Shown piece by piece: positions 1 to 64,000 of a stretch of 64,000 nt of DNA (its first letter is position 1; every line of letters starts with the position of its first letter). A program made the position numbers and the translations under genes. Origin of the DNA: Acytostelium subglobosum LB1. Taxonomy: Eukaryota > Evosea > Eumycetozoa > Acytosteliales > Acytosteliaceae. The stretch is from positions 1 through 64,000 of the forward strand of contig NW_012236522.1 in the NCBI RefSeq assembly GCF_000787575.1. Direction: 5' to 3'. The notes beneath the pieces were generated by a model. The model had not been told where the DNA came from. It saw nothing but the letters and a program-made list of their open reading frames with translations, and ran no database searches.

Positions 1-1
1 T

Positions 2-2210
2 GCTGGCTCTGTCTCGGGCACTGTCGCCACTTCTTCAGGTACTGCTACCGCCACCGCCACAGCCGGATCTGTCTCTGGCACTGTCGCCAGCGCCACCAGC
101 ACCACCGCGCCATCCACAGCCACTGCCACAGCTGGCTCAGTCTCAGGTACTGTTGCCACTGCATCAACCGCCACTGCTGGTACTGTTTCGGGCACTGTAG
201 CCACTGCTTCAGGTACCACCTCAACTACAGCAACTGCCACTACTACTGCTACTGCCACTACCACCGCTACTGCCACAACAACAGCATCTGGCTCAAGTGC
301 TGGATCAGGACACGCTTCATCCTCCACCACAGTACAGGTCACCACAACCAATGCAGGCAGCTCAGCAGCAAGCACGACAGCCCAAGTTACAACAACACTC
401 AGCTCGTCGACAGGTGTCTCAACAACGACAACTGGTGGCGCCACCTCCCAACAAACATCGTCCACCACCACAGCCCAGGTTACCACTACCACTGGCGGAG
501 GCACGGCCACATCCGGCGTGACCACCACCACCTCGGGTGGCGCAAGCTCAGGCGGCGCTAGCTCTGGCAGCACTACCAAGAAGTCCTCAACAACCTCAAC
601 GCCCACCGGTCAGACACCCAACGGCAACTCGCCAGACATCCCCACCGACGACTCAGGCGACACCACCTCCAAGCCACCTGCCGCCCCGCCCTCATTCAAA
701 GATGTCACCTACAACATCAAGGGACTGACATTCTACGACGAGAACGAGAATGGAGCTATGGATGACTCAGAGGAACTGATTGGAAACGTGCGCGTATCCC
801 TGCTCGACCGATACGGCAACGTCAAGAATTCAATGTTCACGGACAAGAACTGGTGCTTCACCAATGTGATACCAGGCGACTACTGTGTCCAGGTCAAGCT
901 GCGCGACTACTCCCTGACGAGATACGATGAGGTTCACAATCACTTCAACAACTCAAAGAGCGGCCTATACTGCTTCCACTTGGACCCCGATCGCAGCAAG
1001 TGCTTCCCAACGCCATCCTCTATATTCGATGCCAACAACCTGACGATCAACTCTGGCTGGTTGCCAGACGTCAAGTGCAACATTGGCGGTTTTGCCTTCT
1101 TGGACGGCGACGCCAACGGCAAGTACAACAAGGGCGACAGTCTGTTGTCGGGCATCAACGTCAACCTGTACGACAACAATGGCCAGCTCGTCAAGACCAC
1201 CACGACCAGCGACTCACTCGACGGCTGGACCTTCAGCGAGGTGCCATCTGGCGACTACTGTGTCAACCTGGTCTCGGCCACGTACACGCTGAGCAGCAAG
1301 CATCCCCAGGACAACCCATTCGAGGGCACCGGCCTCAAGAACGTTAACAAGTGCTTCCGCATCAACCGCGAGACATGCAATGAGAAGAACACCATTGGTC
1401 TGCCATTCGACAAGTCGCGCAGCAACTTGATGCTCAAGTCGGCTTGGCGCGAGAAGACCTACGCGATCGGTGGTTGCACATTCTACGACTTTGGTAACAA
1501 GGACGACACGTTCTACGTGCCCGACGTCAAGGTCACCCTGACCGACGCCAACGGCAAGACGCTCAAGACCACCGTGTCCAAGGCCACCCCAGACGGATGG
1601 CTGTTCGCCGGCCTGTCCGCGGGCGACTACTGCATCATCCAGCGCAGCGCCGACTACAACACCAACCTGGACACGGCCAGCGGCAACCGCTACAAGTACT
1701 GCTTCACTCTGAACGAGTCGACCGCCGTCGAGAACAACGCGCTCGGCCTGCCATACTTGGAGCGCAAGAACCAACATGTGCTCAACACGGGCTGGGTGTC
1801 CAGCCGCCAGTACAGCGTGGGTGGATTCACCTTCCAGGACAAGAACCGCAATGGATTGTTCGAGATGGACAAGGACGCCTACCTCGCCGGCATCAATGTG
1901 GCGCTGATGAGTGTGGATGGCGCGCAACTGATGAGCACGCAGTCCAAGGGTCAAGAGAATGGATNGGGCGTTCGAGAGATTGCCCGCTGGAAGCTATTGC
2001 ATCAAGCAATCATCGTCCACTTATAAGCTGAGTGTATCCAACTCGCAGGCCAATCCATTCACTGCTGTGCAAGCACCGGCCAAATCCAGTGCCTCTGGCA
2101 CCGAGGCAACATATTGCTTCACACTCAATCAAACATCAAAACTACTGGCAGGCTATGGTACTCAACAAGAAGGTCAGATGAGAATCAGTTCAGCATGGAC
2201 CAACACTTAA
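2..2210 (+). CDS. Mucin-like, SdrD-B/Cna-B repeat surface protein (5' partial)
   Basis: The frame is open from the window edge, so the start lies upstream. Bases 2 to about 690 encode a Ser/Thr/Ala/Gly-rich stretch in which a unit close to AGSVSGTVAT recurs at about 2, 62, 131 and 176; such stretches are usually O-glycosylated stalks. Four SdrD B-like (Cna-B type) beta-sandwich repeats follow, starting near 710, 1076, 1459 and 1811. Each has a G-F/L-T/A-F-x-D opening and a conserved G-D/S-Y-C near its end. Dictyostelids carry families of such proteins (colossins and relatives), thought to be secreted or cell-surface. An undetermined base at 1965 shifts the frame: repeat 4 reads on normally in the next frame (GWAFERLPAGSYC) to TAA at 2208, so the N is probably a spurious extra base. 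No C-terminal membrane anchor is visible. Family confident; exact role unknown. Confidence 0.8.
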
Positions 2211-2399
2211 TCAACAAACTCAACATCATCTTAAGGACCAACACCAAACTTGTTTTTATCGATAATTCTATTAACAACAAATAATATAATAAATTAATTA
2301 ATTAAACCAATCAAGCATTTAGTATATTCAATATGGTAAATTGCCAAAGTAAATTGCCAAAGTACAGGTGAGAGGTTATATAGTATTATTTATTATTAC

Positions 2400-4934
2400 T
2401 TATTCTTTGTTGATAAAATACTTGATCCAAACATTGTTGTAGTACTTGTAGATAGTATGTTGCGGTAGTCCTATCAAGAGGTATCTGAGACATCGTTCAG
2501 AGTGATACGACGATTGGTTGATCGCCCGTTCTAGAAGTTGAGCCATATCTATCAACTCGGTAGAGGCGATATCATCTTCTGTTGGACTCTTGACCAACAA
2601 CTCGGTGATGAATGTCAACACATCAACTCGATCATTGATCAAACATCTCAATGCACTCCCCACCAGGGTCGTGTGACTGAGTTTGACATCTGGCCATCTT
2701 GAAAGGATCATCTTTGCCAATGGCAAGTTGAGATGAGAGCAAGCATAGTCAAACACTTGATCCTTCTCCCGGTAGGACAATTCTTGCATTGAAATCAAAG
2801 TATCTAATGTAGCCACGTCCATTACCGATACTACCCAATTGTATGTTATTGAACCAAACCTTGCACCACAAGCAATGAGGTACTGACATATTGAGTAATG
2901 ACCATTTTGGAACGCTTGATGCAGCAGCTCGGACATTGGAGCCCGTCGTGATCGTATTTTGGCATAGACTGGAATGTTTGCATCGAGCCAATGGACACAC
3001 TCCAACATGCCAAGAGCACATGCTGACTCCATGATATTGATCACTGTTTTGGTTTTAAAGTTTGCTACCGATGCTTTATCAAGAAGATAGGTGATAACTG
3101 CTGGGTCCACATCCCAGGTGTTCCGAGGATTGAACTTGATTCTCCTCATAGTATCATCTTTGAAGAGTGTTTGATAGAGTTGCACTGTCATCTGGCTTGT
3201 ATGAATACTGATGATGTCAAAGATCTTGGGCATATGTAGGCGATCAAACTCTGTTTGGATGATTGATTGAATGGTGGCACATCTGTCAATGTCCAGATGG
3301 TTCGTATAATATCGAACAGATTCAGTGAATATATCATAGTCAACTATTGAATCATTGTCCTCAACAATATCATCATCATTGAACATATCACTGATATCAT
3401 ATACTGTCAAGAATTTCCTGAGCGTGTCTGGGTCTGCCATTGATGTAAAGTTAATGAGGTCTGTCAATTTGCCTAAGTGATACCATCCTTCGTGTATCAT
3501 GTACTCCAGTATCTCCATAGACTTGGGATAAGCTTGTTTAACATGATGGAAGTCGTGGTGTTGTTGAATAAAATCACAGTCCCTGGCCATCATGACCATC
3601 TCCAACGTTCCATAAGTACATATTGTGTTGAGTGCCAATGAAATTCGATTATCAATCTCCATCTCCAAGGACGACTCACATGATTGTTTCATGAAGAACT
3701 GAATGAACATCTGACGTGAATGATCACTGCAATCCTGGCGGATGTTGGTGAAGATATCCCTCCTGATGTAGGACCGGATAGGTGGCAAGATGTTCTGTGA
3801 TGACATGATCACAAAGATGTCTGTGATGAGAACGCCAAACTCGGTAAGCACATCCAAGCATCTTGGGAGTTGCTCTTTAGTGCACTCTACATGTCGGCCA
3901 TAGAGCTTCAAGAGTGCAAAGAGGAACTCGACTGTGTGCTTGAGCTCCTGCACATCGATCTCGCTTCCTGAGGGGATGAAGTGTGCATGGTAATGCTCAA
4001 TATCATGACCAAAGATAAAATTACAATATGTGTAAAGTTGGTTGGCATCAAATTCCACATACTTGATTGCTAGTTGAGCCAAACCAATGTCCTGGCATAT
4101 AAGTAACATTGCAAATGGATTGAATTGACTGATTACGTTTGATGGAGTGCATTTTGATGGGGCCATTTTGTAATAAGTATCAATGAATGTGATCACCGAC
4201 CTGAGTATCAGAGACATGGCCGTATTGTAGTGAGTCTCAACGAATGTGATCAACGACTTTAGTAGAGATGACATGTCTACCTTGTCAAAGGAGTTTAGGA
4301 AGGAGGATAATGTTCGCTTGCCCCCCTGTATCATGTTTTCCATTGATTGTTTCGTCTCGAATGAGAGGAGATAGTTGAACACTGAGGCCTGACCATGATT
4401 GAGTGCCAATATGAGATAATATGAGGGAGATGAGTGGTATGGAATGGGAAGTATGTCCAATGCATGGTCTAGTGCCTGAGTCTCAAGCAGCTTGTACATA
4501 TCGAGCTGTCCATGCTGCACAGCATGCTTCATCAATGAATAATGATTGTAGAGCATCATGTATCTGTTGTTGTGAAAGACATGTTTGAACACTACATAAG
4601 GCATCTCCTTGATGAGCAGCTCCAAGCAATCTTGAGACCAATACATTGTGTCGTTGTGTAGCAATCGTTCAACGAATGCATAATCAAACCTGTTGACCAT
4701 ACATATACCAACATCACTGAGATGATCATATTTGTAGAGTTTACCAATCGAGTATCTTGGTCTGCCAACGTTCACAATCCTTTTAAACATTGTCCTGTTG
4801 CGCAACACCTCAACAATGAAACCGTCATGTCGATTTTTATTGTTGTTGCATGCTTCACTACAATCACACCTTGGAAGCAATGACTTCAGTACTAGTGACA
4901 AGTCATCTGAGGACTTGGTAATGGTCTGTGACAT
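2400..4934 (-). CDS. Large ankyrin-repeat-like protein (dictyostelid family)
   Basis: A single 844-residue exon starting with MSQTITKSSDD. The sequence is built of degenerate helical units of the kind HAVQHGQLDMYKLL, ALNHGQASVFNYLL, ACALGMLECVHWL and AFQNGHYSICQYLIACGA, which match the A-x-x-x-G-x-x-x-x-x-x-x-L-L pattern of weak ankyrin repeats. An N-terminal block (VLRNRTMFKRIVNVGR) resembles the lead-in of a large, rapidly evolving dictyostelid family of ankyrin-like proteins. I see no signal peptide, membrane span or catalytic domain. By family it is probably a cytosolic protein-interaction scaffold; no function can be assigned. It is the downstream neighbour, on the same strand, of the hypothetical gene ending at 5019. 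Confidence 0.8.
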   Translation of the reverse strand: MSQTITKSSDDLSLVLKSLLPRCDCSEACNNNKNRHDGFIVEVLRNRTMFKRIVNVGRPRYSIGKLYKYDHLSDVGICMVNRFDYAFVERLLHNDTMYWSQDCLELLIKEMPYVVFKHVFHNNRYMMLYNHYSLMKHAVQHGQLDMYKLLETQALDHALDILPIPYHSSPSYYLILALNHGQASVFNYLLSFETKQSMENMIQGGKRTLSSFLNSFDKVDMSSLLKSLITFVETHYNTAMSLILRSVITFIDTYYKMAPSKCTPSNVISQFNPFAMLLICQDIGLAQLAIKYVEFDANQLYTYCNFIFGHDIEHYHAHFIPSGSEIDVQELKHTVEFLFALLKLYGRHVECTKEQLPRCLDVLTEFGVLITDIFVIMSSQNILPPIRSYIRRDIFTNIRQDCSDHSRQMFIQFFMKQSCESSLEMEIDNRISLALNTICTYGTLEMVMMARDCDFIQQHHDFHHVKQAYPKSMEILEYMIHEGWYHLGKLTDLINFTSMADPDTLRKFLTVYDISDMFNDDDIVEDNDSIVDYDIFTESVRYYTNHLDIDRCATIQSIIQTEFDRLHMPKIFDIISIHTSQMTVQLYQTLFKDDTMRRIKFNPRNTWDVDPAVITYLLDKASVANFKTKTVINIMESACALGMLECVHWLDANIPVYAKIRSRRAPMSELLHQAFQNGHYSICQYLIACGARFGSITYNWVVSVMDVATLDTLISMQELSYREKDQVFDYACSHLNLPLAKMILSRWPDVKLSHTTLVGSALRCLINDRVDVLTFITELLVKSPTEDDIASTELIDMAQLLERAINQSSYHSERCLRYLLIGLPQHTIYKYYNNVWIKYFINKE

Positions 4935-5018
4935 TTTAATTGTTTGTCATATATGTGTTTGTTGATGTATTTGAAAAGTATTTATATTTTGATGGTGTGA
5001 TTTGTGATTTGATCACAA

Positions 5019-5420
5019 TTATTTTGGACCCTCCCAGTTCTTCTCGAAATCCTCTACCTTCATTGGACCGATCAGACACTGCTGTATTGAGTCATAATCT
5101 TCTTGGTCTTGTATTTTGTCTGTGGCGAACATTAGATATGATATCCAACTCGGATATGGTTGTTGATTTCCAAGTTTGATGTTCTGTAGTATTTGAACAC
5201 AGTTCCTGCCCCATGTGATACACCTGTTAAATCTCTCAATGAGAATCTCTCTGCATTCTTCAGTACAACCTTCTTGGAGGAAGACTTGGTACATAGCATC
5301 TGCATTTGTAGGGTCAAAGTCTGGTCGACAGTTCAATGCAACTATCTTTCTACGAACATAAGGTGCATGCAATTTACAATAGTTCGCATCATCTCCACTG
5401 TTTCTTTCGGAATTTTCCAT
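5019..5420 (-). CDS. Hypothetical protein, 133 aa
   Basis: An intact ATG-to-stop frame with coding-like composition, lying 84 bp upstream of the ankyrin-like gene on the same strand. The DNA just before its ATG is very A/T-rich, as is normal for dictyostelid promoters and 5' leaders. The product is soluble, mildly acidic at its C-terminus and contains six Cys residues; it has no signal peptide or membrane span. I do not recognise the family. It could be a short lineage-specific gene or a remnant of a longer one. Confidence 0.5.
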   Translation of the reverse strand: MENSERNSGDDANYCKLHAPYVRRKIVALNCRPDFDPTNADAMYQVFLQEGCTEECREILIERFNRCITWGRNCVQILQNIKLGNQQPYPSWISYLMFATDKIQDQEDYDSIQQCLIGPMKVEDFEKNWEGPK

Positions 5421-5889
5421 TATAATATTTTTTTATTAAGTATAATTTATTTGTTAAAATATTTTCCTCCTTGAACAATATTAATAATTAAATAAAACAA
5501 TGAACATCACTATTGGTGATCTGATCATTGTGCGTATTATTGACTGAGCGAGGGAGTGAGTGAATGGAATAGTACTGTAGTCACATTCTTCCAATGCTTG
5601 AAGTACTCACCCACCTACATTATCACATATTTGTAAGTTGAGGACCAATGATCATGATTAAAAAGAAATGTATTCTCTTCCATTTTGAAAATGTAGTTTG
5701 TACTTCAAGCATTGGAAGAGGTTATCATCACTCGCTATTTTTTTGTGATACACATCGAGGTATGTTGGAGAATAATAATTACCGGTAATTACAATTTTTG
5801 TAATATAGTTATACAACAAAAGATTTATAAATGGAGTTGGTTGGTTCCTGGAACAATTATACTTATTCCAAATTAATATTCTCAACATC
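5421..5889. other. Intergenic region with 20-bp perfect inverted repeat
   Basis: AT-rich spacer. It holds a perfect 20-bp inverted repeat (5587-5606 against 5700-5719, arm TCTTCCAATGCTTGAAGTAC) separated by 93 bp. No convincing coding frame was seen; an 83-codon frame at 5658-5909 on the minus strand looks like chance. Confidence 0.7.
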
Positions 5890-6308
5890 ATGTCTAATTT
5901 GAATATCAATCAATTTCTTCTTGTCATAATAATTCTTGTATCCTTAATCAATTGTATAGATTGTCAAGAATCAGGTAAGTAATATTATTATTATTAAAAA
6001 TTAGTACATATTATCCAGGATTTGGAACAGTCTACTATGGGTGGGATGGCGAATATTATATTCTACCTTCCTAGGTAACCATAAAAACACATGATAAAAC
6101 TACTAATTATTATCTTAATGGTACTACTCTCAACTTGTACCTTGAGTCCGATCAGAATAATAATGATAAATATCAAATATATGTTTCATTGGTATCTGAT
6201 ATTGCTGCCTATTATATTAAAATAGATGGTCAATATTATAAATTACCTTTTGGTAAAGAGGAAAAAATGAAAGGTGAAGCACCAGTGGTCATCGAAGGAA
6301 ATAATTAA
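5890..6308 (+). pseudogene. Small secreted protein gene with an in-frame stop
   Basis: Exon 1 (5890-5974) encodes a clear signal peptide (MSNLNINQFLLVIIILVSLINC). A GTAAGT...AG intron (5975-6018) joins it in frame to exon 2, which starts FGTVYYGWDGEYYILPS. The frame then meets TAG at 6070-6072 but continues with good coding character to TAA at 6306 (ending KGEAPVVIEGNN, about 110 codons in all). This is either a young pseudogene, a C-to-T sequence error (CAG to TAG) or a truncated 46-residue product. The family is unknown; the downstream part is rich in Tyr, Asn and acidic residues. It is a host gene, not an element. Confidence 0.55.
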
Positions 6309-7083
6309 AGGTCATTAACACTTTAATGTTAATCAAGTTCACAAAGACTTCAGGAGTTCGTAAACAATCAATCAATTAATTTAATCACAACATCTAGAAC
6401 AATAAATACCACTCACTCATCAACTCTGATTCAAACAAACTCACACATTCACCCAGAGTAGCATTGTTTGTGTTGTTGTTGATGGGAGTAGATTGTTTGA
6501 GCATGTGATTGTGAGTGATTGGGATTGTGTGTGTGTTGTGTAGTAATACCAACAACAGCAACAACACATCTAGTTGTGTGCCTATGCCATGGCATCCCAT
6601 CAGTATATACATACACACACACACAACAGTAATTAGTTAGTTGAGGTAGTGAGTGTTGTTATATATATATATATGTGTGCGAAAGAAACAGATGCAGCAA
6701 CAACAACAACAACAGCAGCTATAACAACCAACAACAACATCAACATCAACAACAACGGCAACATCAAGCATGTGATGGATGAATGAATGGAGGTGATGAT
6801 GATGATGTATAACGCATTTATAATCAATAACCTCGGGCTGGTATGCCATCCACTAACCATCTATCCACCAACTACAACAATATAAGCATAATCAGAATAA
6901 GAAGAGGAAGCATCAGTATCAGTCAGTACTCGCTATCACTATCATCAACATCTTCAACCACATATACTCAACATCAACAACCAACATCAACTTCCAACAC
7001 TTATAGTCTCATATAGTAGTAGTTAGTACTTATTTATTACCTTTGTTTGTCTAGTTTGTTTGATTGATTGTTTAAGTAATAAT
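6309..7083. other. Intergenic, microsatellite-rich upstream region of F-box gene
   Basis: Contains (TA)n at 6660-6675, (CAA)n/(CAACAT)n runs around 6695-6765 and (GATGAT)n near 6790. The Gln/His/Val-rich frames on the minus strand (6394-6860) are products of these repeats rather than genes. The region probably contains the promoter and 5' leader of the F-box/WD40 gene. Confidence 0.6.
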
Positions 7084-9282
7084 ATGATAGATGTCAATGC
7101 AAGCGACAGGGAGAGCAAGGATAGGAAGCGGAACAAACGAGGTGGAATTGATTGGAAGCGATTGGCACATCACAAGCCTCACTCCAACAGCAACAATAAC
7201 AATGACAACATAGAGTTGACAATGTTTAAAGATGTGAACTCATCATCTTCATCTTCAACATCAACCACATCATCCAATGACACATCCATCAACAATAACA
7301 ATAGTAATAATAATAATAGCAGATACTATATACATCCACACCTGTCACCATTCCAAGAACCTAATGGTGCCAATATCACAACGTCGTCATCATCGACTGG
7401 TATGATGACTGGCGAGTTCTACCTGTATCCCAACACATTGTCAATGTCATCCTCCACATCAGTCTCATCCACACAGCGCAATATATACCAATACAGCAGC
7501 AGTAACAGTGAGGATGACTATGACGATGATGAAGATGACGATGACTACATGGACAACTATCTCCATATCCATCACCATCCCAATCACACTCACACTCACA
7601 AGACCAACCCTAACTCCATGGAGATTGACTCATGTTACTCGGGTGATCCACTCGTGTCCGAGGTGCTCAAGGATGAGCGCGAGGCGATAAGTTTCATGGA
7701 GCGACGCGCCATTGAATTGGAGAACGTGGAGATGACCATCTCGACGCTGAGCGAGACGAGGGAAGCCATCCGCAAGGACATCAGACTCAAGCGTGGGTTC
7801 CTCAAACTCATCCAGCGCAAGAAGTTTGAGCACATCAAGACCATCACCAACAGCTACAACAACATTGCCACGCGCTATAATCTTACGTCACAGGATGCCC
7901 GCTCCCTCACACTGATCCTGCCCGAAGAGGTCATGCTACTCATCTTCCGCTTCCTCACGCCAAACGACCTGTGTAGTGGCGTGTGTCGCGTTTGTCGCAA
8001 GTGGCGCACACTAGCCTTTGACATCTCATTGTGGCGTTCAATCTGTCTTGAACGCGATCTCCTGGACAACACATCATTCATTGGCTCATCGTCATCATCA
8101 CACCATTCAAACAACAACAGGCACATGTTGGCGATCAATTGTAGTATCGAGGATGAAGAGATGGACATTGGTAACAACAATAACAACAACAACATAACTG
8201 CGATGGATCACAACAATCATGGAGACAAGCCATCATCATCGTCATCATGGCCAAGCCAATTCAGCCAACAATCACCACAAATACAACAACTCGATCAATC
8301 ACATTCCAGCTACAGCTCAAGCCGGGCGGCATGGGGCGAGAACTGGTACGTTGGCGAATATCGAAAGGACTCGAACTGGAGACGCGGCAAGTACAGCACG
8401 ACTGTTTTGCGCGGCCACAAGGAGATTGTGTGGAGCCTGTTATTTGAACCCGAGACCAACACACTGATCAGTGGCTCAGAGGATATGACCGTCAAGGTGT
8501 GGGACTGCTCGCGGATGGGCGACACTCACATGTTCTATGATGACCTCGAGGACAGCAAGAAGCGTTGTATCAGAACATTGTCTGGCCACAAGAATGGCAC
8601 CATATGCCTGGGAAGCACGCCAACTCGTCTGGTCAGTGGCAGTGCGGACGGCTCAATCAAAATATGGGATCGCTTCGACGGCGCATGCATTGAGACCATC
8701 CAGACACACTCCAGTGTCTGGTGTCTACAGATCGTCAATGGCAATCTGATCTGCGGCTGCGTGGATGGCACGATGCGCGTGTTTGACCTCAACACCACCA
8801 GCTGTCTACGAACACTGCGCGGCCACACGGCGCCAGTGCGCTGTCTACAAGCGATCAATCATAATGGCCAGGAGCTGGTCGTATCGGGCTCCTACGACAA
8901 GACCATCAAGATGTGGGACATGGACTCGCGGTGTATCAACACGATCCGTGCGCACACGCACAAGATCAACTGTCTACAGTACGACAGCGGCCAGCTGGTC
9001 AGTGGCAGCCACGACAGTCTGCTCAAGGTGTGGGACATGACCGGCCAGCTGATCCAGACGCTTCAGGGCCACGAGAACATGATCCACTGTCTACAACTAC
9101 GTGGCAATAAGCTGTTGAGTGGCTCCACAGACAGCACCATCAAGTTATGGGACCTCAAGACTGGTACACACGTCAACACAATCAAAGGCCAATCCGCCGT
9201 CTGTTGTCTCAAGTTCAACGACTCTAAACTAATCACCGGCTACGAGGATTCAACAATCAAGGTATTTGACTTTGCATTCTAA
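7084..9282 (+). CDS. F-box/WD40-repeat protein (Fbw7/Met30-like SCF substrate receptor)
   Basis: A single 732-codon exon; the first ATG in frame is 7084. The N-terminal ~200 residues are low complexity (Asn, Ser, Asp, His tracts). An F-box lies at about residues 279-320 (LPEEVMLLIFRFLTPNDLC...RKWRTLAFD...LW), then an Asn/Ser-rich linker, then the NWRRG motif typical of Fbw7/Pof1/Met30 proteins, then seven WD40 repeats (residues ~438-732; GHKEIVWS...SGSEDMTVKVWD to the last ...GYEDSTIKVFD). Known members bind Skp1 through the F-box and phosphorylated substrates through the propeller, directing ubiquitination. Dictyostelids have FbxA (CheaterA) with this architecture, but I cannot tell whether this is its orthologue. 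It is convergent with the UbiA gene. A 16-bp palindrome overlaps its stop codon. Confidence 0.93.
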   Translation: MIDVNASDRESKDRKRNKRGGIDWKRLAHHKPHSNSNNNNDNIELTMFKDVNSSSSSSTSTTSSNDTSINNNNSNNNNSRYYIHPHLSPFQEPNGANITTSSSSTGMMTGEFYLYPNTLSMSSSTSVSSTQRNIYQYSSSNSEDDYDDDEDDDDYMDNYLHIHHHPNHTHTHKTNPNSMEIDSCYSGDPLVSEVLKDEREAISFMERRAIELENVEMTISTLSETREAIRKDIRLKRGFLKLIQRKKFEHIKTITNSYNNIATRYNLTSQDARSLTLILPEEVMLLIFRFLTPNDLCSGVCRVCRKWRTLAFDISLWRSICLERDLLDNTSFIGSSSSSHHSNNNRHMLAINCSIEDEEMDIGNNNNNNNITAMDHNNHGDKPSSSSSWPSQFSQQSPQIQQLDQSHSSYSSSRAAWGENWYVGEYRKDSNWRRGKYSTTVLRGHKEIVWSLLFEPETNTLISGSEDMTVKVWDCSRMGDTHMFYDDLEDSKKRCIRTLSGHKNGTICLGSTPTRLVSGSADGSIKIWDRFDGACIETIQTHSSVWCLQIVNGNLICGCVDGTMRVFDLNTTSCLRTLRGHTAPVRCLQAINHNGQELVVSGSYDKTIKMWDMDSRCINTIRAHTHKINCLQYDSGQLVSGSHDSLLKVWDMTGQLIQTLQGHENMIHCLQLRGNKLLSGSTDSTIKLWDLKTGTHVNTIKGQSAVCCLKFNDSKLITGYEDSTIKVFDFAF

Positions 9283-9296
9283 GATCCATGGATCTT
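9281..9296. repeat. 16-bp perfect palindrome at F-box gene stop
   Basis: AAGATCCATGGATCTT is its own reverse complement and overlaps the TAA stop of the F-box/WD40 gene, so it could form a hairpin in the transcript 3' end. Confidence 0.6.
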
Positions 9297-9496
9297 GATT
9301 GATCGATTAAAGTGTAGCGCTACATACTTGTACATTTACCCTTATTCGCCAATCGTTCGCCACTCATTCGTCACTCATTCGGAAACAGTAGACAAAGTAC
9401 TTTTGATGGGATTTCTATGTATATTTATAATATTAATGATAATAATGTGTTGTGCCTACTGGGCCAACATCATGGAAAGGTGAACAAACGAACAAC

Positions 9497-10618
9497 TTAG
9501 TTGAGCATAGCGGGGAAGAGGAGCATCTCGACGTAGAACATGATCCACAAGGTCTTGGTGTAGAAACGGGTGACTTGGGATGGCTGGTTGGCATCGACGG
9601 CCGACTCTTGCCAGCGAATGTAGAGGAGTGCGCACACGTGATACAGGATCACAATGTGAGCGTTCCAGGTGGTGGTGAAGCCCGAGATGTTGAGTCCGAC
9701 GGCGATCAAAGCCAACAGAGATGGGAGACACATGAGGTTAATGCACCAGCGGAACACTCTTGGTGCTCCCAAGCTGATAGCCAAAGTGGAGTTCTCTCCA
9801 GCGGCCTTGTCGCCAGCCATATCTGGGATGTCCTTCATGACGGCGATGACAAGTGCACGCATGGCAGTCAAGGTCATGATTGGTGCCATGACGACGGCTG
9901 AGACGTTGCCCGAGGCGTGGGTGAAAGCGTGAGTAAGAGTGGTGAATGGAAGGATCATTCCACGGCACACAATGATGGAGAGGGCGGCAGTCAGTGCCTT
10001 GTCCTTGAGACGGAGGCCAGTTGAACCACCAGCAGTCTTTCCAAGCTTGAGTGAGTACCAAGTGCCAATGGCCAACAAAGTGGCGAATGGGACACAGATA
10101 AGCACATCAGATGTGGCAGCGCTCAACAGACCGACAGAAGCAGTCAAAGCAGCCAACACAATCTTCCAAGCACTAGACTCTGATAATTCACCAGATGCAA
10201 TAGGTAAATTTGGTTTGTTGATCCTGTCTACTTCTACATCATATATCTATAGATTAGATTGATTGATTGATTGAGAGTGAGTAAGTGAGTGGGTGAGGGA
10301 GGGAATAGTTCAATCACATGGGTGATAACATACTTGATTGAGACCAACAATATAGAGGTTGGCCATTGTGTAGGCAAGCCAGAGGAGTGTGATGGCACCA
10401 GCAAAGGCTGGAGTGCTAGTGGTGGCTGTGGCGAGGGCGGAGTAACCACCGGCAGCAACGGCAGCCATGGTCCATGGTGTGAGGAATGAATGGATGATAG
10501 TATGTGGTCTGGCAAACTTCCATAACAATCTCAAAGGCTCCATTGGACCCAAACCAGACTCCTTCTTTGGTACATCTACCAATTTATCATTTGCTCTCTT
10601 TGATGTAGTTATACACAT
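9497..10618 (-). CDS. UbiA prenyltransferase, homogentisate phytyl/solanesyltransferase-like
   Basis: Two exons, 10334-10618 and 9497-10246, with a GTATGT...TAG intron, giving 344 residues. The splice recreates the first Asp-rich motif [24 protein letters not shown] (N94, D98, D102), and exon 2 carries the second, KDIPDMAGD (residues 233-241). [14 protein letters not shown] with KDxPDxxGD is the signature of homogentisate prenyltransferases rather than of Coq2-type enzymes. Several hydrophobic segments fit the ~9-helix UbiA fold. The family transfers a polyprenyl diphosphate onto an aromatic ring in a membrane. In plants and cyanobacteria this makes tocopherol or plastoquinone; the acceptor in an amoeba is unknown. 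Convergent with the F-box gene. Confidence 0.85.
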
Positions 10619-12351
10619 TATTATTTAACTTGATAATTTATATATATATTTAGTTAATTAAAATTAATAATAATAATAGTTTGATGATGTATATTTATAA
10701 GTAATAATTACTTAACTAAACTGATTGATTATGTTTGGAAGGACAGACTGACAAAGAATAAGGTATGTCATCAGCCAGCGAGTGACAGAGACTGGCGGAG
10801 GGTGGGGGAGTGGAGGAGGAGGGACCAGTATTCAGGTACAGATGATTGGTCGTGCTCTGGGAGGTGTGCAAGACGATACAATATCAATGACTAAACACGA
10901 CAAATGATCCGATCATTGAACGATAGGAAAGGGGCGGTACGGAAGGTTCTTATGGCATAGGATAGCGAGAAAACGAGAAGCAGAACAGGTTGATTGATTG
11001 GAGCAATGGATGGATTGATGAATACTCTCTCTCTCTCTCTCTCTTTCTAACTATGGTGGGCACAGGCTTGCCCCAAAGACGGGGCGAGAAGGGGTTTTCG
11101 CAGTCCAAAGGCTCTGACCTATGCTATCTGGTTGATCTCGTCAAACCACACTCACTGGTCTCTGTTGGCGAATTAATGGCTTGGCTATGGTAGGTGCAAG
11201 TATGTAAAGAAGTGTAAAGAAAAGAACGTCGTCAAACGACAAAAGAAGGAAACCATTATGTTCTTTGTCAACCCATCCTCTCCAATAATGATCAAATTAT
11301 TTATAAACTCTGACTGAACAAGTCAAGTAATTTTGATTCTTTTGTTTGTCCCCTGTTTAGTGTTATTGGGGTCTGCATTCTCCAATCTTCGTTCATCGTC
11401 TCCAGTCTATGTTTTACAACTTTGTTGATCAAAACTTCTCTTCATCTCACGTTTATTTTTTTCCGATCCCAACTGTTTTGTCATTGGCGTCACACTTTCT
11501 TATCATCATAATTTTAGGTCAGACGGATTGTTGTTGTTAGGTGTGTCTAGGTGCGTTTATTGGTCAGCTATATCGTCATCGAACCTTGTACAATAATTAA
11601 TAAATCAATCATCCATTCATTCATTCAATCAATCAATCAATCAATCAATCCAAAATCAATCAAATAATTAACGACTCAACTTGATAGTAATAATTAAAAC
11701 TGGAATACTGTTTGATTCATTGTAATCTGACTTCAGTATTTATATATTTTGTTCCTAAGTTCCAAAGCTAAAGTTAACAGGGATGTTAGAATCAGGACTG
11801 ATTCTTTGGAAGCCAAGTGATGTTTTTTCGGGTCGGACAATATTGATCCAATCTCCCTGAAATCGTCATCATCCCGAAAGGACTCTCACCCACCCCACCC
11901 AATCTTGCACCCAGGTCCATTGCGAGACTTTGACCTCGATAACATTCATTTGAAACAATACACCCCTAAATGGGGAGATACCTGAGTGTGAGTGATCATC
12001 ACCATCTCATCATCATATTGTACACATAATAATACATGTGTTTTCGCCACATCAACAACACAGATTGACCAGGTGTGACTTGTAATTTGTTGTTCGAACA
12101 CACACACACCATCCATCTCTTGCTCATTCACTCAAGGTTAGTCAGTCAGTCAATCATTCATTCATTCACTCAAGGTCAGTCAGTCAATTCACCACAACTT
12201 GTACATATTTAATAGCTACTACTTCAATCATTCATTCAATCTCAAATAACACATACATAGATATATACATATTTATACAAATACAAATACAAATACAACT
12301 TAGTAATATCATACATACATTCATACTTGAACTGAAGTGAAGTGTTGAGGA
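10619..12351. other. Intergenic region, 1.7 kb
   Basis: No convincing coding frame. It includes a (CT)n run at 11030-11044, (CAAT)n/(CATT)n runs at 11600-11650 and 12140-12180, and a G+C-richer patch at 11055-11180 with a short stem GCCCC-AAAGAC-GGGGC that might belong to a structured RNA. The right part presumably includes the promoter of the DGAT1 gene. Confidence 0.5.
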
Positions 12352-14277
12352 ATGATAAAGTCTGATGATCATCTACCAAATGTGCAATTGTTGCACAAGA
12401 GGAACACTACAACAAACAGGAAACAGGATAAGAAGGACAAGTCAAGTACAAAGAATGATTTGGATCTAAATGCAAAGACATTGTTGCCAGTAGTAGCCTT
12501 GGAGAAGTTAAATAATGGTATCAGCAGCAGCAATATCACCGAGTCCCCAATATCACCAACGGTCGCGACGGCCAAAGCAAGTTTGTTAACACCAGCCTCC
12601 CCTGGAGAAACTCCCCATTCCCCATCACTCGAACGTTTCTCCGCCATCTCCAAACCCCGTGATTCACTCTTAACGTATGTTCGCCCTTCCAATCCATTCA
12701 CTCCATTGACCTAACCATCCTCTCGAAGTGTACCGATCAATGCAAACATACAATGGGGCACATTCAACTACATTGCATTGTGTTATGTGATGGCTGGCTT
12801 TGCAATGATGGCCGACAACTATGTCAAGCTGGGCACACCGATCGACTTTAGCTTGATGTGGTGGCTGGTGGACAAGTGGGAGGTGGGTCTCTTTGTCTGG
12901 ATCAGTCTATTGGCATTCAGCTACGTCAACTACCTTTGCACCAAATTCTTTGTCGATCATAACCTGCCAGGCTGGACATCCATCCTACTCTACTGTCTCT
13001 GGCAGTTTGTAACATTCACCCTTACCATCCATTGTTTGTTCCAATATGAATTGTCTCCAAGTAAGTGTTCCCCTCTTCTCTTGGCATCATATCATACTTA
13101 CTAATCAATCATACTCCACTCCTTAGTCCTCAGCGGAGGTACTGGAATGCAGTTGTGTGTCTACTCACTCAAGAATCACTCATACTGGCACACAAACTAC
13201 TTCCTCAAGAAGGGAGTTGTCAAGGCATCCAAGAACAACTCTCCAATCAGCAGAAGGGACTTGATTCCAAACAGTAAGCCATGACCTCCAGCCACATCCA
13301 ATCAATCAATCAATCACTAACATCATACTTGATCACATGGCCACAACAGCATCCATTTCACACTTCACATACTTCTTGTTTGCACCAACTTTGGTGTATG
13401 AAGGACATTTCCCAAGGACCTCAAGGATCAGAATCACCTATGTCATCAAGGAGACCTTTGCATTCATTGGAACATTCACAGTCTTTTACCTATGTCGTAT
13501 GTTTGATCAACCTCGTTGTTCACATCCTGAGTTGTTCACATCCTAACTCCATCACTACTCAAAATATAGTATGTTACTCAACTCCATTCTTCAAGGATGC
13601 CAGTACCAAGCCATTCTTGTTGCTCTTGGTACAACTATCATTGCCATCGATGAGCATGTGGATGCTAGGGTATGCCATCACACGATCAATCAGTCATTCA
13701 ATCACTCAATCACTCATTAACAAACATCCACCCCATTACATTACAATTAGATTCTATGGAGTGTTCCATTGCCTGTTGAATGTATTTGCAGAGTTGACAA
13801 AGTATGCTGATCGCGAGTTTTACCAGGATTGGTGGAATGCTACTACATTTGATCAATGGTGGAGAAAGTGGAATCGTCCAGTTCACAAGTGGATGCTTCG
13901 TCATTGCTACACCGACTCAATGCACACTATCAAGGTTGGCAAGTTTGGTGCATTCCTCTCCACCTTCCTCCTCTCTGCCCTTCTTCACGAGATTGTCATG
14001 ATCCTATCATTCAGATTCGTTCGTCCAATTCTCTCTGTTACAATGCTTTTACAAAGTAAGTTGATTGATTGATTGATTGATCAGTAATTGATGACTAACC
14101 AACACTCATTCAATCATATTAGTTGGATTGATCAAATTCTCACAACTACCAATACTTACAAAGACAAGATTTGGAAATGTTGTCATGTGGATCACAGTGT
14201 TTATTGGTCAACCATTTGTTCAACTACTCTACTCGACACAGTACAATCAAATCTATCATCAGAGTCATCAAATCTAA
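12352..14277 (+). CDS. dgat1: Diacylglycerol O-acyltransferase 1 (DGAT1, MBOAT family)
   Basis: Seven exons: 12352-12674, 12729-13060, 13127-13273, 13350-13496, 13570-13669, 13751-14055 and 14123-14277; all junctions are GT-AG and in phase, giving 502 residues, the usual DGAT1 length. The N-terminal ~110 residues are hydrophilic and Ser/Pro-rich as in DGAT1. Multiple membrane spans follow. Diagnostic motifs are the FYQDWWN acyl-CoA-binding motif at about residue 373 and the MBOAT active-site histidine in LLHEIVM at about residue 429; the C-terminus reads GQPFVQLLYSTQYN. The enzyme adds a fatty acyl group to diacylglycerol in the ER, making triacylglycerol for lipid droplets. The alternative, sterol O-acyltransferase, is less likely given FYxDWWN. 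Confidence 0.93.
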
Positions 14278-14433
14278 ATCAAACCGACTACATTACATCC
14301 ATATCTCTCTCCTTTCCATTCAATTCACAACAATAATTATTTGGCAAGTATTACAACAACAGGACATTAAAGTCTTTAATAATATTAATTGATTAACTTA
14401 TTGGTTTACTGATTGGCTGGATGGTATGATTGA

Positions 14434-14640
14434 TCAGGGTAGATGAGTTGCAATTGGAGCTGGATTCATTCGATGTTGTACACCTGGATTGTCATCAATG
14501 AATTGATCGAATCCATGTTGAATTATATCATCAATCATTCCATTTGCTTGATCATTATTAGCTTTAATATAACTAATCTGAGTTATTATTATTAATAATA
14601 ATAATATTGTTGTCAAAGATATTAATAAAATATTCTTCAT
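14434..14640 (-). CDS. Small secreted protein, 68 aa
   Basis: ATG-initiated frame with a strong signal peptide (MKNILLISLTTILLLLIIIT...), cleavage likely after about residue 27, leaving a ~40-residue mature peptide ending NPAPIATHLP. The upstream DNA is (TTTA)n-rich, compatible with a dictyostelid promoter. No cysteines and no recognised domain. Such orphan short secreted proteins are common in dictyostelids, but a chance frame cannot be excluded. Confidence 0.45.
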   Translation of the reverse strand: MKNILLISLTTILLLLIIITQISYIKANNDQANGMIDDIIQHGFDQFIDDNPGVQHRMNPAPIATHLP

Positions 14641-15017
14641 TTATTTATTTATTTATTTATGTCACTAAATGTATAAACAATCATAATGATTGAATGGTGT
14701 ACGTGTGTGTTAATAAGTATATGTATACATTCACGAGTTGTGTTATCGATCATGCTTGATGATTAGCAACCATCTTAGCACCATCGATCACTTTATCAAC
14801 ACACTCCAACACAGATACACGATTACTTTGCAAAGATAACAAAGTGGGTGTCGTTCAAAGAGTGTGTGGTCTAGTTCGGTAGACTTTTCTTCTTCGACAC
14901 ACGTGGACAACCCTTTATTAGTTAACTCACTTACTTCTTGTACATAGTTATACATTATTTATATACATATATATATCCTTTATTTATATATTCATTCACT
15001 CAATTGACCTTGTAGAA
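14641..15017. other. Intergenic, divergent promoter region
   Basis: Lies between the divergent small secreted gene and the Rab24-like gene. It has a (TTTA)n tract at 14640-14660 and TATATA-rich DNA at 14955-14990, just upstream of the Rab start. No gene seen. Confidence 0.5.
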
Positions 15018-15868
15018 ATGTCTGGAAGTGGGAAGGATGTAAAGGTTGTCGTCTTAGGTAAGAGGTCACCAAGAATGAAGAATGATAACCCAATATCTGA
15101 CACTAATAACATGTGATATAGGTCTGAGCTCAGTCGGCAAGTCATGTCTTGTACATAGATGTATTACCAATCAATTCGAACATACTGTTATGGTATGTGT
15201 ACACATAAACAGAATGAATGAATGAATGAATCAATGGACTAACACATGTTATAAATAGACTGTTGGCGGTACATTCTCGGCCAAAAAGATGCAGGTCGGT
15301 AATACAGAGGTTGTTCTTGGTATATGGGACACTGCAGGTACAGAGCGTTATGAATCAGTTAATAGATCTTATTATAGGAGAGCAAAGGCTGCTATTATTT
15401 GTTATGGTTTGTATCAAGTTGTCAGATGCATGTGATTGATTGAATGACATTAGTATTGACAACGACAAAAACAGATATTACCAATGCAGTATCACTCGAT
15501 AAGGTCACATTCTGGGCGGAGGAACTGACGCTGAACGAACCAAACATCGATATTTATATAGTTGGCACCAAGTGTAAGTTGTTGTGTCTGGCCAAGCACA
15601 TGACAGACCATGGTACTAACATCAATCACATGACTCAGTGGACTTGATTCAAGAAGGTGAACGGAGAGTAGTGCAACCAAGAGATGTACAGACAATCGCA
15701 GAGAAGTACCAGGCAATGACATTCGAGACATCATCAAAGACGGGTCAGGGCGTGCAGCAGTTGTTGCAGGCTATTGCAGAGACCTATTGTCGCAAGTATC
15801 CAAACGAGGTGAACAACAACAATGTAAATCTGTCTCAGTCTGGCGCTAAGAGTGGTGGCTGTTGTTAA
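15018..15868 (+). CDS. rab24: Rab24-like small GTPase
   Basis: Five exons: 15018-15057, 15122-15192, 15259-15406, 15475-15573 and 15639-15868; junctions are in phase and give 195 residues. The P-loop is GLSSVGKSC, switch II is [13 protein letters not shown], followed by [21 protein letters not shown] and ETSSKTGQ, and it ends in a double-Cys prenylation signal (GGCC). GIWDTAG-x-ERYE and [10 protein letters not shown] are characteristic of the Rab24 branch. The catalytic Gln of switch II (Ras Gln61) is Thr at residue 65; animal Rab24 has Ser there and hydrolyses GTP poorly. By family it would act in late autophagy or endosome traffic. Convergent with isocitrate lyase. Confidence 0.88.
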
Positions 15869-16331
15869 TCGATGATAGTGGACGGACAACATCAACTACT
15901 ACCCACTTGTTGTTGTTTTTTGTTGGCGACTACTGGCAAAGCAGGATGTTCGAACAAACGCACCAGTTGAATGGACTCACGTATATAAATATCCATTCGA
16001 ATGGAGTGGATAGAGATGGACACGAAGCAGTGCAGCAATGGACGACTAATGTAGCGAGCTCAGATTGTTCGCACATCAAGCTTGGCCATACCATTGTACA
16101 ATAAATGGTCTAAATATAACATGTTAGCGATTTCCAAACAGACGTCCAGTCAGTGAGACATCCATTCACTCCTTGATGGACACATGCGTGGCCTTCATTC
16201 ATTCAATCGATCAATCAATCAATCAATCAAACATAGTTATTATGGACATAATGGATTATTTATTTGAAGTACAAATGGACCCGAACCAGCAACAATGATA
16301 TTGCTGTTGTGAGAGAGTTCCTAAACTTAAC
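15869..16331. other. Convergent 3' intergenic region
   Basis: Joins the 3' ends of the Rab24-like and isocitrate lyase genes. It contains a 14-bp palindrome (TCCATTCGAATGGA, 15992-16005) and a (CAAT)n run at 16205-16230. No gene seen. Confidence 0.5.
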
Positions 16332-17645
16332 TTAATGCTCGAACTGCTCCTCCTCGGTGGAACCGACAAGAGCGAGTGTTGATGACTTGCCACCAGAGAT
16401 GACCTGGGAGATGCTGTCGAAGTAACCAGTGCCGACCTCACGCTGATGACGGGTGGCAGTGTAGCCGATCTTCTCGCTGGCAAACTCCTTCTCTTGCAGG
16501 GTGACGTAGGCGGACATGCCACTCTCGACGTAGCCGTGTGCCAACTCAAACATGGACATGTTGAGCGAGTGGAAACCGGCGAGGGTGATGAACTGGAACT
16601 TGTAACCCATGGCGGAGAGGTCCTTCTGGAAGGTGGCGATTTGTTCAGCAGTCAAGTGCTTCTTCCAGTGGAATGATGGCGAGCAGTTGTAGGCGAGCAG
16701 CTTGCCTGGGAACTGGGCGTGGACGGCGTTGGCAAACTTTCTGGCCAACTCAATGTCGGGGGTGGAGGTCTCCATCCAGATTACGTCACAGTATGGTGCG
16801 TAGCTGAGGGCGCGGTCGATGGCAACCTCGATACCCTTGTTGACCTCGTAGTAACCCTCGACAGTACGCTTGCCATTCAGATGCTTCTTGTCGCGTGGGT
16901 CGACGTCGCTGGTCAACAGGGAGGCGCCAAGAGAGTCGGTACGGGCAACGATAAGTGTGGAGACGCCCATGACATCGGCGGCAAGACGGGCAGCGGTCAG
17001 AGTACGGATGTGCTGGCTGGTTGGGATGCAGACCTTGCCACCCATGTGACCACACTTCTTCTCACTTGCGAGCTGGTCCTCCCAATGGACACCAGAGGCA
17101 CCAGCCTCAATCATAGCCTTCATCAGCTCGTAGGCGTTCAAACTGCCACCGAAACCGGCTTCGGCGTCAGCAACGATTGGGGTTGGCAGATACTGGTGCT
17201 GCAGGTTGCCCTCGCTCCACTCAATCTGGTCGCGGCGACGCAGGGCATTGTTGATGCGGCGGACGAGCTCTGGAACACTGTTGACGGCGTAGAGAGACTG
17301 GTCTGGGTACATCTGGCCAGAGGTATTGTTGTCGGCGGCGACTTGCCAGCCGCTCAGGTAGATTGCGCGGAGACCGGCGCGAACCATCTGGACGGCCTGG
17401 TTACCTGTCAGAGAGCCGAGGGCTTGGACGTAGTTGGACTCCTCGTTCATCATGGACCACAGCTTCTGAGCGCCCATCTTGGCAATGGTGTACTCCTCGC
17501 GGAAGGAACCTCTCAAGCGGACGACATCCTCGGCGGTGTACTCACGGGTGATACCCTTCCAACGTGGGTTGGTGGTCCATTCCTGCTGGATTGCCTTGGC
17601 CTCCTCCTTAATTCTATCCTTTACACATTGGTTATCGCTTTGCAT
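16332..17645 (-). CDS. Isocitrate lyase (glyoxylate cycle)
   Basis: A single intronless exon of 437 residues. It has the catalytic KKCGHMGGK loop (Cys at residue 198), the metal-site region [10 protein letters not shown], and the family C-terminus ([13 protein letters not shown]). The enzyme cleaves isocitrate to succinate and glyoxylate, allowing growth on acetate or fatty acids, usually in peroxisomes or cytosol; no clear peroxisomal C-terminal tripeptide is visible. The length equals bacterial isocitrate lyases and lacks the ~100-residue insertion found in fungal and plant enzymes. Codon use is strongly biased to G/C endings, suggesting high expression. Confidence 0.96.
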
Positions 17646-19120
17646 TATGTATTATATGTATATATAAGTGTAAGTAAATGTATTTACAAGTGTGTGATGA
17701 TTATGTTATATCTTTGTGTATGATTGACAACAGATATAATTAATTATTTGTTTGATTGAATGATGATTGTATGATTGAGTTGGAATTTCCAAATGGAATG
17801 TATGTATTTATATCTTAGTATAGGAGTTGAGGACCAAGGACATTGAATATTAAACCAGTTTGGATATTCATTTAATATGGATCCCTATTATTGACGTCTT
17901 AATAAGGATAATGATGATCAGTATGTCAGATGAATGAGTGAGCGACACACACACTATTACCCCCCACCCCCTCCAAAACACACTCACTTTCACTCTCCCA
18001 ACCCCGCAAATGGTGTCGGCTTGCTCTACACTCCCAAATTCGCATGATAGAGTGTGAGTAGGGGGCAAGATAATTGCACTCTTGAACTTTGTTCTAGAGA
18101 CTGAGTGAGAGTGTATGTAGATTGATCCAGTGAGGGTAAGTTAGTCAATGTTGGTGAATGGGGAATCACTCTACCTATCTCACTCACTCACTCAATTACT
18201 CATCTCCATCATTGTTGTCTATATTCAGCATTTACTTTTGCCAATATACATAGACAACATACATCTCTATCCATTATGATATCATTACTTACTTCCTATT
18301 TTGAACCTTTACAACGACAACCGACTGATTAGGGTATTGTCGTTGTGTGAGTGTGCTTTGACCCACTCACCCCCATGCCATTCAACACGATTATCGATTT
18401 CGAAATTGAACGCGAAATTGAATGCACCACCTCACATTACTTCATTCGCGTTGGATGCAAAGAACCATGTCTCCGGATCGCCGCGCACATTGCACCACGT
18501 TGACAGTATTGACAGTGTGTCAATTCAATTCCATTTCAATTTATAAATATACATCCGGAAGGAAAGGTTATGAACTAGAGGGTGTTGGATACTGGAATCA
18601 AGAAGCCGAGCAATCGATATCAAGAGTGATGAATATGCAACATACTCGAGAAGGGGTGGGTGTTCTTCATCTCCCGGATACATATGTTAACTTAAAATTG
18701 ATATTTGTTGATTGATGAACTGAAATTTCCAATATGATAAAGGATTGGATTGACATGACAATCGGTTGTTGATTGATGTCGTGGTCGTCGTCGGATGTAA
18801 TGTTTGATTGATTAGTATGAGACTTGAACGGTCAAGAAATTGTAAATTGGTGGTCCATTATCGGCAATTTGAAATTTAACTTGTTGACCTCCTCATTCAC
18901 TTCTTAATTTGGACCGCTGTGTGATTCATTAAATCCATCTGATTGATTCACTGACTGACTGGTTCATTGACACTGATCCCAATAAGTCTATCGATCTTGT
19001 CCATTCAAATACTCATTCATTCATTCCTTCATTATTTCTTTCATTTATTCATTAACTCTTTGGGGAATGAGATGGCTAAAATGATGAAGATGGTTCACAC
19101 TTTGTTGACCAAAAGACTTA
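17646..19120. other. Intergenic region, 1.5 kb
   Basis: Lies between the divergent isocitrate lyase and B-box/MATH genes, so it should hold both promoters. There are short TCAC and TCAT runs near 18180 and 19010-19050. The 81- and 97-codon frames at 18301-18715 have no coding character. Nothing else recognised. Confidence 0.5.
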
Positions 19121-20396
19121 ATGATCGAACAAATAATGGATAGTAATAGTAATAGTAATAGTAATAATAATAATGTTTGCTGTGATGCCTCGAGTAACAA
19201 GAGGATGGAGTTAATGTGCTTCGATTGCGGAGTATTGATGTGTCCTTTATGTCTGGCATCTAAACATAATGGACATTCATTTGATCATATTGTCAAAATT
19301 ATACATAAATTGGATTCAAAGGATTTACAATCATTATGGTGTACAACAAGGTTGAATCATCTATGGAGTACTCTTCAACTGTGTGCAAGCTCATATCAAT
19401 CGTTGACACAGACGTATAGTGATATCGCCGATCACTTTGAACAGTTGATAAAGCTAGTGATGGCCCAAGAACACCAGACCAAGAAACCAATACAAGAACA
19501 AATGACTCATATTCAATCGACAATGAATGAGATCATTAAAGAGATTGGAGATATCAACATTATCAACAAAGTAGTACCCACTGACTTGGATGATGATGTC
19601 CTTGGTAATGATGATGGCGATGATGGACCCCTGACAACAATGATTGAATCGATTTCAAAATGTAGATCAATTGAGCAGTTCATCCAATCTACACCTCAAC
19701 CTGGTGGTAGTAAACAACTCGTTAATGACGATAGAGGTATCAATGAGTTGATGACAATGATTACCAACCATATCAATTATACGAACAAAATACCATATAT
19801 TAATGCTGATGGAGATGTTTCATCAAGATTGAAGACGATTCTTGTGGACATTAAAGGATCAACAGTTGGAGATATTAAGAAACTGATGGATTCTTGCTTT
19901 CACTTCTCCTACGTCCTCTCAAAGACAATCGAGATACCCAACTTCTCCAAGCACAAGACATCATTTTACACTCAACCATTCAAGATTGGCAATGTAAACT
20001 GGCGTCTTTCTATCAGTCCACAAGGAAAACCTAGCAGTGAACATGTATCCATCTATCTGGATTTCTATGACCTTCAGCCCCAGGGCCTTCGGGCTTTAAG
20101 CACTCATTTCTTAAAGAAAGAGGTCAAACGATTTCGTCTTATATTAATCCATCAAACTGATCCAAGCCAGAATAAAGCTAGAAGTAAGTACAATCTCATT
20201 CAATCAATCAATTAATTAATCACTTTAATCAACCAATCATTCAATCAATCCTATAGCTGCAGAACAGATTGTATTTAATAACAAACAACCCAATTGGGGC
20301 TTTAAGAAATTCGTTCATATGGAGACACTATTCAATTCAAAGGATGGCTACCTGCTCCAAGACAAGTTGAAGATACTGGTCGAAATTAATACTTGA
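19121..20396 (+). CDS. B-box zinc-finger and MATH-domain protein (TRAF-like)
   Basis: Two exons (19121-20183, 20257-20396; GTAAGT...TATAG) give 400 residues. After a Ser/Asn run comes a B-box (C-C-D...C-F-D-C...C-P-L-C...H-N-G-H-S-F-D-H, residues ~20-58), then a helical central region, then a C-terminal MATH/TRAF-C domain (residues ~265-400) with the motifs W-R-L-S-I-S-P-Q-G and, across the splice, NWGFKKFVHMETL...GYLLQDKLKILVEI. This B-box plus MATH architecture is expanded in dictyostelids. No RING is present, so ubiquitin ligase activity is not supported; an adaptor role is inferred. Confidence 0.85.
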
Positions 20397-21094
20397 GTAA
20401 CATTGTCATCCATCAACCATCTCAATAAACAAGCAACTCTACTACCATAATCAACCCAATCAATCAAATAAATTAATCCGGCCGGTGAATGTATGTTCAG
20501 ATGTTAACAAACAAGAACTAATTGTAAACAATGTTCCCCAACAACAACAAAGGAAACAACAAACAGAAGCATGATCAAGCAAGCCATCTCATGGGTGTTG
20601 TTGGTTCAGCCCCAAACTCAAAAGGTGGTGTTAGATCGACGTTTGTAGAAGTGGGGAGTCGAAGAGTGTGTGGGTTAACCCATTAATTCACGCAATATTT
20701 GTTTGTTTGGGTGTGTCACCAACCAAACTATTTAGGTTGGTGCACAAACTTCCTGCCCTCGAACGATCCAAAAGCACTCACTCATTCGCTCTACTCTCTC
20801 CTTCACGACAAACAAACATATACATAATTTATTTATTATTTATTATTATTACTTTAACTCTCTCACTCACTCACTCACTTAATTACTCGTTCATAATACA
20901 CACGTTCTTTCGTTCGTAAATCATCAAATAAAGAAGCAGCATACAGCATCTAGCAGCAGAAACAGCGGCAAGACAAATAAGCTACTTCAACAACAACAAC
21001 AAATAATCAAACAAAACAAAAGAGAGAGACCCACCCAAGTCTACTACTACTACACACACCCAATCAAAATATATGTCATCATACATCATCAACA
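20397..21094. other. Intergenic and 5' leader of kinase gene
   Basis: Contains (TTTA)n near 20820-20850, (TCAC)n at 20860-20880 and a CAACAAC-rich leader at 20985-21120. No gene seen. Confidence 0.5.
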
Positions 21095-23436
21095 ATGCCG
21101 TCATCATCATCAACACCAACAACAACACCTCCAAATATCGGTTCAAGTTCGCTATACCTGAGTAAGGCTGTGAACGACTCTTATCAAATCGTCGCCAAGA
21201 TTGGCGAGGGTATATCAGGGTAAGCTATTTAATAATCAAATCAATCAAATCAATTAATATCGACCGGTCGATCGATCAACCGGTGAGTGGCGACCAGTCT
21301 GTTTGAAGAGTCGCGGCAATACATGGGATTGGCCTGGCCACATCACATTTCCTATCTCTATCTCTCTCTCGCTTTCCTCGCTCTTTGGTTGGATTGGTTG
21401 CAAACCCGAGTTGATCGTACACATGGCGGTGTGTTGGTGGTGACGCTGGATGGTTGGACATCATTTGATTAATCATTCTTTGACTGGACCATTCTTTATA
21501 TATCCCCTTTCTCCCCATTCTCCCTTCTTCTCTCGTTCTCTCTCCCTCTCTACAAATACATCAGCTCCGTCTACAAGGCCATTAAATTGGACACCAATGA
21601 GATGGTAGCCCTAAAGAACTTCAAGACAGGAAAGGAGAGCGAGCGTGCCTCCAAGGAGGAGTGCCACCTGCTGATGCAGCTCAAGCACATCCCGCACATC
21701 ACACCCATCATTGATATCGTCACTTCACCCGCCGAATACCAGTACAACATCGTGTTCCCATACTTTGAGCACGACCTCTCGGGTCTGCTGAGCGAGCACC
21801 GCCTGTGCATCCCGCAGGTCAAGTGCTACTTCTTGCAGCTGCTCAACGGCATCAGCGAGATACACAAGAGCGGCGTCATGCACCGCGACATCAAGGCGGC
21901 CAACATCCTGGTCAACAACAAGGGTTCGCTCTACATTGGCGACCTGGGCACGGCCACCTCATATGTCGCGCGCTCTGTCTTCTCAAGCAAGGTCGTCACA
22001 CTCTGGTACCGTCCTCCCGAGCTCCTCTTGGGTGCCACTCAATACGGTCCAGAGGTTGATATGTGGTCAATAGGGTAAGTGTCCTTTTATACTCTCTATC
22101 CCTCTCTCTATACTCTCCTTCTGCTCTATGTTCTCCTCTTCTTTATTCTCTCTCCTCTACTCTATGTTCTCCCCTCTCCCCTCTCGCATCTCCTTCTCCA
22201 TGTTCTCTATCTCTCTATCTCTCTCTCCCCGACATCAATAGATGGCAACGCATCTCTCCGTTTGGGCATCACCTGCGCAGCTCCTTCAATGGGTCAAGTT
22301 GGCAAAGGATAATCGATTGGACCATATGGACAATGCATTGCTACTCTTCAAAGGGCTTCACAATGTGTACATCGTCGCTAACATCACTCAATCAATCATT
22401 CAATCACTGATCACAGATGTGTTCTAATTGAGATGGCTACATCACGTAACTTCCTACCTGCCAACGACGAGTTGCAACAGATCGAGGCGATATGCCAGCT
22501 TTGTGGCACTCCAACCGAGTCCATTTGGGAAGGTGTATCCGACCTCCCCAACTACCATTGGTTGTCAAACCTCCCAGTCTACCCAAGCAAGCTGAGATCA
22601 ATCTTCAAATTGTAAGTCCACTTTATCAATCATCATCATGATGAGCCAACAAATGATGAATATGTTCTAACACGTTGTCTTGTCAACTCATCATTAGCTT
22701 CTCTGAAGACTTTATTGATTTACTCGAAGGCCTGCTCACTCTCAATCCAAAGAAGCGTCTGACTGCCGAGCAAGCACTACAATCGCCATTCTTTACAATG
22801 GAGCCATTGCCATTCGAGCAAGAGAAGATGCCAGGCTACCAACCAATACATGTACTTGAGGCAATCCAGAAGAGACTAAAACAACAACAGACACAACAAC
22901 CACAACAGACACAATCACAATCACAACAACAACCAAACACAACCGTACCATCACAAACAATCCAACCATTTGATAAGAAGACAATCAATCTGGATACTCA
23001 ATCACAGAACAATGCCAACGCCACCGCTACATCATCAACACAACCAAACACTTTGAAGCGCTCTCTGGACCTGGTCAACGACATTCGCAACTACTGCACC
23101 AGTGAGACGGACGACGAGAATGACTACGAGTCGATCGACGACAGTGAGATAGAGTTCTACACTGATGACGATGACGAGGAGGTCGACGACGAGGACGACG
23201 TATACTCTGAAGAGGAGGACAGTGACTACGAGTACTACGCCGTGGCTCATGAGCAACAACAGCAATTGGCACATCACAACCGTATGCGTCAGCTGCAAAG
23301 CGTCGCCGTTGACATTGACTCTGCAGGCAACCCCGCCAACCCATTCCTACAGCCAGCCAAGAAGCAGCGCACCTCATCCTCAGTCTCAACCACACTCGGT
23401 AGTTGCAGCAACAGGATTGACATCCCAATCCACTAA
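21095..23436 (+). CDS. CDK-like (CMGC) protein kinase with DLG motif and acidic tail
   Basis: Four exons: 21095-21219, 21565-22074, 22417-22611 and 22698-23436; 522 residues. Kinase features are the Gly loop GEGISGSV, VALKNF (ATP lysine), HRDIKAANILV, GDLGTAT in place of DFG, VVTLWYRPPELLLG, and a CMGC insert (GTPTESIWEGV...LPNY). The fold and VTLWYRxPELLLG point to the cyclin-dependent kinase family (CDK9/10/12-like), but the cyclin-binding PSTAIRE helix is not recognisable (ERASKEECHLL). All catalytic residues are present. The C-terminal ~170 residues are Gln-rich, then highly acidic (DDDDEEVDDEDD), then basic. Intron 2 is unusually long (342 bp). Which CDK class it belongs to is uncertain. 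Confidence 0.88.
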
Positions 23437-24274
23437 GCAATGGTGGCAGTCAAGTGTAGCAGCAGTTTTCCAAGTCGTTGTAGTAGTCAATCAATCAATG
23501 AGTTTGGCAAGTCATGGCAAGGCAAGGCAAGGCTGCTACAGGTATCAAGTCGACTGTGCGACCTCATGGATGTCTGGATGGTATGGACTGCGATTCAGTT
23601 CCTCTCCACGTCCAAGCATCAACTCGGTGGCGGCGCATATCCGCTTCAGCACCGGTCGGCTAAATAAACCCGTTGTGTGAGTGTGCTCGCATGCTTGCGC
23701 ACACAAAGGGTCACTCGCACTCGTTCTAACAACTCGCCAGACATGTCTGGTTGCTTGCCCTAAGTTGAGGACCGGGACACTGAGATGAAATTTCGGGACA
23801 AAGGTTTGATCAAGATAATGTGGGGTGAATGATCAAAAGACGAAGAAAAAAGGAGGAGGTCAAAGTGAATGGGGTACCTCAGGGCAGGTCCAACCCTCCT
23901 TCATGAACTACATCATCAAACAAACCATCAATCTCACACAAACACTCAAAGATCCCAAACTAATTTAATTTAAATATTTGTTTCCTTTGATGGGGCCATC
24001 AATGACTAATTTTTTGGTAGGTGTGTAGGTCGAAGTTGATCAGCTTCACGAAGTCCATCCACTTAACACTTTCATTCTCTTATTCATTATCATCATCATC
24101 ATCAACATAATATATTTTTTTGTAAAGGTAATAATAATAATAATAATAATAATTACTCACTGGTTTGGTTGTTGGCAAGCCAGGTAATGGTAATCAGTTT
24201 TAACTAACCATGAACCATTGATCAATATCTTCTTCTTTATAGATCTTTTAAAAACAACAACATAACATAACATA
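23437..24274. other. Intergenic region, 0.8 kb
   Basis: Downstream of the kinase gene and upstream of porin. It contains (ATA)n at 24130-24152 and an AT-rich leader with repeated CATAA before the porin ATG. No gene seen. Confidence 0.5.
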
Positions 24275-25773
24275 ATGTCGAACCCAGGAGTTTACGCTGA
24301 TTTGGTCAAGATCCCATCCGGTAGGTAATCAACTTCATATGAAGTAGCTGTTGTAGGAGTAGGAGAAGGAGGAGTAGTGTCACACATTGCGGTCTTGATG
24401 ATGATCATCAACCTTGCGCAGTTCAACAACATCAACACACATATTATCATGACGACAATGATGACCACCAAAAAAAAAATCAAATCGGAGGCGACCCTGG
24501 GACTGAACTTTGCGACCCAACTTCATACCAAACAAAAGAAATCGATAATGAGCAAGAGGTGCAGAGGAAGTCGACTACAATGATTAGACAGATGTGGACT
24601 TGGATGATCCACAGGCCTTCAAGACAAAGAATGAGTGATCAATGTTACTGACCCAATCAATCAACCAACCATTCAATCAATCAATCAATAATAGATTTCC
24701 TCAAGAAGGATTACCCAGAGACCCAACAAATCGAGGTCACCGAGAATGTTTCTGGATACCCAGTCGTAGGTTAATCGATCAATCAATCAATCACACGCCC
24801 ACACTCATCCATGAATGATGAGTTGTGATGGCTTGTTTGCCAGAACACCCACACTTACATACTTTCTCATTCTTCCAAACGCATCTAGTCTTTGATCAAC
24901 ACCCTCACCCGCAAGCAAGACGGCTCTGTCCTCTTCAACTTCAACCCAAAGATCAACCTCGGCAAGCAGTTCCAGAACGGTCTGCTCAGCGTCAACGTTG
25001 ACACTGCCAAGAACGCCAAGGGAGAGCTCACCTTCAACACCCTTGCCCCAGGTCTCAAGGCCGTCCTCACCGTAAGTGTCAAAGGCAACAAAAAAAGTGG
25101 CGGAGGTGGTGGCAGTAGTGGGCCGTTGCAGGGGCGTCTTGCATTGCACCACAATACTAGCTTCTTTGGAGGTTGTTGTCGAATGCGCTCGAAACTGATC
25201 ATTGATCCGTCATCACTATTATCATCATCATCACAGGTCGACTCGAACTCTGCCCAGACCGAGCTCCAATACAAGAAGGATGCCGTCGCCTTGACTGCCA
25301 TCATCCGCTCCAACAAGAAGTTCACTGCCTCTGCAGTGTTTGGATACCAGCAGTTCTCGCTCGGTTTGTTGGCCAACGTCAACGCCCAGAGCCAGGAGGT
25401 CGAGGGACTCGAGGGAACTCTCCTGTACAGACGCGAGGGTTTGTTGATTGGTCTGTCACCAAAGAACAAGGGCCAGAACTTGGCCATCACCTTGTTCGAC
25501 AGAGTCAACGCCCGTCTCGCCATTGGTGCCGACATCAACGTCGACATGAAGAAGCTGGACGCCGTCCCCAAGTTGACCATTGGCTCACAGTACTTTGTTG
25601 ACAGCAAGTCATTCCTCAAGGTCAAGGTTGACCAGGACCTCAGAATCGGTCTGGGCTACACTGTCCCAGTCAACGACACCACCAAGGTCCAGCTCGGCCT
25701 CAGCGTCAACTCCAAGGACCTCTCTGTCGAGGGCAAGCACACCTTTGGTTTCAACGTCACCTTGGCTCTCTAA
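24275..25773 (+). CDS. porA: Mitochondrial outer-membrane porin (VDAC)
   Basis: Four exons: 24275-24320, 24695-24765, 24889-25071 and 25237-25773; in-phase GT-AG junctions give 278 residues, the usual VDAC length. The start MSNPGVYADLVKIPS, the run of alternating beta-strand segments, and the C-terminal KVQLGLSVNS...HTFGFNVTL (near the mitochondrial porin signature) identify it. It forms the 19-strand channel for metabolites and ions across the outer mitochondrial membrane. Intron 1 is long (374 bp). Intron 3 (165 bp) has a length divisible by three and no in-frame stop, so its retention would insert 55 residues. Codon use is strongly G/C-ending, consistent with abundant expression. Confidence 0.93.
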
Positions 25774-27858
25774 AGTTGCCTATGGCGCGTGGATAACAAC
25801 AACCAAAGACAAGAAACAACTGCGAATCCATCCAGATAATACAATAAACTCCTGTTTACTACTAGAGTTCTGATTTGGAATGGTCCCAGTCACACACAAT
25901 CAATGTCAGTTCGGCCTTTCAAAGATGTCGTGTCCCATACCAACCATGGGCAGTTCATTGATCTTTAGACCATGTGAGGTCCTCACAATAGCCGCTAATG
26001 ATCATCATTCAATGAATTCCTTGGACTAAAGCATGACAGCCAATCAAACCCCTGACAAACCTACGAACACTCTCTTGTTCTTGAACCCTCTTCACCCCAC
26101 ACGAAAGATCAATCAACCGACATCTTATCACACCACACACACATAATCAAACATTCAATCACACATATAATTCACTTCACTGCCGACCTATATCAACTAC
26201 ATATATTCACTCTGTCAACTTGAGTGTACGTTGAACAAAGTATTGTTGTTGTTCAATTAATAATAACAAACAACAACGAGAGATGTGGTGATCAATTCTA
26301 ATATCAGCCTGGATGAGGACAGGACGCCAGTGAAGTTGGTTGGGTCGTTGGTGGTTCTGGACCAACATGTCTAAACAAGATCAACAACATCATCATACGA
26401 CATCATCATCATCACCAATATATTATTAATATCCAGGCATCCATCGAACAACATCATACTTCTACATCACAGAATATCGGGAACTATCATCCATCATCTT
26501 CTTCAAATCGACCAGTAATCTAAAGGTAAGATCTCATAATCTAATAATAGTGGACCATTTTTGTTTGTTCCTCTAGAAGAGGTTACTTTGCAACATCATA
26601 GTCGTCATCATCATCACCATCATCCAACCAAAGTCAACAACGATCGTTGGTGGTGTTCACACCGAAGCCAACAAACACAACACAAACAACATCACACAAC
26701 ACCACGACATGCACCCTGCCCTAAACGTCATTGCTTCCATATCGGTGATTGAGGCCAGCGATCCACCCAACCAGAATGGTGCATCATTGTCAGATTAGCC
26801 CTCAAGTCACGGCAACTTATCCGCAATTATCATAATCTGCCGCCCCACACTTCGATTGTTTCTCGATGGGCACTTTCCATCTTTTCGTTGTTGTGGAGGG
26901 ACGCGGACAGTGGTTGGTCTGCCATCAGGATAACCAATGCGGACGCGTCTATGGGGGCGTTCCATTTCCAAGTTCACACTCTCACACTCATTCACATCGC
27001 TGTTGGCAAGCGCAGATGACGGCGACACCACTCTCATGGTTCACACACCTAGTTGTTTTTGCTCGAGGCAACAATACAAAACCGAACGATTGTAGCCCAC
27101 CCCCACCCCCCATGTTGGCTGGTCCTCCCCCAGAGGCCCAATTTCATGGTCCATGAGGCCTAACCGACATTGACGACAAATATATCCAGACACTCTCACA
27201 CCCATACCAAGGTCATCACATCTGTCTTCTTCTTCACACAATGTTGTTCTCACAATAGTGAACCAACCACTCGTGAGTAAGTTGAACGACATTTATTTGA
27301 TATTAATTTGTTGAGGATCCGTACTCGTACCTCTAACTTCCACTTTGAGCTTGTTGTCCATATTGTCCACTTCCAGACCTCAGTGGCCTGAGCAACACCG
27401 CCACCAACAAAACAGTAACACCCGACAGACATTCCATTTGTTAAATTCAATACCAACTTATAATCACCCAAGTTCACTCCCTACCTACCTAAACTAATAA
27501 TTGAATGTAATTACATCGTTTACATCCACAATTCATTCATTTCCATACCATACCACACAACTCCATTCATCACTCAAACTCACAACCCAAACACAATCTT
27601 CACTTCAACAATCCATTCAATCAATCCTTTCAATCAATCAATTAAGACGATAAACGACGAGAACAATACCCGCTGGCAAACTTTGGATATTAATACCTCT
27701 TCTCTGCTTTCCACGTTCTCTTTTAAACCGCCTACATTAGGATTGTTTGACATTTTACACAATTAATTAATTATTAATAGCCCCTTTATTTATATACTGT
27801 ATCACTACATTACCAATAATTTTATATACCAGTAATAATACCAATACATACATTAACC
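25774..27858. other. Long upstream region of the CudA-family gene
   Basis: About 2 kb without a convincing gene. It contains CAT/CAAC runs near 26380-26480 and 26600-26630 and A/T-rich DNA at 27480-27850. Short frames at 26561-27477 lack coding character. Its length suits an extended developmental promoter; I could not identify specific binding sites. Confidence 0.45.
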
Positions 27859-27988
27859 GTAAGTGTTAGTTAGGTTTACTCTGCAGCCATACACATATGG
27901 AAATTCCAGTTTCCAGTGTGACAGGATGTCAAACCACAGGGTTGTGCGGGCAAACCACTAACCACCGAATCAACACTCCCCCATACAG
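27859..27988 (+). other. Probable 5'UTR intron ending at the start codon
   Basis: A GTAAGTGTTAGT donor at 27859 and a CCCATACAG acceptor at 27986-27988 lie directly before the ATG at 27989. The spacing (130 bp) and splice consensus match the other introns here. Inferred from sequence only. Confidence 0.45.
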
Positions 27989-29425
27989 ATGTACCTGTCA
28001 CCACTTGTTAAGCAAGCTGATGGTGCCGTGTCACCATCGTGGAGCAAGCTTCAGCCACTGCTGGAGAACTCCATCCTGAAGAAGGAAATCTCGGGCGTTG
28101 AGCAGGGCCTCGACATCCTCTTGTCCTGGTTCGAGAACATCACAAAGAGCGTCGACAAGATCAACGCCTTCAAGCAAATCGTTGGTCTCAACCCCGATGT
28201 TAGGAAGCAAAACGGTCTGTCGGCATCGACCTCGTCGATCAACGACCTGACCGCCCAAAAGAAGAGAGGCCTGGTTGCTGGCGGCAGCGACGTCGAGTCG
28301 TTCGACTTTAGCAACAACAAGCGCATGAGAGTCTCGCGTCTACTGTGCAGCGAGGAGTTCTCAGACAACAAGTCCGAGGAGGAGAACTCAGAGGAGGAGC
28401 CATACAGCTTCGACAGCGAGTCGCCAGAGGACGCAGACTACCCCGCAAGCGACGGCGAGCAAATGGAGGACGCCAGCCCATACAAGGGACTCAGAAGAGC
28501 CTCGTGCAACGACATTCTCGTCGGAAAGAACGCCGGTCAATCACTACTCTCCATGAACCAGAAGTCGGCCGTGGCCGCAGTCGTCAACGGCATCGCACCA
28601 ACACCCAAGCAGTTGATGATCATCCGTGAGAAGATGATCGACTACACATCAAAGAACCCCGCCGAGACCACACCCAGCTGCATCCAGATCGTCCAGCAGC
28701 CATCCACAAAGATCGTCTGGAAGAATCGTCGTCTCGACACTCCATTCAAGGTCAAGTTGGACATCAAGGCCGCAAGCCAGATCGCCAACCAGAACCTCTC
28801 GGTCGCCAACGTCGTCGCACTTGGCATCCTCACTGACCACAAGGGCAAGTTGCAGATCGACTCTGTCGAGAACTTTGCCGAGTCATTCAACGCACAGGGT
28901 CTGGCCGTATTCCAGGGACTCAAGATGACCAAGGGAACCTGGGGAAAGGAGTGGTCGCTGACCTTCATCGTGGTCACTCGCCCATCCAACTCATACAACA
29001 ACTCAATGATCATCTCTGTTTCCAAGCCTGCCCCAATCGTTGTCAAGACCCGCAAGAACCCACAAATCAGACACAGCTACTCCAGCGCAGCCGGTGTCCA
29101 GCTGGGGATGCTCAACTCCCCCAGCGAGTCATCCAGCCCGGAGACCTCCCCAATGATGGGACCATCCCAACCAAAGACTAGAATGCCACCCTTTGCCCCA
29201 CTGATCAACAAGAACTTTGCCAACCTCGAGTCTGGCAGCAGCACACCACCCGCCGGCGCCAAGAAGGAGGGCGGACGCTTCCCCCAAGACGAGATGGACA
29301 GTTTGTTGTGGGCAGCCGAGATCAAGCAACGTGAGTCCTCAGACAATGAGCCAGAGATCATTTCAGGAAACAAGTACTCGTCCCTTGTTCTGAGTCCTCA
29401 GAACAAGCCAGTGTCTACTCGCTAG
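27989..29425 (+). CDS. cudA: CudA-family transcription factor
   Basis: A single coding exon of 478 residues. Residues ~105-170 form a Ser/Glu-rich acidic stretch. The core (about 190-345) contains AVAAVVNGIAPTPKQL, WKNRRLDTPFKVKLDI, NLSVANVVALGIL and WGKEWSLTFIVVTRPS, which I recognise as the CudA DNA-binding core, distantly related to the STAT DNA-binding region. The C-terminal ~110 residues are Pro/Ser-rich. In D. discoideum CudA is a nuclear regulator needed for culmination and prespore gene expression, and SpaA is a related sporulation factor. I call the family with good confidence, but which paralogue this is remains open. It starts right after a probable 5'UTR intron; a 16-bp palindrome lies 52 bp past the stop. 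Confidence 0.72.
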   Translation: MYLSPLVKQADGAVSPSWSKLQPLLENSILKKEISGVEQGLDILLSWFENITKSVDKINAFKQIVGLNPDVRKQNGLSASTSSINDLTAQKKRGLVAGGSDVESFDFSNNKRMRVSRLLCSEEFSDNKSEEENSEEEPYSFDSESPEDADYPASDGEQMEDASPYKGLRRASCNDILVGKNAGQSLLSMNQKSAVAAVVNGIAPTPKQLMIIREKMIDYTSKNPAETTPSCIQIVQQPSTKIVWKNRRLDTPFKVKLDIKAASQIANQNLSVANVVALGILTDHKGKLQIDSVENFAESFNAQGLAVFQGLKMTKGTWGKEWSLTFIVVTRPSNSYNNSMIISVSKPAPIVVKTRKNPQIRHSYSSAAGVQLGMLNSPSESSSPETSPMMGPSQPKTRMPPFAPLINKNFANLESGSSTPPAGAKKEGGRFPQDEMDSLLWAAEIKQRESSDNEPEIISGNKYSSLVLSPQNKPVSTR

Positions 29426-30583
29426 CGCGTCGCCACACCCTGGGCATACCATCCCGTTGTATTATATATAGATATATACTACCATGGTAGTAGTCACGGG
29501 TGATAGGCGGAGGTGCTAGCAAGTCATTCACAATGTACATTACTTTGTACTCTCTCTCACTCATTCACTCAATCACTCACTTGTGTGTGTGTTAGTTCGC
29601 GGCCTGCCGCGCACCATGCCCACATGATCACCACCCACTCAACCTTTCAACCATCCATCCAATGCCTTGCCAATGCTGATTTAATGACAAACCTTATTGC
29701 CGACAATAGTGGAGTTTAATTCAAACATCTTGGTCAAAGTCAACCATCACCAACCTGCCTGACTTCCAGCCTGCCACCCCACCACCTTCTCACTTGTACT
29801 ACCATGCTACCTACCCTACCCTACCCTACTTCCCTCTTTAATAAAATCACCATGCTTGACTAAATATCTCTTGAAGAGTATTCCCTTCCTCTTGTGTCTG
29901 GATCCAGCCAGGTTATATATATTTTGATACGACAGCCTGGCTGGATGGAAACAACAGTTAGTTACAGACCAAGACTGACTACATCAGATTATTAATGCAT
30001 GGAACTCCCCAACCTGGTTGGACAAATGTCCTTCCATGTCTCCCCCTAATGACATGCGTTGATACTATCAAACCATTGTCCTCCACAATCGTAATAGATT
30101 CATTCATTCATCTTTTGGATTATTGGTCAAGGTTGTATGTCCACATCATCAACCACACTCCACAAAGTGATCAAGTGTGTGAGTGAGTGAATCAATCAAT
30201 TAAACTATTATTTATTCATTCAAGACAGTCACATGATTGAGTCGAGTATATCTCTATCTCTCACTCTACCACTACCACATGATGTCTGATCAATCCACAT
30301 CAAGACATCTACAAACGTGGATAATGGGATGCGTGTGTTTCATCCATAACACTATGCGGATTGTTGCAATCACATGACATGACTGTTGTTGATGTACTGG
30401 ACATGCATCACACTCTATCAATTAATCAATCAACTAATCAACTAATCAATCAATCAATCAATATATCTCTGTCTCCGATTGATCATCTATATATTATGTC
30501 GTAGGTGTATTCTTGGTGGATGATCCAATCAAACACTACCTAACTCATTCAATCCATCAACCAATCAGATACATAACATAATA
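29426..30583. other. Intergenic region with palindrome and 11-bp inverted repeat
   Basis: Holds a perfect 16-bp palindrome (TACTACCATGGTAGTA, 29477-29492), a CCCTA run (29812-29830), and an 11-bp inverted repeat (29902-29912 against 29936-29946, arm ATCCAGCCAGG, 23-nt loop). (CAAT)n runs occur at 30185-30200 and 30420-30462. No gene seen. Confidence 0.55.
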
Positions 30584-32866
30584 ATGAATACATCAACATC
30601 ATCATCATCATTGAATGTAGAGTTGGAAAGGCCAACACAACGAGATTGTTATCTAAGTGTAAAGGTGTTTGAGGCTAGATCACTACCAGATGGAAGACTT
30701 AGGAAGAAGGACAGTAGTGCCAGAAGTGGCAAATCATTCAAACTAGCACATAACATATTGAGCGAACTATCATCGCCCAACCTGATGAACTTCTCGGACA
30801 CCACAGATCCATACTGCATCGTCCACATTGGCAAAGATGGACAACGTACTCGAACCATACCCAAGAAGCTCAATCCATTCTGGTGTGAAGAGTTCCATTT
30901 GTAAGTTCACCAAGTTGGAGTAATGGATGGATGTTGTGGAGTTGATTGACTAATTGTATCATACAACAGGGAGGTGATGGATCCAGACATTGATAAATTG
31001 TTGATATCAGTTATGGATGAGAAGAAGTATAGTAATGATGAGAAGATAGGTAGGATAGTTATACCTATCAATACATTGATCGATCAGAAGGAAAGAGAAT
31101 TATGGTATCCTATTCAACCTCCGACTGGATCAAAGAAGTTGCCACAAGTTCAACTCAACCTTACACTCAAACAAGTTACAATCCATGATGCAGCGATGCC
31201 TGGATATCTAAGTTGGAAAGGTATGTGGCCTCCCCATCCATATCCCTCATACCCATCATTCGATCACTCACTCACCCGATCAATCAATCAAATAGCAATA
31301 TGTACAAATCATATTAGAGGAGAGATTGGAAGTGGATTATTCATTAATTGGAATGTCCGCTCAAAGAAGGGAGATATTGTGATTGAGCAGATTGACTTGC
31401 CTTGGGATAGTGTGGCCAAAGATGGTGTGCGAGTGGAACTGAAAGAGGCGATAGACACAATCAATGTGTTATTATGGAGGATGGAATCAAAGCAAGATCA
31501 ACAAGTTGGAAGCAGCAGTGGTAGCAGTAGCAGTAGTAGTAGCAGCAGTAGTACAGTACCACCACCAGTTATTCCAACACGTAGTAGATCTGGCACATTC
31601 ATAACGGACCATTTCACACCTTCTGGACAGGCCAAGGCAAGATCAGTATCCAACTCATCTCTGTCATACTCCCCACAGCACGGCCATGGCCATGTTAACG
31701 ACCATGATAGTGGAGGTGCCAACATAGAGGAGCCAGTACTAATTGGTGTTGGTACAATATCTGCTGCATACCTTGATATTGACAAACCAAATGATCTTTG
31801 GGTCACACTGTATCCAAGATTGTCAACGGAGAATAAGTTGGGCGATGTGCGACTAAAGCTCAAGTACTCTGAAGAGGTGGTCCTCCCACTCCAATCATAC
31901 ATGCCATTGCTTCGCCTGCTTCAGAATGAGCGATTGACACTGGTACACATACTTAGCAACACGAGTAGCAATAGAGAGCAGCTGGCCAGCATCCTGATAA
32001 GAGTGTTTGAGAAGAGTGATCGATGTGTCTCATTGATCACCAGTCTGACCGACAAGGAGATAGAGATAACGGACAACCCAGACATTATATTCCGCGGCAA
32101 CTCATTGGCTACCAAGAGTCTGGACCTGTACATGAAGCTCATTGGCCTCAAGTATCTTGCTGGCACGGTTGGCCCGCTCGTCAAGAAGATTGTAAAGGCC
32201 AACAAATCATGTGAGATCGACCCCACCAAGATGGCCAAAGGCGAGGACGTCAAGAAGAATGGCAAGACACTACTCAAGTATGTTCGCGAGATGTCCAGGG
32301 CAATATTCGCGTCGATCGATCGTTGTCCAAAGCCAATGCGTCAGATATTCAGTGCGATCCAAAGCAAAGTGCGACTGCGCTATCCCTCAGATGAGATCAC
32401 CAAGTACACTGCGGTGGGAGGCTTCATATTCCTGCGTCTGATGTGCCCGGCCATCATGGCGCCCAAGCTATTCGGTCTGACACTCGATCATCCCAACATC
32501 AAGACCACTCGAACACTCATACTCGTTGCCAAGTCATTGCAGAACCTTGCCAATCTCGTGGAGTTTAGTGATTACAAAGAAGACTTTATGAAGGATATGA
32601 ACTTGTTTGTGGCCGACAACATTGGCACGATGAAGACCTTCATCAACACACTGTCCACGGTACCAGTTGACAACTGTCCGCCAGGCGAGCTGGCCAGTCC
32701 CATCGTGCTGGAGAAGGAGTTGGCCAGTCTCCACCGTCTTCTGGCCAAGCACCAAGATGAGATGCGCGCCGCCTGTCATCAGACCTCCACCGAAGAGGTC
32801 GAGTCCCTTATGATACTAGACAAAGTGTTAAAGATCCTTGATGAGGAGATATCAGAGCTTCGTTGA
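30584..32866 (+). CDS. C2-domain Ras GTPase-activating protein (C2GAP type)
   Basis: Exons 30584-30900, 30970-31220 and 31296-32866 give 712 residues. An N-terminal C2 domain (about 22-165: VKVFEARSLPDG...DTTDPYCIVHIG...LNPFWCEEFHLEV) is followed by a Ser tract near residue 262 and a RasGAP domain (about 415-645) with the arginine-finger region IIFRGNSLATK (near 455) and the FLRLMCPAIMAPKLFGL motif (near 568). The C2 domain should bind membranes in a calcium- or lipid-dependent way and the GAP domain stimulates GTP hydrolysis on Ras or Rap; dictyostelid C2GAPs tune Ras signalling in chemotaxis. The middle intron (75 bp) is open in frame, but its CAATCAATCAAATAG end is typical of introns here. 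Confidence 0.92.
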
Positions 32867-32985
32867 ATAAATAAATATGATATATAGTGTTTAAGGAAGT
32901 TGTTGTGTGCCCTCTCATGGTTGAGCGTCTGGATGCGCTATTACCACACCAGCCAGTGGCCGCATTAATATAAATATCGAACAAG

Positions 32986-34591
32986 TTATCCTTTAATTAC
33001 AGCAATAGGACGTAGCTTGAAGGTCTTTTGTGAGATGCCAGCGGTGTGACATGTCTCAATAACCTGTGTTACATCCTTGTATGATTCAGGTGCCTCCTCC
33101 ATCACAAGCTTGGGCGATGCTATTCTGATACTGATGCCCTTGTCCTTGAGGCTGCCCAACACGTCTTGGTATGACAGTTGATTGCGTGACTTGTTTCGCG
33201 AGATTGAGCGACCGGCTCCATGACATGTGCTTCCAAACGTCTCGCTCATGCCAATATCTGTGCCAGTGAGCACGTAGCTCGACGTGCCCATTGTGCCACC
33301 GATCAATACCGGCTGGCCAGTGAACTGGTAGTCGACAGGGATAAGCGGGTGGTGAGGCGGGAAGGCACGCGTGGCACCCTTCCTGTGTACCAGCAGCTTC
33401 TTGGGACGACCGTTGACCATGTGCTCCTCAAATTTGGCAATGTTGTGCGAGACGTCGTAGATGACGTGCATGTCCAGATCGTCGGGCGATGCGTTGAATG
33501 CCTTGGCAAAGGTCTGGCGTGCCAAGAATGTCATGCTCTGTCTGTTGACCCAAGCAAAGTTGGCGGCGGCAGCCATGCCCGCCAGGTAATCCTTGCCCTC
33601 CTCGGAGTTGATATGCGCACAAGCCAGCTGCTTGTCGTTGAGGTGAATCTTGTCGCGTGCCATTGCCTTCTCCATACCTGTGAGCGCGTCTGTCGCCACC
33701 TGATGACCAAGTCCACGACTGCCACTGTGAATCATAATACAAATCTGACCAACGCGGTCCACGCCCATCTTCTTGGCGGCGGATGGGTTGAAGATCTCGT
33801 CGACGACCTGCACCTCGAGATAATGATTGCCGGCGCCCAGCGTACCCAGCTGGGGCAGACCACGCTTCTTTGCACGCTCGGTCACCTTGGATGGGTCAGC
33901 ATTGAGCATGCGACCGTACTCCTCGCAGTGCTCCTTGTCCTCGACCCAGGCGTAGCCTTCGCGCAACGACCAGTCGAGCCCCAGCTCGAGCGCAGCATCC
34001 AAAGCCTTTGCACCCATTGGGATGACACCCTTTGAGCCTACTCCTACGGGGATGTGATCAAACAATGATTGACACAGTGACTCCTTGATGGGATTGATGT
34101 CCTTCTCCATCAGGTTGGTGCGCAGCAGACGCACGCCACAGTTGATATCAAAGCCGACGCCACCCGGTGACACTATAGACTTGGGATCTTCAGTATCGAA
34201 TGCGGCCACATTACCAATTGAGAATCCGTAACCACTGTGAATATCTGGCATGCCCAATGAATGACCTACAATGCCTGGTAAACTTGCCACATTCGCAATC
34301 TGTTTGACCGCAGGCAAGAATCCACTTGAGCCATGTGTACAATGTTGTTCCAATTCTTCAAACACCAGATCCTTTATACTATCATTGACATAGATCATAC
34401 CATCAACCTAACATATCATCATCATCATCATCATCATCATGTAAGTGTAAGTTATGTCATTCATTCATTCAATCAATCAATCAATGTCAACATACATTCA
34501 TATTAGGTACGAAGCCCTTCTTAATCCTGTATCTGACCTTGTCAATCCTCTCAATGAATCTTTTATCTTCTTCGAATGATCTGGATGCCAT
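32986..34591 (-). CDS. rtcB: RtcB-type RNA-splicing ligase (tRNA ligase)
   Basis: Two exons, 34496-34591 and 32986-34407, give 505 residues, the same length as human RTCB. The start [19 protein letters not shown] and IKKGFVPNM match eukaryotic RtcB. Catalytic residues align exactly with the human enzyme: Cys122 in [14 protein letters not shown] (metal site) and His428 in [10 protein letters not shown] (guanylylated histidine). The enzyme joins 2',3'-cyclic phosphate and 5'-OH RNA ends with GTP and Mn2+, sealing tRNA exons and acting in stress-mRNA splicing. It is convergent with the RasGAP gene, 119 bp between stops. Confidence 0.97.
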
Positions 34592-35081
34592 TGTTTATAT
34601 CTGTATATATGTTGTATAAGTATGTATATATATGTTGTGTTGTACGTCAATGTTTGAGTGAAAGTGATGTTCAAATGAATAGGAGCATGAAAGTGAGAAA
34701 CACACCTCTTTTGAAAAGATTCTGCTTGTTTTCCAAACTGTTTTATAACCAGTTAATCATCTAATTGAAGAGTCTTACTTCGTCTACCTTTATCCAAACC
34801 TAAGTTTGTTGTTGATGACCACACTTACCATGCTTTGGAGACATAGTTAAATATCATCAGTCCCTTGATAAGGCTCAGGAACCCATTTGACATGAGGGAA
34901 CTGATCAATCAATAATGATAAAAGTGAGTTTGTTCAAGAACTTACTTCCCAAAACAATCAAACCATCACCACCATTGGGAGTTGATTGAATTGAGGCACC
35001 TCTTTGAACATTCATTCATTTCATTCATTCAGTTAAACATATAAACAAATAATACTTACTCAATCTAATATATATTCTGAA
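34592..35081. other. Divergent intergenic region
   Basis: About 0.5 kb between the divergent rtcB and FHA-AAA genes; presumably both promoters. A/T-rich with (CATT)n at 35010-35030. No gene seen. Confidence 0.5.
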
Positions 35082-36135
35082 ATGGATAATAATGATTCTG
35101 AACAGTCACATACTCAGACTCAGACTCAATCACAATCAGAGTCACAGTCAAAGGTTGTAGACGATGTGACTGCAGCAACGTCTACAACAACGACAACGAC
35201 TACCAATGCATCGTCCACTGCATCCACATTGTCATCTCCAACTCCTCCACAGGATACATCTGATGCTTGTCCAACACCTACTTCAAACATCATCGTCGAC
35301 ACCCCCGACACTGATATGACGTCCGAGCACAAACAATCAAACAAGTTGTTGTCTTCTTTGAAACGAACAATAGATACTGCTGATCATGACAACAACAACA
35401 ACAGCATTGTACTCAACGATGATGATGACGATGCCATCCTATCAACTCTGACAACATCCACTACGTCTGGATCTGTATCTGGATCGAGACCTCTAAAGAA
35501 GCCTCGTCGTTCTCGTGAGGACAGCAGTATCACTGGCTCATCATTAGCAAGTGGAAGCGGCACAGGCACAAGCATAGGTTCAAGCATAACAAGTACAAGT
35601 AGAAGTAATAGCAGCAACATCAATAGCAACAACAGTGGAGGTAAGACTGCACTGTCATCAATGCTATTCACTTGGGGTTGTCTGGTCATGCGTGATGCCT
35701 CACCCAAGGACGAACCAATCAAGCTGTCACACCAAGACATCCTCATCGGAGGACCAATGACATCCTTTGCCATCTTTGATCACTTGCCACATATTGCCAA
35801 GATTGTAAGTCATTCATTCATTCAATCAATCAATCAGTGTCAATCAAAATCAATCTAACTCAATCAATCATCATCAGAGCAATATTGGAGGTGGAACAAT
35901 GTTCATTCTCAAGTCTAGACATATAAAGGTCAATGGAAAGAATGGCAACAAGGGTGACATCATCTCACTCTTCTCAAGAGATGAGATCGACATCAAGGAG
36001 ATGGTATGTGTATCACACTAACTCAATCAATCAATCAAACACTATCTGACCATCGTCATTGCATCACAGAAACTGAAGTTCTACAATGGCTATGATATGA
36101 ATCTCCTGCTGCAGGTTATACAAGACACAAAGAAT

Positions 36136-36168
<33 letters not shown>

Positions 36169-39100
36169 GCAGCGGCGGCAGCAGCAGCAACATCGACAAC
36201 AGCGACAGCAACTACATTAACGATTGTCGACCCACCATCACCTGGTGCTCCAGAGTTGTCATTAGAGAAAGGTCATGGAAGACGTGTGTCCACCGTTCAT
36301 TTGTATAGAGATTGGGCCGCGGCCAGGAGAAGTATGAGGACACCAGACGTGCCAGTCGCACCCGACACTAGCATCACTGGCGCCTGGGGTATGCCAATGC
36401 CTGGAGCAGCCACCGCATCTCAAAAGCATGCGCCAGCGGCAGCATTGGGAAAACAAGATGTCCTTCAGCAACAGAAGATCACCGATGTCGTTGCATCACT
36501 GAACAGTCTGGACAAAGATGCCGTCAATCAACTCTTCAAGGCATCACTCGTGCACTGGGACACACTGTCTGAGTCCCTTGACGACTTCCCTTACTATCTC
36601 TCGTATGTTCATTGACGCTGGCACTCGATCACTCGCGTACTTACTCATCCAATCAATCACAAACAGGAGTGAATCCAAGCAGATACTCGTCAATTCAGGT
36701 CACTTGTTCTTGAGGAGACCTGAGCTCAACAAGTTCTCACAGACATTGACCACACTGAATAGGGGCATGCTGTTGGAGGGCCCACCTGGCACTGAGATCA
36801 TGCAAGAGACATTGGTCAAGGCAATGGCCAAACACTTCCAAGCTTACATCCATGTGATGGATGCATCATCATTCACAGACTTCAAGAAACATGTCGTTGC
36901 ATTGATCAAAGACAAGGCACCAGCATCCAACACAGTGATTACAACTGCGACATCGACTACATCAACATCAACAACAACACAGACATCACATGGTCAAGGA
37001 CAAGATACATCAATGACAACTGGCGGTCAGGAGAAGGATCAGAGTGCCAATGGATCAATGACTGATTGGTCAGCTGGCCTCTATGGACCAATCGGTGCAG
37101 CACACAGATCACAGATGCAAAGGATTGATGAGATTCGAGCCAAGATCAAACATCAATTCCACGACTCTTTAACACCCATTCCCGAGGTTGATCCAGACTC
37201 TCCTTATGACGCCTTTTACACGTATGCCACTCAATCAATCAATCAACTCACTCGCCTCACTCACTCACTCACATACTCAATCACTTTAGGTCCAAGTTAC
37301 TTGAATATATACAGAGCTTGAGCAACCCTGTGATCATACATATCAAGGGTCCAGAGACTGGACTGTTGCACAGCCATGAGCGATACAGTTATGCAAGGAA
37401 GGAGATTGCCAAATTGATAAAGCCAGAGTCACCGGTGTTGTTGATCTGTAGCAATGCAGTGCAGCCATCAAGCAAGAAGGATCAGTCTGCCAAGTTCTCA
37501 TCATTCCTTCCCGAATCGTTAAAGTCCTCCAAGTTGCTGCTGGATCTGCAGCTTGGCAGCTCGATGTTTGGTGGGGCAGACTTGAGCCTCGACCCAGAGG
37601 AGCGACGACGCGAGGCAATGTCACAGATCAGACAGAAGAGCATCCAGATGCTCTTCCCCAACAAGGTGGCGATACAGGTGCCCACGGACAAGAAGTTGTC
37701 CGAGCAGTGGAAGGAGCAGATGGAAAGGGATGCCAGCCAGTTGAAGTTCGATGCCAACGCGCACATCATCAGGAAGCTCTTGGCCAAGTGTGATGTGGTC
37801 GCCGAGAGTCTGGACTCGCCAATGTTCAAGAAGCAGGTGTACTCTGCGCAGGCACTCGAGCAGATCGTTGGCTGGGCTATCACACATCAGCTGCAGGCCA
37901 ATCCCAACATCAACCTCGGCACGGACAAACTGGTCCTCTCGCTCAAGTCCATCGAGCACTGCATCAACATGAGCAGGACATTGGAGAACGTGGGCAAGAG
38001 TCCGAGTCTGAAGGATGTCGAGACCGACGAGTACGAGAAAAAGATACTCAGCGAGGTTATCCCGCCATCTGATGTCTCCATTAGGTTTGAGGACATTGGC
38101 GCGTTGACCTCAGTCAAGGAGGTGCTCAAGGAGTTGGTCATGCTGCCCCTACAGCGTCCCGAGTTGTTCGCACGAGGTAACCTTGCCAAGCCGTGCAAAG
38201 GTATTCTATTGTTTGGCCCACCTGGCACTGGTAAGACAATGCTTGCAAAGGCCGTGGCAACAGAGTCCGGAGCAAACTTCATCAGTAAGTACCCATCCTT
38301 CCTCAATCACTCGCTCTCTCACTCACCCTTACTCACTCAATCAATCAATTGATTAAACATAGATATATCAATGTCAACAATTGGTAGCAAATGGTTTGGA
38401 GAGTGCGAGAAGCATGTGAAGGCATTGTTCACATTGGCTAGCAAGTTAGCGCCAACTGTTATATTTATTGATGAGGTGGATGCCATGCTTGGAAGGAGGA
38501 GTCAAGGCCAGGAGCATGAGGCAATGAGGAAGATAAAGAATGAGTTCATGGCATTGTGGGATGGACTAAAGACCAAGGATGGCGAACGAGTACTAGTGCT
38601 GGCCGCTACCAACCGACCATTCGACATTGACGAGGCAGTCCTAAGAAGAATGTCCAGAAAGCTGATGGTCGATCTGCCCGACGAGGAGAACAGATTCAAG
38701 ATATTGGAGATCGTATGTATATCGTACGAATCAATGAATGAATAATCATTTAACTAACATCCATCAATCCACCAATCAATCAAACAAAAGATAATGGCCA
38801 AGGAGGTGATGGATAAGGATATAGACTTGAAGGAAATTGCCAAGAAGACTGATGGATACTCTGGCAGTGACTTGAAGAACCTTGCTGTAGCAGCCGCCTA
38901 CATTCCAATCAGAGAGTTGTTAAAGAATGAGAAGGAACAGGTAAGAATACACGCTCACTCAATCACTCGCTCGATCAATCAATCAATCTTACTCACTCAA
39001 TCAATCATTCAATCAATTCAGGCATCATTGGCAATTGATGGAGCTAACAAGGAAGATACAACGATAACGACTACGACGACAACAACATCATCTTCATCAT

Positions 39101-39273
39101 CGTCAACCGTACAATTGAGACCGATTACGATGGCGGACTTTGACAAGGCACTCAAATCTGTTGGACCAAGTGTGAGTGAAAGCTCTCAAACAACGTCTGA
39201 GCTCAAGAAATGGAATGAGGAGTTTGGTGACGGTGGATCTAGGAAGGTTGCCACGCTCTCCTATTATATGTAA
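35082..39273 (+). CDS. FHA-domain AAA+ ATPase (meiotic-clade, plant DAA1-like)
   Basis: Eight exons: 35082-35804, 35878-36003, 36070-36602, 36667-37221, 37290-38284, 38363-38712, 38791-38940 and 39022-39273; all in phase, 1227 residues. The N-terminal ~190 residues are Ser/Thr/Asn-rich with a KRT/KKPRR basic patch. An FHA-like domain follows (about 195-300: [10 protein letters not shown]...[15 protein letters not shown]), then an 18-Ala tract (36136-36189). A degenerate first P-loop ([13 protein letters not shown]) precedes the intact AAA module: [18 protein letters not shown], Walker A GPPGTGKT (672-679), Walker [12 protein letters not shown] (~725-735), and [16 protein letters not shown]. 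The order matches plant FHA-AAA proteins of the spastin/Msp1 group. Role in dictyostelids unknown; a phosphoprotein-targeted remodelling ATPase is inferred. Confidence 0.88.
36136..36189 (+). repeat. Polyalanine tract (GCA/GCG)18
   Basis: Eighteen consecutive Ala codons, mostly GCA with four GCG, within exon 3 of the FHA-AAA gene, between the FHA-like domain and the first P-loop-like segment. A likely site of length variation. Confidence 0.85.
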
Positions 39274-39883
39274 ATACAAGTTAGGGTTGGTCAATAGCAT
39301 GCATACCATACCATAGCATAGCATTCATCCAGGTTCATGGTGATACACAACACATCACATACACGTCACGTCAACAATGATGATCATGTCATATATCATA
39401 TGTCAAATGTTTACCCAGCCGTCGGAACTAAACTAATCCATCAAGGAAGGATGGTGGGCACGTTGGAACAAACCTTGTGGACGCGATCATTCCAAAAAGA
39501 AATCTCGAAATTGATTGGACAAAATGATTTTTATAGTTTTTTTGATCTCCAACCGAATGTCCAATCAACTTACATAGTTTCTAAATTTCACAATTATGCC
39601 CCCTAGATGGTGCACGGTACCCACGTCTATCCATCTCTACCGTCATCAATCAATATCAATCAATCAATCTAAACTATATCTCTACCTGCCTATTTCCATC
39701 TCCACCCACATCCAAACACACCAAGGCCCAAAGCCTCAAGCCCACGAAACCACTATTATCCATATCAATACATACCATCAATCAATCAATCTCTATCATC
39801 ATTATACTTGTACTTATACATATTTATATTTATATATATTCTATTTATTATTTTGTAATATTATTATAATTATTTTTTTTAAA
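39274..39883. other. Intergenic region and 5' leader of DOCK gene
   Basis: Contains an 11-bp inverted repeat (TTGATTGGACA 39511-39521 against 39558-39568) and (CAAT)n tracts at 39645-39675 and 39775-39795. It ends in very A/T-rich DNA with a T8 run 9 bp before the DOCK ATG. No gene seen. Confidence 0.5.
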
Positions 39884-42800
39884 ATGGATGTTGGAATAAT
39901 ACCAGTTAATAATATATCATTTAAACAAGTTGAGGAAGTAGTGGAGAGTGTCGATTCAACTAAAATGGATATATTATCCAAAGAGATAGGACAAGTCATT
40001 CGTGAATGGGGATCACTTATGCTAGAATATTATCAAGAGAGACAACAATCAGAATATAGATTGATGAAGGAATGTTTAAATAATTTAATAGAACTACATG
40101 CCACTATAATATCATCAACATCGACATTGGAAGAGAAAGAGCAAGCAAAGACCAAAGCAATCGCAAGGATTGAGGAGGGCAGACGACTGATGGGCTTGGA
40201 CATTGTTGTCCGCACACCTACTGGCGAGCCCGCCACAGAGTCAAACACAGGGGTTATCCAACTTTACCAACTTCACAAAAATGTAGATGCCTCCAGGTCG
40301 GTTGCTGCATCGACTGCTGCATCAGTGGGCGCCAGTCTCAAGTTTGATCCACTCCCCGCATCTTTGGGTCCTCATGGTTCACCTCCGCCCCCACGCAAGA
40401 CAGTGGTAAATCAACAATTCAAGAATGCCGCTGCCGTCCTACGCAAGTCTATACTCATTCATAAACGCGAGGGTTCCTCCGACGCTTCCAGCCAGCCAGC
40501 CACAAGTGCCCTACTCCAACAACAACTGGCTCATCAACAGCAGCCGCATCATATTTTCTTGGATCTCAAGATATTCATGTGCTCAGTGGGTGAGCCTACC
40601 GAGTTATACTTCTCCCTCTACAGCAAGTCCGAGTCCAAGTTCATCACCGAGGAGTTCCAAGTCGGTCTGACCGCCCAGGGCATGCCACACAATGTCGAGA
40701 TGATTGGCAAGTTGTCCACTTTGTTTGTGGACATCAGCAGAAAGGAGTTGCAACAGGAGTTGTATCTAGTATGTAGATTGATTCGTCGAGGACGCATGCT
40801 CACCGACTCGAACAAGAAGGCTGGTGCACTGAGCTACCGAAGACCATTTGGTTGTGCCGTGTTGAAGATCGAGGACAATGTAGCCTATGCCAAGGAACTA
40901 GAGCATACCATGCCCATTTACACCGCAAGCCAAGAGTCATCATTCTCAACACTCCACGAGCACATCATCAAGGGAGGATCGAGTTTGTCACAAGTACCCA
41001 AGGCTAAGGGTATATGTGTTGGAATAGCCCTTCTCCCAGGGCGTCTCAAACATGTTGTACGAGACAATCCAGTTCTCAAGGACGTTCCCAAGACCAACAA
41101 GCTCGGATTCCCAGAGATCGTGTATCCCGGTGACACGAGGAATGATATGTATATCACTTTGGAGTGTGGAGAGTACTCTCAAGATAGAAAGACAAGTGCC
41201 AAGAATGTAGAGGTGGTCATCCAAGCCAGACTAGAGAATGGTGATCTCGTGAAAGATTGTCTATATACAGGAGACAAACCAGTGAGTGAGTACAAGTCTA
41301 TGATCTACTATCACTCCAACCAACCTCATTGGTCTGAGACCATCCGAGTCAACGTACCCCTTGCAATCCTAGACCAGGTCTATCTAGTTATGTCCATTCG
41401 TCATTGTACAACATCTGAGCGTAAGTCAACTCAACTTTGTCAATTCATAGATTTGCCCAAACACTAACATCATCATCTTTTGATCACAATTTAAAAGTCA
41501 AGGAAAGAGCGCCATATGCCATATCATACTTGAAGTTAACCAATGTTGATGGAACAGTTGTTGAGAACAAGCTACATAGTTTGGTCACCTATAAGCCTGC
41601 CAAGACTACAGAGGAGTTCATGGCATCGATCAAGGACCAGGCCACACTCAGCCACTCAATGAGGAAAGCTGAAGTTACCAAGATTAAAGTGCAACTGTGC
41701 TCCACAGTCTGCACCCAAAACTGTAAGTTCTACTTCAACCCTCAACCAATCAAACAATCAACCAATCAATCATACTGACCCCACCGGAAACATTCCACCT
41801 CCACCCCAAAAGTATCTTTATTGTCACTTCTAAGATGGGATCAATCCAGTGGAGACTTGTCAGAGGTATTGAATAGATTCACCTTTGTTGATCAGTTTGA
41901 GATCATCAAGTTTATGGAGGAGACATTCAAGGCATTATTTGCAATTCTTGAGGCCAGACGAGTCCAGAACCCTGATCAAGTATTCAATGTTATAACTTCT
42001 ATCATTGGTCTACTTGTCGATGAGAAGACATCCAAGTATACCAACTTCCGTCAGGTGTTGGACAAGTATGTCGAGAAACACTTCACCTCGAGTGTTGTCC
42101 ACAATCAGCTTGTTGTCAGTCTAAAGCGCATCCTGGCCGACTCCAACAATCTCAAGACCATCATCTCATCACTCAAGTCTATGGAGTATATCATCAAGTT
42201 CATTGTCACTAGCAAAGTGAACTACGACCGCACACATCCCGATGGACTAAACACAGCATTCAAGACTGAGCTGACTGGCGTGTTCTTTGCCCTCTCAGCA
42301 CTTATGAAGCGTACTGAGCGCGAGTACATTGGCGCACAGACGTTTGCCCTGCGCATCTTCTCATCCCTGTTCACCGACCTCGGCCAGTTGTTCTCAATCA
42401 GTGAGCGCGCTAGCATTGCCATTGACTTCATTAACAGTGTGCGCTTCGACGAGTCGTTGCGACTTCTCAACATGGAGAAGATGAATGTGATGCTACGTCT
42501 GGTCGAAGGGGAGTTGTTCCTACATCGCGAGTCGCGTGATCCCTTGCTGGTCACAATCAAAGAGCAACTGCGTCAACACATGACTTCAACATTCATCACA
42601 TTGGAGGATGTTAAGAAGCAGGCAGAGATCATCTCGGCCCTGATCGACACTATTCAATCACGACTGAAGGATGCCAACTTGCTCATGGAACTGGTAGACA
42701 TCATCCCATGTATACTTCAATCGATCAGATCATGTCATCAATATGATGTGTCTCGTCTGGACATGGTACACAACCTACTAAGTCTCTTACATCTCCTTCG

Positions 42801-45080
42801 CTCCGATCAGTTCGACCGCTACGTCAACACACCGCCAGACCAGACCGCCAAGTGGGACAAGATACATGAGTTGCTCATTGTCCTGGACATGATCCTGGCT
42901 CCATCATTCACCTATCCCGCCAGCTGGTTCACATTGAACATGTTCCAATACTCAACTATCAAGAAGGTGATCATTCAGATTAGTGATCATTTGCTGAAGT
43001 TCAATGTAGTGCCATGGGATGACAGGAAGAGTGAGATATGGGCATCATTCTTCACTTTGATCAACAGTTATCTCAAGGTCCAATCACTCGCTCTGGAGAA
43101 CTTTTCAGAGGCCAAACAATTGACTACAAGACAAAAGTATGGTGATATGAGGAATGACTTGATACCAACTGTGGAGAAGGTCTGGAAGCATTTGGATAAG
43201 CATCAGATTCAACTTCTACCAGTGGTCATTGGTCAATTCATTGAATTGATGATGATCAACCAGGACAAGTTGAAACAACTTGGTATCAACCTCTACTACG
43301 AGTTGCTGAGATGCGAGTACCGTGACTTCCGATCATTCAAGAAGGTTGAGACAGAGACCATCAACACCCTCGATCAAATTACCAACCAAGAGACATCAGA
43401 CACATTCAAAGAGCAGTTCAAGATGTTCTTCACTTCCAAGTAAGTAATGGACACAAATTGTTCAATTTCCAGGTTTGATGGAAATACTAACCAAATCACT
43501 CAATCAATCATAGTCTGGAAGCAAAGATAAACGGTGATGCCTTGATCAAACAACCTGGATTGATATTCACAAGGGACATGAAGAAGGTAAGGATGTTATT
43601 GAACTCATTTGGAAACAATCCAATACTAATCAATCAATTATTTATTTAGTTCTTGGAGCTACTTTGTGCATTGAGGACACTTCCTGACAAGCCAGAGTAT
43701 GAGGATGATAGGACTGTGGCGGCAATTCAGTTGATGACATATCTGAAACAAACTGATCGCCAGGACACCTATATCAAGTACTCTCATCTACTGTGCAATC
43801 AACATTTGACCAACTTGAACTATGTTGAGGCTGGAAACACCCTTCTGCTGCATGCCGAGCTGCTCCAATGGTCGGACAACCTACTCGAAGAGTTGCCATA
43901 CATTGATGGCTACCCAGCACAATCAGAGAGAGAACGCAAGGAACGATTGTTCAAACAAGCAATTGAGTACTTTGACAAGGGCAAGGCGTGGGAGAGAGCC
44001 ATCTCACTGATGAAGCAGCTCATCATTCAATACGAGGAAGTGATGTTTGATTACCAAAAGTTGGCCGATGTCCTGCAGCAAGAATCCACATTCTACAGGA
44101 AGATCATTGGTGTCGATAGGTTCTTTGCCGAGTACTTCCGTGTTGCCTATTATGGAAGTGGATTCGACGAGTCGATCAGAGGCAAGGAGTTCATTTACAA
44201 GGGTCTGGAAGTGGAGAGAATGTCAGAGTTTGTCAAGAGGATTCATTCCAAGCATCCAAACGCCAACATACTGCCCTACACTGAGGCCCCGCCAGAGTAT
44301 GTCCTCAACTCGACCGATCAATACTTGCAGATCTTCTCCGTGAAGCCCGCACCTAAGGAGGAGAAGCTTCTCAAGGCACCGCCCGCCTCGCGCAAGTCCG
44401 TCCCGGTGACCATCCAGAAGCATCATTTGTACAACAATATCGAAACGTTCGTCTACTCCAAGCCAACCAAGAAGAAGGCGTCTCCGTCATCGTCCAGCAT
44501 GTCTGTCGCAGCGAATGAGTTTGGCGAATTGTGGATCACCAACTATTACTACGAGGTCCAGGACACGTTCCCAACAATCCACAAGCGATCAGAGATTAAG
44601 AGGAAGCACGAGCAGACCGTGTCGCCCATCGAGAACGCCATCAATAGTGTGATAGCCAAGAACAGCGAGTTGCAAGAGATGAGCACCAAGCATGGACATG
44701 GCAAAGATATCAATCTGAGTGCTTTCACCATGGTGCTCAAGGGTGTGATCGATGCCGCTGTCAATGGTGGCGTGAATATGTACAAGAAGGTATTCTTCAC
44801 AGCGGCCTACATCACTGACAACAAGGACAAGGTGGAGGCCGTCGAGCGTCTCCGTGCTGCCCTCCACACTCAAGTTCAAATATTGAAGAGATGTCTAACT
44901 GTCCATTCCAAAGTGTGCTCGCACGAGATGGGAGGTCTGCAAGAGCAATTAGAGAGTAAGTCCATCATCTTCCATTCAACCAACCATCAATCATTCATTG
45001 TCTAACACGTTGTTTTCCTATCCAACAATTTAGTCCAATTCGAGAAGATGAAGCTGGAGTTGGGATACGATGGATTCTAG
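39884..45080 (+). CDS. DOCK-family Rac guanine nucleotide exchange factor
   Basis: Six exons: 39884-41420, 41498-41722, 41813-43439, 43514-43586, 43650-44955 and 45034-45080; 1604 residues. The N-terminal helical region (IREWGSLMLEYY...LGLDIVVRT...VIQLYQLHKN) corresponds to the segment that follows the SH3 domain in DOCK180; the SH3 itself is absent. A C2-like DHR-1 domain starts near residue 410 (YPGDTRNDMYITLECG...SAKNVEVVI...YHSNQPHWSETI) and binds phosphoinositides in the family. A catalytic DHR-2 domain spans ~1155-1604 (YVEAGNTLLLHAELLQW, RVAYYGSGF, KEFIYKG, VIDAAVNGGV). It should activate Rac-type GTPases to drive actin remodelling; dictyostelids have several Doc genes. The unusually short first 39596-39883 extension is non-coding: the first ATG is 39884. 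Confidence 0.92.
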
Positions 45081-45493
45081 TGACCTGGATTCATTCTGAT
45101 CGATCGATTGATTGATTGACTAATCATCATCATGTATAGTTATGAAATATATCATTTATAAATGTAGATAAATACATTCGAATGTCTGTCTCTGTTAGTT
45201 TGTTGGGATTGGATTGGATTGGGACAACCTTGTGATGAATGAAATGTCTTCTTCTTTGGATCTTGGTTGAGAGGGAGGGGATAGGAGAGGGAGAGGGAGA
45301 GGGATAGGGAGGAAGTTGCCAACTTGTTGTTGTTGATTGGTTGGTGTTGGCAAAGAGGGGAGGATAGGATAGGATAGGATTAGGAGCAGGGCAAAGAGAG
45401 CCAGTGTTGTTGATTGATCGTGAATGAATGAACAGTATAAGTTGTAGTTGTTATGTTTTGTTGTGTATAGTTGTGATTGAATGAGGAGAGGAC
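45081..45493. other. Convergent intergenic, G-rich purine tract
   Basis: Lies between the 3' ends of the DOCK and PP2A-B genes. It contains a run of six G3-4 blocks with short loops (45273-45309), able to form a G-quadruplex, and an (AGGAT)n run at 45361-45383. No gene seen. Confidence 0.6.
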
Positions 45494-47222
45494 TTAGTTC
45501 GTTGCTGAGAAGAGATACATTGAATTGCTTGTGCCCAATGCTATGAGGTTCTCAGTTGGATGCCATGAGACATGCAATGCTTTCTTTGTGAAGTCCAGTG
45601 ATAGGTCTAATGTGACAGGCAAAGTGTCAGTTTGATTGAATGATTGAATGAATGAATGAAGAATACTACATACCTGCCATTGATCTGGTCCTTGGCCTGT
45701 AGGCATTCCTGGATGCCTCCATGAAGACGTCTTGTTTAGAGTCGCGCTCATAGATGTGGAAGAAGTTGTTATAGGAGCCTGTCAACATCTGCGAGCCGTC
45801 GTGGTTGATGGCACACTCAAACTTGTCAAAGATGCAGTCGTTCTCGTAGAGGTCGCACAGTCTCGGACGAAGATAGTCGTGTATCTGGATGGACTTGAGC
45901 GGACGGCTCTCCATGTTGATGTCCCACAGCTTGAGCGTCAAGTAGTCGCGCGACAAAATGTAGCGGCCGTCTCGGCTGAACTTGATGTCGGAAATGGAGG
46001 AAATGATCTCGGAGAAGAACGACTTGGTTGAGGGGTCGTCGGGCTCCTCGAACACCTTGCTGTGCTGGTCGCACAGCGCCGACGATCGCAGGTCTCCCAG
46101 CTTGATCGTACCCTTGCTTGAACTGTACATAAATATATTACACGATGTCGGGTGGAACTCGGCGCTGGTGATCACCTCGGTCAGGTCCTCCATGTTGGTC
46201 GGCTTGATGTCCACTACGTTGAAGCACTCGTGGTTGTTGTTTAGGTTCCACAAGTGGATGCGGAGGTCGTCCGATGAGATGTACGTCTCTCCGTCCGAGT
46301 TTAGTGATATCGAGTTGATATGATAGGCATGTGCATTGGCATACACCTTCTTTGGAAAGGCTGTTGTTTCTCGCGTGGTCGTCAAGCGAGGTATCTATTC
46401 ATTCATTCGTTTGATTGAGTATGTTTGAGTGAGTGAGTGTCATGTGATTGATTTATTGATTGATTGATCACTTGTCATCCTTACCTTAAATATACTATTG
46501 TTATTATTATCATCGGTCATACTATCTATACTATTACTGTTACTGCTTCCATTATTGTTCTGTATACTTATATGATTGTTGCCACTGCCACTACCATTTG
46601 ACAATGTTGTCGATGACAGTTGCTTCACTTTCTTCTCATATACCTTCCAAAGCTTAATAGTCTTGTCTGTTGATTGTGTAATGTACATCGTCAGTCAATC
46701 AATCATACTCATTCAATCAATGAACATAACATACCATTGGTTGTTAGAAGGAAGTGAGCATCGAGTTGCTTTGGATACCATTTGATCTTGTTGATCTTCT
46801 CCTCGATCTCTAAACTCTTTAGGTAGTCAAACTCTGGCTGATGGCTTTGAAACTCGCAGTAGAACTTGTATTCACATCGGCTTGACTGTTGTTGTTGCTG
46901 TTGTTGTTGTTGCTCCTCATCATCATAGTTGTCATCGCTATCTGATCCATGTACACGCTCAAACAACACCACTCTTCCACTCCTATCACCCGCTGCAATG
47001 TAGTCTCCAGTATGATCAAACTCAATCGCAGACACTATATCACCTGTTTCATTCATTTATTCGTTCGTTCATTCGTTCATTCGTTCGTTCATTCGAGTAA
47101 GTACAATGTGCAGCATGCTCTCATGATGATTGATTGAATAACATACCATCTGATACATCTTCAGCGGGATTCCTATTCCCAAACATCTGACTAAACTTCC
47201 ATTCCAAAGCTCCCTCTGACAT
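45494..47222 (-). CDS. Protein phosphatase 2A regulatory subunit B (B55, WD40)
   Basis: Five exons on the minus strand: 47147-47222, 46735-47043, 46485-46666, 45674-46394 and 45494-45606; in-phase junctions give 466 residues. B55 landmarks are [83 protein letters not shown], and [12 protein letters not shown]...[16 protein letters not shown]. Asn/Ser and Gln insertions in the loops are typical of dictyostelids. The subunit forms a seven-blade propeller that directs PP2A to substrates in mitotic exit and cytoskeletal control. Convergent with the DOCK gene. Confidence 0.95.
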
Positions 47223-47851
47223 TGTATGTGTATATGTGTTCTCGCTTGAGTAATTCGATTATCTGTATATAATGAAGAGTTGTTATATTGCTACTGCTGC
47301 TGCTGCGTTTGGTCAACCCCTGCTACTACTGTTGCTGATGTTTTTGGTGTTGTTGCTGCTGTTGATGACAGGAATGTCTTCCAAAGAGTAGATTGAAGTG
47401 GAATGAATGAGTAGAATGAGTGAATGAATAAGTTGAACAATTGAACTATATTATTATTATAGTTTTGTAGTTATTGTTTGTTTGCTTGCTTGCTTGCTGA
47501 GATAGATGTTTGTATCTTCACCTCTGGTCAGGTATCATTCAGTATGCGTTCGTGCTCGTGTTTGTTGTTCAAAGAGGTGTGTGTTTGGAGCGCAAGTTAG
47601 TGAGCGTGAGTGAGAATAGAGATGAAAGGAGTGTGTCGCCTGTGGGTTTGTCAGTGTGTTTATTCGTAGTGTGGTGTTTGTGTCAATTTTAATTTATTTA
47701 TTGGATGCTATCGGCCACCCAACAAAAAAAGTGGGTGATTCAAAAATTTGAACTTCCTTTGAATGAAGTTGATCAAAAATGGTAATGTTGGAATCATTCC
47801 AATCAATCAATCAATGTGTTAATTTTAAATATACATATTTATTACTTATTA
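47223..47851. other. Intergenic region
   Basis: Upstream of the PP2A-B gene and downstream of ligase III. Contains CTG-rich leader DNA (47290-47370), (GCTT)n at 47482-47498 and a (CAAT)n run at 47800-47815. No gene seen. Confidence 0.5.
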
Positions 47852-50800
47852 TTACTTTGCTGAGATTGATACCTTTTGGTACTCATTGATATCCAATGCT
47901 TTCTTTCCATTGCTGTTGATTGAATCCCATATCCAGAGTGGATCGATTACGACTGCTTTGGCATTCTCTTTTTGGAGAAGACGTATGAACTCTTTCTTGG
48001 ACTCGGATGTGATGATGTGTGTGGTGGATGGTGTGATCGTGTCGGTCACATCACCATTGAATGCCACAATGTATCTCTTCAAAGTCTCCATGTCATTGAC
48101 TGTCTGTGGATGCATGTATAATACACACTCTGAGAACATGTTGGACAAGTTCACCTTGGTTGTTGTGGCCTTCTTTCCAGTGGCACTGTTGGTGCCATCA
48201 GTATCATCACCATCATCATGCATGATATCGCCATGGTCCTGGCTGTAGTCTGGATTGGTGCTGTCGTGGAAGAGATACTCGGCCTCGTCCATGATGTGGT
48301 CCTCTTGGAAGCAGTCCTCGATCCAGTCCGACTTGACAATGAGGCCGCCCAGACGATCGACGTGTGTCGACAGATCGCATGGCGCATCGCATATCAAATG
48401 AGTGGTCTGGCCAGCGCCGTACGCCTTCCAGCTCGTGGCCACCTTGCCGCCAAATGATATGATGATGTTCTTCCACTTCTTGACCTGGTCCACTGGCAGG
48501 TTGCTCGCAAACACACAGTTGACATTGGCAAAGATTGGATTGAGTGGGATGGCTTCTTCGCCATTATCATTGCTGTCCTCGAGTGGTCGCTTCGAGCTTG
48601 TCTTGGTGCTGGCACCATCCGATGCCTTGCCAGCTTTGGTCGACGACGATGGCGCTGAGCTACTGACAACGGGTGAGTTGTCGTTTGAATGTACAAACAC
48701 TTTGGTACCCTTCTCGTGCAGCTTGGAGACGTAGAGCTCCTCCAGGTCGGTCCATTTGATGCCTGGGAAGTTGGGTTTGATTGCATGAACCGACTCGATC
48801 TTCTTGTGCTTGCAAATGGATTGGGCCGCGACTAGAGCCTCTGTGAAGTCAGTCAGCGAGAACATGTAGCTCTCGCCCTTCTTTGTTGGCGACATGATGC
48901 ACGACATGTTGCAGACATATATCTTCTTGTCGCCATTGTCCACCTTGGTCGTGCGTATCTCGCCCAATGGCAACACCGACTTGGCAAACTCCTCCTCGAC
49001 AATCTTCCACTTGCCGGCGATTGCGCCTGGTATGCCAGAGTTCCTCCACTTGCCACTGTCGTCCGTATAGTTGATGATCATTGTGCTAGTGCTCTCATCC
49101 TTGTTGAATGGGTCTGTGATGTCGCCCTTGATGTAGTTCACCTTGCCTGTCAACTTGGGACTGTTTGTACTTGATGTAGTTGATGTAGTCGATGTGGTTG
49201 ATGTTGTTGATGTAGTTGATGTTGTGGTCTTTGCCTTCTTTGTTGTTGGACCTGTTGTGGCAGCCTTGGACGATGTCTTGCCCTTGACAGCTGGCTCATC
49301 TTCGTCGTCTGAAGGGATGGCAACGATCTTGGCATCCTTGGCCAGATGCTTGAGCTCCTCAAACTTGGTGTGTGATTCCCAGTCCTTGTCCTTTCTGATC
49401 TTGATGATTCTTGGGAAACGCATGGAGAAACCAGACGTGTGATGTTTGGTGCCGGTCAGCTCAGCCGACTCAATCTCAAACACCATAGCTTGCTTTGGAT
49501 CATTCACGATGAAATCTGGCGCATAGGCCCTGTTGAAGTCGAGCCAAGCAGGCACCTTGGACGCGTCCTTTGATATCTTGGTCATGGTCTTGTTGACGAT
49601 TGGCTGTAGCTTGGCGATGGCCGTGTCGTCCAGACCACCACTGACCTTGCACACGGTCTTGTATGTCTTTGATTCCTCATCATACGTACACATCAGGAAC
49701 ACAGTGACCAATCCACCACTCGTGCCCGTTCCGTAGTATCCTCCCAGCGCCAACAGATCAGCAGTATCGGCCATGCCACTGATGTAGTCCTTCTTGACCT
49801 TGATCCAATGTCTGCAGCCTGGCTCGTAGACGCTGTCAGCATCCTTGATCACCAGACCCTCCAACTTCTCCTGGAATGTCCTGTTGAGCAATGCGGACAG
49901 CACACTCTTGTCCTTCTGGCCAGCAATGTGGGTGACCTCGGACAGCTCGATTCTGTGCTGCACGATGTTGACGTTCTTCTCGAGGATCTCTCGACGCGTC
50001 TTGAGTGGCAGATGCAGCAGCGACTTGCCGTTGAGGTATAGGATGTCAAAGAGGAACACACACACGGTGGCATCGGTGAAGCCCTTCTTCTTGTGGATGC
50101 CAAGAGTACCGAATGGCAATGGCTTGGACGTAGTGGTGTCCATCAGAAGGATCTCACCGTCCAGGATGATGCTGTTGGCGTTGGTCGACTTTGGGATGTA
50201 GGGCAACACTTGCTCCACCTTCCATGACTGTACGGGCTTGAGGGTTACGACTGTAGCACTTGTAGCCTTTGCCGTCCTTGTGCAGCTGGATACGCTCGCC
50301 ATCATACTTGATCTCGGCAAAGAACAGCTCACTGCAGGCCTTGATTACGCCATCAACACTCTTGATTGCCTTGGGCAACATTGGTTTGATTGGCGTCATC
50401 AGCGACACACTAATGTCGAGCGATCCGGTCTTTAGCTTGTCACCTGCCTTGTTGTTCTTCTCAAAGCCCTTGTTCCTGATCGTGTCGATCACTGCCTTTA
50501 GATTGTTGGCCTGACGATAGGCGTCCATGGCCTGTGGATGCAGGCCATCAAAGAAGAACTTTGCGCCCAGGTTTGTCTTGAGGTCAGAGTCGATGATACG
50601 ATGCACTGTGCGCCAATCGTGAGGTGTACAACGCTTGATGAACTTTGATATAACTGCTACTTGATCATCAAACTTGGACACCGTTGTCAGTTTGTCCAAG
50701 AATGCATCCACCTGTCCCAAAGTCAATATTGACTTGGTTGGTACATTGTTCTGTTCTTTATAATACTATGTTGATTGATGTGATGTTTGAAACCTTAAGG

Positions 50801-51235
50801 TTAGTAAACTTGATTGATTGAATGATTGATTGAATAAGTGTAGGATCGTACTTTGTAACCTGTTTGAGTGACATCACCATGGTCAAGATCAGCAATCATA
50901 TCATCAAGGTCTGCTGACCATACCTCTGCGAGGATCTTTATCATTTGCTTGTCTCCAATCCTAAAGACACGCTTATCCTCTTTGACCAAAAGTAGTTTGG
51001 CCAATAGATATAGGTCACCCCTATAGATATTCAGTAATGATCAGTCAGTAATCCACACATGATGGTCAAACAAACGACTAAGCCTTCCAACAACAGGCTC
51101 ATCAGATAACATAACATACTCGAACTGATCTACGAACTTGGCAATCAACTTTGATTTGCCTGAATGTGTAGACTCATGCTCCAAAGCAACACAGAGCTTG
51201 TAAAAGTAGAAGAATGATCCTGTTTTGTCCTCCAT
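47852..51235 (-). CDS. lig3: DNA ligase III with ALC1-like macro domain and tandem BRCT
   Basis: Exons 51120-51235, 50852-51020 and 47852-50765, about 1065 residues. N-terminal ligase domain (FYKLCVALE...GDLYLLAKLLL...HGDVTQTG), then the nucleotidyltransferase with active-site KYDGE (Lys248), then LDGEILLMD, GLVIKDADSVYEPG, RHWIKVKKDY and the OB-fold region. The order and residues match ligase III rather than ligase I or IV. After a Thr/Ser linker comes a macro domain of the CHD1L/ALC1 type (about 48680-49160: VNYIKGDITDPF, DDSGKW, IPGAIAGKW), then two BRCT domains (about 48265-48545 and 47870-48150). No PARP-type zinc finger is present. A G run at 50242-50244 breaks the frame by one base between CYSRN and LKPVQSW; both sides are conserved, so a sequencing error is likely. 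The donor of intron 2 (GTACGA) is non-standard and less certain. Confidence 0.87.
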
Positions 51236-51551
51236 GAATGTATGTATGTATGTATGTTGATGATAATGTAATTGTATGTATATATATATATTAAGTATTT
51301 ATGCTTTCTGTTTTGGTAATAATGTTTGCCTCATAATCGATCTTGATAAATGTGAGTCTGATTAAGCTGCAGAATGAAAAAAATCCACATTTCTTTGAAA
51401 AATCGAGTTCTTGTTAATTAGGTGGTTTGATAATTGTCCATTCTTCAAGAACATTGTTTTTTATTTCCAAAATACAACAAAGATTGATTGGTTGAAAACC
51501 AGACTTAGCAGGATCATTCTACTATTAAGAGCTCTATATTGTTTTAGTCTA
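51236..51551. other. Intergenic region, A/T-rich
   Basis: Upstream of the ligase gene, with a (GTAT)n run at 51238-51256 and TATATA at 51280-51292. No gene seen. Confidence 0.5.
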
Positions 51552-51776
51552 TTAATAACACCAGTATGTGGGACAACATTCAGGAAAATCTTATGTGTCA
51601 TCTCCAGGAATGACTCGACATCCAGGATAGTATTCGGGTCCAGTACACCCCTGAATAAAATATTCTCCATCATTATTATCTATACTAACCAAACACTCCT
51701 TTCTTGAACTAACTAATCCTAGATTTATGAGTACTGACAAACTAATTTAATTATAAAAATATAACTTTTGAATCAT
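51552..51776 (-). pseudogene. Decayed small secreted Cys-rich protein gene (copy A)
   Basis: Seventy-five codons that align end to end with the intact gene at 52436-52684: INLGLVSS, then GCTGPEYYPGCRVIPGDD, then FPECCPTYWC. Two TAA codons interrupt the frame, one in the signal peptide and one before the CCP motif. The DNA around AATCTAGGATTAGTTAGTTC is almost identical to the intact copy, so the duplication is fairly recent. It looks like a pseudogene of the same family. Confidence 0.65.
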
Positions 51777-52007
51777 TATTATTCATAATTATTAATATTA
51801 ACAAAATAGTAGTATTATTATTTCTAGAGTAATATATCATTATCATTATATTTACTATTAATAATATCAATAAATCAATCAACAAACAATTCAATACTTT
51901 CCAGTCTACTGGTACATGTTAAGTTGAAATTAATTATTATTTATTTTTATTCTATTATAATTCCACCGACAACAAGCTGTCTCTACACCAAGAGAGAAAA
52001 AAGGCAA

Positions 52008-52314
52008 TCAATCCTCTTCTTGCATTTTTGACTCACAATCGTAAGATGGACAACAAGCTGGATACTCCAAAGAGTTATCACGATGAATGACAGCACAACT
52101 TTTATAGAACTTGGGACGATCGTCACAACCAAAAATATTAAATAGTAAAAAATTAAATAGTAAAATGTATGGTGGAAGACAATATTGTTGCAAAATTCAA
52201 TATTTACAAAATAAATACAAACTTGTAACTAATCAATCCAAGATTTATTATTATTATTGACATAATAATTAATAATATTAAAAAAATTGTATTCTTTCTA
52301 TAATTATTGATCAT
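52008..52314 (-). pseudogene. Decayed small secreted Cys-rich protein gene (copy B)
   Basis: Starts MINNYRKNTIFLILLIIMSIIIINLGLIS, a signal peptide like that of the intact copy at 52436-52684. The frame then meets a stop, and the family C-terminus (GCDD...FYKSCAVI...DNSLEYPACCPSYDC) reappears further on and runs to the stop at 52008. I found no intron that would join the two parts. A decayed or rearranged paralogue is the simplest reading; an undetected intron is possible. Confidence 0.55.
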
Positions 52315-52435
52315 TTTGTAAATATTTATATAATATCTGAATGACAAAAGACATTACTTAGTACTATGGTAGAGTAGACAGTTTTAAAAAACCATTATTT
52401 TATCTCTACCAAAGTGATTTGGTTTATTGATTCAA

Positions 52436-52684
52436 TTATAAACTAACATAGGCGCATTCGTAGGAAGGACAACATTCTGGATATTCCAAACTGTTATCTC
52501 CAGGAATGACCTCACAACCTTTATAGAAATCGGGATCAGCACAACCTTCGAGATCATGGCCGCCATCCCATAATGATACCTTTGAACACTCTTCAAAACT
52601 TGAACTAACTAATCCAAGATTTATTATTGATATACTAATTATTAAAATTAATAAGAGAATATTATAATTTCTAAAAGATAACAT
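52436..52684 (-). CDS. Small secreted Cys-rich protein, 82 aa
   Basis: Intact frame with a strong signal peptide (MLSFRNYNILLLILIISISIINLGLVSS) and a mature part with seven cysteines, including CEVIPGDNSLEYPECCPSYEC. Two damaged paralogues lie downstream on the same strand (51.5 and 52.3 kb), so this is the surviving member of a small tandem family. The CCPxYxC ending resembles single-VWC-like small secreted proteins, but the match is only a resemblance. The function is unknown. Flanking DNA is extremely A/T-rich. Confidence 0.7.
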   Translation of the reverse strand: MLSFRNYNILLLILIISISIINLGLVSSSFEECSKVSLWDGGHDLEGCADPDFYKGCEVIPGDNSLEYPECCPSYECAYVSL

Positions 52685-52990
52685 TTTATTTATCTATTTA
52701 TATATATTATTATTAATATTAATATTTAGATTGAATAACTTGATATTTATACATGTAGATGTATTGGAGATATATAATATTTGTAAATTGTTTGAGACGA
52801 CCCCCAATGATTGAGATAAATTTATTTTCCAGTCTACATGTAATTGAACAAATTCAATAACTTTAATGATTGTTACAACAATCACCAATATTTGTAAGAT
52901 GAAATGAATTAATTTATTCAATATTGTAGTTTGAGGAAAATGACAAACATTATTCCAACCTAGATGGGATGGCACTCTGGAACAATTAGA
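52685..52990. other. Intergenic, A/T-rich
   Basis: Upstream of the small secreted gene. A 93-codon frame at 52694-52975 on the minus strand is compositionally just A/T-rich DNA and is not called. Confidence 0.5.
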
Positions 52991-53463
52991 TTAACAAAAG
53001 TCTCTAGAATTACAGGCAGCAAATAACATATTAATGGGGATTACATTATCTTCTCTCAAAGGACATCCCTGATTGAATGGTCTCCATCCTAAACATTGAT
53101 AATAAATATATATATATATATATAAGTATTAGTATTATATACTAATATATACCTGATTAATATATCTTTGAAATTACCTGACATAAAACCATTCCTTGAG
53201 AAATAGAACTCATTCTCTCCAAGGTTCTGACAATTGTGTCTGGTCCAGAGGAAACCAATGGCATCGTTTCCACCCCAGAACTCGGTTTGCCAAGTGTGAC
53301 AGTTGGCATAGTTCACTTGTTTAGTCTGATCAACGTAAACTCTATTGTTATCCATTGCTCTAACTCTAATGAATGATGAATATCTAGACATACTAGTCTC
53401 GAGACATCCATAAGTAGAATGTAGCATACAACATAACACTAATATTACTAATAATTTGTTCAT
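52991..53463 (-). CDS. Secreted Cys-containing protein, 127 aa
   Basis: Exon 1 (53178-53463) begins with a signal peptide (MNKLLVILVLCCMLHSTYGC), and the GTAATT...TTTAG intron joins it in phase to exon 2 (52991-53088), which adds GWRPFNQGCPLRED...LFAACNSRDFC. The mature protein has seven Cys counting the one at the signal-peptide boundary and an aromatic-rich centre (CHTWQTEFWGGNDAIGFLW). I do not recognise the family. It sits next to the other small secreted genes on the same strand in the same A/T-rich block, suggesting a lineage-specific secreted-protein locus. Confidence 0.7.
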
Positions 53464-54083
53464 ATTTGATTAATTGATTGTTTGATTGATTGAGTGATAG
53501 TTTTACAGATCCGAAAGGAAAGGAGTTTAAATAATAATTGGTATAACATGATACTATAAAAATATAGAACGTACATATAAATATACCTTTTATTGTGACT
53601 TTCAAATAACCTTCAACTTTCGTTTGAGATATTTGTTAGTCATTCACCTAAAAATGATGATCTTTATTTTCCTCTCTCCGGTCCAAAGTGTCTTTTCAAG
53701 CTTTACATTATAGTATAGGCCTTGTTTATCACTTTTAGTACAATCATCAATAATAGGTTCCAAAGGGTAATATTGATTGATTCGGTCTTGACCTATAACT
53801 ATCCATTAATTCATTCATTCACTCATCAAAAATCAGATAAACACAAATGGATCTTCAAGGAACCTAATCCTAATAAATCAATCTAATAATATATAATAGA
53901 TATTAATAAGTATTTGCGATCGATCACCAGTATCTACGGAACCATTCCAAGTGATAATCAATCCCATAATTTAAACCTAACCCCCACCTCCCCATTTGTA
54001 ACTTCAGATTCTTGATTGTGTGCCCCTTCACTTAAAGTGCATCACTTCACACTTCATTTATTAATAATACACTTCAAAGACAA
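53464..54083. other. Divergent intergenic region
   Basis: Lies between the secreted-protein gene and the histidine phosphatase gene. TCCCATAA at about 53963 resembles a dictyostelid ncRNA promoter element, but I found no supporting RNA. No gene called. Confidence 0.45.
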
Positions 54084-55982
54084 ATGATGTCGATGATGAG
54101 CATGGACACATCATCTGACGGTGATGGAGACGCACAAAAGAGATACGCATTGTTGGTTACAACTATTGGTTGGCTGGTGGTCGAGTTGGAACTAGAGCGT
54201 GCCGCGCTGACATGTGATCGCTTTGTCGAACAGGTTCAGGCCAAGCGCTACGTCGACACATTGGTGCATCGCATCGTAAAGAAGTGGTTTGTTCAATGTG
54301 GTCGATACTCTGTCAAGGGAGAACAACAACAACAACAGCCGTCATCTCAATCGGGGCCGCCTGCAACTCCCGTCCGCAACAGCGGCAACACTATCACCAC
54401 CGCACCAACACGACTACTATCATCGCCCACAGTATCTCTGTTGGACCAACAACATACCACATCAAACAAGAGCAATGGCTCGGGCGAGCATGATACCAAC
54501 ACCTCGACCGCACATGAGGACGCGGACATCCAGATCAACGATGACAAGCTGTCGCACTACTTCAACGAGGCCGAGCCGAATGGAAGCAACACGCAGATGG
54601 CCGACATGTTGACACAGAACGAGATGAATGGACTGGTGTTCAACAGTCGTGGCTTGGTGGCACTGGGCGCATACAATCAGCTGATCATCACGCTGGACTC
54701 GTGTGACGCGCTGAACGGCAAGTACCCGATAGTGGGCCGCGTGCACCCATCAACCATGCGCACTCTGCTCTTCTTTGAGGCGCAGCCAGTGAACCATGAC
54801 AACTCGCCCTACGAGCCCATACTCATAACTGGCATACATCTACTGAAGGACCTCGAGAGCTGCGAAGCCTTGGCTCAGACATCGACGGCGCCTGCGCCAC
54901 AAGCCATGACCAACTCTGTGCCCTCGACACCACGCCTTGGCAGCGCTGAGGCCGATCAAACACCAATCAAACGTCCTCTCGATCACTTTGATTCGACGCC
55001 AGTGCTCAAACGACTCAAGACCAAGATCATGACGGGCCTGATCAGGACCCCGTCGCGGCCCAGCATCGACACGTTCAACACATCGATGCTCGGCGGTTCG
55101 CCCATGGGCTTGAATCGCAGCATGGGCATGAACCGCACAATGTCACTTCCAGTCTTTAACGAATCAGTCAAACCAAAGTGGCCCACGCGTCTGGTGATCG
55201 TGCGACACGGTCAGTCCGAGCAGAACGCCGCGCTGGACATCCTGCAGGACGATATCGACACACTGGCATCGGTGCGCGACGCCGATATCCGACTCACACC
55301 GATCGGCGAGTGGCAGAGCCAGCAGACCGGACGCTACCTCTCGACGATGGAGCCGTTCGACATCTGCTTCACATCGCCCTACCTGCGCGCCATCAACACG
55401 GCCGACAACATCATCAAACACCTGCCCTACCGCCTCAAGGTATACAAGGATAATTGGCTGCGAGAGAAGGAGTTTGGCAAGTGGCATGGTCTGACGGAGA
55501 AGTCGATCCGCGAGAAGTTCCCAGACGAGTACGTTATAAGACTGCGCGATGGCAAGTACTGGTACAGGTTCCCGGGAGGCGAGAACTACCTGGACGTGGA
55601 GATGCGCATACATTGCTTCCTGGAGAAGCTGTCGCGTGACTATGCCGGGCGATCCGTGCTGGTCGTCACACATCAGGTGCCGTACAAAATCTTCAGAGGA
55701 CTATTCCATCATCTGGACGAGCAAGGTTTGCTGGCATTGGAGAATGTGCACAACTGTGGCATCCAGGAATACATACTCGACACGTCCAAAGCACCCGAGG
55801 GGCGAATGAAGCTCAAACACTTTAATCTCAAATCATACAACATGGACGAGTTGCCAGCTGATATCAAGGCCAAATGCTCTGGACAACAACCACATCATAC
55901 CAACGATCATCCTGGCGCATCGTCAACAACATCAACCACAACAACCACATCAACAGCAGCACTTCATCAACAACATCACTGA
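54084..55982 (+). CDS. Histidine phosphatase (phosphoglycerate mutase superfamily), long N-terminal extension
   Basis: A single exon of 632 residues. The C-terminal half is a branch-1 histidine phosphatase: VIVRHGQSEQN (Arg374-His375-Gly376, phospho-histidine), FTSPYLRAINTA, WLREKEFGKWHG, FPGGENYLDVEMR, and the second catalytic His in VVTHQVPY (His530). The ~360-residue N-terminal part has helical and PIVGRVHPS...LLFFEAQPV segments that I do not recognise, separated by Gln, Ser and Thr tracts; the C-terminus is a Thr/His tail. Substrate unknown: members act on sugar phosphates, proteins or nucleotides, and the residues do not decide which. The start could also be the second or third ATG. Confidence 0.85.
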   Translation: MMSMMSMDTSSDGDGDAQKRYALLVTTIGWLVVELELERAALTCDRFVEQVQAKRYVDTLVHRIVKKWFVQCGRYSVKGEQQQQQPSSQSGPPATPVRNSGNTITTAPTRLLSSPTVSLLDQQHTTSNKSNGSGEHDTNTSTAHEDADIQINDDKLSHYFNEAEPNGSNTQMADMLTQNEMNGLVFNSRGLVALGAYNQLIITLDSCDALNGKYPIVGRVHPSTMRTLLFFEAQPVNHDNSPYEPILITGIHLLKDLESCEALAQTSTAPAPQAMTNSVPSTPRLGSAEADQTPIKRPLDHFDSTPVLKRLKTKIMTGLIRTPSRPSIDTFNTSMLGGSPMGLNRSMGMNRTMSLPVFNESVKPKWPTRLVIVRHGQSEQNAALDILQDDIDTLASVRDADIRLTPIGEWQSQQTGRYLSTMEPFDICFTSPYLRAINTADNIIKHLPYRLKVYKDNWLREKEFGKWHGLTEKSIREKFPDEYVIRLRDGKYWYRFPGGENYLDVEMRIHCFLEKLSRDYAGRSVLVVTHQVPYKIFRGLFHHLDEQGLLALENVHNCGIQEYILDTSKAPEGRMKLKHFNLKSYNMDELPADIKAKCSGQQPHHTNDHPGASSTTSTTTTTSTAALHQQHH

Positions 55983-56579
55983 TTGATTGATTGATTGATC
56001 ACTGATTGATTTAGTGTTCACGGTAATCAACAATATCATGTGATTGGTACATTGATTGATAGATTGATATGTTGGATGTAAGGTCCACAGTTCGACAATA
56101 AAGATGGTGCCCCTCTTGCCTCGCCCCTGTGGCTGGCCAGCTGTGCCCTCCTCCTCCATCTCGGGAGGTGGATGTATATATATACATGATCATACAATCA
56201 TATAATCAATGTCACTGACACCCAAATGGGCATGCCCCAGCTATCCTACTTGTCAGCCAAGTGTGAGTGAGGACTAAACGTTCACATGATTGGTGTGCGC
56301 AGGTGTGAGCGAGTGTGTATGGGGGTGTGTGCGTGTGGTGTGTGAGTGTGTGTGTGAGTTGGTGTGTGAGAGTGAGTGTGTGAGTGTGTGTGAGTTGCAC
56401 CAACTTAGTTCTAACAAGATGTTGCTTTCAAGTCTATGGTCTTTCATTCATTCAATTATTGGTATCCTATGTTAACATTAACATAACACCATTCACATTC
56501 ATTCATTATCTTATCTCTGTACATAACATACTTATAACAAACTAATCAAAGACAAACAACAACAACAACTACAACAAAG
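55983..56579. other. Intergenic with GT-rich tract
   Basis: (GATT)n at 55980-56000, and a long (GTGTGA/GTGTGC)n tract at 56290-56397 able to adopt left-handed DNA. The 5' leader of the zinc-finger gene is CAACAA-rich (56555-56578). No gene seen. Confidence 0.6.
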
Positions 56580-57176
56580 ATGAGCTCCAAATTAAAGTGT
56601 GCATGTGAACATGCCAACTGTGGTATGCCCTATGCCAGAAGGGACAGCAGGACCAGACATTACAAGACGAAACATGCTCAGGATTGTGGTGATCATTGTG
56701 CTTACTGTGTGTCAAAGCGAGCATATGGCCAAAGAATAGGACATACAGACTTGTCCTCAGAAGATGACCAAAACGAGTCTACCATCTCATCAGACTACAG
56801 CACATCCAGCGAAGATGATAGGACAATGACCGTCATCTCATCAAACACACAAAATTACAACAACAATAACAACAATATTAGACGAAGTAGCCACAACAAG
56901 GACAACAAGAAGGACGAGTTGATGCAGGTGCTTTACTCATACATCAAGACCCACACCACATTGCCAATGCCTCCAGCCCAAAGGACCACCACACCAATGG
57001 TCCACTACCCAGATGAAGAGGAGGAGGAGGATTTGGAGACACTGTACAAGATTGGCCAGGCTTTGGACCGCGCCCAACTAAAGAAAAGATTCCAGGAGCT
57101 CAAGGCCTACATTGACAACGACGACATGCACCTTTTTACCAAGTGGATCACACAAACAAGCCCTAAACAAGCTTAG
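56580..57176 (+). CDS. C2H2-type zinc-finger protein, 198 aa
   Basis: A single exon. Near the N-terminus CEHANCGMPYARRDSRTRHY, followed by KTKH, fits C-x4-C-x12-H-x4-H, close to a C2H2 finger, followed by additional Cys/His (DCGDHCAYC). The middle is Ser/Asp- and Asn-rich, and residues ~140-165 are acidic (DEEEEEDLETLYKIG) leading to a predicted helical C-terminus. With one finger, nucleic-acid binding is possible but unproven. An 18-bp perfect palindrome (57218-57235) lies 42 bp past the stop. Confidence 0.7.
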   Translation: MSSKLKCACEHANCGMPYARRDSRTRHYKTKHAQDCGDHCAYCVSKRAYGQRIGHTDLSSEDDQNESTISSDYSTSSEDDRTMTVISSNTQNYNNNNNNIRRSSHNKDNKKDELMQVLYSYIKTHTTLPMPPAQRTTTPMVHYPDEEEEEDLETLYKIGQALDRAQLKKRFQELKAYIDNDDMHLFTKWITQTSPKQA

Positions 57177-57217
57177 CTGTTACCTGCTACCATTATCTAT
57201 GTAACTCTCATAAGACT

Positions 57218-57235
57218 CTGGATTGATCAATCCAG
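57218..57235. repeat. 18-bp perfect palindrome downstream of zinc-finger gene
   Basis: CTGGATTGATCAATCCAG equals its own reverse complement; it could form a hairpin in the 3'UTR. Confidence 0.65.
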
Positions 57236-57339
57236 TAGTTGTGTTGTCTTTTTTATTCTTGTTGTTGTAGTTGGAATGGATTGAGTAGGGATGATGGATG
57301 ATGGATGTTGTTGGACTTTGGACTGATCAGGTGTTATTC

Positions 57340-57537
57340 TTATTCTTTGTCGGTTGTCTTCTCCTTCCTCTTTCCTCTCTTCTTGGGCCCTACTGCCACT
57401 TTATTGATATACTCCTTGGGTATTATATAACTATCTTTGTTCTCAATAAGCTTAACTTGAAACGGATTATTCTTTATAACTCTATGATTCGATTTATCTT
57501 GTAATCTATCACGATTAAGTACTATCCTTGTCTTCAT
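57340..57537 (-). CDS. Small basic protein, 65 aa
   Basis: ATG-to-stop frame MKTRIVLNRDRLQDK...YINKVAVGPKKRGKRKEKTTDKE. It is highly basic with a Lys/Arg-rich tail, and its composition looks coding rather than random (no low-complexity run, balanced residues). It could be a ribosome- or nucleolus-associated short protein, but I do not recognise the family. Convergent with the zinc-finger gene. Confidence 0.45.
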   Translation of the reverse strand: MKTRIVLNRDRLQDKSNHRVIKNNPFQVKLIENKDSYIIPKEYINKVAVGPKKRGKRKEKTTDKE

Positions 57538-57771
57538 TATTAGTTATAACTCATAATACTACTACTACTACTACTCATCATATTCGTGTCCACAGCCCAC
57601 AAGATGAGTTTGCCAGTGAGGCCTTTGTTTGGACAAACAAAAGTCAATCAAAGTTATGGCCTCATACAAAGGAGGACCCAATAATGGATTGATTGACTTT
57701 TGATCAAACCAACATAATGTATGTAAGGTATACAAGTGGATGGATGGCAGCGTTGACGACTACCATTTGCT

Positions 57772-59706
57772 TCATTCTCTTCGCTTTTTCTTTGATCTTT
57801 GGTCATCGATGTTCTCTGCTGACAGAGATGAACGCTTAGCCAGCTTGGAGAACTCTCGCCTCGACTTGCTTTCATCATCGCTCTTAATGATTCCTTCTTC
57901 GTCACTCTCCTCGTTCGACAGGAACTCTATGAACTCCTTGAATATACGCTCGCGCTCAGATTCATCTTCCAACTCCTCAAACTCTGGCCTGCTCGTCAAT
58001 GTAGGTCGCACCTCAGACCAAGTCGAGTGCTTGCCAATACTCCTAGTCTCTTGAAGCAACACCTTAAAGTTGCCAATGGCGTCCTTCTTCCTCTTTTCCA
58101 CATCCTTTGCTCTTCTCTTTTCCCTGTCCTCCAACTATGATGATGTGGTAGTGCGTTAGAAGTGATACGATGGTACATGCAAGATATGACAACTTACATA
58201 TTCGAGGAATGGAGGAATGGATGATTGTGATAAGATTGAGAATCGCTCATGCTTGGATAAAGCTTGCTTCAGCTCTTCCAATGTGGTCTGTTTGGGAATG
58301 AATTGGAAGTTGAGGTCCTTGATCATGTCCCTCAGTCGATCAAAGTCACGCTCGAAGCGAATGGTCATCTCCTCACGGAAGTCCATGAACAACTCCAGTG
58401 GCGACGAGCCCGTTGTCTGTGAGGCCAAGTTCTCGAATGTTGGATGTGTTCCAAATCGCTTGTAGAACTGCTGCCAATGTGTTGTAGGTTGCAGCTCTCC
58501 AGCCATGTACTGCTCGAGCATAAAGTCGCGGAATAGGTCTCTGTGCTTGCGCGCTTCGCGTCTAAGTCTTTCGCGCTCCTTGCGCTGTGTGTCCTCCTCC
58601 TTCTTCTCGAGATCGCGTATATACGATTCAAAGACACAGAGCACATCGTATTTGTCCATCTGTTGATAGAGCGGATCATTCTCGTAGTGCTCCTTGAACT
58701 TGCTCCACAGTGTCTTCAAATTGATGAGGTCGTTGGTTTCGAGCTTGGCTCTCAAATTGCGCATTGTATCGCGACGTAGGTTGTCGCGGTCGTCCTTCTC
58801 ACGCTTCTGTATGTCCATGACGTAGGTGCGGAAGAGGTCCTCACGCTCTCGCTCCGAATCGACCGCCTCCCATTTGGAGTCGCCATCAAAGTAGAGTTGA
58901 GCGCGCAGCCAAGTCATTGAGGGCGAGACCTCGGGTGACTCGCGCAGCATCCTGACCAGCTCATCGCGGCATCTCTTCTCCTTTCTGCGCTTCTCCTCAT
59001 ATTCAAACACCTTCCTGTCGCCCAGATACTCTTGGAATGCCTGTTTGCGCTCGCTCATCGTCTTTAGCAAATGATATCGCTCGTCGTTCGCCACGAGCTT
59101 ATGTGCCTTCTCAAATGACCAATTGGAGGCTACATCCGCCTGTTGTAACATGTCCTTGAACATCTTGATTGGGTCTCCAGATGGTTTAGATGATTCATTG
59201 TTGTTATTGCTGTTGTTGTTTGATGTTGATAATGATGTCGGTGAAGATGTGGACTGTGTCTGTGATGATGTCGATTGTGATTGTAATTGTGATTGTGATG
59301 AGGTGAGTGTAGGTGATGATGTCGAGACTGATGATGAAGATGAGGAAGATGATGTCTCCTTTGTCGCTGCCGGGGCTGCAGCTGCTGATGAAGGCGCTGA
59401 TGAGGAGGATGATGGTGCAGCATTGGTAGAAGGAAGCTCCCATGATGTCTCATTGGTGATAGTGTTGTGATAGTACTTCCTGCCTGTCTCTGCATGTAAA
59501 TACTCCTTCCAATGTGGTGGCAGCACTGTAGATGAAGATGATGATGTGGCCGATGCCTGTGCAGCATGTTGTTGTTGTTGTTGATAATGTTGTTGTTGTT
59601 CAAACAATCTCAACTCTTCCGGCTTATCCCAAACAGACTGTTTAGTTCGTCTGTTATGATAGTACTTCTTTCCATCTGCATGTGTATGTTCTGCCCAGTC
59701 AGACAT
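57772..59706 (-). CDS. prp40: Pre-mRNA splicing factor Prp40 (WW and FF domains)
   Basis: Exons 58198-59706 and 57772-58134 (GTAAGT...CATAG) give 623 residues. Two WW domains lie at the N-terminus (WAEHTHADGKKYYHNRRTKQ and WKEYLHAETGRKYYHN), separated by a Gln/Ala/Ser linker, then a Ser/Gln-rich spacer, then several FF domains (FKDMLQQADVASNWSFEKA..., FVRMLRE-like, LKTLWSKFKEHYEND...). The C-terminus is basic and acidic by turns, ending KKKRRE. Prp40 is a U1 snRNP factor bridging the 5' splice site and branch-point proteins. The gene order and domains are diagnostic; the exact FF count is not certain by eye. Confidence 0.94.
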
Positions 59707-59916
59707 GCCTATGACTATGTATATGTATCTATTCGTAGAATGAATGAATGAATGAATGAATGTGTTTGATGAAGTTGATCAAAATGGCAAGTTGTCGGCA
59801 ACACATTCCACTCCGCGCGAGTGTGATTGGAAACTAACAAACAGACAGAGTCCAAGTATATGCGCATGATCAATCTCAATCAATCAATAAATGTATGTTT
59901 ACTCATGTTGATCGAT

Positions 59917-62335
59917 CTATCCAAGGAACTCGTTGTAGAGCTCACTCTCGCGAAGTGCCTCAGCATATGAGATGAGCATTTGCTCTCGGGGAATGGTGTC
60001 CACTCGCTCAAAGTTGTAGTAGACCTTGAGTTGGTCGTCTGGGAGGTAGTGCAGAGGTCCGTGTATCTTGAAGTCGTTGATGGTCGAGCTGAGTCGTAGC
60101 GAGTACAGCTTGACTGGGTTGACGATCTGCTTGGCCTCCTCGGCGGCCACCTCGGTCTGTTGATAATAGGAGAAGGAGCGATGCTCAAATGTCTCAGACA
60201 CAGACATCTCCTCGACGTAGATGTCCAGACGTGGAGTGCCGCGGTTATAGCGCACCTCGTTGAGCATCAGACGGTACTTGTACTTGGGGTCCATCTCGCT
60301 GGCCATCGTGTCGAGAATGATCTGCAGCAGTGAGTTGGTCACGTTGAAGCTGTCGTTGGCAATGTGCTTGCCCCAGAAGACGACGTCTTCCAGCGCGTCC
60401 AAAGACACAAACTCCGAACCAAAGATCCTCTTTGTGTTGTGATAGCAGATGAACAGACCGGCCATGTCACCTATTCTGGCCTGCAACGAATACTTGATTC
60501 CAGCCGACCTGGACAGATCGTAGAACTCCTTCTCAAAGGAGCCCTGTGGTCCGACAATGTTGTCCAAATGGTAGCCAAGGTATGATTCATGTTCGCCAAC
60601 ATCCATACGTATCTTGCGTGTAGCCCTTGTCTTTAGATCAAATACCTTGGACTGGCTCTTTAGCTTGTCCGAGTAGCAATCAATCTGTGATCTGTACATT
60701 ATATTGCCAAACTAATGATTGACTCGATGTTAGTCGCGACATTGACGTGGAGCCAGATGCTTGACCAAACATACCTGAGAGAAGGTGTACGCGTCATCGA
60801 ATACATGAGGTGAATCATTCCTGGACTTGAGTAACTTGTCATTGAACTCGTCCTCTGGTAGTGTCAACATCTTCTCGAGTGAATGGCCCTGGATTGAACG
60901 CGTGTAAGTATGAGGGACGTGATCATATTCCTGTACTTGGTCTGGAACTTACCAGGTCCATCAATATTTGGTTCGCATGATCGACATTGCCTTGATTGTT
61001 ATCGATGGCCCATACACCATTGCTGTTGTGCATGAGGATGGAGATGGGTCGCTCAAGACGTCGAGTGAATGTGGACACCTTCTGGAAGCCGCTTGACATC
61101 GAAGTGGCATTCATCGTGAACTTGCTGCTGAATGTGAAATAGAGCTTGGCCAACACTGATGTAATAGACGATGTTGATGACAAGTATCTGCAGCCATTGT
61201 CGCGTGCCATTGATAGGAGTTTCTAATGTGATTGGTTGATTGAGTGAGTGATTGATTGAGTGAGTGAGTGAGACGAGACATAGCAGGGCTTTGAACATAC
61301 TTGATCTTGTGATGGCTTCATGTAGCCACTGTGTAGTATGAGTGAATCAAAGTCATGGATCTGTGAGAGGAAGGGCGTGAAGTTGGGACGGCCATCGTGT
61401 CCAACGACGGGGTGGACACCGCGCTCTTCCAGTACGCGATCCAATCCATGTGCCAACCTGGGTATCTTGTCATAGTTGTGATTGTACACAACCTTTAGTC
61501 GTTGGCTATAGTCCAACTCTTTGAACTCTGGTGAGATGGACTCGCCCGTCATTGACAGAGTGAATGACGTATGATGTGGAGCGAATGTCGTGAGGAACCC
61601 TGTGCGCTTTGACACATTGCCCTTGCCCTTCTCATCTGGAGTTGTGTCGAGACTGCTGCTGGGGAGGGGAATACTTGGGTTGATCAAATTGAGCAGGTCA
61701 TCCTTCATCTTCTTCTTGTCGATTGGGACAAATGTGCGATGATCAGTTTTGTGCAGACGATTGAAGGTCTCCTTGCGAGCGTGAAGCATTTGAACATCGG
61801 TCTGATGAGGTGAACGACCATGTCTATTATGTAACAACTTGTCCTCCTTGTTTGCAATGTTTGATGGTTTGCTCAACTTGTTGATCACCTCTTGTATTGA
61901 TTGTCCATCATTGTTTGAATGTTGTTGTTGATGTTGTTGATGTTGTTGTTGTTGAGGATGTGATAGTCGTTGGAAAAGAGGATGGGGGAGTCTTTGGGCA
62001 TTTGGTCCACTACTACTATCATTACTTCCTGCAGTGTATTTATGGGTCTTTGGTCCTCTATTACTACTACTACTATTATCTCTACTACTAATACTACTAC
62101 TATTATTATTATTATTATTACTATTACTTTTATCATAGGGTTTGTTAAAGTTATTGAGTAGGTCTCTGATTTTGTTGACACTGTCGTTGTTGTTGTTGTT
62201 GTTGTTATTGTTTGAAGATGATGAAGTATATAATCTACATGACCATCTTGGCATTAGACCAATACTGGTCAAATGCATACTACTCCCACCAATAACAGTA
62301 GTAGTCAATCTAGATTTACAACTAGATAACAACAT
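59917..62335 (-). CDS. Pet127-like mitochondrial protein
   Basis: Four exons: 61301-62335, 60953-61222, 60775-60888 and 59917-60711; all phase 0, 737 residues. The N-terminus is Arg/Ser-rich with few acids (MLLSSCKSRLTTTVIGG...MPRWSCRLYTSSSS), as expected for a mitochondrial targeting sequence, followed by Asn, Ser and Gln tracts. The conserved part includes HALDRVLEERGVHPV, SQIHDFDSLILHSGYMKPSQ, MYRSQIDCYSDKL and KVFDLKTRATRKIRMD. The D-x(n)-FDLKTRA core is the Pet127 signature and resembles a PD-(D/E)XK nuclease fold. In yeast Pet127 is an inner-membrane protein for mitochondrial RNA 5'-end processing and decay. Divergent from the 92-aa gene at 62883. Confidence 0.85.
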
Positions 62336-62882
62336 TTATATAACTAAAGAATTATCTGTTTGTTCATTAATCAAGACTTTCGTTCGGGTTCAAAAAAAAG
62401 ACACCCCAACTCAAACATGGTTTTTTTTTTACACTATCATCAATACTATTAATGTACCTAACTAGTTTTGATTAATATATATTAGGTTTATATTCTTATT
62501 AAGATATAAATATTTATATCTTATTATTAAATGTAAAGTTGGAAGTAATATATAATCAAAAAAACATTTGGAATAAATCCGCTCAAATTCAACCAAATCA
62601 TCCTCAAATGCCGTTCAATCAATATAGTTTCAAAAATAAATTAAATTTTTAATAACTCCCATCAATCCTCAAAAACTCCTTTATCACTCACACTATCAAT
62701 CAATCAATCACACATTACGATTCAACTTCAACATCATCATCAATCATCACATTGTGTATTTATTTATACGAACATGTAAATATCATTCATGATTACTAAC
62801 TTCAACAACAACAACTACAACAACACAATCAAGAGTGAATAATGACTGACCATCATTTATATTTCAATTCTAGAATACAGCA
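62336..62882. other. Divergent promoter region
   Basis: Very A/T-rich region between the Pet127-like gene and the 92-aa protein gene. A T-run at 62420-62431 and a pyrimidine/TTCTAG signal at 62868-62873 just before the ATG suggest a 5'UTR intron acceptor. No gene seen. Confidence 0.45.
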
Positions 62883-63254
62883 ATGACTGAACAGAATCAA
62901 CAACATAGATTGAGATTCCCACGTGGATTCCATGGCTACCCATACAACTATCACAAACTTGAAGGTTATGGTTTGCCAAAGGGATACGTCACTCTCCTTG
63001 GCATCGGTGTCACCTTTGGTGCCGTGGTAGTTCTAATGAGTGGATTCAGATCAACAAAGAGTATGTTATATGACCACATCATTCATTCATTCATTCATCA
63101 GTTCATTCATTCATTCATACTTACTAACCTTCAATCAATCATATTAATATTAGAACCACACGTATCTCAAACTGATCAATGGAACAATGCTACACTCCAG
63201 TATGCTAAAGATGTTAAGGCTGATCCAATTTACCATTTGCCACACGAGAAGTAG
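62883..63254 (+). CDS. Small single-span membrane protein, 92 aa
   Basis: Exons 62883-63060 and 63154-63254 (GTATGT...TTAG). The product is MTEQNQQHRLRFPRGFHGYP..., one predicted membrane span (YVTLLGIGVTFGAVVVLMSG), and a hydrophilic C-terminus ending DPIYHLPHEK. Its size, basic N-terminus and single span resemble accessory subunits of mitochondrial respiratory complexes, and it is divergent from a mitochondrial gene, but I cannot match it to a named subunit. Confidence 0.7.
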   Translation: MTEQNQQHRLRFPRGFHGYPYNYHKLEGYGLPKGYVTLLGIGVTFGAVVVLMSGFRSTKSMLYDHIIHSFIHQFIHSFILTNLQSIILILEPHVSQTDQWNNATLQYAKDVKADPIYHLPHEK

Positions 63255-63774
63255 TAATTCAAGGTCCACAGAGTCACTCTCTTCAACCCATCAGGATGCA
63301 ATAATAATACTATCAAATAATCATAAATCATTGCCATATTACATTACTTACCATAAACCCAATTCAAATCACATTCAAACTTACTTCAATCAATCAATCA
63401 AGATGTAATCATAGACATTCACTGCAATTGTAATTGATTGATTGATTGACACAATCCTGGACTTCTCCACACATGCGTGAACTGAACTGGGATGACATGA
63501 GTGCCAGGCGCGAACCCAGGGCGCACAAAGATACTTCACAAGCTGATTCTTTTTTTATAATTTGTTGCTTTTGCATCTGTGTGTGTTTGAGTGAATGAAT
63601 GAATGAGGTTGTCAAACAAAGTTCAACTGGGGTAGGCTTCGCGTCTTGGAAAGTGTCGGTCAGCATCATCTATCACATCTTCAAACACATTACATCACAT
63701 CAATCAATCAATCAAACTAGTTTTATATTTATTATTATTATATATATATACATATATACACATATAGAAACAAT
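63255..63774. other. Intergenic region
   Basis: Downstream of the 92-aa gene and upstream of the V-ATPase gene; (CAAT)n runs at 63390-63400 and 63700-63715, and (TA)n at 63740-63770 close to the next start. No gene seen. Confidence 0.5.
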
Positions 63775-64000
63775 ATGGCCGCAAAGACTATGAGCGAGAA
63801 TGCACTGGTTGCTGTGATCGGTGATGAGGATATCGTCACTGGTTTCCTGTTGGCAGGCTGTGGACAGAAGGACGGAAAGAAGAAGAATGAGAACTTCATC
63901 GTCGTCGACAACAGTATGTGTTTGTTCACTCATGATCACCGAGGTCAGTCACTAACAATGCACGAACCAACAACTTCAGAGACACCAATTACCAAGATAG
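63775..64000 (+). CDS. vatF: V-type ATPase subunit F (5' part)
   Basis: Exon 1 (63775-63913) encodes MAAKTMSENALVAVIGDEDI, then VTGFLLAGC and ENFIVVDN; exon 2 begins at 63980 (KTPITKI) and runs off the window. The ALVAVIGDED-x-VTGFLLAG start and NFxVVD are characteristic of subunit F (Vma7/Atp6s14). It belongs to the central stalk of the V1 sector, which couples ATP hydrolysis to proton pumping into contractile vacuole and endolysosomes. The upstream (TA)n-rich DNA is probably its promoter. Confidence 0.93.
   Translation, partial: MAAKTMSENALVAVIGDEDIVTGFLLAGCGQKDGKKKNENFIVVDNSMCLFTHDHRGQSLTMHEPTTSETPITKI

Follow-up and report, generated by a model that had tools for sequence, protein, structure and literature searches.

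An ALC1-class macrodomain in a dictyostelid DNA ligase III as a probable ADP-ribose reader

Vertebrate DNA ligase III is brought to DNA breaks by separate parts, i.e. PARP1, XRCC1 and a zinc finger. In D. discoideum, a DNA ligase III orthologue was found among unannotated macrodomain proteins, and vertebrate ligase III was described as being without a macrodomain (Gunn et al. 2016, PMC5087659, in the available text); a 2021 review repeats the macrodomain of D. discoideum ligase III under the identifier DDB_G0283857 (PMC8529158, available text). No test of the function of this macrodomain was found in the available text of PMC5087659, PMC8529158 and PMC5622368. Given the earlier report of Gunn et al. 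on the D. discoideum enzyme, a ligase III-macrodomain fusion is no novelty; it is known in kind, and the gene from Acytostelium subglobosum described here is another member.

Here, we analysed a stretch of 64,000 nucleotides of the A. subglobosum LB1 genome (hereafter, the window). It encodes a dictyostelid DNA ligase III whose ALC1-class macrodomain is probably an ADP-ribose reader that recruits the ligase to PARP-marked breaks.

Gene model and ligase core

The DNA ligase III-macrodomain-tandem BRCT gene is real and reads on the minus strand from an ATG at 51235 to a stop codon at 47852-47854 (Table 1). The preliminary description of this DNA had placed a ligase III core, a macro domain and two BRCT domains, in this order, at 47852-51235, and both the order and the coordinates were confirmed on the minus strand. 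With splice sites picked for phase consistency and for a preserved LIG3 alignment, the gene would consist of three exons (51235-51120, 51020-50860 and 50755-47852) separated by two introns. In this model, the active-site lysine, previously numbered Lys248, is Lys242.

Table 1. Features of the ligase gene, with positions in the window
Feature	Position	Strand	Evidence or remarks
Ligase III-macrodomain-tandem BRCT gene	47852..51235	-	263 aa upstream and 796 aa downstream of a one-base frame break
Exon 1 (predicted): start codon and beginning of LIG3-type DNA-binding domain	51120..51235	-	Phase-consistent splice sites; 3l2p alignment from chain residue 11
Intron 1 (predicted), GTATGT...TATAG, 99 nt, G+C 0.37	51021..51119	-	Phase-consistent splice sites
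Exon 2 (predicted): DNA-binding domain	50860..51020	-	PF04675 E 3e-6
Intron 2 (predicted), GTTACA...AAAG, 104 nt, G+C 0.29	50756..50859	-	Phase-consistent splice sites
Start of exon 3: remaining DNA-binding domain and beginning of adenylation domain	50244..50755	-	PF04675 E 5e-12; PF01068 E 4e-11
KYDGE active-site motif, Lys242 in the three-exon model	50295..50309	-	Translation
One-base frame break in CCC run	50242..50246	-	Frame offset; LIG3 alignment on either side
Remaining adenylation domain	49793..50182	-	PF01068 E 6e-34
Ligase C-terminal (OB-fold) domain	49385..49717	-	PF04679 E 9e-11
Linker between ligase and macrodomain, acidic and Thr/Ser-rich	49157..49312	-	Sequence composition
Assigned ALC1-class macrodomain, 158 aa	48683..49156	-	BT1257 match, profile, predicted fold
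BRCT 1, generic type	48308..48541	-	PF00533 E 4e-8; weak XRCC1 BRCT hint E 0.04
BRCT 2, LIG3 type	47912..48148	-	PF16759 60.8 bits; solved LIG3 BRCT chains E 1.6e-4 to 7e-4

Among solved structures, human LIG3 matched best both before and after the frame break. The 263 residues before the break matched residues 11-274 of the human LIG3 chain 3l2p with 173 bits (best LIG4 chain, 42), and the 796-aa frame matched residues 276-575 of the same chain with 302 bits (LIG1, 123; LIG4, 115). With LIG3 scoring well above LIG1 and LIG4, the ligase III identity given earlier stands: judged by these alignments, the core is of the ligase III type and begins directly at the DNA-binding domain, and it is presumably orthologous to D. 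discoideum ligase III. Further ligase matches in the same genome are located on contigs C42 and C38, and the ligase core had no match in viral contigs using strict search patterns.

The KYDGE adenylation motif is present, but its frame is shifted by one base relative to the remaining gene: the segments KYDGE...CYSRN and LKPVQSWKV... lie in frames one base apart at the CCC run 50244-50242. From LKPVQS, the frame is open through to the stop codon, and the C-terminal half of the ligase core, the macrodomain and the two BRCT domains share this one 796-codon frame. Thus, the earlier statement that all parts are in the same frame holds for the macrodomain and the BRCT domains relative to the C-terminal half of the core, but not for KYDGE as assembled. 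No stop codon separates the ligase and macro regions in the 796-codon frame, the BRCT part included, which in part answers the earlier refuting condition of two genes with a stop in between, and the third-codon-position G+C of the ligase part (0.73) is similar to that of the macro part (0.75).

Because the sequences flanking the break match adjoining stretches of human LIG3 (3l2p 11-274 and 276-575), an intron at this position was ruled out and the break is read as a one-base indel. Moreover, since the flanking parts are intact and the third positions are biased (G+C 0.63 before and 0.73 after the break), the indel is probably an assembly error. If the break were genuine, the ligase gene would be a dying pseudogene in this strain; the location of the break inside the adenylation domain would fit this, but the 263 codons upstream and the 796 codons downstream of the break are free of stops, their third positions are biased and the domains are intact, making a pseudogene highly improbable. 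The break is a warning about the reading frame of the ligase gene in this assembly.

The ligase gene is adjoined by a WD40 gene (45666-47056, minus strand; Pfam match WD40), which presumably resembles the PP2A B55 regulatory subunit; on reading the sequence, a second frame break, in this gene, is accounted for by an ordinary intron. A small, secreted-looking cysteine-rich protein is encoded at 52439-52684 on the minus strand (SVWC, 27.2 bits with a cut-off of 27), and a similar stretch, FYKSCAVIHRDNSLEYPACCPSYDC, lies just downstream of it at about 51990-52160 on the same strand, so that the two are apparent tandem duplicates. Among 298 candidate Dicty_CTDC repeats in the genome, 150 were scored, and there were 0 in 14 prokaryote controls, in keeping with a dictyostelid origin.

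Identity of the macrodomain

The Pfam Macro profile (PF01661), by which the macro domain was to be checked, did not match 48683-49156 (hmmscan, E up to 1), nor did it find the ligase macrodomain when searched against the organism's own genome (E up to 0.01); by contrast, BT1257 and a profile of bacterial relatives did match. In a phmmer search of solved structures, two chains of BT1257 were the top matches (E 9.2e-5 and 1.2e-4; best stretch, 3.3e-4), followed by weak matches to three CHD1L/ALC1 chains (E 0.13-0.2); SCO6735 and TARG1 were absent from the six matches at E up to 10.

Searching genome contigs with an alignment of BT1257 and the macrodomain segment yielded 21 bacterial relatives, which were confirmed through their likeness to BT1257 and not to the ligase segment, and which share 22-30% identity with the latter. 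A profile of these 21 relatives alone scored the 158-aa segment at 35.4 bits, compared to 8.4 bits for the best of 2,000 shuffles. Within the whole 796-aa frame, the same profile gave 31.1 bits, while no other six-frame piece of the window scored above 6.1. With the Acytostelium sequence included, the profile ranked BT1257, SCO6735, ALC1, Poa1p and then TARG1. Pfam Macro matched 17 of the 22 rows of the alignment (21 bacterial and Acytostelium) at E up to 1; the Acytostelium row was among those unmatched.

AlphaFold2 run on the 22-row alignment returned a model with a pLDDT of 79.9 and a pTM of 0.79, in which the phosphate-loop blocks had a pLDDT of about 81-83 and residues 91-120 were the weakest (57-67); from the single macrodomain sequence, the pLDDT was 43 and the fold unusable. 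Foldseek with the model placed 2afc, 5e3b, 2fg1 and two ALC1 chains on top, designed serine hydrolases at ranks 6-10 and TARG1 at rank 11. Because the bacterial rows were fed to AlphaFold2, the likeness of the model to BT1257 is not independent evidence.

In total, based on the BT1257 match, the profile of 21 relatives and the predicted macro fold (a model made with bacterial rows), we conclude that 48683-49156 is to be classed as an ALC1-class macrodomain that is too diverged for standard annotation, in agreement with the ALC1-like domain named in the preliminary description. No relatives of this macrodomain were found in viral contigs, PHROGs, phages, plasmids or NCBIfam. Pfam Macro gave six exon-level matches at four loci other than the ligase in the organism's own genome, and a second copy of the ligase macrodomain was not detected there. 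Current annotation of amoebae may miss ALC1-class macrodomains.

Reader or eraser

In the phmmer alignment, Asp12 of the ligase macrodomain aligns with ALC1 Asp723, which the available text of PMC5087659 describes as critical to ADP-ribose binding, and the DDSGxW stretch is retained. The phosphate loop PRIGCGLAGG is replaced by IKPNFPGI, which is two residues shorter and retains one of the four glycines; with a loop this eroded, the domain may bind ADP-ribose weakly or not at all. The eroded loop and the failure of Pfam Macro are what would be expected if the macrodomain no longer bound ADP-ribose and had a structural or protein-protein role between the core and the BRCT domains. However, the predicted fold (pLDDT 79.9), the equivalent of ALC1 Asp723 and DDSGxW are all kept. 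Moreover, D. discoideum ligase III is also reported to have a macrodomain (in the text available), which argues that the domain is probably maintained. We therefore consider a purely structural module rather unlikely.

Among the nearest relatives is SCO6735, a hydrolase whose substrates are ADP-ribosylated DNA and proteins (PMC9411070, available text), and the "mobile loop" region of the ligase macrodomain is equal in length to that of BT1257, with no alignment gap. Both observations would suit an active ADP-ribosyl hydrolase that, like SCO6735, cleans ADP-ribose off proteins or DNA ends before ligation. According to the available text of PMC9411070, the activity of SCO6735 is lost for Gln85 and Asn27 and reduced for G128E, and TARG1 Lys84 and DarG Lys80 occupy the position equivalent to Gln85. 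In a manual match of SCO6735 residue numbers to the printed alignment, Asn27, Gln85 and Gly128 correspond to Asp32, Ile87 and Asn129 in the ligase macrodomain. Thus, the position of Gln85 and of the TARG1 and DarG lysines is an Ile, and none of the catalytic residues described for SCO6735, TARG1 and DarG in the available text is present in the alignment.

ALC1 has an Asp at the place of SCO6735 Asn27 and a Gln at that of Gln85. In the available text of PMC7050489, TARG1 is the only active animal member of the ALC1 class and ALC1 is not counted as an active hydrolase. Because inactive ALC1 keeps the Gln, the pocket of the ligase macrodomain differs from that of ALC1 too, and the Gln85 position alone is not diagnostic. 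In total, since two residues required in SCO6735 are replaced and the ALC1 binding Asp is kept, a reader is favoured over an eraser: activity as a hydrolase appears unlikely from the residues present, and we regard the cleaning of ADP-ribose-marked ends or proteins as quite improbable, whereas it is possible that the macrodomain is an ADP-ribose reader with predicted binding. That a macrodomain of the BT1257/SCO6735 branch has been turned from an eraser into a reader of ADP-ribosylated DNA ends is highly improbable; if true, the ligase would recognise a mark on the DNA terminus itself and not on PARP or histones.

Repair partners and recruitment

The zinc finger of vertebrate ligase III is chiefly a sensor of DNA nicks and gaps. 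The zf-PARP profile (E up to 0.1) matched three places in the Acytostelium genome, none of them on the ligase contig C46; two of these, on C53 and C47, each lie some 2 kb away from a PARP catalytic match, and the third is on C38. This bears out the earlier reading that there is no PARP-type zinc finger, with respect to contig C46, and a finger encoded upstream of the ligase was rejected for the same lack of a match on this contig. As far as this search goes, a PARP-type zinc finger exists in the organism and is not found in ligase III. The suggestion that the macro domain acts instead of the zinc finger was too strong: because the vertebrate finger chiefly senses nicks and gaps, the macrodomain need not replace it.

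The match on C38 belongs to a likely DNA-repair gene (L039:1587-4085; PARP-type zinc finger E 4e-24) with a neighbouring frame that has a uracil-DNA glycosylase match (E 1e-4) and FHA matches, all weak and below cut-off, as well as a PBZ zinc finger (E 3e-11). We infer that the two frames are one gene, which may encode a further repair enzyme that carries its own PAR readers.

Both BRCT domains named previously were recovered, BRCT 1 by PF00533 (E 4e-8) and BRCT 2 by PF16759, its 60.8 bits being the best of seven matches in the organism's own genome. An XRCC1 N-terminal domain, split into two pieces (C55:701836-702316), is also encoded in the genome, accompanied by a weak BRCT-like match, below cut-off and with an internal stop, at C55:699680-699787. 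As the ligase ends in a LIG3-type BRCT and the genome has an XRCC1 N-terminal domain, recruitment through XRCC1 may well have been retained. The PARP catalytic domain has 16 exon-level matches in the genome.

From the domains and their order, we infer the following scheme for the reading that we favour, i.e. a macrodomain that binds ADP-ribose as a reader. PARP-type enzymes would mark the break with ADP-ribose, the macrodomain would tether the ligase to this mark, the BRCT domains, the last of which is of the LIG3 type, would bind XRCC1 or further partners, and sealing of the nick would fall to the LIG3-type core. The macrodomain (permuted) of another Dictyostelium protein, APL, binds PAR (PMC5087659, available text). 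Counting against recruitment, disruption of lig3 in D. discoideum revealed no significant role in the PARP-inhibitor tolerance of HR/NHEJ-deficient cells (PMC5622368, available text). Altogether, recruitment by the PARP signal via the ligase macrodomain is a reasonable proposal on sequence grounds, and the link between PARP signalling and ligation could be tested within a single protein, in an organism amenable to genetics.

Comparison with known systems

The genome of D. discoideum is far more A+T-rich than that of Acytostelium, which is G+C-richer (0.29-0.58 per 2 kb in the window). Among the closest described systems is D. discoideum DDB_G0283857, likewise a ligase III orthologue with a macrodomain, compared here by its published description only, in the text available. 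For a second dictyostelid, the present analysis adds the macrodomain class, the replaced catalytic residues, the tandem BRCT domains and the missing zinc finger.

With human DNA ligase III, the Acytostelium enzyme shares the DNA-binding, adenylation and OB domains and the C-terminal LIG3 BRCT; it differs in that the zinc finger was not found and in the extra macrodomain and second BRCT. Dictyostelids seem to have an ADP-ribose-reader-like module inside the ligase itself. The ligase macrodomain shares the ALC1-class fold, the Asp723 equivalent and DDSGxW with ALC1/CHD1L; however, ALC1/CHD1L is an SNF2 remodeller and not a ligase, its phosphate loop differs, and its Gln is an Ile here. BT1257 and SCO6735, both presumably single-domain bacterial proteins by the lengths of their PDB entries, are closest in predicted fold, and BT1257 is closest in sequence; SCO6735 is an active hydrolase, whereas its key residues are replaced in the Acytostelium macrodomain.
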